Position numbers and translations under genes: made by a program
The notes under the pieces: generated by a model
Database searches by the model: none
Seen by the model: the letters and a program-made list of their open reading frames with translations, nothing else
Told to the model about the DNA's origin: nothing
Shown here: positions 1-64,000 of the stretch, piece after piece
Position numbering within the stretch: the first letter of the stretch is position 1
Layout: each line of letters opens with the position of its first letter
NCBI RefSeq assembly: GCF_030378165.1
Contig: NZ_CP119766.1
Location: forward strand, 5,394,001-5,458,000
Length of the DNA stretch: 64,000 bases
Source: Flavobacterium panacagri
GTDB taxonomy: Bacteria > Bacteroidota > Bacteroidia > Flavobacteriales > Flavobacteriaceae
Direction: 5' to 3'

Positions 1-653
1 TCAGCGAATTGATGCGCTATTTTTTTCAATTTTATATTTCCTAAAATTCTTGGAATTCCGCTCGCCAAGATTGCGATAAAAGCCCAAGGGAAAATAAAAA
101 TTGTCAATGTAGTAAGCAAAAGTCTTCCTAATCCTACTGCTACTTGATTTTTCTGTAATGGCAGAATATCTTGATGCAGTTTTGGAACTATCTCTAATAA
201 TGTATCCGATAATGCTGCAAAAAAAGCAGGAATCAAAGAAAGTACGATAAGTACTGTTGTCAGCCAGGAAGCCCCATTATGATATAATAAATAAATCAAA
301 ATAGGCGTTGCCACAACAAGACTTCCTATGGCAAATTTTCTTCGTAAGTCCAATCCAGTAGACAAAACCATTCCTAGTTTTTCTTTTTCTTTCCAAACTT
401 TTGCTCCTTGTGCCATTACACCTGTAGAAATTCCGCCATCTGCTAAAACGGTCATAGTTCCCAGCATTGTATTGGCCAAAGTATACAATGCATATTCTTC
501 AACAGGCAATAATCGTATAATTAAAATACCGCTTAAGAATCCAATGGCCTGCAAAAGAATCTGAGCGCCACCGGTAACAGAAATCAACTTACTCCAATTG
601 AGTATGGTACTGTATTTTGGGTGCTGTTTAAATTTTATCAAAGTATCTTTCAA
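1..653 (-). CDS. Polysaccharide flippase-like membrane protein (C-terminus beyond window)
   Basis: An open frame runs leftward from a TTG codon at 653 to the window edge, giving 217 residues. The TTG is chosen because an in-frame TAA lies only nine bases upstream and the first ATG is well inside conserved sequence. The protein begins with a short basic stretch, then a hydrophobic segment with the pattern SVTGGAQILLQAIGFLSG and the LLPVEEYALYTLANT motif. This pattern is typical of Wzx/MATE-like oligosaccharide transporters, which move lipid-linked sugar repeat units across the inner membrane. At least three further hydrophobic segments are visible. It lies immediately downstream of the sugar-nucleotide genes and is probably the next gene of the same leftward operon. 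Family assignment rests on topology and one motif, so it is tentative. Confidence 0.6.
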   Translation of the reverse strand, partial: MKDTLIKFKQHPKYSTILNWSKLISVTGGAQILLQAIGFLSGILIIRLLPVEEYALYTLANTMLGTMTVLADGGISTGVMAQGAKVWKEKEKLGMVLSTGLDLRRKFAIGSLVVATPILIYLLYHNGASWLTTVLIVLSLIPAFFAALSDTLLEIVPKLHQDILPLQKNQVAVGLGRLLLTTLTIFIFPWAFIAILASGIPRILGNIKLKKIAHQFA

Positions 654-702
654 GAAATCGATTTAAAAGTTAAAAAGTGATATCCTCTTGTAATTGAAAA
701 TT

Positions 703-2115
703 TTAACCTTTTCCAATTCCTTTAATTATAAAACCTATTGAGGCTAATTTCGCTGCATCGAGAATATTGCGTCCATCAAAAACAAATGCTGGTTTATACA
801 TATTTTCATAAATAGAATTCCAATCGTAAGTTTTAAACTCATCCCATTCTGTCAAAACAGCGATAGCATGTGCCTGATGACAAGCTTCTTCAGGCGATTG
901 ATACACAAAAATCTGTTTCAATTTTGATTCAATCCTTTGATCTGTATAGCCTTTTAATGTCCATAAGTAACGCATATCTTCTGTAATCTGTTCTTGAGAA
1001 ACTTTAGGGTCGTAAATATGAATTTCTGCACCGTCTTCAATTAAATATTCCGCTACATAAATTGCTGCAGATTCACGCGTATCATTGGTATCTTTTTTAA
1101 AAGCCCAGCCTAAAAAAGTTATTTTTTTTCCGCTTACAGTATTAAAAAGGGACGTAATGATTCTTTTTGCAAATCGGTATTTTTGATGATCATTTAGAAT
1201 AATGATCTGCTCCCAATAATTTGCCACTTCTGGTAAATTGAAGTAGCGGCATAAATACACTAAGTTTAAAATGTCTTTTTGAAAACAAGAACCACCAAAA
1301 CCTACTGAAGCTTTAAGAAACTTAGAACCAATTCTGCTATCAGTTCCAATCGCTGCAGCAACTTCATCAACATCAGCTTCGGTAACTTCGCATAAAGCAG
1401 ATAAGGCATTGATGGAAGAAATTCTTTGTGCCAAAAAAGCATTTGCAGTTAATTTTGACAATTCTGAAGACCAGACATTTGTGGTAAGAATTTGTTTTGG
1501 AGACAGCCAATTCAAATAAATATCTACCAGACATTGAATTGCTTTCTGGCCACTTTCTGTCTGTTTGCCACCAATTAAAACACGGTCTGCATTTAATAAA
1601 TCATCAATTGCCGTTCCTTCGGCCAAAAACTCAGGATTAGAAAGCACTTCAAATTTTACACCATTTCCCGTGCTGTCTAATATAGTCTGTAACGTCTCGG
1701 CCGTGCGGACAGGCAGTGTGGATTTTTCAACAATAATTTTATCATTTTTAGCAATTCTGGCTATTTGTCTGGCACACAATTCAACAAATTTTAAATCAGC
1801 TGCCATTCCTTTGCCTTCGCCATATGTTTTTGTTGGAGTATTTACCGCTATAAAGATCATATCGGCTTCCTCAATAGCTTTATCAACTTCTGTAGAAAAA
1901 AATAAATTACGGCCTCTCGCCTCACGAACAACATCTGATAGTCCTGGCTCGTAAACAGGTAATTTATCTAAATCTTCATCATTCCAAGCGGCAATACGCT
2001 TTTCGTTTAAATCGACAACAGTAACGTTAATTTCCGGACATTTTAATGCGATAACTGACATAGTGGGACCGCCTACATAACCAGCACCTAAGCAACAAAT
2101 ATTTTTGATTTTCAT
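703..2115 (-). CDS. ugd: UDP-glucose 6-dehydrogenase
   Basis: This 470-residue cytosolic enzyme oxidises UDP-glucose to UDP-glucuronate with two NAD+. The Rossmann motif GAGYVG lies at residues 10-15. The catalytic cysteine is Cys277 within [10 protein letters not shown], and the substrate loop [11 protein letters not shown] is at about 159-169. The length and the position of the cysteine match the longer animal-type UGDH branch rather than the roughly 390-440 residue form of many bacteria. It is followed by the flippase-like gene and preceded by gmd, all on the minus strand, so it probably supplies glucuronic acid for the same surface polysaccharide. Identification is confident; the physiological polymer is inferred. 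Confidence 0.95.
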
Positions 2116-2175
2116 TTAAATATATTTTATGGGCAGAAAAAATGTTGATTATCTAAATCTATTTGTCTTGGTCTA

Positions 2176-3300
2176 TTATTCGTAGTAGTTCATTATAGTA
2201 AAACCGCATTCTCTCAAAAGCTGTTCTTTTCTCATCAATTTCAAATCAGACTGCATCATTTCCTGCACCAATTCAGGCAGCTCATATTGACACTCCCAGC
2301 CTAATTTTGTTTTCGCTTTAGTTGGATCACCAATTAATAAATCTACTTCTGTAGGTCTAAAATAATTTGGATCAACAGCCAATACCTCTGTTCCTTCAGC
2401 GATTTGATAATCAGGATTACTGCATGATACTACAAAACCTTTTTCTTCTACTCCATGCCCTTTAAAGGCTATTTCTATTCCTACTTCGGCAAAACTCATT
2501 CTCACAAATTCACGAACTGGAGTTGTTTTTCCTGTAGCAATAACCCAGTCTTCCGGCTTATCGGCCTGCAAAATCATCCACATCATTCTAACATAATCTT
2601 TAGCATGCCCCCAGTCACGCTGTGCGTCTAGATTACCCAAGTATAATTTGTCCTGTAATCCTAAAGCGATTCTTGCCGTTGCTCTAGTAATTTTACGGGT
2701 TACAAAAGTTTCTCCACGAATAGGCGATTCGTGGTTAAATAAAATGCCGTTGCAAGCATACATTCCATAAGCTTCTCTATAATTTACTGTAATCCAAAAT
2801 GCGTACATTTTGGCCACTGCATAAGGAGATCTTGGATAAAAAGGAGTAGTTTCTGTCTGTGGTACTTCTTGTACTTTTCCATACAATTCTGAAGTTGACG
2901 CCTGATAAATTCTTGTCTTTTTTTCTAATCCCAGCAAGCGAACTGCATCTAGAATTCTTAAGGTTCCTAAAGCATCTACATTTCCTGTATATTCTGGAGT
3001 TTCAAATGAAACTGCTACATGGCTCATCGCTGCCAAATTGTAGATTTCGTCTGGCTGAATTTCCTGAATCAGGCGAGTTAAATTTGTGCTGTCTGTCATA
3101 TCTCCATAATGCAGGATAAAATCTCTGTGTTCGATATGAGGATCTTGATATAAATGATCTATTCGATCTGTATTAAACATCGAAGTACGTCTCTTTAATC
3201 CGTGTACGATGTAGCCCTTTTCTAATAAAAATTCACTTAAATAGGCACCGTCTTGTCCTGTCACTCCCGTAATGAACGCTGTTTTTTTTAATAGAGTCAT
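2176..3300 (-). CDS. gmd: GDP-mannose 4,6-dehydratase
   Basis: This short-chain dehydrogenase-fold enzyme converts GDP-mannose to GDP-4-keto-6-deoxymannose. I start it at the ATG at 3300 (374 residues), because a longer reading adds twelve residues without family character before [12 protein letters not shown]. The nucleotide-binding GVTGQDG is at residues 12-18. The STSELYG segment at about 135-141 carries the catalytic Thr/Glu pair, and Tyr160-x3-Lys164 (YAVAK) completes the active site. The NADP-binding RRTS motif follows at 37-40. It lies upstream of ugd and downstream of fcl on the same strand. With manC and fcl it forms the complete route from mannose 1-phosphate to GDP-L-fucose. The 60-106 bp gaps contain no obvious terminator, consistent with one transcript. 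Confidence 0.95.
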
Positions 3301-3406
3301 AATGTTATTATAAGGCACAAAGGCATTGTGTTGCAATGTTGCAAGTTTTATAAAGTCTTAACTGTAAAGTTTTTATTGAAGATTTCTAGATCAAAAGAAT
3401 CTGTAG

Positions 3407-4360
3407 TTAGTAACTCTTTTGTTTTAGATTTTTAATATTTTCTAGGAACCAATCGTAAGTTTTTTGAATTCCTTCTTCTAGATTTACTTGATGTTTCCAT
3501 CCAATATGATGCATTTTAGAAACATCCATTAATTTTCGTGGAGTTCCATCTGGTTTGCTTTCATCCCAGATCAATTCTCCGGTATGACCAACAATTTTTT
3601 GTATGGTTAGAGCCAATTCCTTAATGGTTAAATCTTCTCCTGTTCCAATGTTGTATAAATGCTCTGGAAGTTCATTTTCTAAAGCAAAAACTACTGCTTC
3701 TGCCATATCATCGACAAATAAAAATTCACGCATCGGATTACCGCTTCCCCAAAGTATTACTGGTGAATTGTTACTTTCTTTAGCTTCGTGAAATTTGCGA
3801 ATCATAGCTGGCAGAACGTGAGAACTGGTTAGGTCAAAATTGTCATGAATACCGTATAAATTTGTCGGCATCAAACTCACAAAATCTTTTCCAAATTGTT
3901 TGCGAATAGCTTCGCATAATTTTACTCCTGTAATTTTTGCTAAAGCATACCATTCGTTTGTTTTTTCTAAAGAAGCAGTCAACAGATATTCTTCCTTCAA
4001 GGGCTGTGGGGCTAATTTTGGATAAATACAAGAACTTCCTAAAAAGATAAATTTTTCTACATCCGAATGATGCGCTTCATTGATAAGATTATTTTGAATC
4101 TGCATATTTTCCATCAAAAATTGAAACGGAAAATCATTGTTTGCTAAAATCCCTCCTACTTTTGCAGCAGCATCTATAATTACATCCGGTTTAACTGTCT
4201 GAATAAAATCTCGAACTGCAACTTGGTCTCTTAAATCTAATTCTTTGCTCGAAGCTCCGATAAGATTGTTGTAACCTTTTGCTGTAAGTGTTCTCCAAAC
4301 GGCACTTCCAACCATTCCTTTATGTCCTGCGATATATATTATAGAATTTTTATCAATCAT
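3407..4360 (-). CDS. fcl: GDP-L-fucose synthase
   Basis: A 317-residue epimerase/reductase that turns the product of Gmd into GDP-L-fucose, using NADPH. The nucleotide-binding GHKGMVG lies at residues 12-18. The active site is SSCIYP at about 109-114 and Tyr138-x3-Lys142. The C-terminal part carries the GSGNPMREFLFVDDMA segment typical of WcaG/Fcl proteins. Length is normal for the family. It sits between manC upstream and gmd downstream, which is the pathway context expected for fucose in an exopolysaccharide or O-antigen. No unusual features were seen. Confidence 0.95.
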   Translation of the reverse strand: MIDKNSIIYIAGHKGMVGSAVWRTLTAKGYNNLIGASSKELDLRDQVAVRDFIQTVKPDVIIDAAAKVGGILANNDFPFQFLMENMQIQNNLINEAHHSDVEKFIFLGSSCIYPKLAPQPLKEEYLLTASLEKTNEWYALAKITGVKLCEAIRKQFGKDFVSLMPTNLYGIHDNFDLTSSHVLPAMIRKFHEAKESNNSPVILWGSGNPMREFLFVDDMAEAVVFALENELPEHLYNIGTGEDLTIKELALTIQKIVGHTGELIWDESKPDGTPRKLMDVSKMHHIGWKHQVNLEEGIQKTYDWFLENIKNLKQKSY

Positions 4361-4414
4361 TGTAGTCAGTTTTTATTTTATCGAGACTTTTGATTATTTT
4401 TCTTAATAGTCAAT

Positions 4415-5416
4415 TTACAACAAAGGGGAAGCAATAGACTCCAACTGCTGATAGACTTGTTTCACTTCCTGAGAATTTTCTTTTTGCAAAACCATTAAAG
4501 CATCTGAAGTATAAATTAATATACAATTTTTGACACCAATAAAGGTAGTATGCATTGAAGTTCCTATTACAATATTTCGGTTTGCATCTATCGGATGATC
4601 TTTATGAACTAAGTAATCATAAACCGATTCGAAAGAACCTAAATCTGACCATTGAAACTGAGCGGGCACAACTTTAATATCTTCACTTCGTTCCATTACA
4701 GCATAATCAATACTTATGGAAGGAATGTTTAAAGACAATTCATAATCTAAGAACCCCTCTTTATTGGCCTCCCAGGCTATTTTAGATGTCCAATACACTT
4801 CTGGTTCTTGTCTTTCAAGCTCTTTTAAAAACTTTTCAGCTTTGAAACAAAAAAGACCGCTGTTCCAAAAATAGTTTCCTTTTTTAAGATATGTCTTCGC
4901 TGTTTCTAAATCAGGTTTTTCATGAAAAGCAATGACATTTTCTTTATCAAATTCGATATAACCATAGCCTGTTTCTGGTTTAGTTGGTTTTATTCCGAAA
5001 GTTACAAGAAAATCTTGATTGGCTAATGTAATCGCCTGTTGTAAAGCCAGCGTATAAGAACTTTTTCCATCAATAATATGATCCGATGGCGTAATCAGCA
5101 AAATATCTTCAGGTTCAGATGCAAATGCTGCAAATGCAATCGCCGCAGCTGTATTGCGAGGAACGGCTTCTACAATATGCGTAAATGGCTTACCAAATTT
5201 AGACATTATAGCATTACTCATTTTGTAATTTTCAATATTTCCGACAACTATTGTCTTATCAGAAATATTCTTATTACGAACCACCGTCTTTTCAAAGAGC
5301 GATTCTCCCTCAAACAGTTCGAGATATTGCTTTGGCAGTGTTTTTCGGGAAAGAGGCCACAATCTGCTTCCAATCCCTCCCGTTAAAACTACATGTGTAA
5401 CTATACTAATTGCCAT
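4415..5416 (-). CDS. manC: Mannose-1-phosphate guanylyltransferase (short form)
   Basis: It makes GDP-mannose from mannose 1-phosphate and GTP. The signature GGIGSRLWPLSR lies at residues 13-24, followed by LPKQYLEL, and the EAVPRNTAAA segment matches the family. At 333 residues it contains only the nucleotidyltransferase domain and its short C-terminal part, lacking the mannose-6-phosphate isomerase domain of the roughly 480-residue bifunctional ManC/AlgA proteins. The isomerase must therefore be supplied elsewhere. The start codon overlaps the end of the upstream cytidylyltransferase by 11 bp, indicating translational coupling. It is the source of substrate for gmd. Confidence 0.92.
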   Translation of the reverse strand: MAISIVTHVVLTGGIGSRLWPLSRKTLPKQYLELFEGESLFEKTVVRNKNISDKTIVVGNIENYKMSNAIMSKFGKPFTHIVEAVPRNTAAAIAFAAFASEPEDILLITPSDHIIDGKSSYTLALQQAITLANQDFLVTFGIKPTKPETGYGYIEFDKENVIAFHEKPDLETAKTYLKKGNYFWNSGLFCFKAEKFLKELERQEPEVYWTSKIAWEANKEGFLDYELSLNIPSISIDYAVMERSEDIKVVPAQFQWSDLGSFESVYDYLVHKDHPIDANRNIVIGTSMHTTFIGVKNCILIYTSDALMVLQKENSQEVKQVYQQLESIASPLL

Positions 5417-5840
5417 TTGAGTGCATTAAAACTTCTTTCTGATACACTTCGTTACGAAGATTTGTGCTCGAAAAACGATGATCTCTGGTATTAAAATACA
5501 GCTCAATTCCTTTTTCTTCGCAATATTTTCTTCCAGTAAAATCTCTGTCTTTATATTCGTCACCTAAAATTCGAACGTCTAAAGCAAATGCTTTCAAAAT
5601 ATCTTCTAAATCCTGCTCCGTAGCATAAGGAACAATTTCATCAACAAACTTACACGCTTTTAACTGTATGTAGCGTTCCACTACAGTCTGTGTTGGTTTA
5701 TTTTTAGTTGGGCGATCTAATGTTGGATCTGTTTGTAGACCAACAATTAAATAATCACAATGTTGTTTTGCTTCTTCAAGCATTTTAACGTGCCCCGCAT
5801 GTAACAAATCAAAAGCACTAAATGTAATTCCAGTTCTCAT
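5406..5840 (-). CDS. Small cytidylyltransferase-family nucleotidyltransferase
   Basis: This 144-residue protein is a single nucleotidyltransferase domain of the TagD/RfaE-C type. The HxGH signature appears as LLHAGHV near residues 12-18, and the C-terminal RFSSTNLR is the usual second nucleotide-binding motif (residues about 122-129). Related enzymes attach CMP or AMP to small phosphorylated alcohols or sugars, such as glycerol 3-phosphate or heptose 1-phosphate; the sequence alone does not decide which. It is the promoter-proximal gene of the leftward polysaccharide operon and overlaps manC by 11 bp. This suggests it provides an activated precursor or decoration for the same polymer. Confidence 0.8.
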   Translation of the reverse strand: MRTGITFSAFDLLHAGHVKMLEEAKQHCDYLIVGLQTDPTLDRPTKNKPTQTVVERYIQLKACKFVDEIVPYATEQDLEDILKAFALDVRILGDEYKDRDFTGRKYCEEKGIELYFNTRDHRFSSTNLRNEVYQKEVLMHSNGN

Positions 5841-6465
5841 CTGCTTAATGTTTTAAATTTAAAAATAGGTTTGTTAATGTAGTATGATTTCCAAAAATTG
5901 TACTTAACCATTTTACTGGGGTTTCGACGCTTTTTTTAAAATTTTAAAAAAGGGTTCCCCGTGAATAGTTACATTCTAACTACTCAAAAAAGAAAAAATA
6001 AATGGTATAAATTTTAATAAATTATAGTTTTTGACTGCTCTAAAATGATTTAAATTCTAGTATTGAAAAAACAAAATTTAGAGCTATACAAACAATATAT
6101 TCACTATAATAATTTAAGATAAAATTATACTAATACAGTAGATGAGTAATTTGTTTTTTGGCGTTAAATGTCCTTAATAAGGAAATTTTACTATAAAAAG
6201 CATCTATAATTTTTGAGCCTTGGAATTAAATTTACCACTTAGTTTATAGATAAAATGTCTGATACCTATAAAGGTCATTTTTCTAAGTTCTATTAACCAC
6301 TAGAACTAAAAAATTCTTCTTTAAAAAGAAATCAGAATCTCAATATTATCTATCTCGGAATGCTATTTTTTTCAAAGATTAAAAAAGATTATTTACCAGT
6401 ACAAAAGGTTATCTTTTTTTAAAAACAACTAACTATTTACAAATACATTTAATACAGTTACAATT
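5841..6465. other. Long divergent intergenic region, polysaccharide operon / upxY
   Basis: About 625 bp with no supported gene. It must hold the promoters and leaders of the leftward polysaccharide operon and of the rightward upxY gene. A near-perfect A/T palindrome (CTTTTTT-AAAATTTT-AAAAAAG type) lies at about 5,930-5,952. I found no clean TTG-N19/20-TAnnTTTG promoter on either strand. Confidence 0.5.
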
Positions 6466-6933
6466 ATGAAATGGTATGTAGTATACACCAAACCTAAGTG
6501 GGAAAAAAGAGCTGCAGAACAATTAAGCAAGTTTAATATAAACTGTTATTGCCCTGTCATCAAAAAAGTGCAGCAAAGATCAGATAGGAAAGTAAAAGTA
6601 GAAGTGCCATTGTTTAATCATTACATATTTGTACAACTAGCAGAAAAAGATAGAAATCTTGTATTCCATTCTCCTGGCGTCGTTCGATTTTTATTTTGGC
6701 TTGGAAGACATGCTGTCGTAAAAGATCAAGAAATCGCAACTATTAAAGAATGGCTTAATACTGGAGATACAGCTTCAGAAATATCTGTTATGCAATATCA
6801 AATTGGAGACAAGATACATTTAAACTCTGGCCCCTTCTGCGATCAGAATGCAGTTGTCAAAGATATTACAAAAACGCATTATGTATTAATTTTAGAATCT
6901 TTAGGATATGTTTTAAAAGTAAAACACAAATAA
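6466..6933 (+). CDS. UpxY-type NusG-family transcription antiterminator
   Basis: A 155-residue NusG paralog. The N-terminal NGN domain starts with MKWYVVYTKPKWEKRAAEQL and contains VPLFNHYIFV. The C-terminal part (about 105-155) resembles a KOW-like barrel with GDKIHLNSGPF. Members of the UpxY family bind elongating RNA polymerase and let it read through the leaders of polysaccharide operons. In Bacteroides they are usually the first gene of the operon they control. Here the gene is alone, has its own terminator at 6,943-6,990, and is divergent from the polysaccharide genes. It would therefore have to act in trans on the leftward operon, or belong to another locus. Class is confident; the target is inferred. 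Confidence 0.88.
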   Translation: MKWYVVYTKPKWEKRAAEQLSKFNINCYCPVIKKVQQRSDRKVKVEVPLFNHYIFVQLAEKDRNLVFHSPGVVRFLFWLGRHAVVKDQEIATIKEWLNTGDTASEISVMQYQIGDKIHLNSGPFCDQNAVVKDITKTHYVLILESLGYVLKVKHK

Positions 6934-6942
6934 TAAAAAAAG

Positions 6943-6990
6943 AAAAAAAGAGTTTTAAAGTAATTACATCTAACTTGAAACTCTTTTTTT
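6943..6990 (+). terminator. Intrinsic terminator after upxY
   Basis: A perfect 13-bp stem pairs AAAAAAAGAGTTT (6,943-6,955) with AAACTCTTTTTTT (6,978-6,990), with a 22-nt loop. It ends in a T run just after the upxY stop and may also serve the convergent XRE gene. Confidence 0.75.
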
Positions 6991-7021
6991 CATGAATAAT
7001 TAGATGGTTATGGGTAGAATA

Positions 7022-7225
7022 TTAATTTTCTAATTCGAAGATCTGGCTTTTTTTAATGCCTAGGATTTTAACTAATCGATCCAGTTTTGATAATTTAAGA
7101 TCGATCATTCCATTTTCAATTTTCTCATATGTTTTTACGCTCATTTCCATCTGAATCGCTACATATTCTGGAGTATGATTATTCTGTAACCGATACTCTT
7201 TAATTCTTAAGTGGTAATTTTCCAT
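7022..7225 (-). CDS. Small XRE-family helix-turn-helix regulator, copy 2
   Basis: A 67-residue protein that is essentially a single Cro/C1-type DNA-binding domain (helix pattern PEYVAIQMEMSVKTYEKIENG at about 20-40). It is a clear paralog of the gene 75 bp upstream: both share the order R-E-x-x-x-x-x-x-T-x-E-Y-V-A and KIE-x-G-x-x-D-L-x-x-SKL. Such short single-domain proteins usually act as repressors or as antitoxin-like regulators. No toxin partner is visible. It is on the minus strand, convergent with upxY. Targets are unknown. Confidence 0.75.
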   Translation of the reverse strand: MENYHLRIKEYRLQNNHTPEYVAIQMEMSVKTYEKIENGMIDLKLSKLDRLVKILGIKKSQIFELEN

Positions 7226-7300
7226 GACCTTATTTTTTTATTACTATTTTAAACTTTCTAAGTTTCTTTTATAATATTCAACAAATTACGGGAAGAGATT

Positions 7301-7531
7301 TTATCTAGTTTCACTAAAGAAAATTGAAACATCGAATTTAAATATGAACTCAATTGAGACCTCTAAAACCTTTGAAATTTCAATTAATTTAGACACAGTT
7401 AAATCAACATCGCCTCTCTCAATTTTACCATAACCGCTGGTACTCATTTTTAATTCAGCAGCCACATATTCTCTAGTAAAATTTTTTAATTCTCTTATCT
7501 TTCTAATATTTTCGTATACACTATATTTCAT
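7301..7531 (-). CDS. Small XRE-family helix-turn-helix regulator, copy 1
   Basis: A 76-residue protein consisting of a Cro/C1-type helix-turn-helix (FTREYVAAELKMSTSGYGKI at about 18-37) and a short C-terminal tail. It is the upstream member of a tandem pair with the gene ending at 7,022 and is similar to it along its whole length, which indicates local duplication. No membrane segment or effector domain is present. Its position between the antiterminator and the exported-protein operon does not show its target. Confidence 0.75.
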   Translation of the reverse strand: MKYSVYENIRKIRELKNFTREYVAAELKMSTSGYGKIERGDVDLTVSKLIEISKVLEVSIEFIFKFDVSIFFSETR

Positions 7532-8006
7532 AAAAAATAAAAAATATAAACAATTCGTATTTTGGAGTTAACGTCACAACTTTTAATAAAATTATATGTA
7601 AGGCAATAATTTGTTTTTTTAAAATTATTTTACATAAAAATCACCTTATCTTAGCAACCATTCAATTATTAACAAGGTTTAAAGCTAAATGACGATTTTT
7701 CTTTATCATTCATTTTAAATTTTGATCAAAAATATATAATGTTTCGAGTTTATAATAATAAATCTGTTCAACGGATTTTAAAATCCGATAAAATACAACA
7801 TGTGCCATTTTAAGGCTGTCAGATCACTCCAGTATTGTCTCAAAATCCTCATGTTGTAAGATAATAATCACGTGTTTATACGGTCTAAGGCCATAATTTA
7901 AAGCAGTTGAAGATCAAAAAGTGAAAAATTGAAGTAATCCAAAATTATATTTAAAAAACACTTTATCAATTTGTAAGATTTTTCAATTTACTATAACTGT
8001 TTAATC
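7532..8006. other. Intergenic region without supported gene
   Basis: About 475 bp of AT-rich sequence between the start of the XRE pair and the terminator of the exported-protein operon. No open frame with codon character, RNA gene or strong repeat was seen. It presumably contains the promoter of the XRE pair. Confidence 0.5.
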
Positions 8007-8046
8007 AAAAAAAAGACTGCTATTAAAATAATAGCAGTCTTTTTTT
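8007..8046 (-). terminator. Intrinsic terminator of the exported-protein operon
   Basis: A 12-bp perfect stem (AGACTGCTATTA at 8,014-8,025 with its complement at 8,029-8,040), a 3-nt loop and flanking A and T runs. It follows the stop of the leftward beta-helix gene. The symmetric A/T flanks would allow it to work in both directions. Confidence 0.85.
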
Positions 8047-8101
8047 GATTGTGAAAATTTTATAAAAAATATTCTAAGTATATTTTCTTTGTGTTTATTT
8101 T

Positions 8102-10288
8102 TTATTGTGTTACCAAAAGTTGAGGATAAGGAGTAGGTGCTTCATTAATTATTACTGTCGAAACTCCTTCTTTTACATTTACGAGCAATTTGTTAATTGT
8201 TGGATTTGACAATAACGAACTATTACTATATACAGCCGATTCTTTTCCAAATCCTTTATTAGCCGGAACATTAGCTAAAACATCACCAGTAATTACAGAA
8301 TTAATAATATGATTGTTTAAGGACGTATACAACATTGGTGAAAACATTGGCGAACTATCCAAGAATCTGCATCCTTCAATATTAGTGTAAGATGATACTA
8401 TTGTCGAACCAGTATTCTTATTATTATATACATTTACATTGTACATAGAAATTGAGTTACTCGTTAATACATTTACACCGTTAAAATTAGTGAAATCAGA
8501 ATTTGCAATTATCGGGTAATTCTGTCCCGCTAAAGTAAGAGCTGTTTTACCGCCATCAAACTTACAATCTACCCAGGCATCCAAATTATCAGCTCTTGTA
8601 GCCAGCATAGAAATCGCTGTTCCACAATTTATATACTGATTTTTATAAAACATTGTTTTGTCTACGTAAGCAGAGTTATTCTCGCCGCTATTTCCAGCAG
8701 TCGGATCTTGGAAAAAGCCAATATTACAATTTACAAAGCCAAGGTTTTCTAGAAAATTATTATCAAAACCTCCCGTCTTTTTTAGATGAATCCCATAATT
8801 CTGATCCCTAAAAACAACAAATTTCATGTTTTGATAGGCAATATTTTGTGCTCCATAATCTGTTGAAGCATATACTCCGACACTTCCACCCTGTAAGGTT
8901 AGATTGGCTAGCGTAAAATTACCGTCTTTACCTCCAACAAGAGATATTAAAGGAAAATCATCCGTTAAACCAACGATTGCGGTTTTACCAGTTCCTTTTC
9001 CAAAAATACCATGAGCATTGTCAAGAGGAATTTTTAAAGTAGATTTTATATAATAAATTCCTTCTGGCAAATCTGCAATTCCTTTAGAATCAATTAATCC
9101 TTGAATATAACTGGTTTGATCAGCTTTACCCGCTCTTTCTGTTTTCCAATTTGCTCCAAGCGGATCTGGCAATGTTTCCCAATTTGGTCGCGCCCAAGGT
9201 GTATATTGAGTCCCGCGAATCGTTGTTGAAAGATTTTTTACAGTTGTTGCATTTGTCATTGCTGTAGTCTGCTCAACTCCGTTATATTTTATCGCATTAC
9301 TAAACTCTAAATTGGCCAAAAGATCATAACCTGTAACTGTTCCTGCTTTTCTAATATACGGACCAATACCGTTTACCAGAAACATATTGGTTCTTAATGA
9401 TAATACATCAGTTGGGTAATTGTTATATTTATTTAAGAAGAAAACATTTGCTGCATCGATATCATATGATGGAGTCTTAAAAGGAGAACCTCCATTTCCG
9501 CCTCCAAAATCTGTTATTTTCAAATTGCCCATATTTTTTGCAAAAAACATGGCTTTTGTGCCTTCGCCAGTAAAATTCCAGCTTTCTGCATCTATCCCTA
9601 CAAAAGTAGAGGATTGCAAATTATCAAGATCAGAAGTATCTCCATGAGGTGTTAAGAAATTGGTATGCAGATGCACATTTCCATAACTAGGAGTTGCACT
9701 GTTTCCTTTCATCACAAGAACATTAGATACTGTTCCCGATTGATGCTTAATTATCTTATTATTTCTAAAGTATCCAGACTGGCTGCAATCTATTTGTATA
9801 TGTCCGCCATAATTTATAAACGAACAATTTTCTACCATAACATTTGTACCTTTTAAGATTGCCCATTTAATAGACTTGAAAGTACAATTTGAAATTACTC
9901 CGCCAGATTGAAATGTTACAAACTTATCTGCTGGCAATAAATCTTCCAAGCGAACATTTGTACTTCCTGCTGCTATTGTAATATTTGAAACCTTTGTCAG
10001 CGTTGGATGGCCGTATAATCGCTGATTGCTTTTCATTACGATATCAACACCAGTATAATCGCCCTTTTCCAATCTTACAGCACCATATTTATCCAAAGCT
10101 GCCTGGAGAGTTGCTTTTTGTGTAATTGGGAGCAAATAGGCATTAAAATAATCAATCTCTTCTTGCTGATTATTCACGCCAGGCGTTACCGGAGGAGTAG
10201 TTTTAACCGGAGCCTCATCAATCGCATAATGATAGTTTTGTGAAAAAACCGCGCTTGAAAAAAGTAAAAAATAAATTAAATGCTTCAT
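8102..10288 (-). CDS. Exported right-handed beta-helix (pectate-lyase-like) protein
   Basis: A 728-residue protein with a cleavable signal peptide (KHLIYFLLFSSAVFS, cut near residue 16). The body carries many short turn repeats such as VENCSFINYGG, YFRNNKI and NIEGCRF, typical of parallel beta-helix proteins of the pectate lyase/GH28 class. A second block starting near residue 370 opens with ADQTSYIQGLIDSKG and a PEGIYYIKSTLKIP segment, which resembles the pectate-lyase superfamily start in which an N-terminal strand caps the helix. It probably binds or cleaves a polysaccharide, but I cannot identify catalytic residues. Its start overlaps the stop of the upstream gene (ATGA), so the two are translationally coupled. 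No C-terminal sorting domain is obvious. Confidence 0.75.
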   Translation of the reverse strand: MKHLIYFLLFSSAVFSQNYHYAIDEAPVKTTPPVTPGVNNQQEEIDYFNAYLLPITQKATLQAALDKYGAVRLEKGDYTGVDIVMKSNQRLYGHPTLTKVSNITIAAGSTNVRLEDLLPADKFVTFQSGGVISNCTFKSIKWAILKGTNVMVENCSFINYGGHIQIDCSQSGYFRNNKIIKHQSGTVSNVLVMKGNSATPSYGNVHLHTNFLTPHGDTSDLDNLQSSTFVGIDAESWNFTGEGTKAMFFAKNMGNLKITDFGGGNGGSPFKTPSYDIDAANVFFLNKYNNYPTDVLSLRTNMFLVNGIGPYIRKAGTVTGYDLLANLEFSNAIKYNGVEQTTAMTNATTVKNLSTTIRGTQYTPWARPNWETLPDPLGANWKTERAGKADQTSYIQGLIDSKGIADLPEGIYYIKSTLKIPLDNAHGIFGKGTGKTAIVGLTDDFPLISLVGGKDGNFTLANLTLQGGSVGVYASTDYGAQNIAYQNMKFVVFRDQNYGIHLKKTGGFDNNFLENLGFVNCNIGFFQDPTAGNSGENNSAYVDKTMFYKNQYINCGTAISMLATRADNLDAWVDCKFDGGKTALTLAGQNYPIIANSDFTNFNGVNVLTSNSISMYNVNVYNNKNTGSTIVSSYTNIEGCRFLDSSPMFSPMLYTSLNNHIINSVITGDVLANVPANKGFGKESAVYSNSSLLSNPTINKLLVNVKEGVSTVIINEAPTPYPQLLVTQ

Positions 10289-11013
10289 TGTCCTGATATA
10301 ATATAGGAATTTGTGCCTGTTTTTCTAAGAAATCCAAATCTCACATTTCCTGAGGTACTGGTAAACTTTCCGCTTCCACCAGCAGTATAATTTAATGTAA
10401 CCCCCGAAGCTGCTTGAACTGTTAGCACAGCACCGTTATGGGCTTCCAAATTGATTGTCTCTCCTATTGCCATACTTCCAAAATCTGAAGTCAATGTCAA
10501 AGTAGATGTTGTTGTGCACTCTATTGTATTATTCACATCGCCAGCAGCAATATTTCTAGTAGCAGTAAATGAAATAACTGCAGATCTAAATGGAGTACTT
10601 GATGTTCCTCCTGCAGTTTTTGCGTATAATGCATATGGAACACTCAAAAGCTGTGTTACTCCTGTAATATTATAGTTGGTCCCTCCTTTTACATCGACTT
10701 GGGTTTCGATATAATAAGGGCCTTTGTCCCAAGCAATTTTACTGAAATCACCTGTTACAACTGTTCCTGTTCCAATTTCAAGAGAGACCAAACCATTCGT
10801 ATTTGTATTTACAGCATGTGTTTCCTGATAAACATTAGTTCCTGCCGCTGTACCTTGATGTACAATAATTTTAAGACTAACTCTTGAATTCACAACTAAA
10901 CTATTATCCTGTGCCCGAATAATAGCTTGGTAACTCATTTTTTCAGGTGATTGTGCAAATACCTTAAACGTAACAGTCACAAATAATAATAAAAGGGTAT
11001 GTGCAAGTTTCAT
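10285..11013 (-). CDS. Exported protein with Bacteroidota-type N-terminal head domain
   Basis: A 242-residue protein with a signal peptide (KLAHTLLLLFVTVTFKVFA). Mature sequence starts with SPEKMSYQAIIRAQDNSLVV and continues to VPYALYAKTA near residue 130. This arrangement is recurrent in Bacteroidota surface proteins, often before fibre-like or structural domains. The C-terminal 100 residues (SAVISFTATRNIAAGDVNNTI onward) look beta-rich and resemble a fibre-knob or carbohydrate-binding fold; I do not recognise the family. It lies between the type IX-sorted protein and the beta-helix protein and overlaps the latter by four bases, which suggests a joint surface function. Confidence 0.7.
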   Translation of the reverse strand: MKLAHTLLLLFVTVTFKVFAQSPEKMSYQAIIRAQDNSLVVNSRVSLKIIVHQGTAAGTNVYQETHAVNTNTNGLVSLEIGTGTVVTGDFSKIAWDKGPYYIETQVDVKGGTNYNITGVTQLLSVPYALYAKTAGGTSSTPFRSAVISFTATRNIAAGDVNNTIECTTTSTLTLTSDFGSMAIGETINLEAHNGAVLTVQAASGVTLNYTAGGSGKFTSTSGNVRFGFLRKTGTNSYIISGQ

Positions 11014-11028
11014 TGGATCTCTATTTTT

Positions 11029-11556
11029 TTAATTTTTAATTATTTTAAATGTTTTCAAAATTTGACTGTCATTATAGACAACCAATAAGTAAACTGATGG
11101 ACTAAGATAACTGAAGCTTACTTGCGCTTCTGTCTCATTAATCACATTTTGCTTCAAAAGCCTGCCTTGTATGTCGTAGAGTCTGTAATACTTTTGTCCT
11201 TCTAACTCTAGGCCATTCATCGTTATGTTTACAAAATCTATTGTTGGATTTGGGAAAGCAAATATTTCTGCAGTAGGTTTTTCGATATCTGGGGTGTCTA
11301 ACGATGTGCCTTTTTCTTGATGCTGAATACCTTGAGCTACATTGTAAACAGATTCTACTCCTATATAAGTATAAAAAACTTGTCCAATTGAATAAGTTAC
11401 CGTTCCAGAGCTACCAGTTGCACTATTTCCAGATGCAATTATGGTTTCCATTATATCGTTAGAATTTGAGGGCGAACTTTGGCTAATTCCTACAAAAGGA
11501 ATCAATAACATAGTTACTATCAGTAGGTTGATATTTCTTAATTTCAGATACTTCAC
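11029..11556 (-). CDS. Exported protein with type IX secretion C-terminal sorting domain
   Basis: A 175-residue protein that starts with GTG at 11,556; no ATG precedes the signal peptide (INLLIVTMLLIPFVGIS). After a short N-terminal part containing SGTVTYSIGQVFYT, residues about 95-175 form a type A sorting domain: AFPNPTIDFVNI, then YRLYDIQGRLLKQ, then VYLLVVYNDSQ and a K-rich end. These domains direct proteins through the PorU-containing type IX machinery to the cell surface. The cargo part is very small, so the protein may be an anchor or adaptor for the two exported proteins encoded just downstream (16-bp gap). Confidence 0.82.
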   Translation of the reverse strand: MKYLKLRNINLLIVTMLLIPFVGISQSSPSNSNDIMETIIASGNSATGSSGTVTYSIGQVFYTYIGVESVYNVAQGIQHQEKGTSLDTPDIEKPTAEIFAFPNPTIDFVNITMNGLELEGQKYYRLYDIQGRLLKQNVINETEAQVSFSYLSPSVYLLVVYNDSQILKTFKIIKN

Positions 11557-12470
11557 AGTTCGTATTATTCACATTAATTTTAATACTGCAAAAATATTTA
11601 ATTTCAAAAAATAATCGATAAAAATTATGTTAATCCCGATTAACTACCTAAAATGTAGTATTTTAATGACTATTTACTTACATTGAAAATGTTAAAATTT
11701 CCTTTTAATTTTTTAACTGGTTACAAAAAAGGTTTTTTATACAAATCGTTTAGAGAGTAAAAATGAAATATTTTTGGTTTAAATCTTAATAAGTTAGTAT
11801 TACTAAAATTAACGTTGCTTTATTCCATAAATTACATCAATACCTTCTTTTTATATAATCTTCAATGCACCTCTTTATAAGATAGCTATTTGACAATTAT
11901 TAAGGGCAATAATAATCATTTTTCTATTTCTAATGATAAAAATATATCTTACTATAAATCAAAGACATAGAAAGTAGCAAAATTAAACAAATATTTTACA
12001 AACCCAATTATTAAAATATTTTTTTGAAAAAAAACTGAATTTGCTACAACAAGATTTTACGCTAAAAACTAAAATAAATACAAAATTAGAGGTTGGATTG
12101 TAAAAATTCTCTTCAAAACTTTTGCCCAAATTTTTAATAAAATTAGTCTTGCACAATTTAAAATATGCCATTCATCGAGAATAATCGCTTTATATAGAAA
12201 ATGCAAGATTTACTGAAAAAAAATTCCTTTTTTTGATCATCTTATTGAAGAATAAGCGATAAATACCATTTTTATACAGAGCCAAAATAAAAGCCAGAAT
12301 CAATTAAAATTCTTACATCCATTTATTGACAAAGCTGCTAATTGTAAATAAAACTACAATTACATATCGCTAAAAAGCTAAATATCAAAATTTTAAACAA
12401 AATTTCAATTTTAGCCCAACGCTGATTTTATCACATTATTTTGCTCAACTTTAATTTTAAGACCATTAAA
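11557..12470. other. Divergent AT-rich region before the NRPS-PKS cluster
   Basis: About 910 bp separate the leftward exported-protein operon from the rightward biosynthetic cluster. The sequence is extremely A/T-rich. A 62-codon open frame inside it (11,983-12,171, minus) has a low-complexity Phe/Lys composition and no recognisable domain, so I do not call it. The region presumably contains both promoters. I found no clear TTG/TAnnTTTG pair. Confidence 0.5.
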
Positions 12471-15400
12471 ATGAAAAGACCTAACAAAAATAGTTTAGAG
12501 AACGAGGTAAATTGGAAAAAAATGAATTATCCTCAGAATGCATTACATGAGCTTATTATAGAACAAGCTATGATAACTCCCAATGCGATAGCACTTGAAT
12601 TTGAAAATCAAAAGTTTACTTATAAAGACTTATCACAGACCGTAAATCAAATGGCTAACTATTTTTTAGGCCAAGGTTTATGCCCTGGACAAATTGTCGC
12701 AGTATCTATGGAGCGTAATCCTAATTTAATCGCTTCTCTTTTAGCTATTTTACAATGTGGAGCAGCATACTTACCGTTAGATCCAAAATTCCCAACTGAA
12801 CGTTTAGAATTTATGCTTAAAGATTCGGAAGCAAGTTTTCTTCTCACAACAAAACTTCTTTCAGAGTCATTACCTGCAGGTTTTAAAAATATAGTAATAG
12901 AAGATGTACTGTCTTCACTTGATCAATATCCAGATACACCTTTATCTATTAAGGTAGATAACAAATCAGTAGCATACATGATGTATACTTCTGGATCAAC
13001 AGGAAAACCTAAAGGCGTAACGGTTACTCATAAAAACCTAGTTAATTTTCTGTACAGCATGGCCATTGAGCCTGGTATCAATGCCAATGACAAGCTATTG
13101 TCCATTACCACGATTTCTTTTGACATTGCTGGTTTAGAATTGTTTTTACCTTTAATAACAGGCGCTTCGGTAGTTTTTGCTGATTATGAAACTACTCGTG
13201 ACGGACAGCTTTTATTAAATCTTTTACAAAAAAAACAAATCACAATAGTACAGGCCACTCCTACTACATGGCAGATGCTCCTTGATTCTGGATGGGAAAA
13301 TCCATTAGCTTTAAAAGCACTTTGCGGAGGTGAAGCCATGCCTTTAAATCTTGCCCGTCAGCTAATATCAAGATGTGAATCCTTATGGAACATGTATGGT
13401 CCAACCGAAACCACAATTTGGTCTGCCGTTAAAAATATTAAAGCTGATGATGAATTAATTACAATTGGACTTCCTATAGCTAATACTCAAATTTATTTAT
13501 TAGATGAAAAAGGGCAGATTACCGAATCGGGAGAAATTGGAGAGATTGTTATTGGCGGGGACGGAGTCGCAGAAGGTTATTGGAAAAGACCAGAACTTAC
13601 CGTCGAAAAATTCATTCCAGATTCATTCTCAGAAATACCAAATTCTATTCTTTATCGAACAGGAGATTTAGGAAAACTGCTACCAAATGGAGATTTCCAA
13701 TGTCTAGGACGTATCGATCATCAGGTAAAAATTAGAGGCCACCGTATTGAATTAGGTGAAATCGAAACTGCTTTAAATACGCTTTCAGGTATAAAACAAT
13801 CGGCAGTTATAGTAAGTAAATATCTTGGTAATGAAGACAAACTTGTTGCTTATCTAAAATCTAGTGATCAATTACAGGATGACAAACAAATTCACGAAGC
13901 ACTTTCTAAAACATTACCAGAAATATTACTACCTTCAAAATATATTTGGGTTGATGAATTTCCTATAACTCCAAACGGAAAAATAGATAAAAAGAATTTA
14001 CCTGTTCCGGAAAATAGCAGACCAGATTCTGCCCCACTCTTTAAAAAGCCAACTACACAACTAGAAAAAGATATCGTAAAAATATGGAGTGAAGAACTAA
14101 AGATATCAAGCATTGGTATAGATGATAATTTCTTTGATTTGGGAGGAAGCTCAATACTTGCACAAAAAGTAACGACACTAATGAGACAGCAATTATCAAA
14201 AGAATTGCCCGTTTCTAAAATTTACATTCACCCAACAATTAGGGAATTGGCTCTTACTCTAGAAAAAAACGATAGTGAGAATAACACTAAAGAGGATGCC
14301 TTTAAATTTAAAAACAATAATGAAAAAGCAAACTCCTCAGACATTGCTATTATTGGCATGGCAGGAAGATTTCCTGGTTCTGATACTATAGATGAATTAT
14401 GGGAAAATCTTAGAGATGGAAAAGAAACAATTTCTTTATTTTCCAAAGAAGAGCTGGACAGCAGCCTGCCAGAAAGTCTTCGCAATGATCCATTATATAT
14501 TGGTGCAAGAGGAATCCTGTCTTCTGCTAAAACATTTGACGCAGCATTCTTTGGATTAAATCCTCAGCTTGCGGCTGCCATGGATCCTCAAATAAGGATA
14601 TTTTTAGAGATTTCTTACGAAGCATTAGAACAAGCCGGCCATCTTCCTAAATTTTATAAAGGAAGTATCGGAGTATATTCTGGATGTGAAATCAATTCTT
14701 ATTATGAAAACAATATTTTTAATAATACTGAATTAAAAAGTTCAATCGGCGATTTGCAAATCTATACAGTAAACGGAAAAGATTTTATTGCACCTCGCAC
14801 TTCTTATCATTTAAACCTAAAAGGCCCTTCTGTTAGTGTTCATTCTGCCTGTTCTACTTCATTATTGGCTGTTGCCGAAGCGGTAAAAGCAATACGAACT
14901 GGAATGTGCGATATAGCTCTTGCTGGCGGATCTAGTGTGACAGCACCAATTAATAGCGGTCACTTATATGATGACGGATTTATAAAAAGTCCAGATGGAT
15001 CTACCAGATCTTTTGATGCTGAAGGAAAAGGAACTGTTTTTAGTGACGGAGCTGGAGTAGTTTTATTAAAAAGATTAGAAGAAGCTGAAAAAGATGGAGA
15101 TATTGTATACGGAGTAATAAAAGGAGTTGGAGTAAATAATGACGGAGGCGACAAAGGCAGTTTTATGGCTCCAAGCCCAAAAGGACAAGCAGGTGCCATA
15201 ATTAATGCTTTTAACGACGCACAAATATCACCTTCCACCATTAGTTATATGGAAGCACATGGAACTGCAACTCCAATAGGTGATCCTATAGAAATTGAAG
15301 GGCTTAAAATAGCATATGGTAAGCAAGAAAAAAATAATTATTGTGCCTTAGGAACTATCAAAAGTAATATGGGGCACACCACAGCGGCGGCTGGTGTAGC

Positions 15401-17789
15401 TGGATTAATGAAAATATTATTGGCAATGCGTTACAAAAAAATACCGCCAATGGTTAATTTCACTAAACCAAACCCCAACATAGACTTTGAAAACAGTCCT
15501 TTTTATATCAACAACAAACTAATTGATTGGAACGCAGATGGTATACGAAGAGCTGGAGTAAGTTCATTTGGCATTGGAAGCACCAATGTTCATGCTATTG
15601 TTGAGGAATATATTGCTAAACCTTTGCCATCATCTACTGGAAGACCTCTAGAAATATTAATGTGGTCTGCAAAAAATCAAAATAGTTTATTAGGTTATGA
15701 AAATGCTTTAGGACATTTTATTGATAAATCAAGAAGTACTCCTCTGGCAGATATTGCATATTCGTTAAATATGACTCGAGACGATTTTAATCACCGTAGT
15801 TTTTTAATTTCAAATTCGACAGATGATGCCGCTGAAAAATTACTTTGCCTAAAATCAAAAAATACCAAATCCTCAGTCTTAAAAAATGCTCCATCTGAAA
15901 TTGGATTTCTTTTTCCTGGACAAGGGTCACAATATGTACAAATGGGCAAAACACTTTACAATAATGAAAAAGTGTATCGTGAAGCTGTAGATAAATGTGC
16001 TGAATTATTAATGGACGAATTAAAGCTGGATATTCGAGATGTTATCTATCCAAAAGACAATTGTCCTGAAGCAGAAGAACAATTAAAAAACACCAGATTA
16101 ACACAGCCTTCTTTATTTGTAACAGAATATGCATTGTCTCAATTATGGATGAGCTGGGGGATAAAACCAACTTTTCTATGCGGTCATAGCATTGGAGAGT
16201 TTGCAGCCGCACACTTAGCTGGAATTTTCAGCTTAAAAGATGCTCTGCACATTGTTACAATGAGAGGAAAATTAATTAGTGAACTCCCAGGAGGATCAAT
16301 GCTCATAGTTCGTGTGCCAGTAGATCAGTTAAACGAACTAATTCCTGAAACACTTTCGATTGCGGCAATAAATTCAACTCAATTCTGTGTGGTCTCTGGA
16401 AGAAAAGAAGATATCACAGCTTTTAATCAAGAGCTAGATGTAAAAGAAATTCCAAACAAATTATTAAATACAAGTCATGCTTTCCATTCTTTTATGATGG
16501 AGCCTATTTTAGATGATTTCAAAAAGGAATTAGAAAAAATAAAACTCAATATTCCTAGGCTGCCTATTATTTCAACTGCCTCAGGAACTTGGCTTACTGA
16601 CAATGAAGCGACAAATCCAGATTACTGGGTCAACCATCTAAAAAATACAGTACGATTTGCAGATGCAATGAATACTGCTTTTGAACTGGATGATTTTATA
16701 TTATTAGAAGTTGGTCCTGGCCAAACATTGACAACATTAGCACGTCAGCAGGCGGCTGGAAAAATTATACCAGCATTTCCAAGTTTAAATTTTCCAAAAG
16801 ATGAGAACGATAATGAGTATTCTACTTTATTAAATGCTTTAGGTGATTTATGGGCAAGAGGACTAAATCCTGATTGGAAAGCTTTTTACAGCGAACAGCA
16901 AAGACAAAAAATAGAATTACCAAGTTATGTTTTTGATCGCAAACATTGCTGGATTGAACCTTTAGATGTTATTCAGACAATAGCAGTTCAAAAACAGGCA
17001 TTTACTGAAACATCAACCATTGAAGTTCAAACAAATGCTAATGAAACTAAAACAAGTGATTCTAGAAAAGATACTGTACTTCTTAAAATTGCCGATATTA
17101 TAAAAAATGCATCGGGCATAATTTATGAAACTGATGCCATAGATAACACATTTTTGGAATTAGGCCTAGATTCATTATCACTTACACAGTTATCTGGAAA
17201 ACTAAAAAAAGAGTTCGATTTACCAATCACTTTTAGACAACTTAATGAAGCATATTCTACACCATCACTTTTAGCAGATTATATTGAATTAAATCTTCCT
17301 GAAGAACAGTTAGTTGAAGAAGTCATTGAAAGTAAAACAGTTGCTGTACAAACTAATGCATCAATCACTTCTAAAGGCACTATTCAATTATCAGCCAATC
17401 AAAATCAGGCTTCGTTAGAACAGATCGTTCATCAAATTCATCTTTTAAGTCAAAAAGTAGACCAATTACAAAATTTTCAAACATCATCAACAAATGGCAA
17501 TGCTTCATTTGCGAATTTAAAAGTAGAACATTTTGATTCTGTAAACCGAATCGAAACGAATGGTACAAATGGGCATGTTAATGGAATTAATGGTTTCCCT
17601 AAAAAAGAAAAGATTTTTGACATTTCAAAGCCCTTACTTGAACATACTAATGCTGAAAAAAAATACACAATAAAGGCAAATGAACCGCCTGTACAAGGTA
17701 GTAAACTAGGGCGGGACGAAAATGGAAATCCTGCATGGTTTATAGAAGATCCTAATCGAATTGGAAATTTTGTAAAGATCAAACTGTAA
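12471..17789 (+). CDS. Hybrid NRPS-PKS: A-PCP-KS-AT-ACP
   Basis: The ATG at 12,471 is preferred over an in-frame TTG 30 bp upstream, giving 1,772 residues. Adenylation domain: YTSGSTGKPKG (~170), MYGPTETT (~307), PNGKID (~500). Carrier domain: LGGSS with the phosphopantetheine Ser about 560. Ketosynthase: Cys794 (SACSTS), His930 (EAHGTA), His969 (NMGHT), all present. Acyltransferase: Ser1240 (GHSIGE) with HAFH at 1336-1339, the malonyl-CoA signature. Second carrier: Ser1568 (LGLDSL). There is no condensation, ketoreductase, dehydratase or enoylreductase domain, so this is a loading module plus one non-reducing extension. Aligned by hand to GrsA, the specificity code reads D-I-L-Q-L-G-M-I-W-K, one residue from the glycine code. 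The last ~150 residues hold a coiled-coil-like stretch and a GNPAWF tail, probably docking. Confidence 0.92.
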   Translation: MKRPNKNSLENEVNWKKMNYPQNALHELIIEQAMITPNAIALEFENQKFTYKDLSQTVNQMANYFLGQGLCPGQIVAVSMERNPNLIASLLAILQCGAAYLPLDPKFPTERLEFMLKDSEASFLLTTKLLSESLPAGFKNIVIEDVLSSLDQYPDTPLSIKVDNKSVAYMMYTSGSTGKPKGVTVTHKNLVNFLYSMAIEPGINANDKLLSITTISFDIAGLELFLPLITGASVVFADYETTRDGQLLLNLLQKKQITIVQATPTTWQMLLDSGWENPLALKALCGGEAMPLNLARQLISRCESLWNMYGPTETTIWSAVKNIKADDELITIGLPIANTQIYLLDEKGQITESGEIGEIVIGGDGVAEGYWKRPELTVEKFIPDSFSEIPNSILYRTGDLGKLLPNGDFQCLGRIDHQVKIRGHRIELGEIETALNTLSGIKQSAVIVSKYLGNEDKLVAYLKSSDQLQDDKQIHEALSKTLPEILLPSKYIWVDEFPITPNGKIDKKNLPVPENSRPDSAPLFKKPTTQLEKDIVKIWSEELKISSIGIDDNFFDLGGSSILAQKVTTLMRQQLSKELPVSKIYIHPTIRELALTLEKNDSENNTKEDAFKFKNNNEKANSSDIAIIGMAGRFPGSDTIDELWENLRDGKETISLFSKEELDSSLPESLRNDPLYIGARGILSSAKTFDAAFFGLNPQLAAAMDPQIRIFLEISYEALEQAGHLPKFYKGSIGVYSGCEINSYYENNIFNNTELKSSIGDLQIYTVNGKDFIAPRTSYHLNLKGPSVSVHSACSTSLLAVAEAVKAIRTGMCDIALAGGSSVTAPINSGHLYDDGFIKSPDGSTRSFDAEGKGTVFSDGAGVVLLKRLEEAEKDGDIVYGVIKGVGVNNDGGDKGSFMAPSPKGQAGAIINAFNDAQISPSTISYMEAHGTATPIGDPIEIEGLKIAYGKQEKNNYCALGTIKSNMGHTTAAAGVAGLMKILLAMRYKKIPPMVNFTKPNPNIDFENSPFYINNKLIDWNADGIRRAGVSSFGIGSTNVHAIVEEYIAKPLPSSTGRPLEILMWSAKNQNSLLGYENALGHFIDKSRSTPLADIAYSLNMTRDDFNHRSFLISNSTDDAAEKLLCLKSKNTKSSVLKNAPSEIGFLFPGQGSQYVQMGKTLYNNEKVYREAVDKCAELLMDELKLDIRDVIYPKDNCPEAEEQLKNTRLTQPSLFVTEYALSQLWMSWGIKPTFLCGHSIGEFAAAHLAGIFSLKDALHIVTMRGKLISELPGGSMLIVRVPVDQLNELIPETLSIAAINSTQFCVVSGRKEDITAFNQELDVKEIPNKLLNTSHAFHSFMMEPILDDFKKELEKIKLNIPRLPIISTASGTWLTDNEATNPDYWVNHLKNTVRFADAMNTAFELDDFILLEVGPGQTLTTLARQQAAGKIIPAFPSLNFPKDENDNEYSTLLNALGDLWARGLNPDWKAFYSEQQRQKIELPSYVFDRKHCWIEPLDVIQTIAVQKQAFTETSTIEVQTNANETKTSDSRKDTVLLKIADIIKNASGIIYETDAIDNTFLELGLDSLSLTQLSGKLKKEFDLPITFRQLNEAYSTPSLLADYIELNLPEEQLVEEVIESKTVAVQTNASITSKGTIQLSANQNQASLEQIVHQIHLLSQKVDQLQNFQTSSTNGNASFANLKVEHFDSVNRIETNGTNGHVNGINGFPKKEKIFDISKPLLEHTNAEKKYTIKANEPPVQGSKLGRDENGNPAWFIEDPNRIGNFVKIKL

Positions 17790-17871
17790 AATTAAAGAAG
17801 TACTCGAGAGACAATTGACATTTTAAATTGTCAATAAAAAACTGTTCCATTACATTTAAAATAGGAGAACA

Positions 17872-20800
17872 ATGAAAAATCAACCTCAAATACAAACAGA
17901 AATGGAGACTGAAACTGAAATCCAATTTAGTCCATTTACACCTGAAATCGAACGAGTAATCCATACCACCAATTCGCAGCAGGAGATATGGTCAGATTGT
18001 ATTTTTGGTGGCAGTGATGCTAACAAAGCTTATAATCTATCGGTATCTATTAAATTTAAAGGAGCATTAGCTATCGATACTTTTGAACAAGCACTAAATA
18101 CTTTAGTACAGCGTCATGAGGGTTTGCGATCTGTTTTTAGTCCAGATGGTCGCTTTATGTGTATCTACAGTAATTATACAACCGAAATTTCACACCATGA
18201 TTTTTCAGATCTTCCTATCGATGAAAAACAGCCTGCCATAGATGTTTCAGTTAAAGAAGAAGTCAACAGTCTTTTCGATCTTGTAAATGGCCCTTTGTTT
18301 AGAGTTAAGCTCATTAAAATTAATGATTTCGAATATTTATCCGTTTTAACCATTCATCATATTGTTGGAGATGGATTAAGCATTGATATTATTCTGGAAG
18401 AACTTGGAACTATTTATTCTGCCTATATCGAAAACAAAGAACCTAAATTACCTGAACCAGAACGTTTTAGTGAATTTGCTGAAAAGATAAACTCTTTTAT
18501 GGAAAGTCATGAATATAAAACTTTAGAAGACTTTTGGATCAGCATTTATAAAGAATCAGTACCTACTCTTGAATTACCGCTGGATTATACAAGGCCTTCA
18601 TTGCGAACCTACAACAGTGATCGGATTGATTTTCCATTAGATGATAAAATTATAAATGAATTAAAAAATATCGGTATAAATTCAGGTTGCAGTTTAGTTA
18701 CTACTTTACTGGCAGCGTTTGAAGTGTTTTTAAGCAAACTTACTGGCCAAAATGATTTAGTCGTTGGATTTCCTTCTTCTGGAAACACCTTGTACGACAT
18801 GAGACAATTAATTGGTGATTGCGCAAATCTTCTTCCTTTACGAAGTAAAATTAATCCTGATATTAGCTTTGCTGAATACTTAAAACAGAGAAATTCTGAA
18901 TTATTTGATGCTTACGAACATCAGCAAGTAAGTTTTGGACATCTATTAAAAAGTTTTGCTATTGCAAGAGATGCTTCGAGAATTCCTTTAGTACCCGTTA
19001 TACTAACAGTAGATTTAGCTCGAACTATAGAAAATGAATTTTCATTTACAGGTCTTAACCATAGCTTTAAACCGAATCCAAGGCAATATGGAACTTTTGA
19101 AATTCAGCTTCATATTTTTAGAGCGAAAGATGGCCCTTCATTTCAATGGCTGTATAACACAACACTTTTTAAACCAGAAACAATAACTCAGATGATGAAC
19201 TCATTTGAAGAAATCATTAAAGGAGTAATATCTAACGCAAATAATCCAATATCTGACCTAATTGGAGGCAATTATTTAACCGAATACAACGAGTTAAATA
19301 ATACTGAAATGCCTTATCCTAAAGAAACTTTATCTGATCTACTAAGAAAACAAGCTGAAAATACTCCCGAAAATATAGCTTTAGAATTTCATGATTCTAA
19401 AACTACTTATTTTGAATTACACCAAAAGGTAAATCAGTTTGCTCATTATCTAAAATCGCAAGGGGTTCAATCGGGCGATTTTATTGCCGTTTCTTTTCCA
19501 AGAAGCCCAGAACTTCTTTACGCATTATTAGCTATTATGCAATGTGGGGCAGCTTATTTACCATTAGATCCAGAATATCCAAAAGAACGTTTGGAATTTA
19601 TGCTCAACGATTCGAATGCAAAAATACTATTAACCAGTAAAGAATTGTTTGCGCATTTACCATCATGGCCGCAAATGTTATTTATAGAAGATGTTATAGA
19701 TTCTCTAGAGCAATATTCAACAATGCCACTTCCTTTTGTCCTTAGTGCAGAAATAACGGCATACATACTCTATACCTCTGGATCAACCGGAAATCCAAAA
19801 GGCGTTCCTATCACACATAATAATTTAGTCAATTTCCTTTACAGCATGGCTTTGGAACCTGGTATTAATGAAAATGACAGATTGCTTTCTATCACTACAA
19901 TATCATTCGACATTGCAGGTTTAGAATTGTATCTTCCTTTACTTAAAGGAGCAACATTAATATTGGCAGATCATGAAACAGCAAGAGATGGAAGACTTTT
20001 ACTTGATTTAGTGAAGAAAGAAAAAATTAATTTTTTACAGGCCACACCAACGACTTGGTCAATGCTTTTAGATTCAGGCTGGTCAGAAAAATTACCGATT
20101 AAAGCTCTTTGTGGCGGTGAAGCTATGCCAGCTGATCTTGCGAGAGAACTCTTGACAAAATGTGACACATTGTGGAATGTTTATGGACCAACCGAAACCA
20201 CAATTTGGTCTTCTATAAAACAAATTAAACCCGATGATAAATTAATCACGATCGGAAAACCAATTGGAAATACTCAAATTTATATTTTAAACGAACAATC
20301 TCAACTCGTTTCGTCTGGAAATATAGGAGAAATTGTAATTGGAGGAGATGGTGTGGCAAAAGGATATTGGAACAGACCAGAATTAACAGCCGAAAAATTC
20401 ATTAAAAATAAATTTTCTGCGAATGACGAAGAAATACTTTACCGCACTGGCGATCTAGGAAAAATACTTCCTAACAATGAAATAGAATGCTTAGGACGAT
20501 TAGATCAGCAAGTAAAAATTAGAGGGCACCGTATTGAGCCTGGAGAAGTTGAGCAAGTACTAATGTCACTTGATGAAATAAAATCAGCTGTTGTCTTAGC
20601 TGATGAAAACTTTCTAATAGCACATGTTGTTCCAGCTTCTAGCTTACCAGATGCTGAATATCAAATACCAAAATGGCGAGAAATTTTATCATCAAAACTG
20701 CCAGCGCAGCTAATACCGCATGATTTTAATCTATTAGAAAAAATTCCAACAACTTTAAATGGCAAAATAGACCGAAAAGAACTCTCACTATATAAAACAA

Positions 20801-21882
20801 ACAAAAAGCATAGTTATACAGCTCCAAGAACTGAAGAAGAAAATATAGTGGCTACTATTTGGAAAGAAAGTCTAAACATAGAAAATATTGATATTTTCAG
20901 TGACTTTTTTGAAATGGGCGGTCATTCTATTAAGGGAGTTAAGGTTATGATTGAGATAGAAAAACATACAGGTATAAGAATTCCATTGTCAGCTCTTTTT
21001 AAATATTCTACAGTAGAGAAATTTGCAAAATTATTAAATACAGGAACCGAAATTTATTCCGATTGTTTAGTTCCTATAAAACCAATTGGGAATAAAGTAC
21101 CACTTTTTCTAATTCATGGTGCAGGACTGAATGTCTTAAACTTCATTAATTTAAGTAAACATTTTGATGAAGATCAACCAGTTTACGGTATTCAAGGCAC
21201 AAAACCAAAGGGGTTTGATGGCTGGTATGAATCTATCGAAGCCATGGCAGCATATTACGTCGAAGCCATAATAAAAGTAAATCCAAAAGGACCGTATGCA
21301 TTAGCAGGTTTCTCTTTTGGCGGAATCGTCGCTTTTGAAATGACTCGCCAATTAAGAGCACAAGGAAAAACAGTAAGCTTAACAGCCTTGTTAGATTCGT
21401 ATGTGGACTCATCCTATTATTATGGTAGTTATAGACGAAAACAATTGGTAAGATACCTTGATAAAACGCAACGAAGATTAGATTTCCTAAAAGAAATGTT
21501 ATTAAGCTGGAAAGCAGTTAAAATGAGAATTAATGGAAAGAAAGAATACATCTTACAGCGCTATTTCGGTAAAAAACAAATCATAACAGAACAAGAAGAA
21601 TTAGCACTTAAAGAATTTATAATTGCCGATGGCATGGTCAAAAAAATTGTAGATAAATATCATCTTAAACCTCAAAACTTTGACGTTGATTTGTTTAGAT
21701 CTAAAGATGATGATAACTACAAATTAGACCCAACTCATTTAGGCTGGAAAAAAGCCGCATTGGGAGGTGTTAAAATCCATAATATCTCAGGTAATCACTT
21801 AGATATTGTTGCCCCACCAAATGATAAAGTACTAGCTCAATTACTTCAAAACATTTTAGATGAGAAACATGAGAACATCTAA
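17872..21882 (+). CDS. NRPS: C-A-PCP-TE terminal module
   Basis: A 1,336-residue protein 82 bp downstream of the hybrid synthase. Condensation domain: catalytic HHIVGDG with His162-His163 and Asp167. Adenylation domain (about 470-960): YTSGSTGNPKG (~632), VYGPTETT, LNGKID. Carrier domain: Ser1019 in MGGHSIKG. Thioesterase domain: nucleophile Ser1148 in GFSFGG, preceded by FLIHGAG. The hand-aligned code is D-I-L-Q-L-G-V-I-W-K, again glycine-like. The adenylation core is strikingly similar to that of the upstream protein, which points to domain duplication. It should accept the beta-ketoacyl chain from the upstream ACP, couple it to a second amino acid and release the product. The stop overlaps the start of the phosphopantetheinyl transferase gene. 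Confidence 0.92.
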   Translation: MKNQPQIQTEMETETEIQFSPFTPEIERVIHTTNSQQEIWSDCIFGGSDANKAYNLSVSIKFKGALAIDTFEQALNTLVQRHEGLRSVFSPDGRFMCIYSNYTTEISHHDFSDLPIDEKQPAIDVSVKEEVNSLFDLVNGPLFRVKLIKINDFEYLSVLTIHHIVGDGLSIDIILEELGTIYSAYIENKEPKLPEPERFSEFAEKINSFMESHEYKTLEDFWISIYKESVPTLELPLDYTRPSLRTYNSDRIDFPLDDKIINELKNIGINSGCSLVTTLLAAFEVFLSKLTGQNDLVVGFPSSGNTLYDMRQLIGDCANLLPLRSKINPDISFAEYLKQRNSELFDAYEHQQVSFGHLLKSFAIARDASRIPLVPVILTVDLARTIENEFSFTGLNHSFKPNPRQYGTFEIQLHIFRAKDGPSFQWLYNTTLFKPETITQMMNSFEEIIKGVISNANNPISDLIGGNYLTEYNELNNTEMPYPKETLSDLLRKQAENTPENIALEFHDSKTTYFELHQKVNQFAHYLKSQGVQSGDFIAVSFPRSPELLYALLAIMQCGAAYLPLDPEYPKERLEFMLNDSNAKILLTSKELFAHLPSWPQMLFIEDVIDSLEQYSTMPLPFVLSAEITAYILYTSGSTGNPKGVPITHNNLVNFLYSMALEPGINENDRLLSITTISFDIAGLELYLPLLKGATLILADHETARDGRLLLDLVKKEKINFLQATPTTWSMLLDSGWSEKLPIKALCGGEAMPADLARELLTKCDTLWNVYGPTETTIWSSIKQIKPDDKLITIGKPIGNTQIYILNEQSQLVSSGNIGEIVIGGDGVAKGYWNRPELTAEKFIKNKFSANDEEILYRTGDLGKILPNNEIECLGRLDQQVKIRGHRIEPGEVEQVLMSLDEIKSAVVLADENFLIAHVVPASSLPDAEYQIPKWREILSSKLPAQLIPHDFNLLEKIPTTLNGKIDRKELSLYKTNKKHSYTAPRTEEENIVATIWKESLNIENIDIFSDFFEMGGHSIKGVKVMIEIEKHTGIRIPLSALFKYSTVEKFAKLLNTGTEIYSDCLVPIKPIGNKVPLFLIHGAGLNVLNFINLSKHFDEDQPVYGIQGTKPKGFDGWYESIEAMAAYYVEAIIKVNPKGPYALAGFSFGGIVAFEMTRQLRAQGKTVSLTALLDSYVDSSYYYGSYRRKQLVRYLDKTQRRLDFLKEMLLSWKAVKMRINGKKEYILQRYFGKKQIITEQEELALKEFIIADGMVKKIVDKYHLKPQNFDVDLFRSKDDDNYKLDPTHLGWKKAALGGVKIHNISGNHLDIVAPPNDKVLAQLLQNILDEKHENI

Positions 21883-22660
21883 GCTATCTATTTCCTTTTC
21901 TGAGGTAAAAGGAGCAGAATCAATCCCTGATAAAAGATATATTTTAGACAGTGATGAAATTATTATATACACAATTTATCTGCCCAATTTTACAGAGTTA
22001 AAATCGGAACTATCTAAATTTTTAGATGCGAAGGAATTAAAAAAAGCACAACGGTTTTATAAAGAATCGGATACCAATCGTTTCATTATATATAGGGCAA
22101 TACTAAAATTTATACTAGCCGCACATACCAAACTGCGTATAAAAGATGTATATTTTGATTATAATTTTAATAAAAAACCATACTTAATTTCTCATCCTTG
22201 GTTACATTTTAACGTTTCTCATTCTGGAGAATTTGCTGCTATTGCAATTTCTCGGAACAAAGTTGGATTAGATATAGAATATATGTCGAACGACTTTAAA
22301 TTTACAACACTTCTTCCTGATGTTTTCGAAGATAATGAAGTATTACAAATTCAAAAAGCATCGGATATTAAACATGCCTTTTACACTTCATGGACACGAA
22401 AAGAAGCCTTTGTGAAAGCATTAGGAAAAGGAATTGATGAAGATTTCAAAAACTTACCAAGTTTAGATGGACAATATTATATTGATTCTACCCTATTGCA
22501 AAATACTCAAAACTGGAAAGTAAATAGTTTTGATTTTGCTGACAATTATTTAGGTGCAGTAGCTTTTGAAGATTCTCCTGCAATTTCAAAAAACATAGTA
22601 TTGTATAGCATTCCAAATAATATGGATGAACTCTTAGAAATGATTCCAAAAAGACACTAA
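21860..22660 (+). CDS. Sfp-type 4'-phosphopantetheinyl transferase
   Basis: A 266-residue enzyme that transfers phosphopantetheine from CoA to carrier-domain serines, activating the three carrier domains of the two synthases upstream. Motifs: FNVSHSGE at about 114-121, GLDIE at about 136-140 (metal-binding acidic residues), and WTRKEAFVKALGKG at about 173-186. This is the full Sfp/Gsp set. The gene overlaps the NRPS by about 20 bp. An alternative ATG at 21,869 would shorten it by three residues and is equally plausible. It is the last gene of the cluster. No tailoring enzyme, transporter or dedicated regulator follows. Confidence 0.92.
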   Translation: MRNMRTSKLSISFSEVKGAESIPDKRYILDSDEIIIYTIYLPNFTELKSELSKFLDAKELKKAQRFYKESDTNRFIIYRAILKFILAAHTKLRIKDVYFDYNFNKKPYLISHPWLHFNVSHSGEFAAIAISRNKVGLDIEYMSNDFKFTTLLPDVFEDNEVLQIQKASDIKHAFYTSWTRKEAFVKALGKGIDEDFKNLPSLDGQYYIDSTLLQNTQNWKVNSFDFADNYLGAVAFEDSPAISKNIVLYSIPNNMDELLEMIPKRH

Positions 22661-22718
22661 CCCAAAGAACAACATTTAAGACATTTTAAAAGCTATAATA
22701 CATTAGAGAATTATCATG

Positions 22719-22807
22719 GCGTCTCCCTCCGGGCCGGGCTGTCTGCTGTATCTTTTGTTTTTTAAAGAAAAAAACAAAAGGATGCCGCTTCCATCCCTGA
22801 CGCATCC
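22719..22807. repeat. Dispersed palindromic repeat, family ATCCTTTTGT (copy 1)
   Basis: The core is a hairpin pairing ATCTTTTGTTTTTT (22,750-22,763) with AAACAAAAGGAT (ending 22,783), flanked by a GC-rich arm CTCCGGGCCGGGCTG on one side and CATCCCTGACGCATCC on the other. The same layout recurs at 43,273-43,371 in the same orientation, and a related core in opposite orientation at 28,770-28,848. It lies between the biosynthetic cluster and the convergent rRNA operon. Confidence 0.7.
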
Positions 22808-22865
22808 AGTTTAAAAAGAACTTTCGGGGATTTCAGCATTAAAACAAAAAAATGATATAAAACAA

Positions 22866-22895
22866 AAAACCCCGTTTCGTAAGAAACAGGGGTTT
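22866..22895 (-). terminator. rRNA operon terminator
   Basis: On the minus strand AAACCCCTGTTTC pairs with GAAACGGGGTTT around a four-base loop and is followed by a T run. It directly follows the 5S gene and is the expected intrinsic terminator of the operon. Confidence 0.88.
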
Positions 22896-22901
22896 CAAAA
22901 G

Positions 22902-23010
22902 AAAGGCGACGACATACTCTCCCACAAAACTGCAGTACCATCTGCGCAGGCGGGCTTAACTTCTCTGTTCGGGATGGGAAGAGGTGAGCCCCGCCGCAAT
23001 AACCACCTTA
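22902..23010 (-). rRNA. rrf: 5S ribosomal RNA
   Basis: The minus strand shows the characteristic CCCATCCCGAACAGAGAAG and GGGAGAGTATG segments of 5S rRNA in the correct order. Ends are estimated to within a few bases by pairing of the terminal stem (AAGGCGACGAC with its partner). Confidence 0.92.
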
Positions 23011-23104
23011 AGGTTTTCAGTAATTAATATCTAATTACCTTCCGCGTGCGGACAATATTTTAACATACTGAGATAAAGAAACATAAGTTTTTTAAGAAAG
23101 TTCC

Positions 23105-23131
23105 TTCTCTCCCGTCTGGGACGGGAGAGAA
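23105..23131 (-). other. 23S-5S spacer hairpin
   Basis: A perfect 12-bp stem (TTCTCTCCCGTC with GACGGGAGAGAA) with a 3-nt loop, just downstream of the 23S 3' end. It is G/C-rich without a following T run, so it is more likely a processing or folding element in the precursor than a terminator. Confidence 0.6.
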
Positions 23132-23143
23132 AAATTATGTACA

Positions 23144-26020
<2,877 letters not shown>

Positions 26021-26154
26021 TACCAATCCTGTTAATTAAAACAGGACCGTTTTTTTTGTTTTTATTATTGCTAATAAAAACGCTTTCTACTTTCTTATTA
26101 TTTTCTTATCTCAATATGTCAATGAACTTTTATTTACTTCTCTGAGTAAATTCG

Positions 26155-26228
26155 TGGAGAATAACGGAGTCGAACCGTTGGCCTCCTGCGTGCAAGGCAG
26201 GCGCTCTAGCCAGCTGAGCTAATCCCCC
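26155..26228 (-). tRNA. tRNA-Ala(TGC)
   Basis: A 74-nt cloverleaf on the minus strand: acceptor GGGGGAT pairs with ATTCTCC, D arm AGCTCAGCTGGCT, anticodon loop with TGC, T loop GGTTCGACTCC. Located in the 16S-23S spacer; no CCA encoded. Confidence 0.96.
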
Positions 26229-26235
26229 GTTTTTT

Positions 26236-26270
26236 CAGTATGCAGTTAACAGTTTTCAGTTAACAGTTCA
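26236..26270. repeat. Short direct repeats in the tRNA spacer
   Basis: The unit CAGTTAACAGTT occurs twice in direct orientation with an intervening TT and a partial CAG at the start. It lies between tRNA-Ala and tRNA-Ile. Confidence 0.6.
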
Positions 26271-26329
26271 AAACGGTTCACTAAAAGTGCAACTCAACCT
26301 CTAAAATTTCCTTTTCCTAAGCCAAATAG

Positions 26330-26403
26330 TAGTCCCGGGCAGACTCGAACTGCCGACCCCTACATTATCAGTGTAGTACTCTAACCAGCTGAGCTACGAG
26401 ACT
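26330..26403 (-). tRNA. tRNA-Ile(GAT)
   Basis: A 74-nt cloverleaf on the minus strand: acceptor AGTCTCG pairs with CGGGACT including one G-T pair, anticodon GAT, T loop GTTCGAGTC. It follows the 16S gene in the standard spacer order Ile then Ala. Confidence 0.96.
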
Positions 26404-26528
26404 CTGTTTTACTTAAGTTTTATCATTTTTTTAAATTAACAGCAAGAGTAATACAATCTTAAATCCAAAACCTTATTTAAGGCATCTTATTTCCCTGACG
26501 TGCATCAATGCTAACGGTCAGGGCTCTA

Positions 26529-28042
<1,514 letters not shown>

Positions 28043-28212
28043 TATATTTTTATATTATTTATGCGATGCCTTATCTATCGGTTTTTTCCGAATCTTACGA
28101 TTCTATTACTCTTATTCTTTCTGTTCTGAAATCTCTTTCAGAACGGCTGTCAATTCAATATGTCTACGAACGTGTATTTCTTTTTATCTCCGCCTGTATC
28201 TCAAAGCGGGTG

Positions 28213-28243
28213 CAAAACTAAAAATTCTTTTTGTTTCCTGCAA
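28213..28243 (-). promoter_or_regulatory. rRNA promoter P1 (proximal)
   Basis: On the minus strand TTG (28,243-28,241), a 20-bp spacer, then TAGTTTTG (28,220-28,213), a match to the Bacteroidota housekeeping consensus TTG-N19/20-TAnnTTTG. It is followed by CACCCGC. Confidence 0.85.
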
Positions 28244-28336
28244 GGAAAATTTGAAAATTTTTGAAACTTTTTTTTCGTTTCATTTCTTCAGCATTCCCTC
28301 CCAATCTTTCAGTGAACTTCCCGTATTTGCGGGGTG

Positions 28337-28367
28337 CAAATGTAAAACGCTTTTCCCAATCCTGCAA
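28337..28367 (-). promoter_or_regulatory. rRNA promoter P2 (middle)
   Basis: TTG (28,367-28,365), a 20-bp spacer, TACATTTG (28,344-28,337), followed by CACCCCGC. It lies 124 bp upstream of P1 and shares with it the CTTGCAGG start and the C-rich discriminator. Confidence 0.85.
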
Positions 28368-28459
28368 GACTTTTTTAATCTTTTTTTTCGAAAATCTCTT
28401 TTCTCTTTCTGATCAGTCTCCTGCCGGTATTGCTGTGAACGTCTTCGCTTCTGCGGGTG

Positions 28460-28489
28460 CAAAAGTAGAACCTTTTTCCGCTTCTGCAA
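28460..28489 (-). promoter_or_regulatory. rRNA promoter P3 (distal)
   Basis: TTG (28,489-28,487), a 19-bp spacer, TACTTTTG (28,467-28,460), followed by CACCCGC. It lies 123 bp upstream of P2. The three promoters are therefore evenly spaced and share flanking sequence, suggesting duplication of a promoter unit. Confidence 0.83.
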
Positions 28490-28769
28490 GCTTTTTATCC
28501 GCCTTTTTTTGTTCTTTTTACAATCTTTTTCTTAACTCACTCATAACAGCTGATTTACATGGAAAAGTTTTTTGACGATTTATAAGTTTTTTCTGTTTTC
28601 CTTTCGTTTTTATCCATTTTCAGCCTGTTTGTCTATATAGTTTTTGAGGAGTTTTCAGCCTTAAAGGCAGTTTCCTGAAGAGAAATCAAAGTTTGAAGTT
28701 TTCCTTTCTGACAATTTTAATCTCACAAAGACAATGAGATGCCAAATTTTTCTTCTAAAAACAGATGTC

Positions 28770-28848
28770 ATAGCCCCGATAGAAGTGGAAATCCTTTTGT
28801 GCCGGGGTTCGGCACAAAAGATTGGAACGGATAGCGGGATTAAGCTCC
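28770..28848. repeat. Dispersed palindromic repeat, family ATCCTTTTGT (copy 2, inverted)
   Basis: ATCCTTTTGTGCC (from 28,791) pairs with GGCACAAAAGAT with a one-base bulge. The flanks CCCCGATAGAAGTGG and GGATAGCGGGA resemble the reverse complement of the flanks of the copies at 22,719 and 43,273. The surrounding 28,490-28,980 region contains no gene that I can support. Confidence 0.65.
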
Positions 28849-28987
28849 TGAAAATTCCAATACTAAAATTCCAAATCCAAAATTAATCCTGCAAAAGAGC
28901 TTCGTCTTAGCTCAGACGGAAATATTCGCTTTTGCCCTTATATATTATGGTATACTTCTCTACTTAATATATATGTATAAGAAAACA

Positions 28988-29018
28988 AACCCAACAGGTT
29001 CTGAAAACATGTCGGGTT
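28988..29018 (-). terminator. Intrinsic terminator of the defence-island operon
   Basis: On the minus strand AACCCGACA pairs with TGTTGGGTT (one G-T pair) and is followed by TGTTTT. It is the first hairpin downstream of the leftward P-loop gene ending at 29,160. Confidence 0.7.
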
Positions 29019-29159
29019 GCGGAATGAAATCTACTCTTATATATAGTATACTTATATATGTATACTTTCGTTTAAGTTATCGATTGCTTTTTTTCTATTT
29101 GAATACTTTTCACCTAATAATCTAAGATCTGAACATGTTCCAACAATTACAACCTCCAA

Positions 29160-29669
29160 TTATCTTATTCTATTTTGAATCTGATTCAGCCTTTGAGACA
29201 AATCTCCCCTAACCTCAATCACCTCTATCTCAAAATCAGTAATTAATTTTCCGATAATATCATTAACCCTCCATCTAAGCTCAGGCAATTCAGAATCCGA
29301 ACATAAAATTCTATCAGGTTCTTCAATAGGAACAAAGACAAAAACATCAATTTTTTCAATTACATTTTGAATTTTATTAAATACACGTTGAAAATCCAAT
29401 GTATTATCAACCGCCAAAGCATAAGCTAAAAGATCAATTGGACAGCGGTCAAAAATAGCGCTTTTATCACTTCTCATTATTTGCTTTAAAGAATACTCCA
29501 ACTGCATCATATAATCATCTGTTGTAGGTGTTTCAGAGAAAACAAAACCCATATCTTCTAATTCAAAATAAGGCTCGGGATAAAAGTCGTAACCAGGGAA
29601 AGATTCATGCAGTTTTTCCGCCAATGTGGTTTTACCAACCAAATGAGCTCCTAGTATTACTATTCTCAT
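29160..29669 (-). CDS. Small P-loop ATPase / nucleoside-kinase-like protein
   Basis: A 169-residue protein with a Walker A motif near the N-terminus (GAHLVGKTTLAEKL at about 7-20). A DRCPIDLLAYAL segment around 75-86 resembles the substrate-binding DR motif of deoxynucleoside kinase-like and AAA_28-type ATPases. FVFVPIEEP at about 106-114 fits the strand and loop after Walker B. No helicase or nuclease motifs are present. It is the last gene of the leftward island and is separated from the truncated helicase gene by 92 bp. It may phosphorylate a small molecule; whether it belongs to the defence system or is a passenger is unresolved. Confidence 0.65.
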   Translation of the reverse strand: MRIVILGAHLVGKTTLAEKLHESFPGYDFYPEPYFELEDMGFVFSETPTTDDYMMQLEYSLKQIMRSDKSAIFDRCPIDLLAYALAVDNTLDFQRVFNKIQNVIEKIDVFVFVPIEEPDRILCSDSELPELRWRVNDIIGKLITDFEIEVIEVRGDLSQRLNQIQNRIR

Positions 29670-29761
29670 CCCATTAATGTTTTTTAAATTAATCCCCCTT
29701 TACAGCGTTGGTAAAACTTGAAAAATTCAGCTAATTCTTTTGAGTATTTAATAATGCGGCT

Positions 29762-30640
29762 TCAATCAAAAGTACGTAAAGACATTTTGTATGTTAAATG
29801 ATTTGAGAGTATTCCGGAGGGAGTTTTACTTCTTTTATCCAAAATTTCCGTATTTGCAAAAACAATAAAATTATCTTTAGCTCTTGAAACAGCTACATTT
29901 AACATATTTGGCTTATTATCTCTATCGAAAAACATTGTCCCGGAATCTCCTTTTCCGTAAAACATTGAGAATAAAACAATAGGTCTTCCAGCTCCTTGAA
30001 GCGCATGAACAGTTCCTAATTTTAATGCATCAATATTAAACCCTGCATTTTTTAAAGTTTCATAACCCTCTGTTTTATAATTCCCAATGTTCTGATTTAT
30101 AGCTAAAGTAAAAACCTCTTTCACGTAATCTATATATTCCTTATAATTCACATATTCTTCAAGACCTGCAGCAGTTGCATTATCAATATTTTCAACAGTA
30201 CCAAATACAAATTCAGTTCTTTCATCCGCTAAAGGCTCTAAATACTTTCTTTGAAAAACTGGAAAATATTCCTCTGGAACTTGCAGTCTGCCATTTCTAT
30301 TGAGTTTAGCAAAATACCAAAACGGAAACTTAGCCTTTTTGTCTTTTAAGAAAACAAGATTTTCTGTTGTTGGTTTTATTTTTATTGGAGAAATCAATAT
30401 TTGAACTTCATCTAAAGCTTCCCAATTCTCATTTTCTTTACTTAAAGCGCCTTTCTTTTTATTTATTCGTACTTCTTCAAAATCGATCAGGTTATTTACA
30501 CTGATTAAATCTTCTATTTGCTGCATGTCAATTTCAAAACTATCAATTTCAAAATGTTGAAGTTTTTCAATATTGAGATCTGCTTTTAAAGAATCAGATA
30601 AACTTTTCTTCCAATAGGTTAACCACTTTTTATATTCCAT
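29762..30640 (-). pseudogene. Superfamily 1 helicase lacking its ATPase core (internal deletion)
   Basis: A 292-residue open frame. Residues 1-185 resemble the N-terminal, non-motor part of long Upf1/DNA2-like helicases (YKKWLTYWKKSLSDS; a KFPFWYFAKLNRNGRL segment). Residues about 200-262 carry motif V/Va (GTVHALQGAGRPIVLFS) and motif VI (LNVAVSRAKDNFIVF) of superfamily 1. Walker A, Walker B and motif III, which should lie between, are absent. The junction falls at about residues 183-205, and the frame is intact across it. This looks like an in-frame internal deletion of a protein that would normally be around 1,000 residues. It cannot hydrolyse ATP by itself. It is the gene after the Lhr-like helicase (97-bp gap) in the same orientation. 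A retained non-catalytic role is possible but unproven. Confidence 0.7.
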
Positions 30641-30737
30641 AATTTCTCAATCTCACAAATTTATAATCAAATATCTTTTCGCTTCATGATAAATATAAAA
30701 ATCTTTAAATTTTGACGCTAGCTTGTAAAATAAAACA

Positions 30738-32867
30738 CTACAAATTATCTACAATTTCAGTAACACTAAGTAAAAATTCCTGAGTCTGTTTTATATCAAA
30801 ATAATTTTGTTTCATCGACTCTATTTGATGTTTCACTGGTAAATAAATACCCCATTTTGATGTAATTAAGGAATTCGGATTTTTTTCTAATTCTTCTGTT
30901 ATAATTTCCTCAATAACATCCACATTTGAAGTTATGTAATTAAATTTATCCAGAAAATCATCTTTAGATTCATCAATATCGAATGAACTTGTGCTATCGT
31001 CTAATGAGTTCTTTATTTCAGAAAATTTAAAAAGAAATTGTAATGTTCTATTTACTTTAGTACCTGTAAAAGTGTAGAATACTAGTTTTTTTTCTGAAGT
31101 CAATAATGGTCTTTCCATCTCGATATTCTGGATGTCAAAAACAGAAAAATCACTCCGCATCTCATCTAACTCATCTAAAGCTTCTTCATTTAACTCAGTA
31201 ATTTTTTGGTCTTGATATAGTATCTCAAACATCTTATTTCTAATTCTCGGATGTACCATTCCGCTTCCACCAAAAAAAAGAGGTTTTTTACCATCATTTG
31301 CAGGTTTAACTTCAATTTTTTTTGCTTTGAAATCGACAAAAATAATTTTCCAGATTTTAGCTGCTAATAAAATATTTTCATCTTCTCTAATTTGTGGCGT
31401 TAATGGAATTTCACCTATTTTTATTCCTGCATTCACAACCTTAAAATTATCTTCAACAGTAAAGGCACTGTAAAAATCTCTGTTATTGACGATTTTTTCT
31501 CCTTCAATTCCTATAATAACTTCATCTCTTAATTTTTCGAATAAATCAATAGCAATTAAATGGTTTAAAATCTCTTCAATATCTTTACTCTCAATATCAT
31601 TGAATGCGAAGTTTTGCTTTAGTATTTTAACTAATTCATTAAAATTAATACCAGAATTTCCTTTTGTTATTGATAAAGCCTGATGTAGTAAAAGATCATA
31701 CGCTAAAGTCATTGCGTCTTTTGGCTCAATAAAACCTTCTTTATACAATTCCCAGCAAGCCAATGACTGTAATAAGCTCCATTTATCTGTTGCATACAAA
31801 TGGAGAAAACTTTTTGCACCATCTCTTCTTCCGCTTCTACCTATACGCTGTATTAATGATGCAATACTGTGTGTTGCATCTATTTGCACCACTTGATCAA
31901 CAGAACCAATATCAATTCCGAGTTCTAAAGTTGAAGTACAGGAAATGCAAAAATTTTGTCTGTTGTTGCTTTTTGCAAAATATTCCACATATTCCCTCAC
32001 TTCTTTATCAACTGATGAATGATGCGAAAAATAATTTACATGACCATTTAGTCTTTCAGAAAGTTTTTTTAATTTAACAGCTACAACTTCTGCAAGCCCT
32101 CTGCTATTTGGAAAAATTAAAACCTTACTATCCTTAGTTTCTAAATACAAATCTTTAATAAGACTCAAGGGTAAGTCATCACCGTCTTTTTTAAAATATT
32201 TAAATTTAGCTTCAATTTCTTTTGATGCACTATCCCTTAAAACTATTGTTGGAACGGTAGTACCGGCAAATTTCTTGACCTCATCATAATCCCCCAACGT
32301 TGCTGAAAGTCCAATTAGCCTAAATTGATTTTCATTTAAATCCTGTAATCTGGATAAAATAGACTTTAATTGTACACCTCTTCCCGATCCAATAAAAGAA
32401 TGAATTTCATCAATAACTACAAATTTAAGGTTCGAAAAAAGATGCTTTACGTTAAAAGGTTTGTTTGAAAGCATAGCTTCCAAAGATTCGGGCGTTATTA
32501 AAACCACTCCAGACGGATCTTTTATTAATTTCTCTTTTAAAGTTGCATTTGCTTCTCCATGCCATTTTACAACATTAACTTCTAAGTTTTTACACAATTC
32601 TTCAACTCTGTAGAACTGATCATTAATTAATGCAATAAGAGGCGAAATATATAAAACCTGAACTCCTTTTTCGTTGAAATTTACTTGAGATAAAATAGGC
32701 AGAAAAGCTGCTTCAGTTTTTCCCGAAGCAGTTCTAGATACCAGAATATAATGGTTATCTGTTGTTAAAACTCTTGAAATTGCTGCATTTTGAATGGGAC
32801 GTAATTGTTCCCATCGTTTATCACGAATATATTTTCGGATGGGTTCTGATAATAATTCAAATGACAT
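30738..32867 (-). CDS. Lhr-like superfamily 2 DEAD/DEAH-box helicase (Shango SngC / BrxHI-like)
   Basis: A 709-residue protein with complete SF2 motifs: TASGKTEA (Walker A, 46-53), TPES (~125), DEIH (153-156), SAT (188-190), and QRIGRSGRR (340-348). The C-terminal 350 residues carry a winged-helix-like and beta-rich region as in Lhr-type proteins. Such helicases occur in BREX type 2 (BrxHI) and as the helicase of the three-gene Shango anti-phage system. Its start overlaps the stop of the ATPase gene by one base (TAATG), so translation is coupled. It probably acts on DNA or RNA with the ATPase and the TerB protein during infection. Family identity is firm; assignment to Shango is by gene order. 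Confidence 0.85.
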   Translation of the reverse strand: MSFELLSEPIRKYIRDKRWEQLRPIQNAAISRVLTTDNHYILVSRTASGKTEAAFLPILSQVNFNEKGVQVLYISPLIALINDQFYRVEELCKNLEVNVVKWHGEANATLKEKLIKDPSGVVLITPESLEAMLSNKPFNVKHLFSNLKFVVIDEIHSFIGSGRGVQLKSILSRLQDLNENQFRLIGLSATLGDYDEVKKFAGTTVPTIVLRDSASKEIEAKFKYFKKDGDDLPLSLIKDLYLETKDSKVLIFPNSRGLAEVVAVKLKKLSERLNGHVNYFSHHSSVDKEVREYVEYFAKSNNRQNFCISCTSTLELGIDIGSVDQVVQIDATHSIASLIQRIGRSGRRDGAKSFLHLYATDKWSLLQSLACWELYKEGFIEPKDAMTLAYDLLLHQALSITKGNSGINFNELVKILKQNFAFNDIESKDIEEILNHLIAIDLFEKLRDEVIIGIEGEKIVNNRDFYSAFTVEDNFKVVNAGIKIGEIPLTPQIREDENILLAAKIWKIIFVDFKAKKIEVKPANDGKKPLFFGGSGMVHPRIRNKMFEILYQDQKITELNEEALDELDEMRSDFSVFDIQNIEMERPLLTSEKKLVFYTFTGTKVNRTLQFLFKFSEIKNSLDDSTSSFDIDESKDDFLDKFNYITSNVDVIEEIITEELEKNPNSLITSKWGIYLPVKHQIESMKQNYFDIKQTQEFLLSVTEIVDNL

Positions 32868-34180
32868 TACAATTCCTCTATGCTATCCATTAAAACAATA
32901 TCTGGTCTTTCATCAGAAATTTCAATCTCTCCAAATAGTTTCGTTTTATCCAAATCAGGATTTTGTCTTAGTATGTTTAAAATATTTAAAAAATCTCTAA
33001 TAACTTCTCTTGGCGTTAAAAACTCTGAAGCTCCAGGTTTATTAAACATTTCCTCCATGAAGTTTTGTATATCTTCATCAGAAACATTTGTTGCTATTTT
33101 ATAATTATAATCAAAGATTGCTTTAAGTTTTATTAAAAGCACAAAAATTTCGTTATGATCGAGCGGCAATAATTTAATTACAGGCTGTGCAAAATCCCTA
33201 ATTTCTGCAGTCTCAAACTTGTTTGTTTCTAATCGTGATTTTAAAGCTTGATAACTAAACAAACCCCTTCTTTCATTTTCTAATACTTCTTTAGTCCCTG
33301 CAAAATTGAAAAAAAGATTACTTACTTTTCCCTGAAAACAATCATTATATATTGACAGAATCTTTTCATAATTTTTTTCTCTCGTTGCAGAAACCGATAT
33401 TTTGTAAAGATTTATAGCTTCATCAAGATTGATCATAAAACCACTATATCCCATACTTACAAACAATTTGGTAAAGTTTTTAAGCATGTCGTAATAATTT
33501 AAGTCGTTTATGATTTCTCTAACGCCTAAATCTTGTTTGGCTTCCGTTTTGGTATTATATTCACCTTTTAACCATTTTAAGGCATTTCTTCTTAATTGCT
33601 CATCATCTTTGATATAACCTTCGTAATATTTCATCACAACTGTTCCAAAATCAAAACCTCCAACTTCGGTTATTTCGTTGATAGTTTTCATTATGTTATT
33701 CTGAATAAGACTCAAATATTGTTCTTCTCTAATATTTTCTAATGGAATATTATTCGATTCTGCCGTTTTCATAACCACCTGCTCTATCCATTTTTCCATT
33801 AAAGTTGGTAATGCCCCGCCTTCAGGTTTAGTCTGAATAGCAACATTGTCCATAATAGCAGCATACAATGCTACTCCTTTTCCATCATTTGAATAAAGTC
33901 TGTTATCTGGCGTAAAATCTGCATTTGCTACCACAAACTTTTGTTTTAGTGCTACTGTATTTAGTAAGTGCAACATGAATGATTTTCCAGACCCAAAATC
34001 TCCGATCCAGAATTTAACCATACTATGTCCATTTTTTACATCTTCTAATGCGCTTACAACTGCATCAATTTCCTCGGACCGTCCAACCGTAATATGCTGA
34101 ACACCAATTTTAGGGACTACACCTCCAATTAATGAATTAATAATTGCTGTGGCTTCTTTAGGTTTTATGTTTTCTGTCAT
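32867..34180 (-). CDS. BREX-type P-loop ATPase, DUF2791 family (Shango SngB / BrxD-like)
   Basis: A 437-residue ATPase. Walker A is GDFGSGKS at 60-67, preceded by VGRSEEIDAVVSAL, and Walker B is FMINLDE at about 248-254. The HITVGR...FWIGDFGSGKSF layout is typical of the BREX ATP-binding domain family (DUF2791, BrxD). Partners of this family are usually Lhr-like helicases, as here. In Shango the ATPase, a TerB-like protein and a helicase form the minimal system. The gene overlaps the upstream TerB gene (ATGA) and the downstream helicase (TAATG), so the three are produced together. No nuclease, methyltransferase or PglZ phosphatase gene is nearby, which argues against a complete BREX locus. 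Confidence 0.85.
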   Translation of the reverse strand: MTENIKPKEATAIINSLIGGVVPKIGVQHITVGRSEEIDAVVSALEDVKNGHSMVKFWIGDFGSGKSFMLHLLNTVALKQKFVVANADFTPDNRLYSNDGKGVALYAAIMDNVAIQTKPEGGALPTLMEKWIEQVVMKTAESNNIPLENIREEQYLSLIQNNIMKTINEITEVGGFDFGTVVMKYYEGYIKDDEQLRRNALKWLKGEYNTKTEAKQDLGVREIINDLNYYDMLKNFTKLFVSMGYSGFMINLDEAINLYKISVSATREKNYEKILSIYNDCFQGKVSNLFFNFAGTKEVLENERRGLFSYQALKSRLETNKFETAEIRDFAQPVIKLLPLDHNEIFVLLIKLKAIFDYNYKIATNVSDEDIQNFMEEMFNKPGASEFLTPREVIRDFLNILNILRQNPDLDKTKLFGEIEISDERPDIVLMDSIEEL

Positions 34181-35928
34181 TTTGCTAAAATTCGGTTATA
34201 GTAGTTTTCGTTAATAATATAAAAACCATCTTCTTCCTCAATTAAAACATCATCTAATGTCTCGTAACATAATTCATTAATACTTTCTATCAATTGGTTT
34301 TTAAACATTCCTTTTGATTTTGCGAAAGTTTCAAAATCAGCCTGAAGAACAGAAAAATTTGCTTTTGAAAAAGAATCAAGAACATCTTGCTGTATTTTTG
34401 TAAAATTGAGTAAGCTGTCATAAAGAGATGTATCTATTGTGCTGTATTCAGAAACAGTCTGATTCTCTGGTTCTGAATTAATTACCAACACTGTTTTTAA
34501 ATCTTCCTGTTCCTCTTCATCTCTAAGATATTCATTAAGTAGCTCAACCGTTCCCGAATGTTTTTCATGAACCTGCTGAATGGCATTTCTATCCAATTGA
34601 ATTTTTTTTCGTTTAGCTGTGTAAACATTTTTTACAGCTTCTAGTGCCTTTTCTAAATCTTTATCCTGAATAAACTCATTGATTATAGCTTGAAAATCAT
34701 CAAATTGATCTCCACTTTTAAACAAAGTTTTTTGCACTGTTACACCTAGCGGTTTATGATCAAATTTTACCGATTTCAAATCATAATGAATATAATAAAC
34801 ATACAATGCAAGTGCTGCTTCTTTACTATGAACTGCGATAAACTTTGATGCATCATAAAAAATATTTTCAACCGATGGATTATCTCTATTTAAATTTCCA
34901 AGATTTATAATCTGATTTATAAATATGTCTGAATCTTTATTAAAATTACTAGTCAATTCATCAAATTTAATTTTCCAACGAGTTGAATTTTGAATATTTA
35001 ATTCATAATCCGTTTTTTCATCTGGCTCATTAATTGTTGGCGCATAAATCTGTAATATTTTATTTAATCGTATTAGTATTCGATCGTTGTATTCATCTTT
35101 TACAGCATTCGATATATAGGTTAGATCTACATTCAGTTTTCTTTTGTGTCCAAAAATTTCGCGAACAGTATTTTCACAGTATTTAAAAATATTAGAATGA
35201 AGTTCATTTATAACAGTTTCTATAGAGTATTTATAGTTATTACTTTCTGGTTTATAGTTATAATGTTTTTGTGCAATAATATCAGCTACTGCAGTAAGTT
35301 CTTTATGTAATGAAGAGGAATCTTTTACACATCTTTCATCTAATCTTTTAATGACAGACAAATAAAACTTCATGATTTCGATAGCGCAAAACTCAATATT
35401 AAAGAAATTATTTGCCGGATTCCAAATGTTGTTTAAAAGCACAGCATCTTCATCTGTTAGATTTAATTTGACTCTAAACTGAAATCCCAATTTTAACTGA
35501 TCATATCCCGAATAATCATCATAATAATTTTCCTGTCGGCGAATTCTCTCTGAATCTTTCTTTAAATCATGTTGTTCTAATTTTTTAATAAAATGAGAAA
35601 CACTATACGTTTTTGTTTTAGGATAGTTTCTTTTTAATTCATTTAATTCTTTTTCTAAACGAGCAATATTTTTATGAGTATCAAATTCTTTTAAAAGATC
35701 GAAAAGCAAAACAAATGCATAATTGTTATTCCCATCAAGATCTGTATAAATACCGTTTAAAAAGTTAAACTTGAAAGTTTTATAAAAAACACGCTGCTGG
35801 TTTGTCGCCGAATTTATTTCTGAATACGAATATACATATTGATGTCCCCAATAAGGAACATTTGAAGGTTTTGAAATATTTGAAAGACTGTAAGATTCAC
35901 CTGTAATGTCTATAATAGAATTATCCAT
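34177..35928 (-). CDS. TerB-N/TerB-C domain protein (Shango SngA-like)
   Basis: A 583-residue cytosolic protein. Residues about 25-110 fit the TerB-N domain (PYWGHQYVYSYSEIN, then FYKTFKFNFLNGIYTDLDG and YAFVLLFDLLKEF). The last 85 residues fit TerB-C (LQADFETFAKSKGMF, IESINELCYETLDD, LIEEEDGFYII). The middle is helical and charged, with no catalytic motif I can name. TerB-N/TerB-C proteins have been linked by comparative genomics with P-loop ATPases and helicases in stress and phage-response loci, and a TerB-like protein is the first component of Shango. The gene is translationally coupled to the ATPase. The BRCT gene lies 47 bp upstream. Confidence 0.8.
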   Translation of the reverse strand: MDNSIIDITGESYSLSNISKPSNVPYWGHQYVYSYSEINSATNQQRVFYKTFKFNFLNGIYTDLDGNNNYAFVLLFDLLKEFDTHKNIARLEKELNELKRNYPKTKTYSVSHFIKKLEQHDLKKDSERIRRQENYYDDYSGYDQLKLGFQFRVKLNLTDEDAVLLNNIWNPANNFFNIEFCAIEIMKFYLSVIKRLDERCVKDSSSLHKELTAVADIIAQKHYNYKPESNNYKYSIETVINELHSNIFKYCENTVREIFGHKRKLNVDLTYISNAVKDEYNDRILIRLNKILQIYAPTINEPDEKTDYELNIQNSTRWKIKFDELTSNFNKDSDIFINQIINLGNLNRDNPSVENIFYDASKFIAVHSKEAALALYVYYIHYDLKSVKFDHKPLGVTVQKTLFKSGDQFDDFQAIINEFIQDKDLEKALEAVKNVYTAKRKKIQLDRNAIQQVHEKHSGTVELLNEYLRDEEEQEDLKTVLVINSEPENQTVSEYSTIDTSLYDSLLNFTKIQQDVLDSFSKANFSVLQADFETFAKSKGMFKNQLIESINELCYETLDDVLIEEEDGFYIINENYYNRILAK

Positions 35929-35975
35929 ACATCCTAAATTTAATTTTATTAATACTATTCTCTGAATCGGATTTA

Positions 35976-36878
35976 TTATAATAAATCGTCAATAAGATCA
36001 GAAAAATCAAATTCATGTATAAGCATAATAGAATGCCCTTCTTTTCTTAAGTTGATAGCTTTTTCAACTTTTCTTCCGTAGCATGAAAAAGCCCAAGCTG
36101 GGTTTCCATTATCACCAACAATTAAATAATCAGTCTTTTTAGTAAGGCTGTCTGTTGGTATACCGCCAAGTTTAATAATATCCCTCTGAAGATTCTCTCT
36201 ATTTCCTCTTTGCAAAACGCCTGTAATGCAAAATGTTTTACCTTCAAAAACTACCTCTGGTTCACTTGTACAAAGACCCGAAATGTTTACATCAATTGTT
36301 TCATTTTGAATCTTCTCTCTTATTTCATGATCTTGAATTTGTACAAATTGTTTAAAAAAAGCCATCAAAACCACTCTTTCTTCTTCTTCAATTTTATTGT
36401 CAGATAAAATAGAAAGAACCAAACTTCTTATTTCATCATAAGGATAATACGTATTCAAATGTTCATTTTCATCCAGCCATTTTTGAAGATCGTAAATTTC
36501 TTTATCAGTAATAATCCCATCTGCTAAAATACCGTGACAAATACCTTGCAAGATCTGAAGATCTGAAGTTACTGCATTATAGTAATAATTATCCTTTTCG
36601 TATTTCTGACATAACCAATATAAATCTTCGATTATTTCTTTACGTGGAATTTTATTTGATATAGCCTCTTCAATAATAATCATGAATTCGTTCAAAGGAT
36701 TACGACTCATTAGCTCTTTATGAGCAATAACCCACTTCTGAAGCTCATTTATTTCTTGGATATTAATTTCTTCCTCTAATTTAATACCTAATAAAAATCC
36801 TTTTAGAGAACTAATAGCTTTATCTGTTTGGGATTTTACAGTATACACTTTTAATAATTCCTGATCTATAGCTTTCAT
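35976..36878 (-). CDS. TerB-like / BRCT domain protein at the head of the defence operon
   Basis: The ATG at 36,878 (300 residues) is preferred over an in-frame TTG six bases upstream. The N-terminal two thirds are helical and contain two related segments, KGFLLGIKLEEEINIQEINE and ICHGILADGIITDKEI, each followed by LQKW. These resemble the acidic TerB-like helical fold. Residues about 207-300 form a BRCT domain of the type found in NAD-dependent DNA ligase and exonuclease-like proteins: GKTFCITGVL, LGGIPTDSLTKKTDYLIVG, then KVEKAINLRKEG. BRCT domains of this class bind DNA or protein partners. The combination with TerB-like helices directly upstream of a Shango-like trio suggests a DNA-end or damage sensor for the system. 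That role is inference. Confidence 0.75.
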   Translation of the reverse strand: MKAIDQELLKVYTVKSQTDKAISSLKGFLLGIKLEEEINIQEINELQKWVIAHKELMSRNPLNEFMIIIEEAISNKIPRKEIIEDLYWLCQKYEKDNYYYNAVTSDLQILQGICHGILADGIITDKEIYDLQKWLDENEHLNTYYPYDEIRSLVLSILSDNKIEEEERVVLMAFFKQFVQIQDHEIREKIQNETIDVNISGLCTSEPEVVFEGKTFCITGVLQRGNRENLQRDIIKLGGIPTDSLTKKTDYLIVGDNGNPAWAFSCYGRKVEKAINLRKEGHSIMLIHEFDFSDLIDDLL

Positions 36879-37319
36879 AATCAAGTAATTTTCTTATAAT
36901 TATAAATAATTATTTTGATTTAATTTTTTTTATAAAGTGTAAATATTAAGCTTTATCTTTTATAATCATTACGGAAAACCATAATCCCAAAAATTATATT
37001 AAAAATATTATTCTAGGATTAAAAACACTATAAGTAGATATACCTGTTTTATAATTTATCTAATAGCTCTTCAAATAAATCATTTAAAAATTATTTGAGA
37101 CTAATTAAAATACTAGTGTCGTGTAAGATTGTACGTTGACATTCAAAAAACTTAAGTTAGTTTTCATTATAATATTTATTAAAAAAAATAAGCTATTTAT
37201 TGAGATTTAGTAGTGAGAGAATAGCTTACCTAAAGAAATGTCAACCATCATTTTTAATTAATGATGCGTTATAATAAAAGATAAACACATTTAATTTTTG
37301 ATCAAAATAATACAAAAAC
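36879..37319. other. AT-rich upstream region of the defence operon
   Basis: About 440 bp without a supported gene. A 9-bp inverted repeat GTTGACATT / AATGTCAAC sits at about 37,135-37,143 and 37,239-37,247. It presumably contains the promoter of the leftward defence operon, but no clear TTG/TAnnTTTG pair was found. Confidence 0.45.
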
Positions 37320-37321
37320 AA

Positions 37322-37347
37322 AAAAGCCACTCGATTGAGTGGCTTTT
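37322..37347 (-). terminator. Terminator of the Ser-Pro-Arg tRNA operon
   Basis: On the minus strand AAAAGCCACTC pairs perfectly with GAGTGGCTTTT (11 bp, 4-nt loop) and is followed by T residues, directly after tRNA-Arg. Confidence 0.85.
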
Positions 37348-37351
37348 CTTG

Positions 37352-37425
37352 TGATCCCAGAAGGATTCGAACCTTCGACCTACGCATTAGAAGTGCGTTG
37401 CTCTATCCAGCTGAGCTATGGAACC
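37352..37425 (-). tRNA. tRNA-Arg(TCT)
   Basis: A 74-nt cloverleaf: acceptor GGTTCCA with TGGGATC (two G-T pairs), anticodon TCT within ACGCACTTCTAATGCGT, T arm GAAGGTTCGAATCCTTC. Confidence 0.95.
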
Positions 37426-37462
37426 GAACTAAAATTTTTATAAAAAAAACTTTAAAAAAAAG

Positions 37463-37537
37463 TCGGGGTGGCAGGATTCGAACCTGCGGCCTCCTGCTCC
37501 CAAAGCAGGCGCGATAACCGGGCTACGCTACACCCCG
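37463..37537 (-). tRNA. tRNA-Pro(TGG)
   Basis: A 75-nt cloverleaf: acceptor CGGGGTG with CACCCCG, anticodon TGG within CCTGCTTTGGGAGCAGG, T arm GCAGGTTCGAATCCTGC. It is the middle gene of a three-tRNA operon. Confidence 0.95.
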
Positions 37538-37551
37538 AGGCAAAATTTAAG

Positions 37552-37635
37552 CGGAGAGACAGGGACTCGAACCCTGGCGACGGTTACCCGTCGACAGATT
37601 AGCAATCTGCTCCATTACCGCTCTGGCACCTCTCC
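37552..37635 (-). tRNA. tRNA-Ser(GCT)
   Basis: An 84-nt cloverleaf with the long variable arm of serine tRNAs (GTCGACGGGTAACCGTCG). Acceptor GGAGAGG pairs with TCTCTCC, anticodon GCT within CAGATTGCTAATCTG. It is the first gene of the tRNA operon. Confidence 0.95.
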
Positions 37636-37667
37636 TTGCTAGTGGAATTGCTTCCGTTTTGCGAGTG

Positions 37668-37698
37668 CAAATGTATAACAACATTCCTTTTCTCACAA
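37668..37698 (-). promoter_or_regulatory. Promoter of the Ser-Pro-Arg tRNA operon
   Basis: On the minus strand TTG (37,698-37,696), a 20-bp spacer, TACATTTG (37,675-37,668), then CACTCGC. The CTTG start and C-rich discriminator match the three rRNA promoters. Confidence 0.83.
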
Positions 37699-37818
37699 GC
37701 TTTTTTCTGAGTTTTTTTAGTTTTTTTTCATCTTTTTTCAAAACCACTTCACAATCAAACAAATAGAATTAACAAAAAATTGACTCAAATTTAAAATCCG
37801 CCCTATTCAATACAAAAT

Positions 37819-37848
37819 TTGAATATAATTAAATAAACAGTAAATTTG
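37819..37848 (+). promoter_or_regulatory. Promoter of the thiolase gene
   Basis: TTG (37,819-37,821), a 19-bp spacer, TAAATTTG (37,841-37,848), 24 bp before the thiolase start codon. It fits the Bacteroidota housekeeping consensus but lacks the C-rich discriminator of the stable RNA promoters. Confidence 0.75.
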
Positions 37849-37872
37849 CTTATAACTATTATTAAACAGAAA

Positions 37873-39051
37873 ATGAACAAAAGAGTTGTTATCGTTTCTG
37901 CCGTTAGAACACCTATCGGAAGTTTCATGGGCGGGTTATCTACTGTACCTGCACCAAAATTAGGCGCTGCCGCTATAAAAGGAGCCCTTTCAAAAATTAA
38001 CCTTGACCCAAAATTAGTCGATGAAGTTTTCATGGGGAATGTAATTCAGGCTGGTGTTGGACAAGCTCCCGCAAGACAAGCAGCGCTTTTTGCTGGCCTA
38101 TCTGAAGAAGTTGCTGCTACAACAGTAAACAAAGTTTGTGCTTCCGGAATGAAAGCGGTTATGTTCGCTGCGCAAGCAATTGCATGTGGTGATGCTGAAA
38201 TCGTAGTAGCTGGCGGAATGGAAAGCATGAGTTTGATTCCTCATTATGTACAAATGCGTGCTGGAAACAAATTTGGCCCAGCAACAATGTTGGACGGAAT
38301 GCAAAAAGATGGTTTGACAGATGCTTATGACAACAACGCAATGGGAGTTTGCGCTGACTTATGTGCAACTGAATACAAAATTAGCCGTGAAGAGCAAGAC
38401 GCTTTCGCAATCCAATCTTATGAGAGAAGCTCAAAAGCTTGGGATGCTGGAAAATTCGATAACGAAGTTGTTCCTGTTGAAGTTCCGCAAAGACGTGGCG
38501 AGCCAATTATATTCTCTAAAGACGAAGAATACACTAATGTAAAATTAGATAAAATCCCATCTTTAGCTCCGGTTTTCACGAAAGACGGAACTGTAACTGC
38601 TGCCAACGCTTCAACAATTAATGACGGAGCTGCTGCTTTGGTTTTAATGTCTGAAGAAAAAGCAAATACATTAGGGTTAAAACCTTTAGCATACATAAAA
38701 GGCTATGCAGATGCAGCTCAGGAACCAAAATGGTTTACCACAAGCCCTGCAAAAGCATTACCAAAAGCATTAGACAAAGCTGGAATCTCAATTTCAGATG
38801 TTGATTTCTTTGAATTCAATGAAGCTTTCTCTGTAGTTGGTTTAGCCAATGCGAAAATCTTAAACCTAGATAACGATAAAGTAAACGTAAACGGTGGAGC
38901 TGTTTCCTTAGGACATCCTCTTGGAGCATCTGGAGCACGTATCATTGTAACTTTACTGAATGTTTTAGAACAAAACAATGCTAAGACCGGAGCTGCTGCA
39001 ATTTGCAACGGTGGCGGAGGTGCATCAGCAATTGTTATCGAAAGAGCATAA
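37873..39051 (+). CDS. Acetyl-CoA C-acetyltransferase (thiolase)
   Basis: Start at the ATG at 37,873 (392 residues), because the promoter above lies over the longer reading. All active-site residues are present and at the canonical positions of biosynthetic thiolases: Cys89 (KVCASGMKA), His348 (GHPLGASGAR) and Cys378 (CNGGGGASA). It condenses two acetyl-CoA to acetoacetyl-CoA or cleaves 3-ketoacyl-CoA in fatty acid breakdown. It stands alone with its own promoter and a terminator at 39,064-39,098. No 3-hydroxyacyl-CoA dehydrogenase is adjacent, so the direction used in vivo is not shown. Confidence 0.95.
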   Translation: MNKRVVIVSAVRTPIGSFMGGLSTVPAPKLGAAAIKGALSKINLDPKLVDEVFMGNVIQAGVGQAPARQAALFAGLSEEVAATTVNKVCASGMKAVMFAAQAIACGDAEIVVAGGMESMSLIPHYVQMRAGNKFGPATMLDGMQKDGLTDAYDNNAMGVCADLCATEYKISREEQDAFAIQSYERSSKAWDAGKFDNEVVPVEVPQRRGEPIIFSKDEEYTNVKLDKIPSLAPVFTKDGTVTAANASTINDGAAALVLMSEEKANTLGLKPLAYIKGYADAAQEPKWFTTSPAKALPKALDKAGISISDVDFFEFNEAFSVVGLANAKILNLDNDKVNVNGGAVSLGHPLGASGARIIVTLLNVLEQNNAKTGAAAICNGGGGASAIVIERA

Positions 39052-39063
39052 ACAATATCTCAA

Positions 39064-39098
39064 AAAATCAGGAGTTATATAAGGTAACTCCTGATTTT
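39064..39098 (+). terminator. Terminator after the thiolase gene
   Basis: AAAATCAGGAGTT (39,064-39,076) pairs with AACTCCTGATTTT (39,086-39,098), a perfect 13-bp stem ending in T residues. Confidence 0.85.
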
Positions 39099-39118
39099 CA
39101 ACTTATAAATTTCCTTAC

Positions 39119-39880
39119 ATGTTTGGAATTTGCAATTTAGCCATAGTACCCGTTCGAGCTGAAGCTAGTGACAGAAGTGAAATCGTAACACAGCTTTTAT
39201 TTGGCGAACATATCGAAATTTTAGAACGCCATAATCAATGGGCTAAAATAAGAATTCAGTTTGACGACTACGAAGGCTGGGTCGATTCTAAACAATATCA
39301 GGAAATTACCAAAGAGCAATTTGATCTTTTGAGCAAAGAGTCAATTATTCTAAATGCTGATTTGATTGATTATATCACAGCTCCAAACAACCTATTGCTT
39401 CCAATTCCCCTTGGAGCTTCTTTATCTTTTCTAAACAACAGCGAAATCAATATTTCTAATTTTGATTTTGAAGGAACCAAAACCAGCGGTATAAAACCTA
39501 AAAGCGCACTAATTAAAACCGCTTTTATGTATCTGAATGCTCCGTATTTATGGGGAGGAAAAACACCTTTTGGTATTGATTGTTCAGGTTTCACCCAAAT
39601 GGTTTACAAATTAAACGGTTATAAAATCCATCGTGATGCTTCACAACAAGCACTTGAAGGCGACCCTTTGAGTTTTATTGAAGAATGTGAACCAGGCGAT
39701 TTAGCCTTCTTTGATAATGATGAAGGAAACATTACACACGTTGGAATCATTATGGAGAACAATTACATCATTCACGCAAGTGGAAAAGTCCGTATCGATC
39801 GTTTAGACCATACCGGAATTTACAATCCCGAATTAAAAAGACATACCCATAAACTTCGTGTAATCAAGAAAATTATCTAG
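39119..39880 (+). CDS. SH3b - NlpC/P60 cell wall peptidase
   Basis: A 253-residue protein. Residues 1-65 form a bacterial SH3 domain (VPVRAEASDRSEIVTQLLFG, then NQWAKIRI and GWVDSKQY). The catalytic NlpC/P60 domain (about 130-253) has Cys155 (GIDCSGFTQ), His207 (ITHVGIIM) and His219 (IIHASGKVR). Such enzymes cut the D-glutamyl-diaminopimelate bond in peptidoglycan peptides. No signal peptide is evident, so it may act on recycled muropeptides in the cytosol, as reported for related Bacteroidota enzymes, or be exported unconventionally. It is followed after 25 bp by a SMI1/KNR4-type protein. Confidence 0.88.
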   Translation: MFGICNLAIVPVRAEASDRSEIVTQLLFGEHIEILERHNQWAKIRIQFDDYEGWVDSKQYQEITKEQFDLLSKESIILNADLIDYITAPNNLLLPIPLGASLSFLNNSEINISNFDFEGTKTSGIKPKSALIKTAFMYLNAPYLWGGKTPFGIDCSGFTQMVYKLNGYKIHRDASQQALEGDPLSFIEECEPGDLAFFDNDEGNITHVGIIMENNYIIHASGKVRIDRLDHTGIYNPELKRHTHKLRVIKKII

Positions 39881-39905
39881 TAAAAAATCCTTACAAAAAG
39901 AAACA

Positions 39906-40961
39906 ATGGCAAAACTTGAATTATCCAAAAACGGCTTTCAGATCAACAATATAAACATCGAATTCCCAATTGATATAAAAGTTTTAAAACAGGCTTTAGG
40001 AAATTCTAGATATACTAAAAAAAAATACAATCACATTTATACTTGGGACGACCAGGGGATTATGGCTTTTTCTAAAGAAGGAGACAAAGTCGAAAGTATA
40101 GGACTTGAATTAGAGCTTCGTGAATACGATTTTTGTGCAAAAAGTATCTTTACTGGCGAATTCATTTTTGATGGTCAGGAATTATTTCAATACTACGAAA
40201 ACAACAAAAAACAACTTGTAAAACTTTTTAAAGGAGACAGAAGCGGTGCTTTTATCCTAAACGGAATCAGCGTTTGGTTTGACAAAGAAGATGGTAAAAT
40301 TACGAGTTTAAGCATTTCTCCACGCGAGGAAGAAGAGAAAAAAATTTCTGCTCCTGTTGATCCCGAATTCAAATTCTTTCAACCGCTTTGGAAAGAATGG
40401 ATTTCTGAAATCAGTAAAATTGTTTCTGAAAACAATGATTATTACAATCTCGCAGATGGTATTTCTAAAGAAGATATCGAACAACATTCTGAATTAGAAG
40501 ATGATATCAAAATACCACTTGCACTTATAAATTTCTACAAAGTTCAAAACGTAGATTACGATGCCGTTACATCAGTATTTCAGCTGGCAATAAACAATTG
40601 GAGCTACGAATTGATTCCGTTTCAAGACATTGCCGAAGAATGGATTTCCATACAAGATCTTCAATTTGACGAAGACGATTTACCAGAACAAGATGAAGTA
40701 GATTTCGAAAAAATCAAAACCAACAACTACGCCAATCCAAAATGGATTCCGTTTGCAACTGGAAGAAACGGAGATTATTTACTTTACGACACAGACCCAG
40801 CCTCAAAAGGAAAATTTGGACAGATTATCGAACTCCAAAATGAATCCTGGTCAAGAATCATAGTTGCTGATTCGTTAGAAGAATTAATTCAAAACGAAAT
40901 CAACAATTTAAAAGCAGGCAGAACTGAGCATTTTAGTTTTATTATTGAAAAAGAAAATTAA
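39906..40961 (+). CDS. SMI1/KNR4-family protein with N-terminal unknown domain
   Basis: A 351-residue protein. The C-terminal half (about 165-345) matches the SMI1/KNR4 superfamily: FKFFQPLWKEWI start, IPLALINFYKVQN, and WIPFATGRNGDYLLYDTDP followed by SWSRIIVADSLEELI. Members of this superfamily are often immunity proteins of polymorphic toxins or housekeeping proteins of unknown role. Residues 1-150 form a separate domain (FQINNINIEFPIDIKVLKQALG) that I know only as recurrent in such proteins. No toxin gene is adjacent. The 25-bp gap to the NlpC/P60 gene suggests co-transcription. Function is unknown. Confidence 0.65.
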   Translation: MAKLELSKNGFQINNINIEFPIDIKVLKQALGNSRYTKKKYNHIYTWDDQGIMAFSKEGDKVESIGLELELREYDFCAKSIFTGEFIFDGQELFQYYENNKKQLVKLFKGDRSGAFILNGISVWFDKEDGKITSLSISPREEEEKKISAPVDPEFKFFQPLWKEWISEISKIVSENNDYYNLADGISKEDIEQHSELEDDIKIPLALINFYKVQNVDYDAVTSVFQLAINNWSYELIPFQDIAEEWISIQDLQFDEDDLPEQDEVDFEKIKTNNYANPKWIPFATGRNGDYLLYDTDPASKGKFGQIIELQNESWSRIIVADSLEELIQNEINNLKAGRTEHFSFIIEKEN

Positions 40962-41020
40962 GGTACGCGGATAAAACAGATTCGCTTTGCGAAAACACGG
41001 ATTTACAAGGATTTTTTATT

Positions 41021-41098
41021 TTTTCTCTCGCAGATTTAGCAGATTTAAACAGATTAAAAAAATAAATCCGCATAATCTGCTAAATCTGCGAGAGAAAA
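41021..41098. repeat. Perfect 25-bp palindrome, family CTCTCGCAGATT
   Basis: The arms are 41,021-41,045 and 41,074-41,098, with a 28-nt loop. Both contain CTCTCGCAGATTTAGCAG or its complement. Related, less perfect copies are at 45,801-45,923 and inside 46,868-47,102. Located between two convergent genes. Confidence 0.85.
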
Positions 41099-41150
41099 TT
41101 AATAAGCAAAAAAATTCGCGCTAATTAGTGTAATTCGTGGCAAACAAAAA

Positions 41151-41996
41151 CTAAGCACTCAATCGAATCGTTTTTCTAAACTCAGACGGGCTATACCCTT
41201 TTTGCTTTCTGAAGAATTTATTAAAGTGGCTTTCATCCGTAAAACCAAATTCATACGCAATTTCATTAATACGCTTGTCGCTAAACTGTAAACGATGCTC
41301 AATCAGTTTCGTTTTATAATTACTGATATATTGTTGCATCGTTTCACTCGCATGCTTTTTAAAATAACGCCCTAAATACGTATTCGAAATCCCGAAATAA
41401 TCACTTATGGATTCCGCTTTAATTTTTTCAGGGAAATAAATATTATTCTGAATGTATTGCAAAATATCCATAGCTTTAGCCTCTGTACCAATATTAACCT
41501 GCTCTGGAAGATATTTCGCAATATTACGAGCAACTATTATAATCAAAGTATTCACCAATTGCTGAATCAATTCCTGATTGTAAACATCTTTATCCTGATG
41601 CTCGCGACAGATTGCTTCAATCATCACTTTCACCAAACACTTATCAGGATCATTTTTTAGAATACAACCCGGCTGATGATTCGCATTTTGAAGAATATAT
41701 TCCAATCGCTGCACATTCTCATTTTGCAAACTCGAATTTTTCAAATAAATATCATTAAACCTCAAAAAGAAAAACTTCGTTTCTGTTTCAATGGTAAAAT
41801 TATGACAGTCCTCTGGCGTCAATAAAAACAAATGCCCTGGATCGTACTCAAAAATATTTTTATTAATACACTGTCTTCCTGTTCCTTCCAGAATATAAAC
41901 CAGTTCAAAGAAATTATGGCGATCACCCACATCCGGATATTCGTTTAAAGTTTCAAAAGAAACCGTAAAAGGCTCGTATAAATTCTCTTTTTTCAT
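41151..41996 (-). CDS. AraC-family transcriptional regulator
   Basis: The ATG at 41,996 (281 residues) is preferred to a longer reading, because MKKENLYEPFTVSFETLNEY begins the domain. N-terminal cupin-like sensor domain (FELVYILEGTGRQCIN, GHLFLLTPEDCHNF). C-terminal double helix-turn-helix about 175-281: ISDYFGISNTYLGRYFKKH and RINEIAYEFGFTDESHFNKF, then GYSPSEFRK. It is divergent from an aldo/keto reductase gene with a 116-bp shared region containing an inverted repeat, so it probably controls that gene in response to a small ligand, likely a sugar or aldehyde. The ligand is not identifiable. Confidence 0.88.
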   Translation of the reverse strand: MKKENLYEPFTVSFETLNEYPDVGDRHNFFELVYILEGTGRQCINKNIFEYDPGHLFLLTPEDCHNFTIETETKFFFLRFNDIYLKNSSLQNENVQRLEYILQNANHQPGCILKNDPDKCLVKVMIEAICREHQDKDVYNQELIQQLVNTLIIIVARNIAKYLPEQVNIGTEAKAMDILQYIQNNIYFPEKIKAESISDYFGISNTYLGRYFKKHASETMQQYISNYKTKLIEHRLQFSDKRINEIAYEFGFTDESHFNKFFRKQKGYSPSEFRKTIRLSA

Positions 41997-42042
41997 AATC
42001 TGTTTTATTTGAAGTTGCAAATATACCTAAAAAAGACAAATA

Positions 42043-42073
42043 TATACCAAATTAAAACCTTAAAAATGGTATA
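42043..42073. promoter_or_regulatory. Candidate operator between AraC regulator and reductase
   Basis: TATACCA (42,043-42,049) and TGGTATA (42,067-42,073) form an inverted repeat with a 17-bp centre. The right half overlaps TAATTTTG (42,072-42,079), a fit to the TAnnTTTG promoter element for the reductase. Confidence 0.5.
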
Positions 42074-42112
42074 ATTTTGCCTCATCAAATTAATCAAAAT
42101 AAAATTACTATC

Positions 42113-43099
42113 ATGGAATATAGAAAATTAGGCAATTCAGAACTAGAATTATCAGCTATAACATACGGTGCTTTTGCAATTGGCGGAACCATGTGGGGCG
42201 GAACTGAAAAGAAAGATTCAATAGAATCTGTTCAGGCGTCTATCGACCACGGCGTAACTACAATCGACACCGCTCCTTTTTACGGATTTGGTTTAAGCGA
42301 AGAAATGATCGGAGAAGCCATAAAACCTTACGATCGTTCAAAAGTGCAGTTGCTTACTAAATTCGGTTTAGTTTGGGACGGAAGCAACAACGGAAAAGGC
42401 GATTTCTTTTTTGATGCTGATGATAACGGAAAACAAGTGCCTATTTACAAATACTCATCAAAAGAAAACGTAATTAAAGAAATCGAAGAAAGCTTAAAAC
42501 GCCTTAAAACCGATTATATCGATTTACTGCAAATTCATTGGCCAGACAGCACAACGCCAATTTCTGAAACCATGGAAGCCGTTGAAACCTTAATTCAACA
42601 AGGAAAAATCAAAGCTTTTGGTGTAAGTAATTACAATATTGAACAAATCAAAGAAGCGCAAAAAAAGGTTCAGATTGCATCAGATCAGGTTGCCTACAGC
42701 ATGTTAAACAGAAGCATCGAAAAAGACTTACTTCCTTTTACCATCGCAGAAAATATCGGAATCATTGCTTACAGTCCGATGGAAAGAGGTTTATTGACAG
42801 GGAAATATTTCACCGACAGCAAATTAAAAGAAAACGATCACCGCAACGGCTACTTCGGAAAATTTGATTTACAAAAAGTAAAAACCCTAATCGAAGAATT
42901 AAGTTCACTGGCAAACGACAAACACATTTCTATCGCACAATTGGTATTACGTTGGACAACATTACAAAAAGGAATCGCAATTGTATTAGCCGGAGCAAGA
43001 AATGCAGAACAAGCCATTTCAAACGCCAAAACAATGGATTTCGATTTATCAGCTTCAGAACTTACATTTATTAATGAAGCGCTTTCTAAGCTAGAATAA
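42113..43099 (+). CDS. Aldo/keto reductase
   Basis: Start at the ATG at 42,113 (328 residues). The catalytic tetrad of the family is visible: Asp52 and Tyr57 in DTAPFYG, Lys83 in LLTKFG and His142 in LQIHWPD. A 20-30 residue insertion around 88-110 (DGSNNGKGDFFFDAD) pushes the histidine later than usual. The fold is a TIM barrel using NADPH to reduce aldehydes or keto-sugars. It is divergent from an AraC regulator, the usual sign of ligand-induced expression. Substrate is unknown. Confidence 0.9.
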   Translation: MEYRKLGNSELELSAITYGAFAIGGTMWGGTEKKDSIESVQASIDHGVTTIDTAPFYGFGLSEEMIGEAIKPYDRSKVQLLTKFGLVWDGSNNGKGDFFFDADDNGKQVPIYKYSSKENVIKEIEESLKRLKTDYIDLLQIHWPDSTTPISETMEAVETLIQQGKIKAFGVSNYNIEQIKEAQKKVQIASDQVAYSMLNRSIEKDLLPFTIAENIGIIAYSPMERGLLTGKYFTDSKLKENDHRNGYFGKFDLQKVKTLIEELSSLANDKHISIAQLVLRWTTLQKGIAIVLAGARNAEQAISNAKTMDFDLSASELTFINEALSKLE

Positions 43100-43108
43100 T
43101 TATTCTTC

Positions 43109-43242
43109 AAACACATAGAAATATAGCTATTCGTTGCGTACAAAGTCGTTTCACTTTTCTAAAAATCACATAGCTATGTGTTAGAAACTAGTTTCTTTCA
43201 ATTCCCTTTTCAAGAAAGAAAAATCTATGTTTCTATGTGTTT
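43109..43242. repeat. Imperfect palindrome, family CACATAGAAA
   Basis: AAACACATAGAAATATAG (43,109-43,126) pairs with the 18-nt right arm at 43,225-43,242 with one mismatch. A smaller internal palindrome CACATAGCTATGTG lies at about 43,168. It directly follows the reductase stop codon. Confidence 0.75.
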
Positions 43243-43272
43243 AAAAAAAATCTCAAACAATTAAAATAATTT

Positions 43273-43371
43273 GGGTGTGCCCCTCCGGGTCGGGCTTTCG
43301 GCTATATCTTTTGTTCCATTTCATTCCACAAAAGGATACCGCCTCAATCCCTCACACATCCGTTTTCAAAA
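43273..43371. repeat. Dispersed palindromic repeat, family ATCCTTTTGT (copy 3)
   Basis: Same architecture and orientation as the copy at 22,719-22,807: CCCTCCGGGTCGGGCTT, then ATCTTTTGT, a loop, ACAAAAGGATACCGC, then CAATCCCTCACACATCC. Confidence 0.75.
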
Positions 43372-43497
43372 GAAGCACTTATATCTCAATTTAGGTAAAC
43401 AAAAACTTTGCGACTCTGCGTCTTTGCGAGATTAAAAAAAAAAAAAAAATGCGCCTTTAAATTTCAATATAAAGACGTTAATAAAACCAATAGTAAA

Positions 43498-44103
43498 ATG
43501 AAAAAGATATTCATAATTAACGGCGGACAGAAATTCGCACATTCAGGCGGAAAATTCAACAAAACAGTTCAGGACTGGACAACCGAATTTCTTTCCAAAA
43601 ACAACGAATACGAAATCAAAACAACTCACGTAGAAGACAATATCGATCTTGACAAAGAAGTAGAAAAATTTGTTTGGGCAGATGTTATCATTTACCACAC
43701 ACCAGTTTGGTGGTTTCAGTTACCAAACCTTTTTAAAAAATACATCGACGATGTTTTCACCGCAGGCCATAACAAAGGAATTTACAAAAGCGACGGAAGA
43801 AGCCGTGTAAATCCAGACATCAATTACGGAACCGGCGGACTTCTGCACGGACGCAAATACATGCTGACCACAAGCTGGAATGCTCCTGCAACAGCTTTTA
43901 CACTTCCAGGTGAGTTCTTCGATCAAAAATCAGTTGATGAAGGCGTAATGTTTGGTTTCCACAAAATGAACAAATTCACAGGAATGGAAAAACTAAATGG
44001 ATTCCATTTTCATGATGTTGAGAAAGGCGCTACAATAGAAAATATCGTTATCTTTAAAGAGAATTACACCAAACACTTAGAGCAAACTTTTAAAAACTTA
44101 TAA
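43498..44103 (+). CDS. MdaB/KefF-like NAD(P)H quinone reductase (flavodoxin fold)
   Basis: Start at the ATG at 43,498 (201 residues), because upstream codons are low-complexity lysine and lack family similarity. The N-terminal FIINGGQKFAHSGGKFN is the FMN/FAD phosphate-binding region. HTPVWWFQLPNLFKKYIDDVF and GRKYMLTTSWNAP are typical of MdaB-type modulators of drug activity. These enzymes reduce quinones by two electrons, protecting against oxidative stress. The following gene starts two bases after the stop, so they are co-transcribed; that partner is a YgiN-type monooxygenase. MdaB-YgiN pairs are known in E. coli as a quinone redox pair. Confidence 0.88.
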   Translation: MKKIFIINGGQKFAHSGGKFNKTVQDWTTEFLSKNNEYEIKTTHVEDNIDLDKEVEKFVWADVIIYHTPVWWFQLPNLFKKYIDDVFTAGHNKGIYKSDGRSRVNPDINYGTGGLLHGRKYMLTTSWNAPATAFTLPGEFFDQKSVDEGVMFGFHKMNKFTGMEKLNGFHFHDVEKGATIENIVIFKENYTKHLEQTFKNL

Positions 44104-44105
44104 TT

Positions 44106-44384
44106 ATGATTTCGATTACCGCAATTTTAAAAAGTAAACCAGAGCATTTAATTGAAGTTAAAAATATGCTTACTCACCTAGTTACCGAAACTAGAAAAGA
44201 AGAGGCCTGCATTCGTTACGATTTACATACCTCCGAAAATGTTTTTATACTTTGGGAAGAATGGAAAGACCAGCCGGGATTAGATTTACACAACAGCCAG
44301 TCTTATCTGCAAGAATTCATCAAAAAAACAGAAGCACTGGTTTCAAGTCCGATACAAGTCTATAAAACAGAACAGATTTTATAA
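44106..44384 (+). CDS. YgiN-like antibiotic biosynthesis monooxygenase-family protein
   Basis: A 92-residue dimeric alpha/beta-barrel protein. ITAILKSKPEHLIEVKNMLTHLV, then EEACIRYDLH, then FILWEEWKDQPGLDLH and the C-terminal SYLQEF are characteristic. Members form small oxidising or quinol-binding enzymes, and the E. coli homologue YgiN partners with MdaB. The gene follows the flavoprotein by two bases, and the same pairing here supports a quinone detoxification role. Substrate unverified. Confidence 0.82.
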   Translation: MISITAILKSKPEHLIEVKNMLTHLVTETRKEEACIRYDLHTSENVFILWEEWKDQPGLDLHNSQSYLQEFIKKTEALVSSPIQVYKTEQIL

Positions 44385-44400
44385 CGTGATTTCAGACTCT

Positions 44401-44482
44401 CCTGCAAGGTTTCCAAAACCTTGTAGGCATAATTTAAACCTCTTCCAAAAAAAGACCTACAAGGTTTTGGAAACCTTGCAGG
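44401..44482. repeat. Perfect 27-bp palindrome, family CCTGCAAGG
   Basis: Arms 44,401-44,427 and 44,456-44,482 are exact complements with a 28-nt loop. Each arm has its own internal palindromic part (CAAGGTTTCCAAAACCTTG). It lies between the YgiN-like gene and the DUF3291 gene. Confidence 0.88.
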
Positions 44483-44520
44483 AAAAGCTAAATTGCTTAA
44501 AATTCAGAAACATATATTTT

Positions 44521-44985
44521 ATGAGCAAATACCATCTTGCCGAAATTAATATTGCCAAAATGAAAGGAGTCGACATCAACGATCCGATCATGAAAGAATT
44601 TGTGGACAACTTAGACACCGTAAATAAACTAGCTGAAGAGAGCGAAGGTTTTGTCTGGAGACTAAAAGACGATACCGACAGTTACAATGCTACAAGTCTG
44701 AATCCGTACAATGATGAGCAAATCATTATCAATGTATCGGTTTGGGAAAGCATAGAAACACTGGAACATTATATGTACAAAACGTTTCACAGCGAATTCC
44801 TAAGACGCCGTAAAGAGTGGTTTCAAAAATTCGGAAAAGCCCATACCGCCATGTGGTGGATTCCAGCAGGCCAAATTCCAACCATGGAAGAAGCCGTTGA
44901 AAAATTAGACTACCTTCAAAAAAAAGGGCCTTCAGAACTAGTTTTTGATTTAAGAAACAAATATCCAATGCCAGTTGATGCATAG
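44521..44985 (+). CDS. DUF3291 domain protein
   Basis: Start at the ATG at 44,521 (154 residues); a longer frame upstream runs through a palindromic repeat and is not real. The protein begins HLAEINIAKMKGVDINDP and contains SEGFVWRLKD, VSVWESIETLEHYMYKTFHSEF and the TAMWWIPAGQIPTMEEA motif, all typical of DUF3291. This family has a dimeric alpha/beta barrel fold like the neighbouring monooxygenase-type protein. No catalytic residues are established. It may join the quinone-related operon or be expressed separately, since the palindrome between them could terminate transcription. Confidence 0.8.
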   Translation: MSKYHLAEINIAKMKGVDINDPIMKEFVDNLDTVNKLAEESEGFVWRLKDDTDSYNATSLNPYNDEQIIINVSVWESIETLEHYMYKTFHSEFLRRRKEWFQKFGKAHTAMWWIPAGQIPTMEEAVEKLDYLQKKGPSELVFDLRNKYPMPVDA

Positions 44986-44992
44986 TTTTTTA

Positions 44993-45067
44993 TAGCCACG
45001 AATTCACGAATTTATTTTTTTTAATCTATGCGCAAAGATTTTATATTAATTCGTGAATTCGTGGCTA
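44993..45067. repeat. Perfect 20-bp palindrome, family CCACGAATTCACGAAT
   Basis: Arms 44,993-45,012 and 45,048-45,067 are exact complements with a 35-nt loop. A second copy of the same family is at 51,345-51,428. It separates two convergent genes. Confidence 0.85.
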
Positions 45068-45074
45068 ACAAAAC

Positions 45075-45782
45075 TTATTTAATTCCGCCAAAAGCTCCGA
45101 AACACATATTTTTATGTAAAATCTCGACTTTTGAGAAACCTACTTTTTTCATCAAATCCAATTGGTAATTCATAGATCTTGGCGAATCTTCCTTTTCGAT
45201 ATAATCCAAAACTTTCTGACGATACTCCGCTCCTCCTATTCCTTCCAAATACTCTCCGTAACGTTGCCACGTATATTCATTCAACAATTCTGTGTCTTGC
45301 GTGATTAAATCCGAAATCATTAAACAGCCTCCCGGTTTTAATAATCTAAATAACTTTGTAAAAGTAGTTTCCCAATCTTCATCATCACGCAAATGATGTA
45401 AAACCGCACCTGCCAAAATAATATCAAAACTGTTTTCTTTTAAATCTACTTCACGAATATCGCCTTGTTTGATCTTGACTTTTCCGTTTGTTTCTGCGGA
45501 AACCCTTTCAAAAGCTCTGTTTAACATTGGCAAACTCAAATCGACTAAAGTACAATTCAAATTTGGCACTTTAGATAACATTTTTAAAGTATAATTTCCA
45601 GCTCCACAGCCAACATCCAGTACATTTTTGGCATTCGGAACGATACGTTTTGAAGCTTCAGTAATTAATTCCAAAGAAATAGTCGCGTCTATTGTAGCCA
45701 CTTGCCCCGTTTCTAAATTTGAAAATCGTTCAACATCATTGTCAAACCGTTCTTTGATTTCTTGAATAGTTGATTTTTTCAT
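45075..45782 (-). CDS. Class I SAM-dependent methyltransferase
   Basis: A 235-residue methyltransferase. The SAM-binding motif is VLDVGCGAGNYTLKML at about 59-74, motif II is NCTLVDLSLPML, and motif IV is FDIILAGAVLHHL. An unusual N-terminal EIKERFDNDVERFSNLETGQ segment precedes the core. The substrate is not apparent. It is divergent from a LysR-family regulator with about 220 bp between them, the classical arrangement for a LysR target gene. Confidence 0.87.
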   Translation of the reverse strand: MKKSTIQEIKERFDNDVERFSNLETGQVATIDATISLELITEASKRIVPNAKNVLDVGCGAGNYTLKMLSKVPNLNCTLVDLSLPMLNRAFERVSAETNGKVKIKQGDIREVDLKENSFDIILAGAVLHHLRDDEDWETTFTKLFRLLKPGGCLMISDLITQDTELLNEYTWQRYGEYLEGIGGAEYRQKVLDYIEKEDSPRSMNYQLDLMKKVGFSKVEILHKNMCFGAFGGIK

Positions 45783-45800
45783 GGTCTTTTGTTTTTTTAT

Positions 45801-45923
45801 CTCTCGCAGATCACGCAGATTTAGGGGATCTTTTTGCTATTATATGATCGGAATTTTTGTGATTAAGAATGATTTTAATAAAATTAATTAATAATCTGCC
45901 CTATCTGCTGAATCTGCGAGAGA
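45801..45923. repeat. Imperfect palindrome, family CTCTCGCAGATT (copy 2)
   Basis: CTCTCGCAGATCACGCAGAT on the left matches in inverted orientation AATCTGCCC...CTGAATCTGCGAGAG on the right. It is a looser relative of the perfect copy at 41,021-41,098. It lies upstream of the methyltransferase start, so it would be transcribed or lie within its promoter region. Confidence 0.65.
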
Positions 45924-45954
45924 ATTATTTTTTTCAAAACTACCCCTTTCATAA

Positions 45955-46002
45955 ATACTTTAAAAATACTATTTTTATCAATAAATAATACTTTAAAAGT
46001 AT
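45955..46002. promoter_or_regulatory. Candidate LysR operator, duplicated
   Basis: ATACTTTAAAAGTAT (45,988-46,002) is a perfect 15-bp palindrome directly before the LysR start codon. A near copy ATACTTTAAAAATACT starts at 45,955. The 33-bp offset is about three helical turns, as expected for two dimers on one face. Confidence 0.55.
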
Positions 46003-46003
46003 C

Positions 46004-46885
46004 ATGGAATTACGTCATCTAAAATATTTTCTGGCTGTAGCCGAAGAATTGAACTTTACCAAAGCTTCAGAAAAACTCTTTATTTCACAGCCACCATTAA
46101 GCCGACAAATAGCAGAATTAGAAGAAGAACTTCAAGCAAAGCTTTTCATTAGAAATAATAAAAAAGTCGAACTCACAGAAGCAGGAAAATATTTTGAAAA
46201 AGAAATTAAAACTCTTTTCCAGAATTTGGAACTTATTTCTGCAAAGACAAAAAAGATAGCCGAAAATGTTTCTGGTGAATTCAGAATCGCTTATATCAGT
46301 TCGATATATTCTGCTGTGATTTCAGATTTAATCAAACATTTAAAAAAACAGTTTCCGTATGTCAATTTCAAATTATTTGAGATTTCAACTGCCAAACAAA
46401 TCACTGCCTTAGAACAAGGAAAAATCGAAATGGGAATTATTCGTTCTCCTGTAAAATCTCCAAAAATCAAATCCGATTTATGGTTTAAAGATGGATTTTC
46501 ATTGGTTTACAATAAAAAATCAGTTCAGATAAAATCGGAAAACGATATTTTTCAATTGAAAGACGAAACGTTTGTGTTTTTCAATAAAGATTATGCGCCA
46601 CATTATCATGAAGTTTTATTAGAACTTTGCGCTTTTTATGGTTTTACGCCGAAGATTATTCACGAAGCCAATAACATCAACTCCATCGTACAATTAGTCA
46701 AAAATGGATTAGGAATTTCAATTGTTCCTTCGAATATTGCCAAAAACAATCATGATCCTGAAATTGGTTTTGTTGAATTGAAAAAGGTAAATCTAAAAAC
46801 AGATGTTTCGATTATCACTTCGAGGGAAGATGATTCAGAGATTACGCAATCTGCTGTTGCTTTTTTATTGCCACAAAGGCGCTAA
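46004..46885 (+). CDS. LysR-family transcriptional regulator
   Basis: A 293-residue regulator. The N-terminal winged helix is canonical: MELRHLKYFLAVAEELNFTKAS and SQPPLSRQIAELEEEL. The C-terminal periplasmic-binding-like sensor spans about 90-290. The final codons (LLPQRR-stop) are encoded by the left arm of a palindromic repeat (46,868-47,102), so the repeat supplies the natural stop codon. It is divergent from a methyltransferase gene that it probably controls, and may repress its own expression through the palindrome directly before its start. Confidence 0.88.
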   Translation: MELRHLKYFLAVAEELNFTKASEKLFISQPPLSRQIAELEEELQAKLFIRNNKKVELTEAGKYFEKEIKTLFQNLELISAKTKKIAENVSGEFRIAYISSIYSAVISDLIKHLKKQFPYVNFKLFEISTAKQITALEQGKIEMGIIRSPVKSPKIKSDLWFKDGFSLVYNKKSVQIKSENDIFQLKDETFVFFNKDYAPHYHEVLLELCAFYGFTPKIIHEANNINSIVQLVKNGLGISIVPSNIAKNNHDPEIGFVELKKVNLKTDVSIITSREDDSEITQSAVAFLLPQRR

Positions 46886-47102
46886 GGCTCAAAGTTTTTT
46901 TAATCTCGCAAAGTCGCAAATTTTATTAATTAAAAGTAAAAAAATAAGTTTCACGCAGATTCAGCAGATTTTAGCAGATTTTAAAAAAGAATCATTTGCA
47001 GAATCTGCCTAAAGCCTTTAAAATCTGCATGAAATAAAAAATCCTTTCCAATCCTTTTAATCTGTGGCAAAAAAAACCTTGCGTCTTAGCGCCTTCGTGG
47101 CC
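46868..47102. repeat. Nested palindromes, families GCCACAAAGGCGC and CACGCAGATT
   Basis: The outer pair is GCCACAAAGGCGCTAAG on the left and TTAGCGCCTTCGTGGC on the right, ending at 47,102. The inner pair is TTTCACGCAGATT at about 46,951 with AAAATCTGCATGAAA ending about 47,037. The left outer arm overlaps the end of the LysR gene. A second outer-type copy is at 51,962-52,038. Confidence 0.75.
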
Positions 47103-47206
47103 ATAACAAAAATTCGTTACAATTTAGTACAGAAATCCACATTATAAAAAGAGAACTTTTAAATACCTTAGCAAATTCAAAATCTACAATAAAATTTCAA
47201 TATAAA

Positions 47207-48493
47207 ATGGCTGAGCAATCTTCAATTCAGTGTCCAAACTGCGGAACTCCTATCGATGTCAATGATGTTTTAAAACATCAATTGGAAGACAGCATCCGTA
47301 AAGAATTTCAACAAAAAGCGACTATTCAAAATAAAGAATTAGAGCTTAAAAATGAGCAATTGGACAAAGCTAAAGCCGAATTTGAAGCCAAAAAGAAACA
47401 AGAAAACGAGCTTTTTGCCGAGCGTTTGGAGCGTGAAAGAAAAATTGCCGAAAAGGAAATTTCTGAAAAACTAAAAACCAAACTCGAAGAAGAAAACAAA
47501 GACCGTTTGCTTTTAATGGAAAAAGAACTCTCTGAAAAATCGGAAAAAATCAGGGAATTAAATAAAATGGAAGGTGAAATCGCAAAATTACAGCGCGAAA
47601 AACTGGAAATGAAAGATGCTATTCAGGCCGAAGCCGAAAAGCAATTGAACACGCAATTGGCCTTGGAACGCGAAAAAATCAGAAAACAGGAAGACGATAA
47701 AAACGAGTTAAAATTTAAAGAACTTCAAAAGCAATTAGAAGAGCAGAAAAAATTAACCGAAGAAATGAAACGCAAGCAGGAACAAGGTTCTATGCAATTG
47801 CAAGGCGAAGTAATGGAATTAGCGATTGAAGAATGGCTAGCCAACAACTTTCCTCTCGATAGTATCGACGAAGTTAAAAAAGGCGCAAACGGCGCCGACT
47901 GTCTTCAGATTGTCAATACTCGCGAACATCAAAACTGCGGTTCTATTTATTATGAAAGTAAAAGAACCAAAGCTTTCCAGCCTTCCTGGATTGAGAAATT
48001 CAAAAACGATATCAGAACCAAAAGAGCCAATATCGGAGTTTTAGTAACCGAAGTAATGCCAAACGGAATGGAAAGAATGGGCATGCGCGACGGAATCTGG
48101 ATTTGTACCTATGAAGAATTTAAAGGTTTAAGCGCCGTTTTGCGTCAATCCTTAATTCAGATCAATCAAGCCGTTCAGGCGCAGGAAAACAAAGGCGATA
48201 AAATGTCGATGTTGTATGATTTCTTAACCAGCAACGAATTCCGTTTGCAGATTGAAGGAATTGTAGAAGGTTTTACGCAAATGCAAAGTGACTTAGATTC
48301 TGAAAAAAGAGCGATGCAGAGAATCTGGAAACAACGCGAAAAACAAATCGAAAAAGTGGTTCATAATACTTTAGGAATGTACGGTTCGATTCGTGGTATT
48401 GCTGGAAATGCAGTTCAGAGTGTAAAGGCTCTGGAATTGGATTTTATTGAAGGAGATGACGAAGAGGAAGAAACTAAGGAATTGTTAGAATAA
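47207..48493 (+). CDS. DUF2130 protein with long coiled coil
   Basis: A 428-residue protein. An N-terminal CPNCGTPIDVNDVLKHQLE forms a zinc-ribbon-like CxxC start. Residues about 30-205 are a charged coiled coil rich in Glu, Lys and Gln. The C-terminal DUF2130 core follows with GEVMELAIEEWLANNFP, KKGANGADCLQIV and YYESKRTKAFQPSWIEKFKNDI, then GVLVTEVMPNG. The E-x(n)-Y-E-S-K-R pattern and the surrounding motifs resemble the PD-(D/E)xK restriction-endonuclease-like fold, so a nuclease-like or DNA-binding activity is possible. It is alone between repeats. Function is unknown. Confidence 0.82.
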   Translation: MAEQSSIQCPNCGTPIDVNDVLKHQLEDSIRKEFQQKATIQNKELELKNEQLDKAKAEFEAKKKQENELFAERLERERKIAEKEISEKLKTKLEEENKDRLLLMEKELSEKSEKIRELNKMEGEIAKLQREKLEMKDAIQAEAEKQLNTQLALEREKIRKQEDDKNELKFKELQKQLEEQKKLTEEMKRKQEQGSMQLQGEVMELAIEEWLANNFPLDSIDEVKKGANGADCLQIVNTREHQNCGSIYYESKRTKAFQPSWIEKFKNDIRTKRANIGVLVTEVMPNGMERMGMRDGIWICTYEEFKGLSAVLRQSLIQINQAVQAQENKGDKMSMLYDFLTSNEFRLQIEGIVEGFTQMQSDLDSEKRAMQRIWKQREKQIEKVVHNTLGMYGSIRGIAGNAVQSVKALELDFIEGDDEEEETKELLE

Positions 48494-48520
48494 ATCCTTT
48501 ACTCGAGATTTAAGCGTTAA

Positions 48521-48630
48521 GTTTGTCATTCATTTCGATGGAGGAGAGATCATACGTAGGATTCGACAAAGATAGACGGTTTAGATTGTGGAGTTTCTTG
48601 CGTGATCCTTTGTTTCTCAGGATAACAAAA
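48521..48630. repeat. Dispersed repeat, family TTTGTCATTTCGA (copy 1)
   Basis: GTTTGTCATTCATTTCGATG on the left and TGATCCTTTGTTTCTCAGGA with TAACAAA on the right form a long imperfect inverted repeat. A second member is at 55,688-55,797. Confidence 0.6.
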
Positions 48631-48679
48631 AATGCTGAAAAAATTTTGTAATAACTCAAATTTTCTTTTGAAACCGATT

Positions 48680-48790
48680 GCCCGCGAGAGGGATAGGATC
48701 AATCCGCCGCGGCGGAGCGGATAGCCCGACAGTATTAGGGAAAGTGGGCGTATATAGACAAAGTTAAATTGCCCACTTTTTCTAATACTG
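48680..48790. repeat. GC-rich element and following hairpin
   Basis: 48,690-48,728 contains CCGCCGCGGCGGAGCGG, unusually GC-rich for this sequence, ending in GGATAGCCCGA. It is followed by a hairpin pairing CAGTATTAGGGAAAGTGGGC (48,730-48,749) with its near-complement at 48,771-48,790 (two mismatches). GGATAGC also ends the repeat at 28,770-28,848. Confidence 0.55.
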
Positions 48791-48808
48791 GCTCGCCCAA
48801 ATTAATTA

Positions 48809-48895
48809 GATAATTAGAGAATGTGGCAATTAGATAATTTTTTGAAATTCTGTATGTATTATCAAATTTTCTAATTGACACATTCTCTAATTTTC
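48809..48895. repeat. Imperfect palindrome, family AGAGAATGTGGCAATTAG
   Basis: Left arm 48,809-48,840 pairs with right arm 48,864-48,895 with a few mismatches around the central 23-nt loop. Its right end touches the stop codon of the histidine kinase gene, so it may act as its terminator. Confidence 0.75.
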
Positions 48896-50704
48896 TCATT
48901 TAAGAATGGGAATGTTGAACGTAATTCTCGTTCCTTCGCCGGGAATGGAGTTGATGAAAACGCGTCCGTTGATGTATTGGATGCGTTCTTTCATGAATAG
49001 AAGTCCCATTCCGGACTCGCTGTTGCGTTTTTTGTGGACGGAATTGATGTCGAAACCTTTTCCGTTGTCGTCGATGATGATGCTTAAAAGTGTTTCGCTG
49101 TGGGATAGCTGGACGATTATATGCGACGATTCGGCGTATTTTATGGCATTGTTGATGGCTTCTTGCGTGAGACGATAAATGTTGATCTCGATTAGGGAAT
49201 CCAGACGTCGGTCGAAATCGGTTTTGTTGTAGAAAAGGATTTCTTTTCCGGTTAGTTTTGAGAGTTCCTGCGTGAGTTTTGCCAATGAAGAAACGATTCC
49301 GTGATCGCTTAATTCGGGTGGCATTAAGTTGAAAGTTGCGGTACGGACACCTTTTATAATGTCTAGCGAAAGTTTCTTTAAATACTCAATTTTTTGTTCT
49401 GATTTTTCTCGGTCATCTAAATTAATGCTTTCTAAACTGAATTTTAAACCCGTAAGCATTTGGCCGATTCCGTCATGAATTTCTTTGGCGATTCGGTTTT
49501 GTTCGTTTTCTTGATTTTCAACGATTTTGCTTGAAATAATCTTTTGTTGATTGATTTTTTCGGTTGTGTTTTCGAGGTTTAAGCGTTCGACTTCGCGCTG
49601 TGCTTTTTTGCGTTCGGTGATGTTGAAGCAGACGATTAGAAGTTCTAATTCGTCTTTTTTGATCATGACCGGAACCATTGATAAATCAAGCCAAATAGTT
49701 TCGTTTTCTTTGTTTAAAATACTGATTTCGCCTTGCCAGCCACTTCTTTGTTTTTCGAAAATTAGGCGGTCGAAATTGGTTTGTTCTTTTTCGTCGACGG
49801 TTAAAACTTCGGAGAATTTTTTGTTGGATGAAAACTTGGTATAATTCAGCAGTTTGGCAAATTTTTCTCCAATATGAATTATAGAACCGTCAGGCGCAAT
49901 TCGGCAATACAATAAAGTATTTTCCATTGCATAATTGAGCGATTTTAATTCTTTAACCGAATTTTCTTTGATTTCGCTTAGAATTTCTGTGTCGTATGCG
50001 AGCTTTAGAGCTTTCTTTTCTGAAGATAAAAGTCTTGTAATTAATCGCTCGATTTTTTTGTTTGTAGGTTTGAAAATGAAGAAGAATTCTAAAACCAGAA
50101 TCAAAAGTGTGAACCCGAAAATCCAATATTCTATTCGGCGTTGTTCGGTTACTTTTTCGTGTGCTTCGAGATCGTATTGCGTTACAATTTGATTCATTTT
50201 AGAAAGGAAAATGCCTTCGTTTTCTAAAATAATGTTTACGAATTTTTGGTTTTCGGCAGTTGTTTTTTTCTGCTTTACATTCAGTAAAAAGGAATCGGTT
50301 GTTTGTGCAATTTTGTTGAAAATCGGATTGATTTCAAGATATAATTTAGAAAGTGTTTCTGATTTTTCTTTTGGAAAAGCCAGGCTGTCACTTCCGTTTT
50401 CGAGCGCATTTTGGTTTTTCTTCCAAAGTGCTAAAACTTCATTTAAATGCGAAATTTGTTTGGCAGAAGCGGTATCAGAAACGTAATGCAGAATCAGAAC
50501 TTCTTTGACGATTTTCTGGCTCAGCATTCGTTGTTTTCCCGAAAAATTAATGATTTTAGAGTCGCTTAACTGCTGATTCAGATTGTATTGCACTAAAATC
50601 TGACTCACAATTATGGTTAAGGCAATAGTAAGAAGCGCAAAAAAATACAGACGGCGTAAATTTTTGAACGTAATTTTGTCTTCTTCCTGATTGCTTTTCT
50701 TCAT
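48896..50704 (-). CDS. NarX-like sensor histidine kinase
   Basis: A 602-residue membrane kinase. TM1 at about 20-38 and TM2 at about 192-211 enclose a periplasmic helical sensor that begins with SGKQRMLSQKI (55-65), the same position and pattern as the nitrate-binding P-box of NarX-type proteins. A cytoplasmic PAS domain (about 255-365) follows. The HisKA_3 domain has phosphoacceptor His410 (EIHDGIGQ), and the C-terminal HATPase has NAIKYAE, DDNGKGFD and GMGLLFMKERI. The downstream output is likely the NarL/FixJ regulator at 55,985, since HisKA_3 kinases pair with such regulators. The gene overlaps a nitrite reductase-linked locus, 5 bp after the DUF4202 gene. Confidence 0.88.
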   Translation of the reverse strand: MKKSNQEEDKITFKNLRRLYFFALLTIALTIIVSQILVQYNLNQQLSDSKIINFSGKQRMLSQKIVKEVLILHYVSDTASAKQISHLNEVLALWKKNQNALENGSDSLAFPKEKSETLSKLYLEINPIFNKIAQTTDSFLLNVKQKKTTAENQKFVNIILENEGIFLSKMNQIVTQYDLEAHEKVTEQRRIEYWIFGFTLLILVLEFFFIFKPTNKKIERLITRLLSSEKKALKLAYDTEILSEIKENSVKELKSLNYAMENTLLYCRIAPDGSIIHIGEKFAKLLNYTKFSSNKKFSEVLTVDEKEQTNFDRLIFEKQRSGWQGEISILNKENETIWLDLSMVPVMIKKDELELLIVCFNITERKKAQREVERLNLENTTEKINQQKIISSKIVENQENEQNRIAKEIHDGIGQMLTGLKFSLESINLDDREKSEQKIEYLKKLSLDIIKGVRTATFNLMPPELSDHGIVSSLAKLTQELSKLTGKEILFYNKTDFDRRLDSLIEINIYRLTQEAINNAIKYAESSHIIVQLSHSETLLSIIIDDNGKGFDINSVHKKRNSESGMGLLFMKERIQYINGRVFINSIPGEGTRITFNIPILK

Positions 50705-50709
50705 ATGAA

Positions 50710-51294
50710 TTATAGTCCTAAAGAAGCTTTTATAAGATTCAGATTTTCTTCAGAATAGTTGATTTTTAAGGCCTCCTGATGCCCTTTGTCCGACATTTTG
50801 TCCCAGGTTTTTTTGATGATGTTTTTTAGTTTTTCTTCGTCGTGTTTGTGAACGAAAGGTTCTAAATAATATTCTAAAAATACGAGACAAATTATGTCTT
50901 CTAATAATTGGGTTTCGTGATCTTTTTTAAGTAATTTTTTCTCTATTAAAAAAGAAACGCGATCAATAAAAGTTTGATCGTAACCTGCTTTTTCTAGTAT
51001 TTCGGCAGTAGTTTTTGCGTGGAATTTTTTCAGTTCTTCTCGCCATTTCAAATAACCAACACGATCCATTGGATACGATTCGCGGGCAACTTTCCATCTG
51101 CAGATGTGTTGTGCTTTTGATGCGATTTGGATTTCTTCGGACGCATTGGGTTCAAACTGCATCAGTCTTTCGTACATCCTGTTGGAATACAATAATTCTT
51201 TTGGATATTCTTTGTTTTGGTCGGTTTCGATGTTTGGGTCTTGTGCGTTTTCAGCATCAATCCATTCGCTTGCTTTTTGAAAAGGTGTAGTCAT
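50710..51294 (-). CDS. DUF4202 protein of the nitrate assimilation locus
   Basis: A 194-residue soluble protein of the DUF4202 family: FQKASEWIDAENAQDPN at the N-terminus, RMYERLMQFEPNASEEIQIA, then HICRWKVARESYPMDR and YLKWREELKKFHA. The His-x-x-x-W/R pattern and two conserved acidic helices (EDIICLVFLEYYLEPF) suggest an HD-like all-helical fold, but no activity is established. It is nearly always found in nitrate/nitrite assimilation clusters, as here between nirD and the sensor kinase (gap 5 bp). Confidence 0.82.
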   Translation of the reverse strand: MTTPFQKASEWIDAENAQDPNIETDQNKEYPKELLYSNRMYERLMQFEPNASEEIQIASKAQHICRWKVARESYPMDRVGYLKWREELKKFHAKTTAEILEKAGYDQTFIDRVSFLIEKKLLKKDHETQLLEDIICLVFLEYYLEPFVHKHDEEKLKNIIKKTWDKMSDKGHQEALKINYSEENLNLIKASLGL

Positions 51295-51344
51295 TTTTTG
51301 GCTTGATAATAGAATTTCAAAGATACGGAATTAAGTTTTTTTTT

Positions 51345-51428
51345 CGCCACGAATTCACGAATGAAAACGAATTATATTAGTGAAATTAATGACACAAATT
51401 GAACACAATGATTCGTGAATTCGTGGCG
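51345..51428. repeat. Perfect 18-bp palindrome, family CCACGAATTCACGAAT (copy 2)
   Basis: CGCCACGAATTCACGAAT (51,345-51,362) pairs exactly with 51,411-51,428, with a 48-nt loop. The arms are almost identical to those at 44,993-45,067. It lies between nirD and the DUF4202 gene. Confidence 0.85.
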
Positions 51429-51443
51429 GAAGAAAATATTCAT

Positions 51444-51821
51444 TTAATCTACAAATCCAACGAAAACTTCATTTTCAACAATCTTAATTGGATAAGTTGC
51501 AATGCTATATTCTTCGCCGTTTAGGTTTGAACCATCAACTAATGAAAATGTTTTTTTATGCATTGGGCAGGCGATTTTTGGGATATCGTCGGCAGAACCT
51601 GTCATTCCTCTTGAAAGCACCATTTCCATTTTGTGCGGACAGGCGTTTTGGCAGGCGTACCATTCGTTGCGACGGGTGAAATTGAAAATGGCGATTTGTT
51701 TGTTTTTGTATTTGATGCATCCGCCTCGGTTGGTTGGAAAATCTTCTACTTTACCTGCTTTGAACCAAATTGTAGCATCACTCGCATGAACTGTTTCGTA
51801 TTGATTTAAGATTTCTTCCAT
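51444..51821 (-). CDS. nirD: Nitrite reductase small subunit (Rieske-type NirD)
   Basis: A 125-residue subunit of the assimilatory NADH-nitrite reductase. Unlike E. coli NirD, which has lost its cluster ligands, this protein retains both Rieske motifs: CPHKM at about 62-66 and CPMHKKTF at about 86-93, with 18 residues between the first His and second Cys. It should therefore bind a [2Fe-2S] cluster and take part in electron transfer. It follows nirB on the same strand after 225 bp containing a palindrome, so expression may be partly uncoupled. Confidence 0.9.
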   Translation of the reverse strand: MEEILNQYETVHASDATIWFKAGKVEDFPTNRGGCIKYKNKQIAIFNFTRRNEWYACQNACPHKMEMVLSRGMTGSADDIPKIACPMHKKTFSLVDGSNLNGEEYSIATYPIKIVENEVFVGFVD

Positions 51822-51961
51822 TTTGATTGAGTTTTGATTTCCTGTTTCTTAGCCCTCTTTTTACAATCATGAGAGTTATGATGGCGCAGTAAAAAAGAGG
51901 GTAAGAAGGACAGCAAACGTTTAATGATTTTTTTTCTTTTTTTGGAGCTTTATTGTGGTTT

Positions 51962-52038
51962 GCCACAAAGGCGCAAAGGCGCTAAGTTTTTTTTAAAGTT
52001 TTTTTATTTTGACTTTGCGACTTTGCGTCTTTGTGGCA
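51962..52038. repeat. Palindrome, family GCCACAAAGGCGC (copy 2)
   Basis: GCCACAAAGGCGCAAAGGCG on the left pairs with CTTTGCGACTTTGCGTC and TTTGTGGC on the right with few mismatches. It ends immediately before the nirB stop and lies between nirB and nirD. Confidence 0.75.
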
Positions 52039-52046
52039 ATTTTTTT

Positions 52047-54560
52047 TTAAGACCAAGCTTTTGGCATTTTTTGATCTCTAAGAGGAACAAAAACGGCATT
52101 GTCGTCTTTTTCTTCAGAGTTTATAAAGTGATTGAAACGTTTTAATAATCTTGGTTTTTCCAGCACTTGTTTCCATTCGCATTCGAAAGTGTTTACTAAA
52201 GTCTGCATTTCGGCTTCTAATGTTTCGCAGATTCCTAGGCTGTCTTCGATAATTACTTCTTTTAAGTATTCTAAACCTCCATCTAGTTTTTCTAACCAAG
52301 TTGAAGTTCGGATCAGCGGGCCGGCGGTGCGGATGTAATACATTAAGAATCTATCCATGTATTTGATTACGGTTTCTTTGTCGATTTTCTCGGCTAATAA
52401 AACGGCATGTTTTGGGTTTGCACCGCCATTTCCTGCGATGTATAAATTCCATCCGCCTTCGACAGCGATTAATCCGAAATCTTTTCCACGGGCTTCTGCG
52501 CATTCGCGAATGCAGGCCGAAACACCACCTTTTAATTTATGCGGAGAACGAATTCCTTTATATCTGTTTTCTAATTCGATAGCAAATCCTGCGCTGTCAT
52601 CCATTCCATAACGGCACCACGCATTTCCGACACAGCTTTTTACGGCACGAAGGGATTTTCCGTAAGCGTGACCGCTTTCAAAACCATTGTCTATTAATAT
52701 TTTCCAGATTTTTGGTAAATCACTTAAGTGTGCTCCAAATAAATCGACTCTTTGCGCTCCGGTTATTTTAGTGTATAAATCGAATTGTTTGGCTACTTCG
52801 CCAATTACGATTAATTTCTCTGCAGTAATTTCTCCTCCTGCAACTCTTGGAACTACAGAATAAGTTCCGTTTCGTTGAATATTTGCTAAGAATCTGTCGT
52901 TTGTATCTTGCGTGGTAACGTGTTTGTTTGCTGTATCATTGTAAATACTTGAGAAGATTGAAGCTACCACAGGTTTGCAAATCTCGCAACCGTCACCTTT
53001 TCCGTGATGATCCAAAACATCGTAGAAATTCTCGTATTTGTTGATTTTTACCAAATCGAATAATTCCTGACGATTGTAGTTGAAATGCTCGCAGATAACT
53101 TCTTTTACTTCTTTTCCTAGAGATTTTTGAGTCGCTTTTACCAAATCTGAAACCATTGGTTTACATCCTCCGCATCCTGAAGTTGCTTTTGTTGCTTTAA
53201 CGACATCTGATAGTGAAGAACAGCTTTCGTCTAAAATCTTACAGCAGATCGCGCCTTTGGTAACATTTTCGCAAGAACAAATTACGGCTGTTTCTGGCAA
53301 ATCCATTACGCTTCCTAAAGAAGAACCTTCAGAACCGTCGCGAGAACCTAAAATCAAATCTTCTGGATTTTTTGGCAAAGCCATTGCGTTGCTGTAAATC
53401 TGGAAAAGTGAATTATAATCGCTTGAATCGCCAACTAAAATTCCGCCTAAAAGGGTTTTAGAATCTTTGGTAACGTTGATTCTTTTATAAATTCCGCTTA
53501 ATTTATTCTCATAAATAATGGCGGTTACATTTTCATTTTCGATAAAAGGATCGCCAAAACTCGCTACTTCAACACCAATTAATTTCAATTGTGTCGACAT
53601 ATCGATGGTTTCTCTCATGGTTTTATCGCCATTTAAGATTTGCTCGGCCGCAACATCGGCCATTTCGTAACCTGGAGCAACCAATCCGTAAATGTTCTGG
53701 TTGTAAAGTGCTACTTCTCCAATCGCAAAAATAGAAGGATCTGATGTCTGCATTTGATTGTTTACCACAACACCTCCTCGTAAACCAACTTCAAGTCCTG
53801 AAATTCTTGCCAGTTCGTCGCGAGGTTTGATTCCGGCAGATATAACCAACATGTCTACTTTTAACAATTCGTCGTTTGCAAACATCATTCCCGTTATACT
53901 TTCTTTACCGTCAATATATTGGGTTGCTTTGTTAAGATGAATTCCGATGTTTAATTCTTCAATTTTAGCTTGCAACATATCACTTGCGCCTTGATCCAAT
54001 TGTCTCGGCATTAAACGTGGCGCAAATTCCACCACATGCGGATTCAATCCTAAATCACGAACCGCTTTTGCGGCTTCTAATCCTAATAAACCGCCACCTA
54101 AAACTGCAGCTTCGGTTGCACCTTTTATTTTTATTTTTTTGGCGTAAGCCATAATCGCGTCAAGATCTTCGATGGTTCTGTATACAAAAACACCTTCTTT
54201 TTCAACTCCGTCAATTGGAGGTACAAAAGCAGAAGAGCCTGTAGCTAAAACTAAGTAGTCGTACGTATGGGTTTTCTCTAAATGCGTATGTATTGTTTTT
54301 TGATCACGATTAATATCTGTAATTAGTTCCGATGTATTCAGAATAATATTGTTTTCTGCGTACCATTCGGTTGTTGATAATGATAAATCGTCAGCTGTTT
54401 TTCCTCCAAAGTATTCGCTTAAATGAACGCGATCGTAAGCGCGCCTTGGTTCTTCTCCAAATACTGTGATTTGATACTTTTCTTGTCCTGATTTTGCAAT
54501 GAATTTTTCGCAAAATTTATAACCAACCATGCCGTTTCCAACTACTATTACTCTAATCAT
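52047..54560 (-). CDS. nirB: Nitrite reductase large subunit
   Basis: An 837-residue NADH-dependent assimilatory nitrite reductase that reduces nitrite to ammonium. N-terminal FAD/NAD Rossmann domains: VVVGNGMVGYKF at 5-16 and VLGGGLLGLEAAK near 150. Two BFD-like [2Fe-2S] elements: CSCENVTKG with GCGGCKP, then CEHFNYN with GCEICKP. Nitrite/sulfite reductase half-domain and the siroheme-[4Fe-4S] ligands SCVGNAWCR (C-x5-C) and ACIRECAE (C-x3-C). Full length and apparently active. The upstream region carries the periodic operator at 54,573-54,620. It heads a leftward group with nirD, DUF4202 and the NarX-like kinase. Confidence 0.95.
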   Translation of the reverse strand: MIRVIVVGNGMVGYKFCEKFIAKSGQEKYQITVFGEEPRRAYDRVHLSEYFGGKTADDLSLSTTEWYAENNIILNTSELITDINRDQKTIHTHLEKTHTYDYLVLATGSSAFVPPIDGVEKEGVFVYRTIEDLDAIMAYAKKIKIKGATEAAVLGGGLLGLEAAKAVRDLGLNPHVVEFAPRLMPRQLDQGASDMLQAKIEELNIGIHLNKATQYIDGKESITGMMFANDELLKVDMLVISAGIKPRDELARISGLEVGLRGGVVVNNQMQTSDPSIFAIGEVALYNQNIYGLVAPGYEMADVAAEQILNGDKTMRETIDMSTQLKLIGVEVASFGDPFIENENVTAIIYENKLSGIYKRINVTKDSKTLLGGILVGDSSDYNSLFQIYSNAMALPKNPEDLILGSRDGSEGSSLGSVMDLPETAVICSCENVTKGAICCKILDESCSSLSDVVKATKATSGCGGCKPMVSDLVKATQKSLGKEVKEVICEHFNYNRQELFDLVKINKYENFYDVLDHHGKGDGCEICKPVVASIFSSIYNDTANKHVTTQDTNDRFLANIQRNGTYSVVPRVAGGEITAEKLIVIGEVAKQFDLYTKITGAQRVDLFGAHLSDLPKIWKILIDNGFESGHAYGKSLRAVKSCVGNAWCRYGMDDSAGFAIELENRYKGIRSPHKLKGGVSACIRECAEARGKDFGLIAVEGGWNLYIAGNGGANPKHAVLLAEKIDKETVIKYMDRFLMYYIRTAGPLIRTSTWLEKLDGGLEYLKEVIIEDSLGICETLEAEMQTLVNTFECEWKQVLEKPRLLKRFNHFINSEEKDDNAVFVPLRDQKMPKAWS

Positions 54561-54572
54561 GATTTCTTTAAT

Positions 54573-54620
54573 TAAGTATTACTACGCAAATATAAGTATT
54601 TATACTTATAAAAATACGTA
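54573..54620. promoter_or_regulatory. Periodic operator upstream of nirB
   Basis: Half-sites TAAGTA, TACGCA, TAAGTA and TACTTA begin at 54,573, 54,583, 54,593 and 54,603, exactly every 10 bp, followed by TACGTA at 54,615. The strongest pair is TAAGTATTTATACTTA (54,593-54,608). On the minus strand TATATTTG (54,594-54,587) and TAAATTTG (54,629-54,622) are possible -7 elements, but I could not find matching TTG boxes. Confidence 0.65.
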
Positions 54621-54828
54621 ACAAATTTATTTTTTTAAGTAGATATTAATTCTGCTTGCTACGTATTTTGCCATAATCTATTACGTAGTCTAGGTTTTTG
54701 GTAAATTTGAAGATTGTCAATTATGTCAAATTTGAAAAGATTCTAAATAACGATTTCAAAAAAATGTCGTAAATTCATAAGAATTTTATAGGTGTTTTAG
54801 CAGAAAGCACATTCCAAATACAAATAGT

Positions 54829-55608
54829 ATGAAAAAAATAATACCACTTTTGCTTTTACTGTCTTTGATGGTGAGCTGTAAAACTTCAGCAGGCAAAACT
54901 TCAGAGACAAAAGAAACTGCTCAACAAGGAGTAAATCAGGACGATATGAATTTTTATTTTAAAGCAACTGGAAACGAGCCATTTTGGGGAGTTAAAATTG
55001 GAAATGAAAATATTGTTTTTACCTCATTAATTCAAGGGAAAGAAAGTATCACTTTTCCTGCGGTTGATGCCATCAGGGCTATGGACGCGAATGTAAAAAT
55101 GTATAAGGTAAGCAATGAAACTGCTTCCGGAATTATTACGATTCAGCAGTTGGATTGTCAGGATTCGATGTCCGGTACGATTTCGCCTTATAGCGTGAAA
55201 GTTGAAATAAAAAATAACTCTGAATTAGAATTTAAAAAACTCAGCGGTTGCGGAAAGTATATTACAGATTATCGTCTTCATGATATCTGGGTTTTGGAAG
55301 AATTAAATGGTTACAAAGTTTTTGCAACTGATTTCCAAAAAGAATTTCCTCGAATTGAAATTAATTCGGCTGAAAATAGATTTTCTGGTTATGGTGGCTG
55401 TAATGCAATAAGCGGTACTATTTTCTATGAAAAAGATTTATTAAGATTTTCAAAGGTTCTTTCTACTCTTATGGCTTGTCCTCAAGGAAATAAAGAAAAT
55501 GAGTTTACTAAAGCGTTGCAGAGCACAACTACCTATTCTATAGGCAATAATCAATTGATTTTGTCCAATCCTTCTGGGAAATTGGCTGTTTTTAAGAAGG
55601 TCGATTAA
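54829..55608 (+). CDS. META-domain lipoprotein
   Basis: A 259-residue lipoprotein with a lipobox LMVSC (Cys at about 17). The first domain (about 40-130) begins FKATGNEPFWGVKIG and matches COG3650-type small periplasmic domains. The second (about 150-259) is a META/HslJ domain: DIWVLEELNGYKV, FSGYGGCNAISGTIFYE and STLMACPQGNKENEFTKAL. Proteins of this type sit in the outer membrane or periplasm and have been linked to stress tolerance. Divergent from nirB with about 270 bp between starts. No sign of belonging to the nitrate regulon beyond location. Confidence 0.85.
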   Translation: MKKIIPLLLLLSLMVSCKTSAGKTSETKETAQQGVNQDDMNFYFKATGNEPFWGVKIGNENIVFTSLIQGKESITFPAVDAIRAMDANVKMYKVSNETASGIITIQQLDCQDSMSGTISPYSVKVEIKNNSELEFKKLSGCGKYITDYRLHDIWVLEELNGYKVFATDFQKEFPRIEINSAENRFSGYGGCNAISGTIFYEKDLLRFSKVLSTLMACPQGNKENEFTKALQSTTTYSIGNNQLILSNPSGKLAVFKKVD

Positions 55609-55687
55609 AAGTTTTGTTTGTTTTGTTTACTTCGTCTGTTCGTCTTTCAGCCTTGGGTTAGGTTTAAAGTTTCATGTTGCTGTTGTC

Positions 55688-55797
55688 ATTTCGACTGAAA
55701 GGAGAAATCGCGATAGTTTGTCGACAAAGATTGGCGATATTCCAAGCGGAATTACTTGTACGATTCCTTGTTCCTCGGAATTGACAGATACTACGCA
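55688..55797. repeat. Dispersed repeat, family TTTGTCATTTCGA (copy 2)
   Basis: TTGTCATTTCGACTGAAAGG and ATTCCTTGTTCCTCGGAATT form the left and right ends of an imperfect inverted element with a central TTTGTCGACAAAG palindrome. It matches the element at 48,521-48,630. Confidence 0.6.
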
Positions 55798-55984
55798 AAT
55801 AACTTTGTCAAAGTTCAAAACTTTGACAAAGTTCTCATCCACGACTTTGGAATTTTGTCCCGAAGCTTCGGGATCAACATTAGAAATTTTAATATTGGGA
55901 TTTACTTTTAAAAAAAGTACGTATATTAGCGTCTTCGTTATAGATGAATATACGTAAAAATCGAAAATCTAAATTAAGTAAATT

Positions 55985-56644
55985 ATGAGTAATATCATTC
56001 GTGTAGTATTAGCAGATGACCATGTTTTTGTTCGAGACGGAATCAAATCTTTACTGGAAAACGAAGCAAACATTGAGGTTGTGGGCGAAGCAATCGATGG
56101 TGCCGATGCACTTGATGTTGTTGCCGAAACCAAACCCGATTTACTTATAGCCGATATTCGTATGCCAAACTTAACCGGTATCGAACTAGTAGAAAAACTT
56201 AGAAGCGAAAGCAACGATATAAAAATTATCATGCTTTCGATGCACGAATCAGAAGAATATGTATTGAAATCGATAAAAGCTGGTGCTGACGGATATTTAT
56301 TAAAAGGATCTTCTAAAGAAGAATTCTTAAAAGCACTTCATACAGTTTCAGCTGGCGGAAAATATTTCAGTGGCGATATTTCTTCCATCTTAATTGGTCA
56401 GTTAACAAATCCGTCTAATTCATTAGAAACGAAGCAAAACTTAAGCGACGAGATGATGATTACCAAAAGAGAAAAAGAAATCTTAACATTATTATTATCT
56501 GGAAAAGGAAACAAAGAAATCGCCGAAGCGCTTGACATCAGCAAACGAACTGCTGAAGTACACCGTTTTAACCTAATGAAAAAGCTGAAAGTGAAAAACT
56601 TGATGGAACTTTCTAACAAAGCAACCGAGTATTCTTTAATCTAA
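55985..56644 (+). CDS. NarL/FixJ-family response regulator
   Basis: A 219-residue two-component regulator. Receiver domain about 5-120: acidic pocket Asp11/Asp12 (LADDH), phosphoacceptor Asp57 (LLIADIRMP), and the switch lysine in LLKGSS. LuxR-type helix-turn-helix about 155-205: ITKREKEILTLLLSGKG, NKEIAEALDISKRTAEVHRF. The likely partner kinase is the NarX-like protein at 48,896, encoded 5 kb away in the same locus. narK follows after 99 bp with a strong copy of the periodic operator between them. Single TACGTA half-sites are found at 55,918 and 55,951 upstream of its own start. Confidence 0.88.
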   Translation: MSNIIRVVLADDHVFVRDGIKSLLENEANIEVVGEAIDGADALDVVAETKPDLLIADIRMPNLTGIELVEKLRSESNDIKIIMLSMHESEEYVLKSIKAGADGYLLKGSSKEEFLKALHTVSAGGKYFSGDISSILIGQLTNPSNSLETKQNLSDEMMITKREKEILTLLLSGKGNKEIAEALDISKRTAEVHRFNLMKKLKVKNLMELSNKATEYSLI

Positions 56645-56650
56645 AAAAAA

Positions 56651-56666
56651 TACGTATAAATACGTA
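56651..56666. promoter_or_regulatory. Perfect regulon operator upstream of narK
   Basis: TACGTATAAATACGTA: two TACGTA half-sites separated by TAAA, so their starts are 10 bp apart. Same pattern as at nirB and between crp and nasA. Confidence 0.7.
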
Positions 56667-56743
56667 ATTATTTTTAAAAAACTGCGTTTTAGCAGGTTTT
56701 AACTAAGTTATAGTACTTATTTTTACATAAAAATATAAGTGCT

Positions 56744-58243
56744 ATGAAAACTACAAACTCACTATCGCAATCACACAAGATTTTATTTTTGAACACATTG
56801 GCTTTTACAGTGTGTTTTGCCTGCTGGACTTTAAACGGCGTTTTAGTAACCTTTTTAGTCGATAACGGAATTTTCCACTGGAGCGTTGTTCAGGTTGGAT
56901 GGCTTTTAGGAATTCCTATTTTAACGGGTTCCATTATGCGTCTGCCAATCGGAATCTTGACAGACAAATTTGGCGGAAAATATGTCTTTTCACTTTTACT
57001 GCTTCTAAGTTCAATTCCATTATTCCTCCTTCCCTACGCCGACAGTTTTTTCATGTTTGCTTTACTTAGTTTTTTCTTTGGCATGGTTGGAACTAGTTTT
57101 GCTGTAGGAATTGGCTACACTTCAATATGGTACCCAAAAGAATGGCAGGGACGCGCATTAGGGATTTTCGGAATGGGAAATGCCGGCGCCGCAATTACTA
57201 CTTTTTTAGCTCCTTCTATATTAAATCATTTTTCAATTGACAACCCACAAAACGGTTGGAAAATCCTGCCGGTTATTTACGCTGTTTCTTTGGTTATTAT
57301 TGGAATTGCCTTTTTGATTTTCACTCAAAATAAAAAACCAGAAAACAATACCAAAACTGTTTCTCAAATGCTTGTTCCTTTAAAATCAGCTCGAGTTTGG
57401 CGTTTTGGAGCATATTACTTCTTAGTTTTTGGTTGTTTTGTGGCTTATTCGCAATGGCTTTTACCCAATTTTATGAATGTTTATCAAACTAGTCTTGTTA
57501 TGGGTGGTCTCTTTGCTACCATGTTTAGTCTTCCGTCTGGCGTTATCAGAGCGTTTGGAGGTTATTTATCAGATAAATTTGGCGCCAGAAAAGTGATGTA
57601 TTGGGTTTTGGGATCTTCAGTAATTTTAAGTGCTTTATTGGCAATTCCAAAAATGGAAATTACTACTTCAGGCCCTGGAATATTAGCTTCAAAAAAAGGA
57701 GTTGTAAATGAGATCAACGATAAAATCGTAAAAATTGGAGATAAAGAATATCCAATCGCACAAAAAACAGCAAATACAGTTGCAAATACAATTTTCCCAA
57801 CTACTTCAAGCTGGCAGGATGTTGTGGTAGCTCACAATCAAAATGTTGCAAAAAAAGAATTAATTGCTAAAGGAGTAACCGTTATTAAATTCGATGCCAA
57901 TATGTGGGTTTTTCTTGTCTTAGTAATTCTAATCGGGATCTCTTGGGGAATCGGTAAAGCTGCAGTTTACAAGCATATTCCAGAATACTTCCCTAACGAA
58001 GTAGGTGTTGTAGGCGGCATGGTCGGAATGATTGGCGGATTAGGCGGTTTCTTGGGGCCAATTATCTTTGGATATTTACTAACCGCAACCGGAATTTGGT
58101 CAAGCTCATGGATTTTTATTCTACTATTTTCCACTGGCTGTTTGGTTTGGATGCATTATGTTATTACTAAAAAAATAAGCCAAAAACAGCAAATCAAAAC
58201 TAAAGTAGTCAACGACCCTAAACTTGTGGCCGCTGTAAACTAA
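56744..58243 (+). CDS. narK: Nitrate/nitrite transporter of the major facilitator superfamily
   Basis: A 499-residue inner membrane transporter with about 12 hydrophobic segments. The signature motifs of the nitrate/nitrite porter family are present: GMGNAGAAIT near 140-150 and GIGKAAVYKHIPEYFP near 402-417, plus GGLGGFLGP close to the C-terminus. An 80-residue hydrophilic insertion (about 305-386, GPGILASKKGVVNEIND to KFDAN) interrupts the second half between two membrane segments. It imports nitrate for the NasA and NirBD pathway. It is followed by the porin gene after 78 bp without a terminator, so the two are probably co-transcribed from the operator-containing promoter. Confidence 0.92.
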   Translation: MKTTNSLSQSHKILFLNTLAFTVCFACWTLNGVLVTFLVDNGIFHWSVVQVGWLLGIPILTGSIMRLPIGILTDKFGGKYVFSLLLLLSSIPLFLLPYADSFFMFALLSFFFGMVGTSFAVGIGYTSIWYPKEWQGRALGIFGMGNAGAAITTFLAPSILNHFSIDNPQNGWKILPVIYAVSLVIIGIAFLIFTQNKKPENNTKTVSQMLVPLKSARVWRFGAYYFLVFGCFVAYSQWLLPNFMNVYQTSLVMGGLFATMFSLPSGVIRAFGGYLSDKFGARKVMYWVLGSSVILSALLAIPKMEITTSGPGILASKKGVVNEINDKIVKIGDKEYPIAQKTANTVANTIFPTTSSWQDVVVAHNQNVAKKELIAKGVTVIKFDANMWVFLVLVILIGISWGIGKAAVYKHIPEYFPNEVGVVGGMVGMIGGLGGFLGPIIFGYLLTATGIWSSSWIFILLFSTGCLVWMHYVITKKISQKQQIKTKVVNDPKLVAAVN

Positions 58244-58321
58244 AATTAAAAAATAATTAGATTATTATTAGCAAAGGCCTAATTTTCTTATAAATTTACG
58301 CTGCCAAAAAAATACCACTTT

Positions 58322-59575
58322 ATGAAAAGAATAATTTTTCTCTTGCTTTTAGGAACAACTACCCTAATGAATGCACAGGAACTAGATGTAAATTTACAAG
58401 TCAGGCCTCGTTTTGAATACCGAAATGGATATCGAACCCTTTTACCAGAAGGACAAAAAGGAACTTCTCAAATTTCGCAACGTTCTCGTTTAAATTTCAA
58501 TTACAAACAAGATGAATTAGTTGTTAAATTAACTCTTCAAAATACCAGAACTTGGGGAGATGTACCAACCAATGCGGTGGCTGACAAAAACGGAGTAGCG
58601 GTTTTTGAAGCTTGGGCACAATACAATTTTACTGACAAATGGAGTGCCAGAATGGGACGCCAAGTGCTTTCATACGATAATCAGCGTATTTTAGGAGAAC
58701 AGGACTGGGGACAGCAGGCTCAAAGCCATGATGCCTTTACGGTAACTTATCAGACCGAAAAACAGAAATTGGATTTTGGAGGCGCTTACAACTCTACTGC
58801 CGAAAATACATTTCAAACACCTTATACGGTTGCTAATTACAAAGCTTTAATGTATGCTTGGTATCACAACCAATTCAGTAATGATTTAGGCTTAAGCTTT
58901 TTATTACTTAATACTGGTTATGAATATGCCAATGCTGATACAAAATTATTAGTAGATTATAAACAGACTTTTGGGCCTTATTTGACTTATAAAAACAGTA
59001 AAATAGATGGTAACTTTTGGCTATACGGACAAACTGGAAAAAGTACCGATTTACAAGTCAGCGCCTGGAATGCGGCCGCAAATTTCAATTACAATGTAAC
59101 CGATTCTTTCAAAGCAGGTTTAGGGTATGAATTTTTATCGGGTAAAGCTACCAATGATGGAAGCACTGTAATTAAATCGTTCAATCCAATATTTGGAACC
59201 AACCACGGTTTTAACGGTTTTATGGATTATTTTTATGTTGGAAATCATTTAAACAATGTTGGTTTGCAAGATGCTTTTATCAAATTAAGCTACAATGTAA
59301 ACAAATGGCAGTTTGCTTTAAGCCCACATGCGTTTTTAGCCGCCGCAGATGTGGTTACGCCCCTAAACGAAAAAATGGATTCTTATTTAGGAACTGAGAT
59401 TGATGCTTCTTTTGTTTTCAATTTCAAAAAAGACATTACAGTTACAGGAGGTTATTCGCAGATGTTTGGCTCTAAAACCATGGAATTCATTAAAAATGGA
59501 GACGCTAATCATACCAACAATTGGGCGTGGTTGTCAATATCTGTTAATCCAAGAATTTTTAGCTGGAAAAAATAA
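58322..59575 (+). CDS. Alginate-export-like outer membrane porin
   Basis: A 417-residue protein with a signal peptide (KRIIFLLLLGTTTLMNA cut before QELDV). It is composed of alternating beta-strands with aromatic girdles and begins with VNLQVRPRFEYRNGYRTLL. WSARMGRQVLSYDNQRILG and the C-terminal terminating Trp/Lys pattern fit the alginate export (AlgE/DUF1302-type) barrel family of about 16-18 strands. It likely lets nitrate or small organic anions cross the outer membrane and is part of the narK transcript. A strong terminator at 59,605-59,640 ends the operon. Confidence 0.85.
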   Translation: MKRIIFLLLLGTTTLMNAQELDVNLQVRPRFEYRNGYRTLLPEGQKGTSQISQRSRLNFNYKQDELVVKLTLQNTRTWGDVPTNAVADKNGVAVFEAWAQYNFTDKWSARMGRQVLSYDNQRILGEQDWGQQAQSHDAFTVTYQTEKQKLDFGGAYNSTAENTFQTPYTVANYKALMYAWYHNQFSNDLGLSFLLLNTGYEYANADTKLLVDYKQTFGPYLTYKNSKIDGNFWLYGQTGKSTDLQVSAWNAAANFNYNVTDSFKAGLGYEFLSGKATNDGSTVIKSFNPIFGTNHGFNGFMDYFYVGNHLNNVGLQDAFIKLSYNVNKWQFALSPHAFLAAADVVTPLNEKMDSYLGTEIDASFVFNFKKDITVTGGYSQMFGSKTMEFIKNGDANHTNNWAWLSISVNPRIFSWKK

Positions 59576-59604
59576 TTTTTCTATAAAATTAGCTCATAAA
59601 TTTT

Positions 59605-59640
59605 ACCCTTTTCCTATTTCAGGAAAAGGGTGTTTTTTTT
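59605..59640 (+). terminator. Terminator of the narK-porin operon
   Basis: ACCCTTTTCCT (59,605-59,615) pairs perfectly with AGGAAAAGGGT (59,621-59,631), a 5-nt loop, followed by a T run. Confidence 0.9.
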
Positions 59641-59713
59641 TACCTAAAGAAAACCTATTATATAATATAATTAATTATATTTGAAGCGATTATGAACCCC
59701 CAATTCTATCCTA

Positions 59714-60076
59714 ATGAAACCATTTCTAAAACTTTCAATGCTGACATTTATTGTTACGCAGACAGGCATTGCCCAAAAATACAATGATGCCTTAATCTCT
59801 AAAAACTCAGAAATTAATTTTGCAAAAACGCAAAAAAGAGGAATCAAAAAAAACAACATTGTTTATTATGTTGAAAATGACATGCAAACCATCTCAGCTT
59901 ACAAAAAAAGTAAATTGAAATGGCAGACAAATGTAATTTCAGTTTGTGGAAAACCCAAAAAAGGAGAACCTGAAATTAGATATGTAGGATATAATTCAGA
60001 CAAACTGCTTATCGTTATGGGAAAACATAATTTTGCAGAAATTGATGTAAATAGCGGTGTAACTACACTTGTTTAA
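59714..60076 (+). CDS. Small exported protein of unknown function
   Basis: A 120-residue protein with a signal peptide (PFLKLSMLTFIVTQTGIA, cut near 20). Mature sequence is short and beta-rich (NNIVYYVENDMQTISAYKKSKLKWQTNVISVCG; IRYVGYNSDKLLIVMGK) with one cysteine. I do not recognise the family. It is bounded by terminators on both sides, so it is monocistronic. Confidence 0.6.
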   Translation: MKPFLKLSMLTFIVTQTGIAQKYNDALISKNSEINFAKTQKRGIKKNNIVYYVENDMQTISAYKKSKLKWQTNVISVCGKPKKGEPEIRYVGYNSDKLLIVMGKHNFAEIDVNSGVTTLV

Positions 60077-60112
60077 AAAATAAAGAGATTTTTTTAAATC
60101 TGAAATTTATAG

Positions 60113-60153
60113 AATGCCCTTTTTTTGTTTTTGAGAAAGGGTATTTTTTTATT
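60113..60153 (+). terminator. Terminator after the small exported protein gene
   Basis: AATGCCCTTT pairs with AAAGGGTATT (one G-T pair) and is followed by a run of T. Confidence 0.75.
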
Positions 60154-60197
60154 TTAAAGATAAATTATTATATTTTTTTAATTGGTATATCTTAGTA

Positions 60198-60902
60198 ATG
60201 AAGAAGCTTAAAAGTTTAGTAATTATATCCGTAATTATACTTTTTTCTAGTTGTGAAAAGAAAATAACAGATTTGGAATTTGAGAAAAATGTAATGACCG
60301 AAATTTTTCCAAGTCTAATTGATTCGACTTGTATAGATATAAGATTGTTTACAAATTTCCCGCCAAAATATGGAGAACCAATATATGACAAAACAGGACA
60401 TTATATTGGTGTTGATAGCACTAAAGCTACTAAAGAACAGAAGCAAAAATTATTAGAATGGAAAATCAATACAGAAAAAATCAAGCAAGACACCTCTAAA
60501 ATCATAATAGCATTTGATCCTGTAATAGAATATTCCAGTGAAGATCTAATAGAATATCTTGAAAAACACTTTAAAAATACAAAACCATTTGTCCCAAAAG
60601 AAAAAGTTTATAACGAATATACCCTGGATTTTAAAAACATTAAACTTAATAATAGATTTGAATTAAGGCATGCAAACCAGTTTCCAAAAGAAAGGGGCAA
60701 AATTTGGGAAACTAAATACAACTTCAATTTTTCAGGTGCTGTTTTCTTTAGCAGAATACAATTTGATCAAAATAAAAGTTTTGGAGTTTTAAATGGTGGT
60801 TTTGCTTGTGGAAGACTTTGCGGACAAGGATTTAGAATTTATATTAAAAAAAATAAGAATAAATGGATTATTGATCACATAGAAGAAACTTGGGTTTCAT
60901 AA
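60198..60902 (+). CDS. Putative lipoprotein of unknown function
   Basis: A 234-residue protein with a lipoprotein signal: [15 protein letters not shown] with Cys at about 19. The mature part alternates polar strands and helices ([58 protein letters not shown]). The FRIYIKK-x6-KWIID end resembles small Bacteroidota immunity or storage-type lipoproteins, but I cannot name a family. The last codons overlap the longest reading of the next gene, which I start later, so there is no true overlap. Confidence 0.6.
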
Positions 60903-60934
60903 AAAAATCAATAATTAAATTCAATTTACAAATA

Positions 60935-61558
60935 ATGAACAATTGGACTAAAAGATGGGACGACCGCTATAGCAACAAAGAATTTGCCTACGGCGAAGAA
61001 CCCAACAATTACTTAAAAGAACAACTTGAAAAACTAAATCCAAGCTCTATTCTTTTTCCCGCCGAAGGTGAAGGGCGAAATGCTATTTTCGCATCAAAGT
61101 TAGGCTGGAAAGTTTCCGCTTTTGATATTAGTGAAGAAGGAAGAAATAAAGCTTTAAGACTTGCCGAAGCCAATAATGTTATAATTGATTATCAGGTTGG
61201 CGAATTAGACACTTTAGATTTTCACGAAAATCAGTTTGATGCTATTGCTTTAATTTATGCTCATTTTCCAGCAGAAATTAAATCGGATATTCATCATCAG
61301 CTTAATACTTTATTAAAAAAAGACGGAATTATAATTTTTGAAGCGTTCAGCAAAAAGCACCTAGAATATCTTGCAATAAACGAAAAAGTTGGAGGACCAA
61401 AAGACATTGAATCTCTTTTTTCAATCGAAGAAATCAAAGCCGATTTTCCAAACTACGAAATCATCGAATTAGAAGAAAAAGAAATCGAACTCAACGAAGG
61501 TTTATTCCATAACGGAATTGGTTCTGTGATTCGATTTGTGGGGAGGAAAACAATTTAA
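60935..61558 (+). CDS. SAM-dependent methyltransferase (TehB-like)
   Basis: Start at the ATG at 60,935 (207 residues), because [20 protein letters not shown] begins the domain and upstream codons are low-complexity. SAM-binding motif [19 protein letters not shown] at about 40-58, then [18 protein letters not shown] and [14 protein letters not shown]. These motifs match the TehB/UbiE-like family, sometimes linked to tellurite resistance or to small-molecule methylation. No dedicated substrate gene is adjacent. Confidence 0.85.
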
Positions 61559-61570
61559 TCAATAAAAAAT

Positions 61571-62083
61571 ATGTTTCGCAAAATAATATTTATTCTTCTT
61601 TTTATAGATATACAGTCTTTTGCACAAGAAAATCATAGACTTACCTACAAAGATTTATATGCTAAAGATGATCTTGTCTATATGATGAGTAATGACTCTC
61701 TTTTTTCAGGTTCCATAGAACACCACAGATGGACTAACGACGTATTGTTATCAAAAGATGATTTCAAAAATGGCTATATAATACTTTCAACGAACTATTA
61801 CAATAAAAGTAAAAAAGGAATTCCTTATATAAAAACGTATTATTATGAACAGCTATATTTTAAAAAGAAAAAAGAAGATAAATTAGATTTTGACGGAAAC
61901 ATATATACTAGCACTTATTTTGATGAAAATGAAAACAAAATACTCGTAGAAAATTATTCTAACGGAAAAGTTATTTATAGTTGTGAATACAAAGATGGAA
62001 AGAAGAATGGAAAAGAATCTTGTTTTTCAAAAGAAGGAACGCCAATGATTTTTTATTATCAAAATGGAAAGAAGATTAAGTAA
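61571..62083 (+). CDS. Small exported protein with MORN-like repeat
   Basis: A 170-residue protein with a signal peptide (RKIIFILLFIDIQSFA). Toward the C-terminus, YSCEYKDGKKNGKESCFSKE followed by PMIFYYQNGKKIK matches the short MORN repeats (G-x-x-x-x-Y-x-x-G-x-x-x-G) common in Bacteroidota exported proteins. Earlier sequence is not recognised. It follows the methyltransferase by 12 bp and may be co-transcribed with it. Confidence 0.65.
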   Translation: MFRKIIFILLFIDIQSFAQENHRLTYKDLYAKDDLVYMMSNDSLFSGSIEHHRWTNDVLLSKDDFKNGYIILSTNYYNKSKKGIPYIKTYYYEQLYFKKKKEDKLDFDGNIYTSTYFDENENKILVENYSNGKVIYSCEYKDGKKNGKESCFSKEGTPMIFYYQNGKKIK

Positions 62084-62124
62084 CCTTTAGAGAATATCTA
62101 ATCATTTAAAATATTTCTTTTTTT

Positions 62125-62670
62125 ATGCTTAAAAAATCATTAAAAATATTCTTTGGATTACTCATCATTTTAATGCTTATGATTGCTTTGTTGCTAAGTG
62201 ACTTTAATCCCATTTATAAAAACGAAGAATTTGTACTTATTACCAAAGAAGTACAAAAAGCTCAAAAAGAAGATTTACATTCTTTTATTTCCATCTACAA
62301 CAAAATATACAAAAAGATAGAAGAACCAAACTGTCCATGCCAAAATACAGCAAATAAAATCACGAATATCCACTATACATCATTAACAAAAAGAGCACTT
62401 TATTGGCTAAAGATTGAGAAAGAATTTAGTCATGATGAATGTCTAAAATTTGTCTTAGTGCATTATGATTTTGGGTATCGAAAAATTGGAATAAAAACTG
62501 CCTCAAAATTTTTCTTTAACAAAAGTATTGAAGAGCTTAATGAAAGAGAAAAAATAACACTAATTGCAATGCTTAAAAATTCTGGTTTATACAATCCCAT
62601 TCGAAATAAAAAAGGTGTAAAAAATCGAGTTGATCTACTTGAAAGAATTTCGCACAATCAAAACAAGTAA
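62125..62670 (+). CDS. Degenerate GT51 transglycosylase-like membrane protein
   Basis: A 181-residue protein with one N-terminal membrane segment (IFFGLLIILMLMIALLL). The C-terminal half (about 95-181) aligns with the second part of a GT51 peptidoglycan transglycosylase: SLTKRALYWLKIEKEFSHDE, FGYRKIGIKTASKFFFNKS, NEREKITLIAMLKNSGLYNP and RVDLLERI. The first part of the fold, including the catalytic glutamate (EDxxF) and the GGSTITQQ donor-binding motif, is missing. It is therefore likely inactive as an enzyme, either a pseudo-enzyme with a regulatory role or an evolutionary remnant. The reading frame is intact. Confidence 0.65.
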   Translation: MLKKSLKIFFGLLIILMLMIALLLSDFNPIYKNEEFVLITKEVQKAQKEDLHSFISIYNKIYKKIEEPNCPCQNTANKITNIHYTSLTKRALYWLKIEKEFSHDECLKFVLVHYDFGYRKIGIKTASKFFFNKSIEELNEREKITLIAMLKNSGLYNPIRNKKGVKNRVDLLERISHNQNK

Positions 62671-62733
62671 TATTACGTATTACTACTTAAAAAAACTTTG
62701 CACCTTTGTTCCTTTGTAACTTTGCATCTTAAA

Positions 62734-63438
62734 TTAAAAATATTTATGCTCCATAATTTCAGCTCGCAAGGCTGAAACCTCCAAAATACCAATTCGTTTT
62801 CCAACAGTCTGAATCAAAACTTCTTTTTTAAGGCTTGAAATTATGCGAATAGCTTGTTCTTCTGTAGTTCCCGCAAAATCAGCAATTTCTTTTCTCGAAA
62901 GATCAATATCAATTAAACCATTTGTCTGTCCAAATTTGCGGTGAATATAAAGCAGTAAATCGATTACACGCTCGCGAACATTCATATGGGCAATTTTCCT
63001 AATATTATTTTCGCTTTTATTTAATTCTTCAGCATAAAACAACATCAAGGCGTATGTAAATTCTGGAATGTGTTGTAAAATATCCATCATAGTTTCGTTG
63101 CTAAAATTGCACAAAGTTGTATCTTCTAAGGCATAAGCACCAATTAAGTATTTTTTGCTTGTTCCAAATCCGCGGAAACCTACAATGTCGCCGTTTTTTG
63201 TCAGACGAACGATTTGTTCGCGACCGTTTATTCCTGTTTTTACGGTCTTCGCTTTTCCTTTGCAAATAAAATAAAGTCCTTGCAAAGATGCTCCTTCCAC
63301 AATAAATGGATCCGATTTTTTGCATATTACATGCTGTTTCTTAGCAACATAATCTGTCATCTGCTCTAAATGCAGGTGTTTCTTGATAAAACAATTTTCA
63401 TTGGCGCAAGAATAACAAAGGGTTTGTTCTTCTTTCAT
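62734..63438 (-). CDS. Crp/Fnr-family regulator with N-terminal cysteine cluster
   Basis: A 234-residue regulator. Cyclic-nucleotide-binding-like beta barrel about 40-150 and a C-terminal winged helix with recognition region DLSRKEIADFAGTTEEQAIRII (about 180-201). The N-terminus holds Cys8, Cys11 and Cys16 (CYSCANENC), with Cys39 nearby. This C-x2-C-x4-C plus one arrangement resembles the oxygen-sensing [4Fe-4S] site of FNR. It is divergent from nasA, and the 176-bp shared region contains the periodic operator and possible promoters for both. It probably regulates the nitrate genes in response to oxygen, nitric oxide or redox state. Confidence 0.85.
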   Translation of the reverse strand: MKEEQTLCYSCANENCFIKKHLHLEQMTDYVAKKQHVICKKSDPFIVEGASLQGLYFICKGKAKTVKTGINGREQIVRLTKNGDIVGFRGFGTSKKYLIGAYALEDTTLCNFSNETMMDILQHIPEFTYALMLFYAEELNKSENNIRKIAHMNVRERVIDLLLYIHRKFGQTNGLIDIDLSRKEIADFAGTTEEQAIRIISSLKKEVLIQTVGKRIGILEVSALRAEIMEHKYF

Positions 63439-63494
63439 GAGTCCTAATTTTTATCGGATTAAAAACTAATTTGTTGTTGCTCATTTTATTGCAT

Positions 63495-63502
63495 CAAAAA
63501 TA
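63495..63502 (-). promoter_or_regulatory. Candidate -7 element of the crp gene
   Basis: On the minus strand TATTTTTG matches TAnnTTTG. A transcription start about six bases downstream would place the centre of the 63,522-63,537 palindrome at roughly -41, the class II activator position. Confidence 0.5.
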
Positions 63503-63521
63503 AAAAAATAAATTTAAAAAA

Positions 63522-63547
63522 TACGTATTTATACGTAAAAATACGTA
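63522..63547. promoter_or_regulatory. Periodic operator between crp and nasA
   Basis: TACGTA half-sites start at 63,522, 63,532 and 63,542, exactly 10 bp apart, giving two overlapping 16-bp palindromes (TACGTA-TTTA-TACGTA and TACGTA-AAAA-TACGTA). A further TACGTG lies at 63,556. TATTTTTG at 63,546-63,553 could be the nasA -7 element. Confidence 0.7.
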
Positions 63548-63614
63548 TTTTTGTATACGTGATTTATTCCGTACAAAATAAATTCGATAATTAAGTATCT
63601 AAAAAAGTACGCTA

Positions 63615-64000
63615 ATGCAAAACCAAAAAATCAAAACTACCTGTTCGTATTGTGGCGTTGGCTGTGGTATCATTGTGACCAAGGATACCAAAAACGGCGT
63701 GATGGTAGAAGGTGACAAAGATCATCCGGTAAACAAAGGAATGTTATGTTCTAAAGGAATGAATTTGCATTACGTAGCCAACGATACTTCTGACCGAATT
63801 TTATATCCTGAAATGCGTGGCAGCAAAACGTATCCGCTGGAACGCGTAAGCTGGGACACTGCCTTAGATCGCGTTGCTGCTGTTTTTTCTTCTATTATAA
63901 AAAAACACGGACCGGACAGCGTTGGTTTTTATATTTCAGGACAATGTTTAACAGAGGAATATTATCTGGTTAACAAACTTGTAAAAGGCTTTCTAAAAAC
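63615..64000 (+). CDS. nasA: Assimilatory nitrate reductase catalytic subunit (5' part)
   Basis: The first 128 residues are present; the gene continues beyond the window. The N-terminal [4Fe-4S] motif is complete: Cys10, Cys13, Cys17 and Cys45 (CSYCGVGCG ... GMLC), followed by RILYPEMRGSKTYPLERVSWD and HGPDSVGFYISGQCLTEEYYL typical of the molybdopterin oxidoreductase NasA/NapA group. It reduces nitrate to nitrite for the NirBD enzyme. The start codon is the ATG at 63,615, downstream of the periodic operator shared with the Crp/Fnr gene. Confidence 0.92.
   Translation, partial: MQNQKIKTTCSYCGVGCGIIVTKDTKNGVMVEGDKDHPVNKGMLCSKGMNLHYVANDTSDRILYPEMRGSKTYPLERVSWDTALDRVAAVFSSIIKKHGPDSVGFYISGQCLTEEYYLVNKLVKGFLK

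Follow-up and report, generated by a model that had tools for sequence, protein, structure and literature searches.

A Shango-like operon in Flavobacterium panacagri raises the question of what two further genes, one at either end of the sngABC trio, contribute to it: a head gene (here BT) encoding a BRCT protein with TerB-like repeats and a tail gene encoding a helicase without its core. We know of no mechanism by which Shango recognizes phage. A head protein that has a recognizable DNA-end-binding-type domain and is linked with Shango through adjacency, selection and a single fusion would offer a way to study the trigger, and would suggest a role open to testing for a phage protein family, PHROG 3989, annotated as ‘unknown function’. 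In the 64,000-nucleotide stretch of DNA analysed (the window), the five ORFs described in a first-pass annotation were all recovered on the minus strand where it had placed them: BT (36878–35976, 300 amino acids), sngA (34177–35928, 583 amino acids), sngB (32867–34180, 437 amino acids), sngC (30738–32867, 709 amino acids) and the tail gene (29762–30640, 292 amino acids). The overlapping starts and stops reported for the operon are real within the trio (4 nt for sngA/sngB and 1 nt for sngB/sngC), but gaps of 47 nt and 97 nt separate BT from sngA and sngC from the short helicase respectively. The BT–Shango island sits at a cluster of tRNA-Ser, -Pro and -Arg genes (37351–37635, minus strand), and comparison with the tRNA site of a relative presents BT-sngABC as an insert ahead of an MkoC-like helicase.

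The trio has the gene content of Shango. Its members are adjacent, on the same strand and in the Shango order, and their products match the PADLOC profiles for SngA (5e-43, profile positions 100–524 of 528), SngB (1.4e-166) and SngC (3.1e-212), which upholds the earlier assignment to Shango and not to BREX. By Pfam, SngB is a BrxC/D-type ATPase (BrxC_BrxD, PF10923, 4e-147), SngC an SF2 Lhr/BrxHI-like helicase with DEAD, Helicase_C and a sub-threshold WH_Lhr, and SngA carries TerB_C (2e-28). SngA had been described as a TerB-N/TerB-C protein, of which the TerB_C part stands, the TerB_N part being unconfirmed, with a very faint signal at most (hhalign probability 15%); no internal TerB was detected in the window SngA by Pfam or hhalign. 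For comparison between loci, clades I and II were split by the bit score of each SngB against the window's own (~770–950 versus 313–353) and not by a tree, one locus (L222, with SngB at 110 bits in a 964-amino-acid ORF) falling in neither. Three clade II SngA proteins carry TerB_C, internal TerB and TerB_N together, and the seven other clade I SngA proteins scanned have TerB_C only, three of them with TM2. A structure model of SngA (mean pLDDT 79.2, pTM 0.50) gave no PDB match at E≤0.001, and sequence search returned no solved structural relative of SngB.

A BREX reading was considered and rejected: SngB matches BrxD (7.6e-45) and SngC matches BrxHI (4.8e-131) in PADLOC, but the Shango profiles are far ahead (553 versus 152 bits for SngB and 705 versus 436 bits for SngC), and the operon lacks the BREX core genes and any other BREX gene, the six proteins of 29160–36884 including, as first noted, no pglZ, brxC or methyltransferase product. 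In the excerpts of PMC10250203, the Shango system of Pseudomonas aeruginosa PA14 likewise unites a TerB-type protein, a BrxC/D-type ATPase and a DEAD/DEAH helicase in one operon; the present locus differs from it in that SngA has TerB_C only and a BRCT–TerB gene stands ahead of the trio. Homology suggests that the locus would serve anti-phage defence here as well.

The BT protein can be divided, on the minus strand, into a TerB-like repeat 1 (residues 5–97, 36588–36866), which is a four-helix unit in the structure model, a TerB-like repeat 2 (residues 98–192, 36303–36587) and a LigA/RFC1-type BRCT domain (residues 209–300, 35979–36254). The two repeats align with each other at an hhalign probability of 99%, and repeat 2 aligns with the TerB region of clade II SngA at 95% (E 3.3e-8). 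The label ‘TerB-like’, given to the head gene at the outset, finds no Pfam call in the window protein alone, which has no PF05099 (TerB) match, but it is supported by its family, in which 14 of 56 members reach E≤0.05 against PF05099, the best at 1.3e-5, and by the profile–profile alignment; taken together, these place the similarity beyond chance. Structure match lists for the N-terminal half held no TerB structures, but because BRCT matches fill those lists the search says nothing on TerB. A TerB family search of the whole genome gave two matches, neither at the BT–Shango locus.

The BRCT domain is called by Pfam (PF00533, 4.6e-11) and is nearest to those of LigA and RFC1, and its phosphate-pocket residues are conserved among the 56 family members (T219 in 55, G220 in 56, R227 in 53 and K270 in 56). 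BT is also under purifying selection, with dN/dS values of 0.05–0.14. According to the excerpts of PMC9293004, the isolated BRCT domain of RFC1 binds recessed 5′-phosphate DNA with a Kd of about 10 nM; the RFC1 pocket residues were not found in the literature searched. We predict that BT is probably a DNA-end-recognizing protein, and two points count against end binding: in whole RFC the BRCT–DNA contact is unlike that of the isolated domain (same excerpts of PMC9293004), and the equivalent BRCT pocket in other proteins binds phosphopeptides.

A BRCT–TerB gene recurs with the trio in other Bacteroidota, as had been proposed, mostly adjacent to it and once fused. Among 398 genomes of the genus, BT occurs in 14, SngB in 19 and both in eight, BT being adjacent to Shango in all eight (Fisher p = 1.3e-8, with related genomes counted as independent); 11 of the 19 genus Shango loci exist without BT, which counts against the reading favoured below. 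SngA/SngB homologues were present at 27 of 80 BT loci (the 80 most similar of 125), and at these 27 BT is adjacent 5′ of sngA in 22, 5′ of sngA with an ORF between in one, adjacent 3′ of sngC in two, three ORFs after sngC in one and, in Mucilaginibacter pedocola, fused to SngC. A diverged relative of BT, with one TerB and a BRCT, follows sngC on a Hymenobacter plasmid, and no plasmid gave a BT match at 1e-20, this relative being more diverged than that. By clade, BT is adjacent at nine of 24 clade I loci versus none of 15 in clade II (p = 0.006), or none of 13 when two clade II loci with <900 bp 5′ of SngA are dropped (p = 0.011), both by Fisher tests that ignore kinship. A strict rule, under which BT would be present exactly when SngA lacks TerB, was rejected because clade I loci without BT are likewise devoid of TerB, and no substitute matching the TerB profile turned up in the fetched stretches of BT-less loci.

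On balance, we favour the reading that the locus is a complete Shango operon of a TerB-split clade, with BT as its fourth gene and a DNA-end-sensing adaptor. At the level of sequence, operon identity, adjacency, one SngC fusion, purifying selection, domains and pocket residues are established; from these we infer DNA-end binding by BT and its docking on SngA/SngC. The TerB module would have split off, SngA keeping TerB_C and BT bringing the tandem TerB-like repeats and the BRCT domain. The latter would recognize phage DNA, whether incoming or replicating, by its ends, gaps or recessed 5′ phosphates, the TerB repeats would dock BT on SngA/SngC, and docked BT would have the SngB ATPase and the SngC helicase act on the recognized DNA. 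No paper treating Shango and BRCT together was found in the literature searched, most subscription papers and bioRxiv lying outside it, and the link may still be published.

The phage relatives of BT allow a wider and more tentative proposal. BT is a full-length match to PHROG 3989 (7.8e-73), and a member of that family, orf2 of Vibrio phage K139, has the same TerB–BRCT layout at 27% identity; unlike BT of the window, which heads a Shango operon, the phage members are found in lysogeny regions that have no Shango genes. It is possible, but no better than that, that the PHROG 3989 proteins are portable phage-DNA-end sensors that temperate phages keep in lysogeny operons, and that a Bacteroidota Shango clade took one over as TerB/recognition subunit, even to the point of fusion with SngC, giving a four-gene Shango triggered by free 5′ ends.

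BT is not exclusive to Shango, and it might instead be a gene in its own right for defence or superinfection exclusion, acting alone and carried by prophages into defence islands, with its place before sngA reflecting a shared promoter and not a joint function. No Shango gene was found in the fetched flank at 53 of the 80 BT loci (best 80 of 125), some of them on short contigs, nor at any of the 55 IMG/VR loci with BT homologues, and the three full-length BT proteins found outside the source genome in a family sample of 299 genomes are all in loci without Shango genes. Elsewhere BT lies beside PDC-S37, PDC-S06, PDC-S46, OLD, methyltransferase or JetC-like genes, and in K139 its homologue has cI on one side and the exclusion gene glo on the other. 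Against a stand-alone role stand the fusion to SngC, the adjacency to the trio on either side with short gaps in several genera and the strong co-occurrence with SngB; moreover, no other gene family neighbours BT nearly as often as the three Shango genes do (24–26 loci each versus 7 for the next family, best 80 of 125). We regard this explanation as rather unlikely.

Less probable still is that BT regulates Shango or serves as its safety device, keeping SngABC inactive until DNA ends or damage arise, and that it is not a targeting subunit. Such a role would suit the first gene of an operon, and in prophage operons at 26 of the 55 IMG/VR loci the homologues neighbour repressor-like genes; but no DNA-binding regulator domain was found in BT or its family members with Pfam, the BT-less genus loci do without such a device, and the helicase fusion suits a subunit better.

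The tail gene is that of a 995-amino-acid MkoC-like SF1 helicase shortened by an in-frame deletion of 2.1 kb, retaining residues 1–199 and 902 onwards and missing 200–901. Profile matches (part of AAA_12 and two segments of MkoC) and comparison with an intact relative confirm that the helicase core is missing, and the 11 bp at the deletion junction, TTAAAAAATGC (30045–30055, minus strand), are present in the intact gene of G547, one of the sampled relatives' genomes, at either end of the segment that the window copy lacks. The intact relative matches Mokosh MkoC (PADLOC PDLC03924) over 3–993 at 9e-291, but it reaches only to position 967 of the 1136 in the profile and the window copy also lacks the core, so that the tail gene does not offer the intact SF1 helicase plus MkoC C-terminal part of Mokosh type II.

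That this short helicase is a working component of an extended Shango is very improbable, even though its frame is open, its first 195 codons are not under relaxed selection (dN/dS 0.146 versus 0.127 for the intact pair G547–G603), G547 and G483 have intact copies 5′ of BT, and remnants after sngC in three relatives indicate an old neighbourhood: the 292-amino-acid form is found in its own genome only, the remnants have each decayed differently, two other sampled species, G603 and G514, have the intact helicase but neither SngB nor BT, and a close relative stands beside BT and Shango only at loci L092 and L098 (best 80 of 125). Of the undescribed extended variant originally suggested, the BRCT–TerB gene thus survives as a recurrent partner and the core-deleted helicase does not; the latter is probably a decaying leftover or neighbour. 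The intact helicase of G603 occupies the same tRNA site as the window island and is also followed by the AAA_28 ATPase gene (169 amino acids; 29160–29669, minus strand, in the window), which is outside Shango.

A short motif, TATGGTTTTCCGTAA (36969–36983, minus strand), lies ~90–105 bp 5′ of the BT start; the motif 5′ of BT-sngABC is also given as TGGTTTTCCGTAA. With ≤1 mismatch it has 12 sites in its own genome versus 14 for a reversed control, and 22 exact sites versus 24 for the control in 66 genus genomes, the latter indicating that it is without genome-wide enrichment; in 14 genomes, chosen partly for holding the motif, the counts were 22 versus 8. In relatives, the same 13–14 bases are found 5′ of BT, of sngA at BT-less loci or of the intact helicase.

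All five minus-strand ORFs that the first-pass annotation described between approximately 29762 and 36878 are present where it placed them, and its assignment of three of them to the Shango system was borne out by PADLOC profiles matching SngA (5e-43), SngB, a BrxC/D-type ATPase (1.4e-166), and SngC (3.1e-212). The overlapping starts and stops reported for this trio were likewise found (4 nt for sngA/sngB and 1 nt for sngB/sngC), and a complete BREX is indeed argued against, as BREX relatives score far below the Shango profiles for SngB and SngC in PADLOC. The host genome is a single contig of 5.98 Mb. According to PMC12278908, SngC groups with BrxHI, DruE and DpdJ among the SF2 helicases as a defence clade that is potentially distinct, and PMC10250203 gives modest plaque reduction by Shango (10–100-fold) with generally strong protection in liquid. 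The locus is best read as a TerB-split Shango variant with a fourth gene, encoding the 300-residue BRCT–TerB protein BT, so that of the extended operon originally proposed the head gene is retained, but the short helicase at its end is most likely not a part. No paper pairing ‘Shango’ with ‘BRCT’ was found in the literature searched, largely without subscription papers and bioRxiv.

Whether BT keeps company with the trio elsewhere could be answered positively: SngB is present in 19 and BT in 14 of 398 genus genomes, with both in eight (one-sided Fisher p = 1.3e-8), and BT lies directly 5′ of sngA in 8/8. In a ninth, G591, the contig breaks off after BT and the first part of sngA; 11 of the 19 Shango loci in the genus have no BT. 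In a 299-genome family sample, no Shango genes were found within the 20 kb fetched around the three full-length BT genes outside the host genome. An alignment scan of GTDB contigs, in which the best 80 of 125 BT relatives were kept, gave SngA or SngB homologues at 27 of these 80 loci, with BT 5′ of sngA at 23 of the 27 and adjacent to it at 22 (gaps of −41 to 75 nt, dependent on the start codon chosen); at 53 of the 80 no Shango gene was seen in the fetched flank, some contigs being short. The three Shango genes are the commonest neighbours of BT in these best 80 of 125, at 24–26 loci each, any other family within three ORFs occurring at seven or fewer. BT lies directly 3′ of sngC at two fetched loci (L121 and L136) and three ORFs after it at a third (L148), and in Mucilaginibacter pedocola a single 1027-residue ORF fuses SngC (1–694, 61% identity) to BT (735–1023, 53%). 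The dN/dS values for BT (0.05–0.14) indicate purifying selection like that on sngA (0.09–0.12) and sngC (0.11–0.14), with sngB under stricter selection (0.013–0.025).

In a phylum sample, SngB occurred in 21 of 395 genomes (22 loci, our own counted), and its bit scores to the window protein separate a nearer set of loci, clade I, from a more distant one, clade II. A domain scan of ten SngA proteins found TerB_N, TerB and TerB_C in all three from clade II (two Bacteroidota and one Selenomonadales) and TerB_C only in all seven from clade I, three of which have TM2 in front; in the window SngA, TerB_C is the sole TerB-type domain called. BT is adjacent at 9 of the 24 clade I loci, of which the genus contributes 19 and the phylum sample five, compared with 0/15 clade II loci (p = 0.006), or 0/13 of those with enough flank (p = 0.011). 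These data suggest a model in which the TerB part comes in trans, from BT. Fifteen of the 24 clade I loci lack BT with no TerB replacement seen nearby, and such supply is therefore a tendency rather than a rule. On a Hymenobacter plasmid, clade I Shango is followed by a 217-residue single-TerB and BRCT relative of BT, which the BT search at 1e-20 missed; diverged partners may therefore be undercounted.

Many clade I SngA proteins start with a hydrophobic stretch, judged by eye, or TM2 (SngA starts at L098, L100, L103, L108, L129 and L144; also L075, L078 and L118), and part of the clade looks membrane-anchored, which the window SngA does not appear to be. Two BT-less Shango loci encode a 313–315-residue protein in the BT position (L081, 6174–7115, and L218, 10131–11075, both minus strand); the two share 62% identity, have no Pfam match and are perhaps an alternative partner. 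A third (L076) has an exonuclease (RNase_T) and BRCT protein 3′ of sngC (5635–6507, minus strand).

In the mechanism we propose, BT would, through its TerB repeats, endow SngA/SngC with recognition of DNA ends or gaps. What the sequences show of this scheme is the identity of the operon, the linkage, the fusion, the selection and the pocket residues; binding, docking and phage defence by the window locus are its predicted steps. BT also occurs outside Shango. Among twenty neighbour proteins of BT loci scanned with PADLOC (partly at E≤1e-10), one being the MkoC-like helicase itself, we found PDC-S37-type helicase-nucleases (three loci), PDC-S06, PDC-S46, OLD, a type II methyltransferase, a GajB-like helicase and a JetC-like protein, with no match for seven. 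BT belongs to PHROG 3989, annotated as function unknown, and relatives are encoded at 55 IMG/VR loci (L288–L342), none with Shango genes in the fetched stretch; a helix-turn-helix repressor-like gene lies just upstream in 26 and a recombinase-like gene nearby in 13, each label taken from one member sequence. Prophage lysogeny regions commonly carry a BT homologue. Vibrio phage K139 has the order cI, BT homologue, glo, int, glo being noted as involved in phage exclusion. BT is thus portable, with a place in both prophages and defence islands, and on our reading clade I Shango has adopted it.

The core-deleted helicase, put forward earlier as a Shango component, is most likely a relic, its counterparts after sngC having decayed differently in relatives. 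In a search limited to proteins 0.55–1.75 times query length, its 292-residue frame matched other proteins in two separate parts only (residues 1–199 or ~195–285), and at the junction, where residue 199 is joined to 902, lies an 11-bp repeat that the intact gene carries at each of the two sites. The intact relative in Flavobacterium sp. HSC-32F16 (995 residues) matches MkoC 3–993 at 9e-291, although it stops before the last ~170 profile positions. After sngC, F. salmonis retains the C-terminal end of the helicase alone, F. collinsii its first ~56 codons, and HSC-32F16 the first ~32 codons plus a 64-bp stretch of the end, which, with the window copy, we read as one ancestral order with four different decays. 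Helicase matches occur in 7/398 genus genomes: intact and 5′ of BT in HSC-32F16 and F. amniphilum, intact without SngB or BT in G603 and G514, interrupted in G541, and as relics in G000 and F. salmonis. A dN/dS test did not show relaxed selection in the relic, and a recent loss fits best, retained function being less likely.

Just 5′ of the BT-sngABC operon lies a 14-base motif, ATGGTTTTCCGTAA (36969–36983, minus strand), also present at L067, L071, L073, L077, L079, L112, L144, L223, L248, L249 and L253. In relatives it precedes BT, sngA (at BT-less loci) and the intact helicase, and also Gabija GajA, Cas9 and PD-Lambda-3_B genes. Across 14 chosen genomes, a same-strand ORF starts 34–263 bp downstream of 19/22 exact sites compared with 2/8 control sites; genome-wide enrichment was not found in 66 genomes (22 sites against 24 control). 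The motif may be a promoter element that defence genes have in common.

A tRNA-Ser/Pro/Arg cluster lies at 37351–37635 (minus strand) and also at L073, L074, L077 and L223. Directly after the same cluster, genome G603 has an intact helicase and an AAA_28 gene, and relative to it the window carries BT-sngABC between 30674 and 37314, which we infer to be an insertion in the window and not a loss in G603. The cluster also flanks Shango in F. salmonis (opposite orientation), F. collinsii and G682, and is a shared integration hotspot. Four species have Shango to one or the other side of it, and G603 has helicase and AAA_28 in its place. A second tRNA-Arg copy is seen in both G682 and G603.
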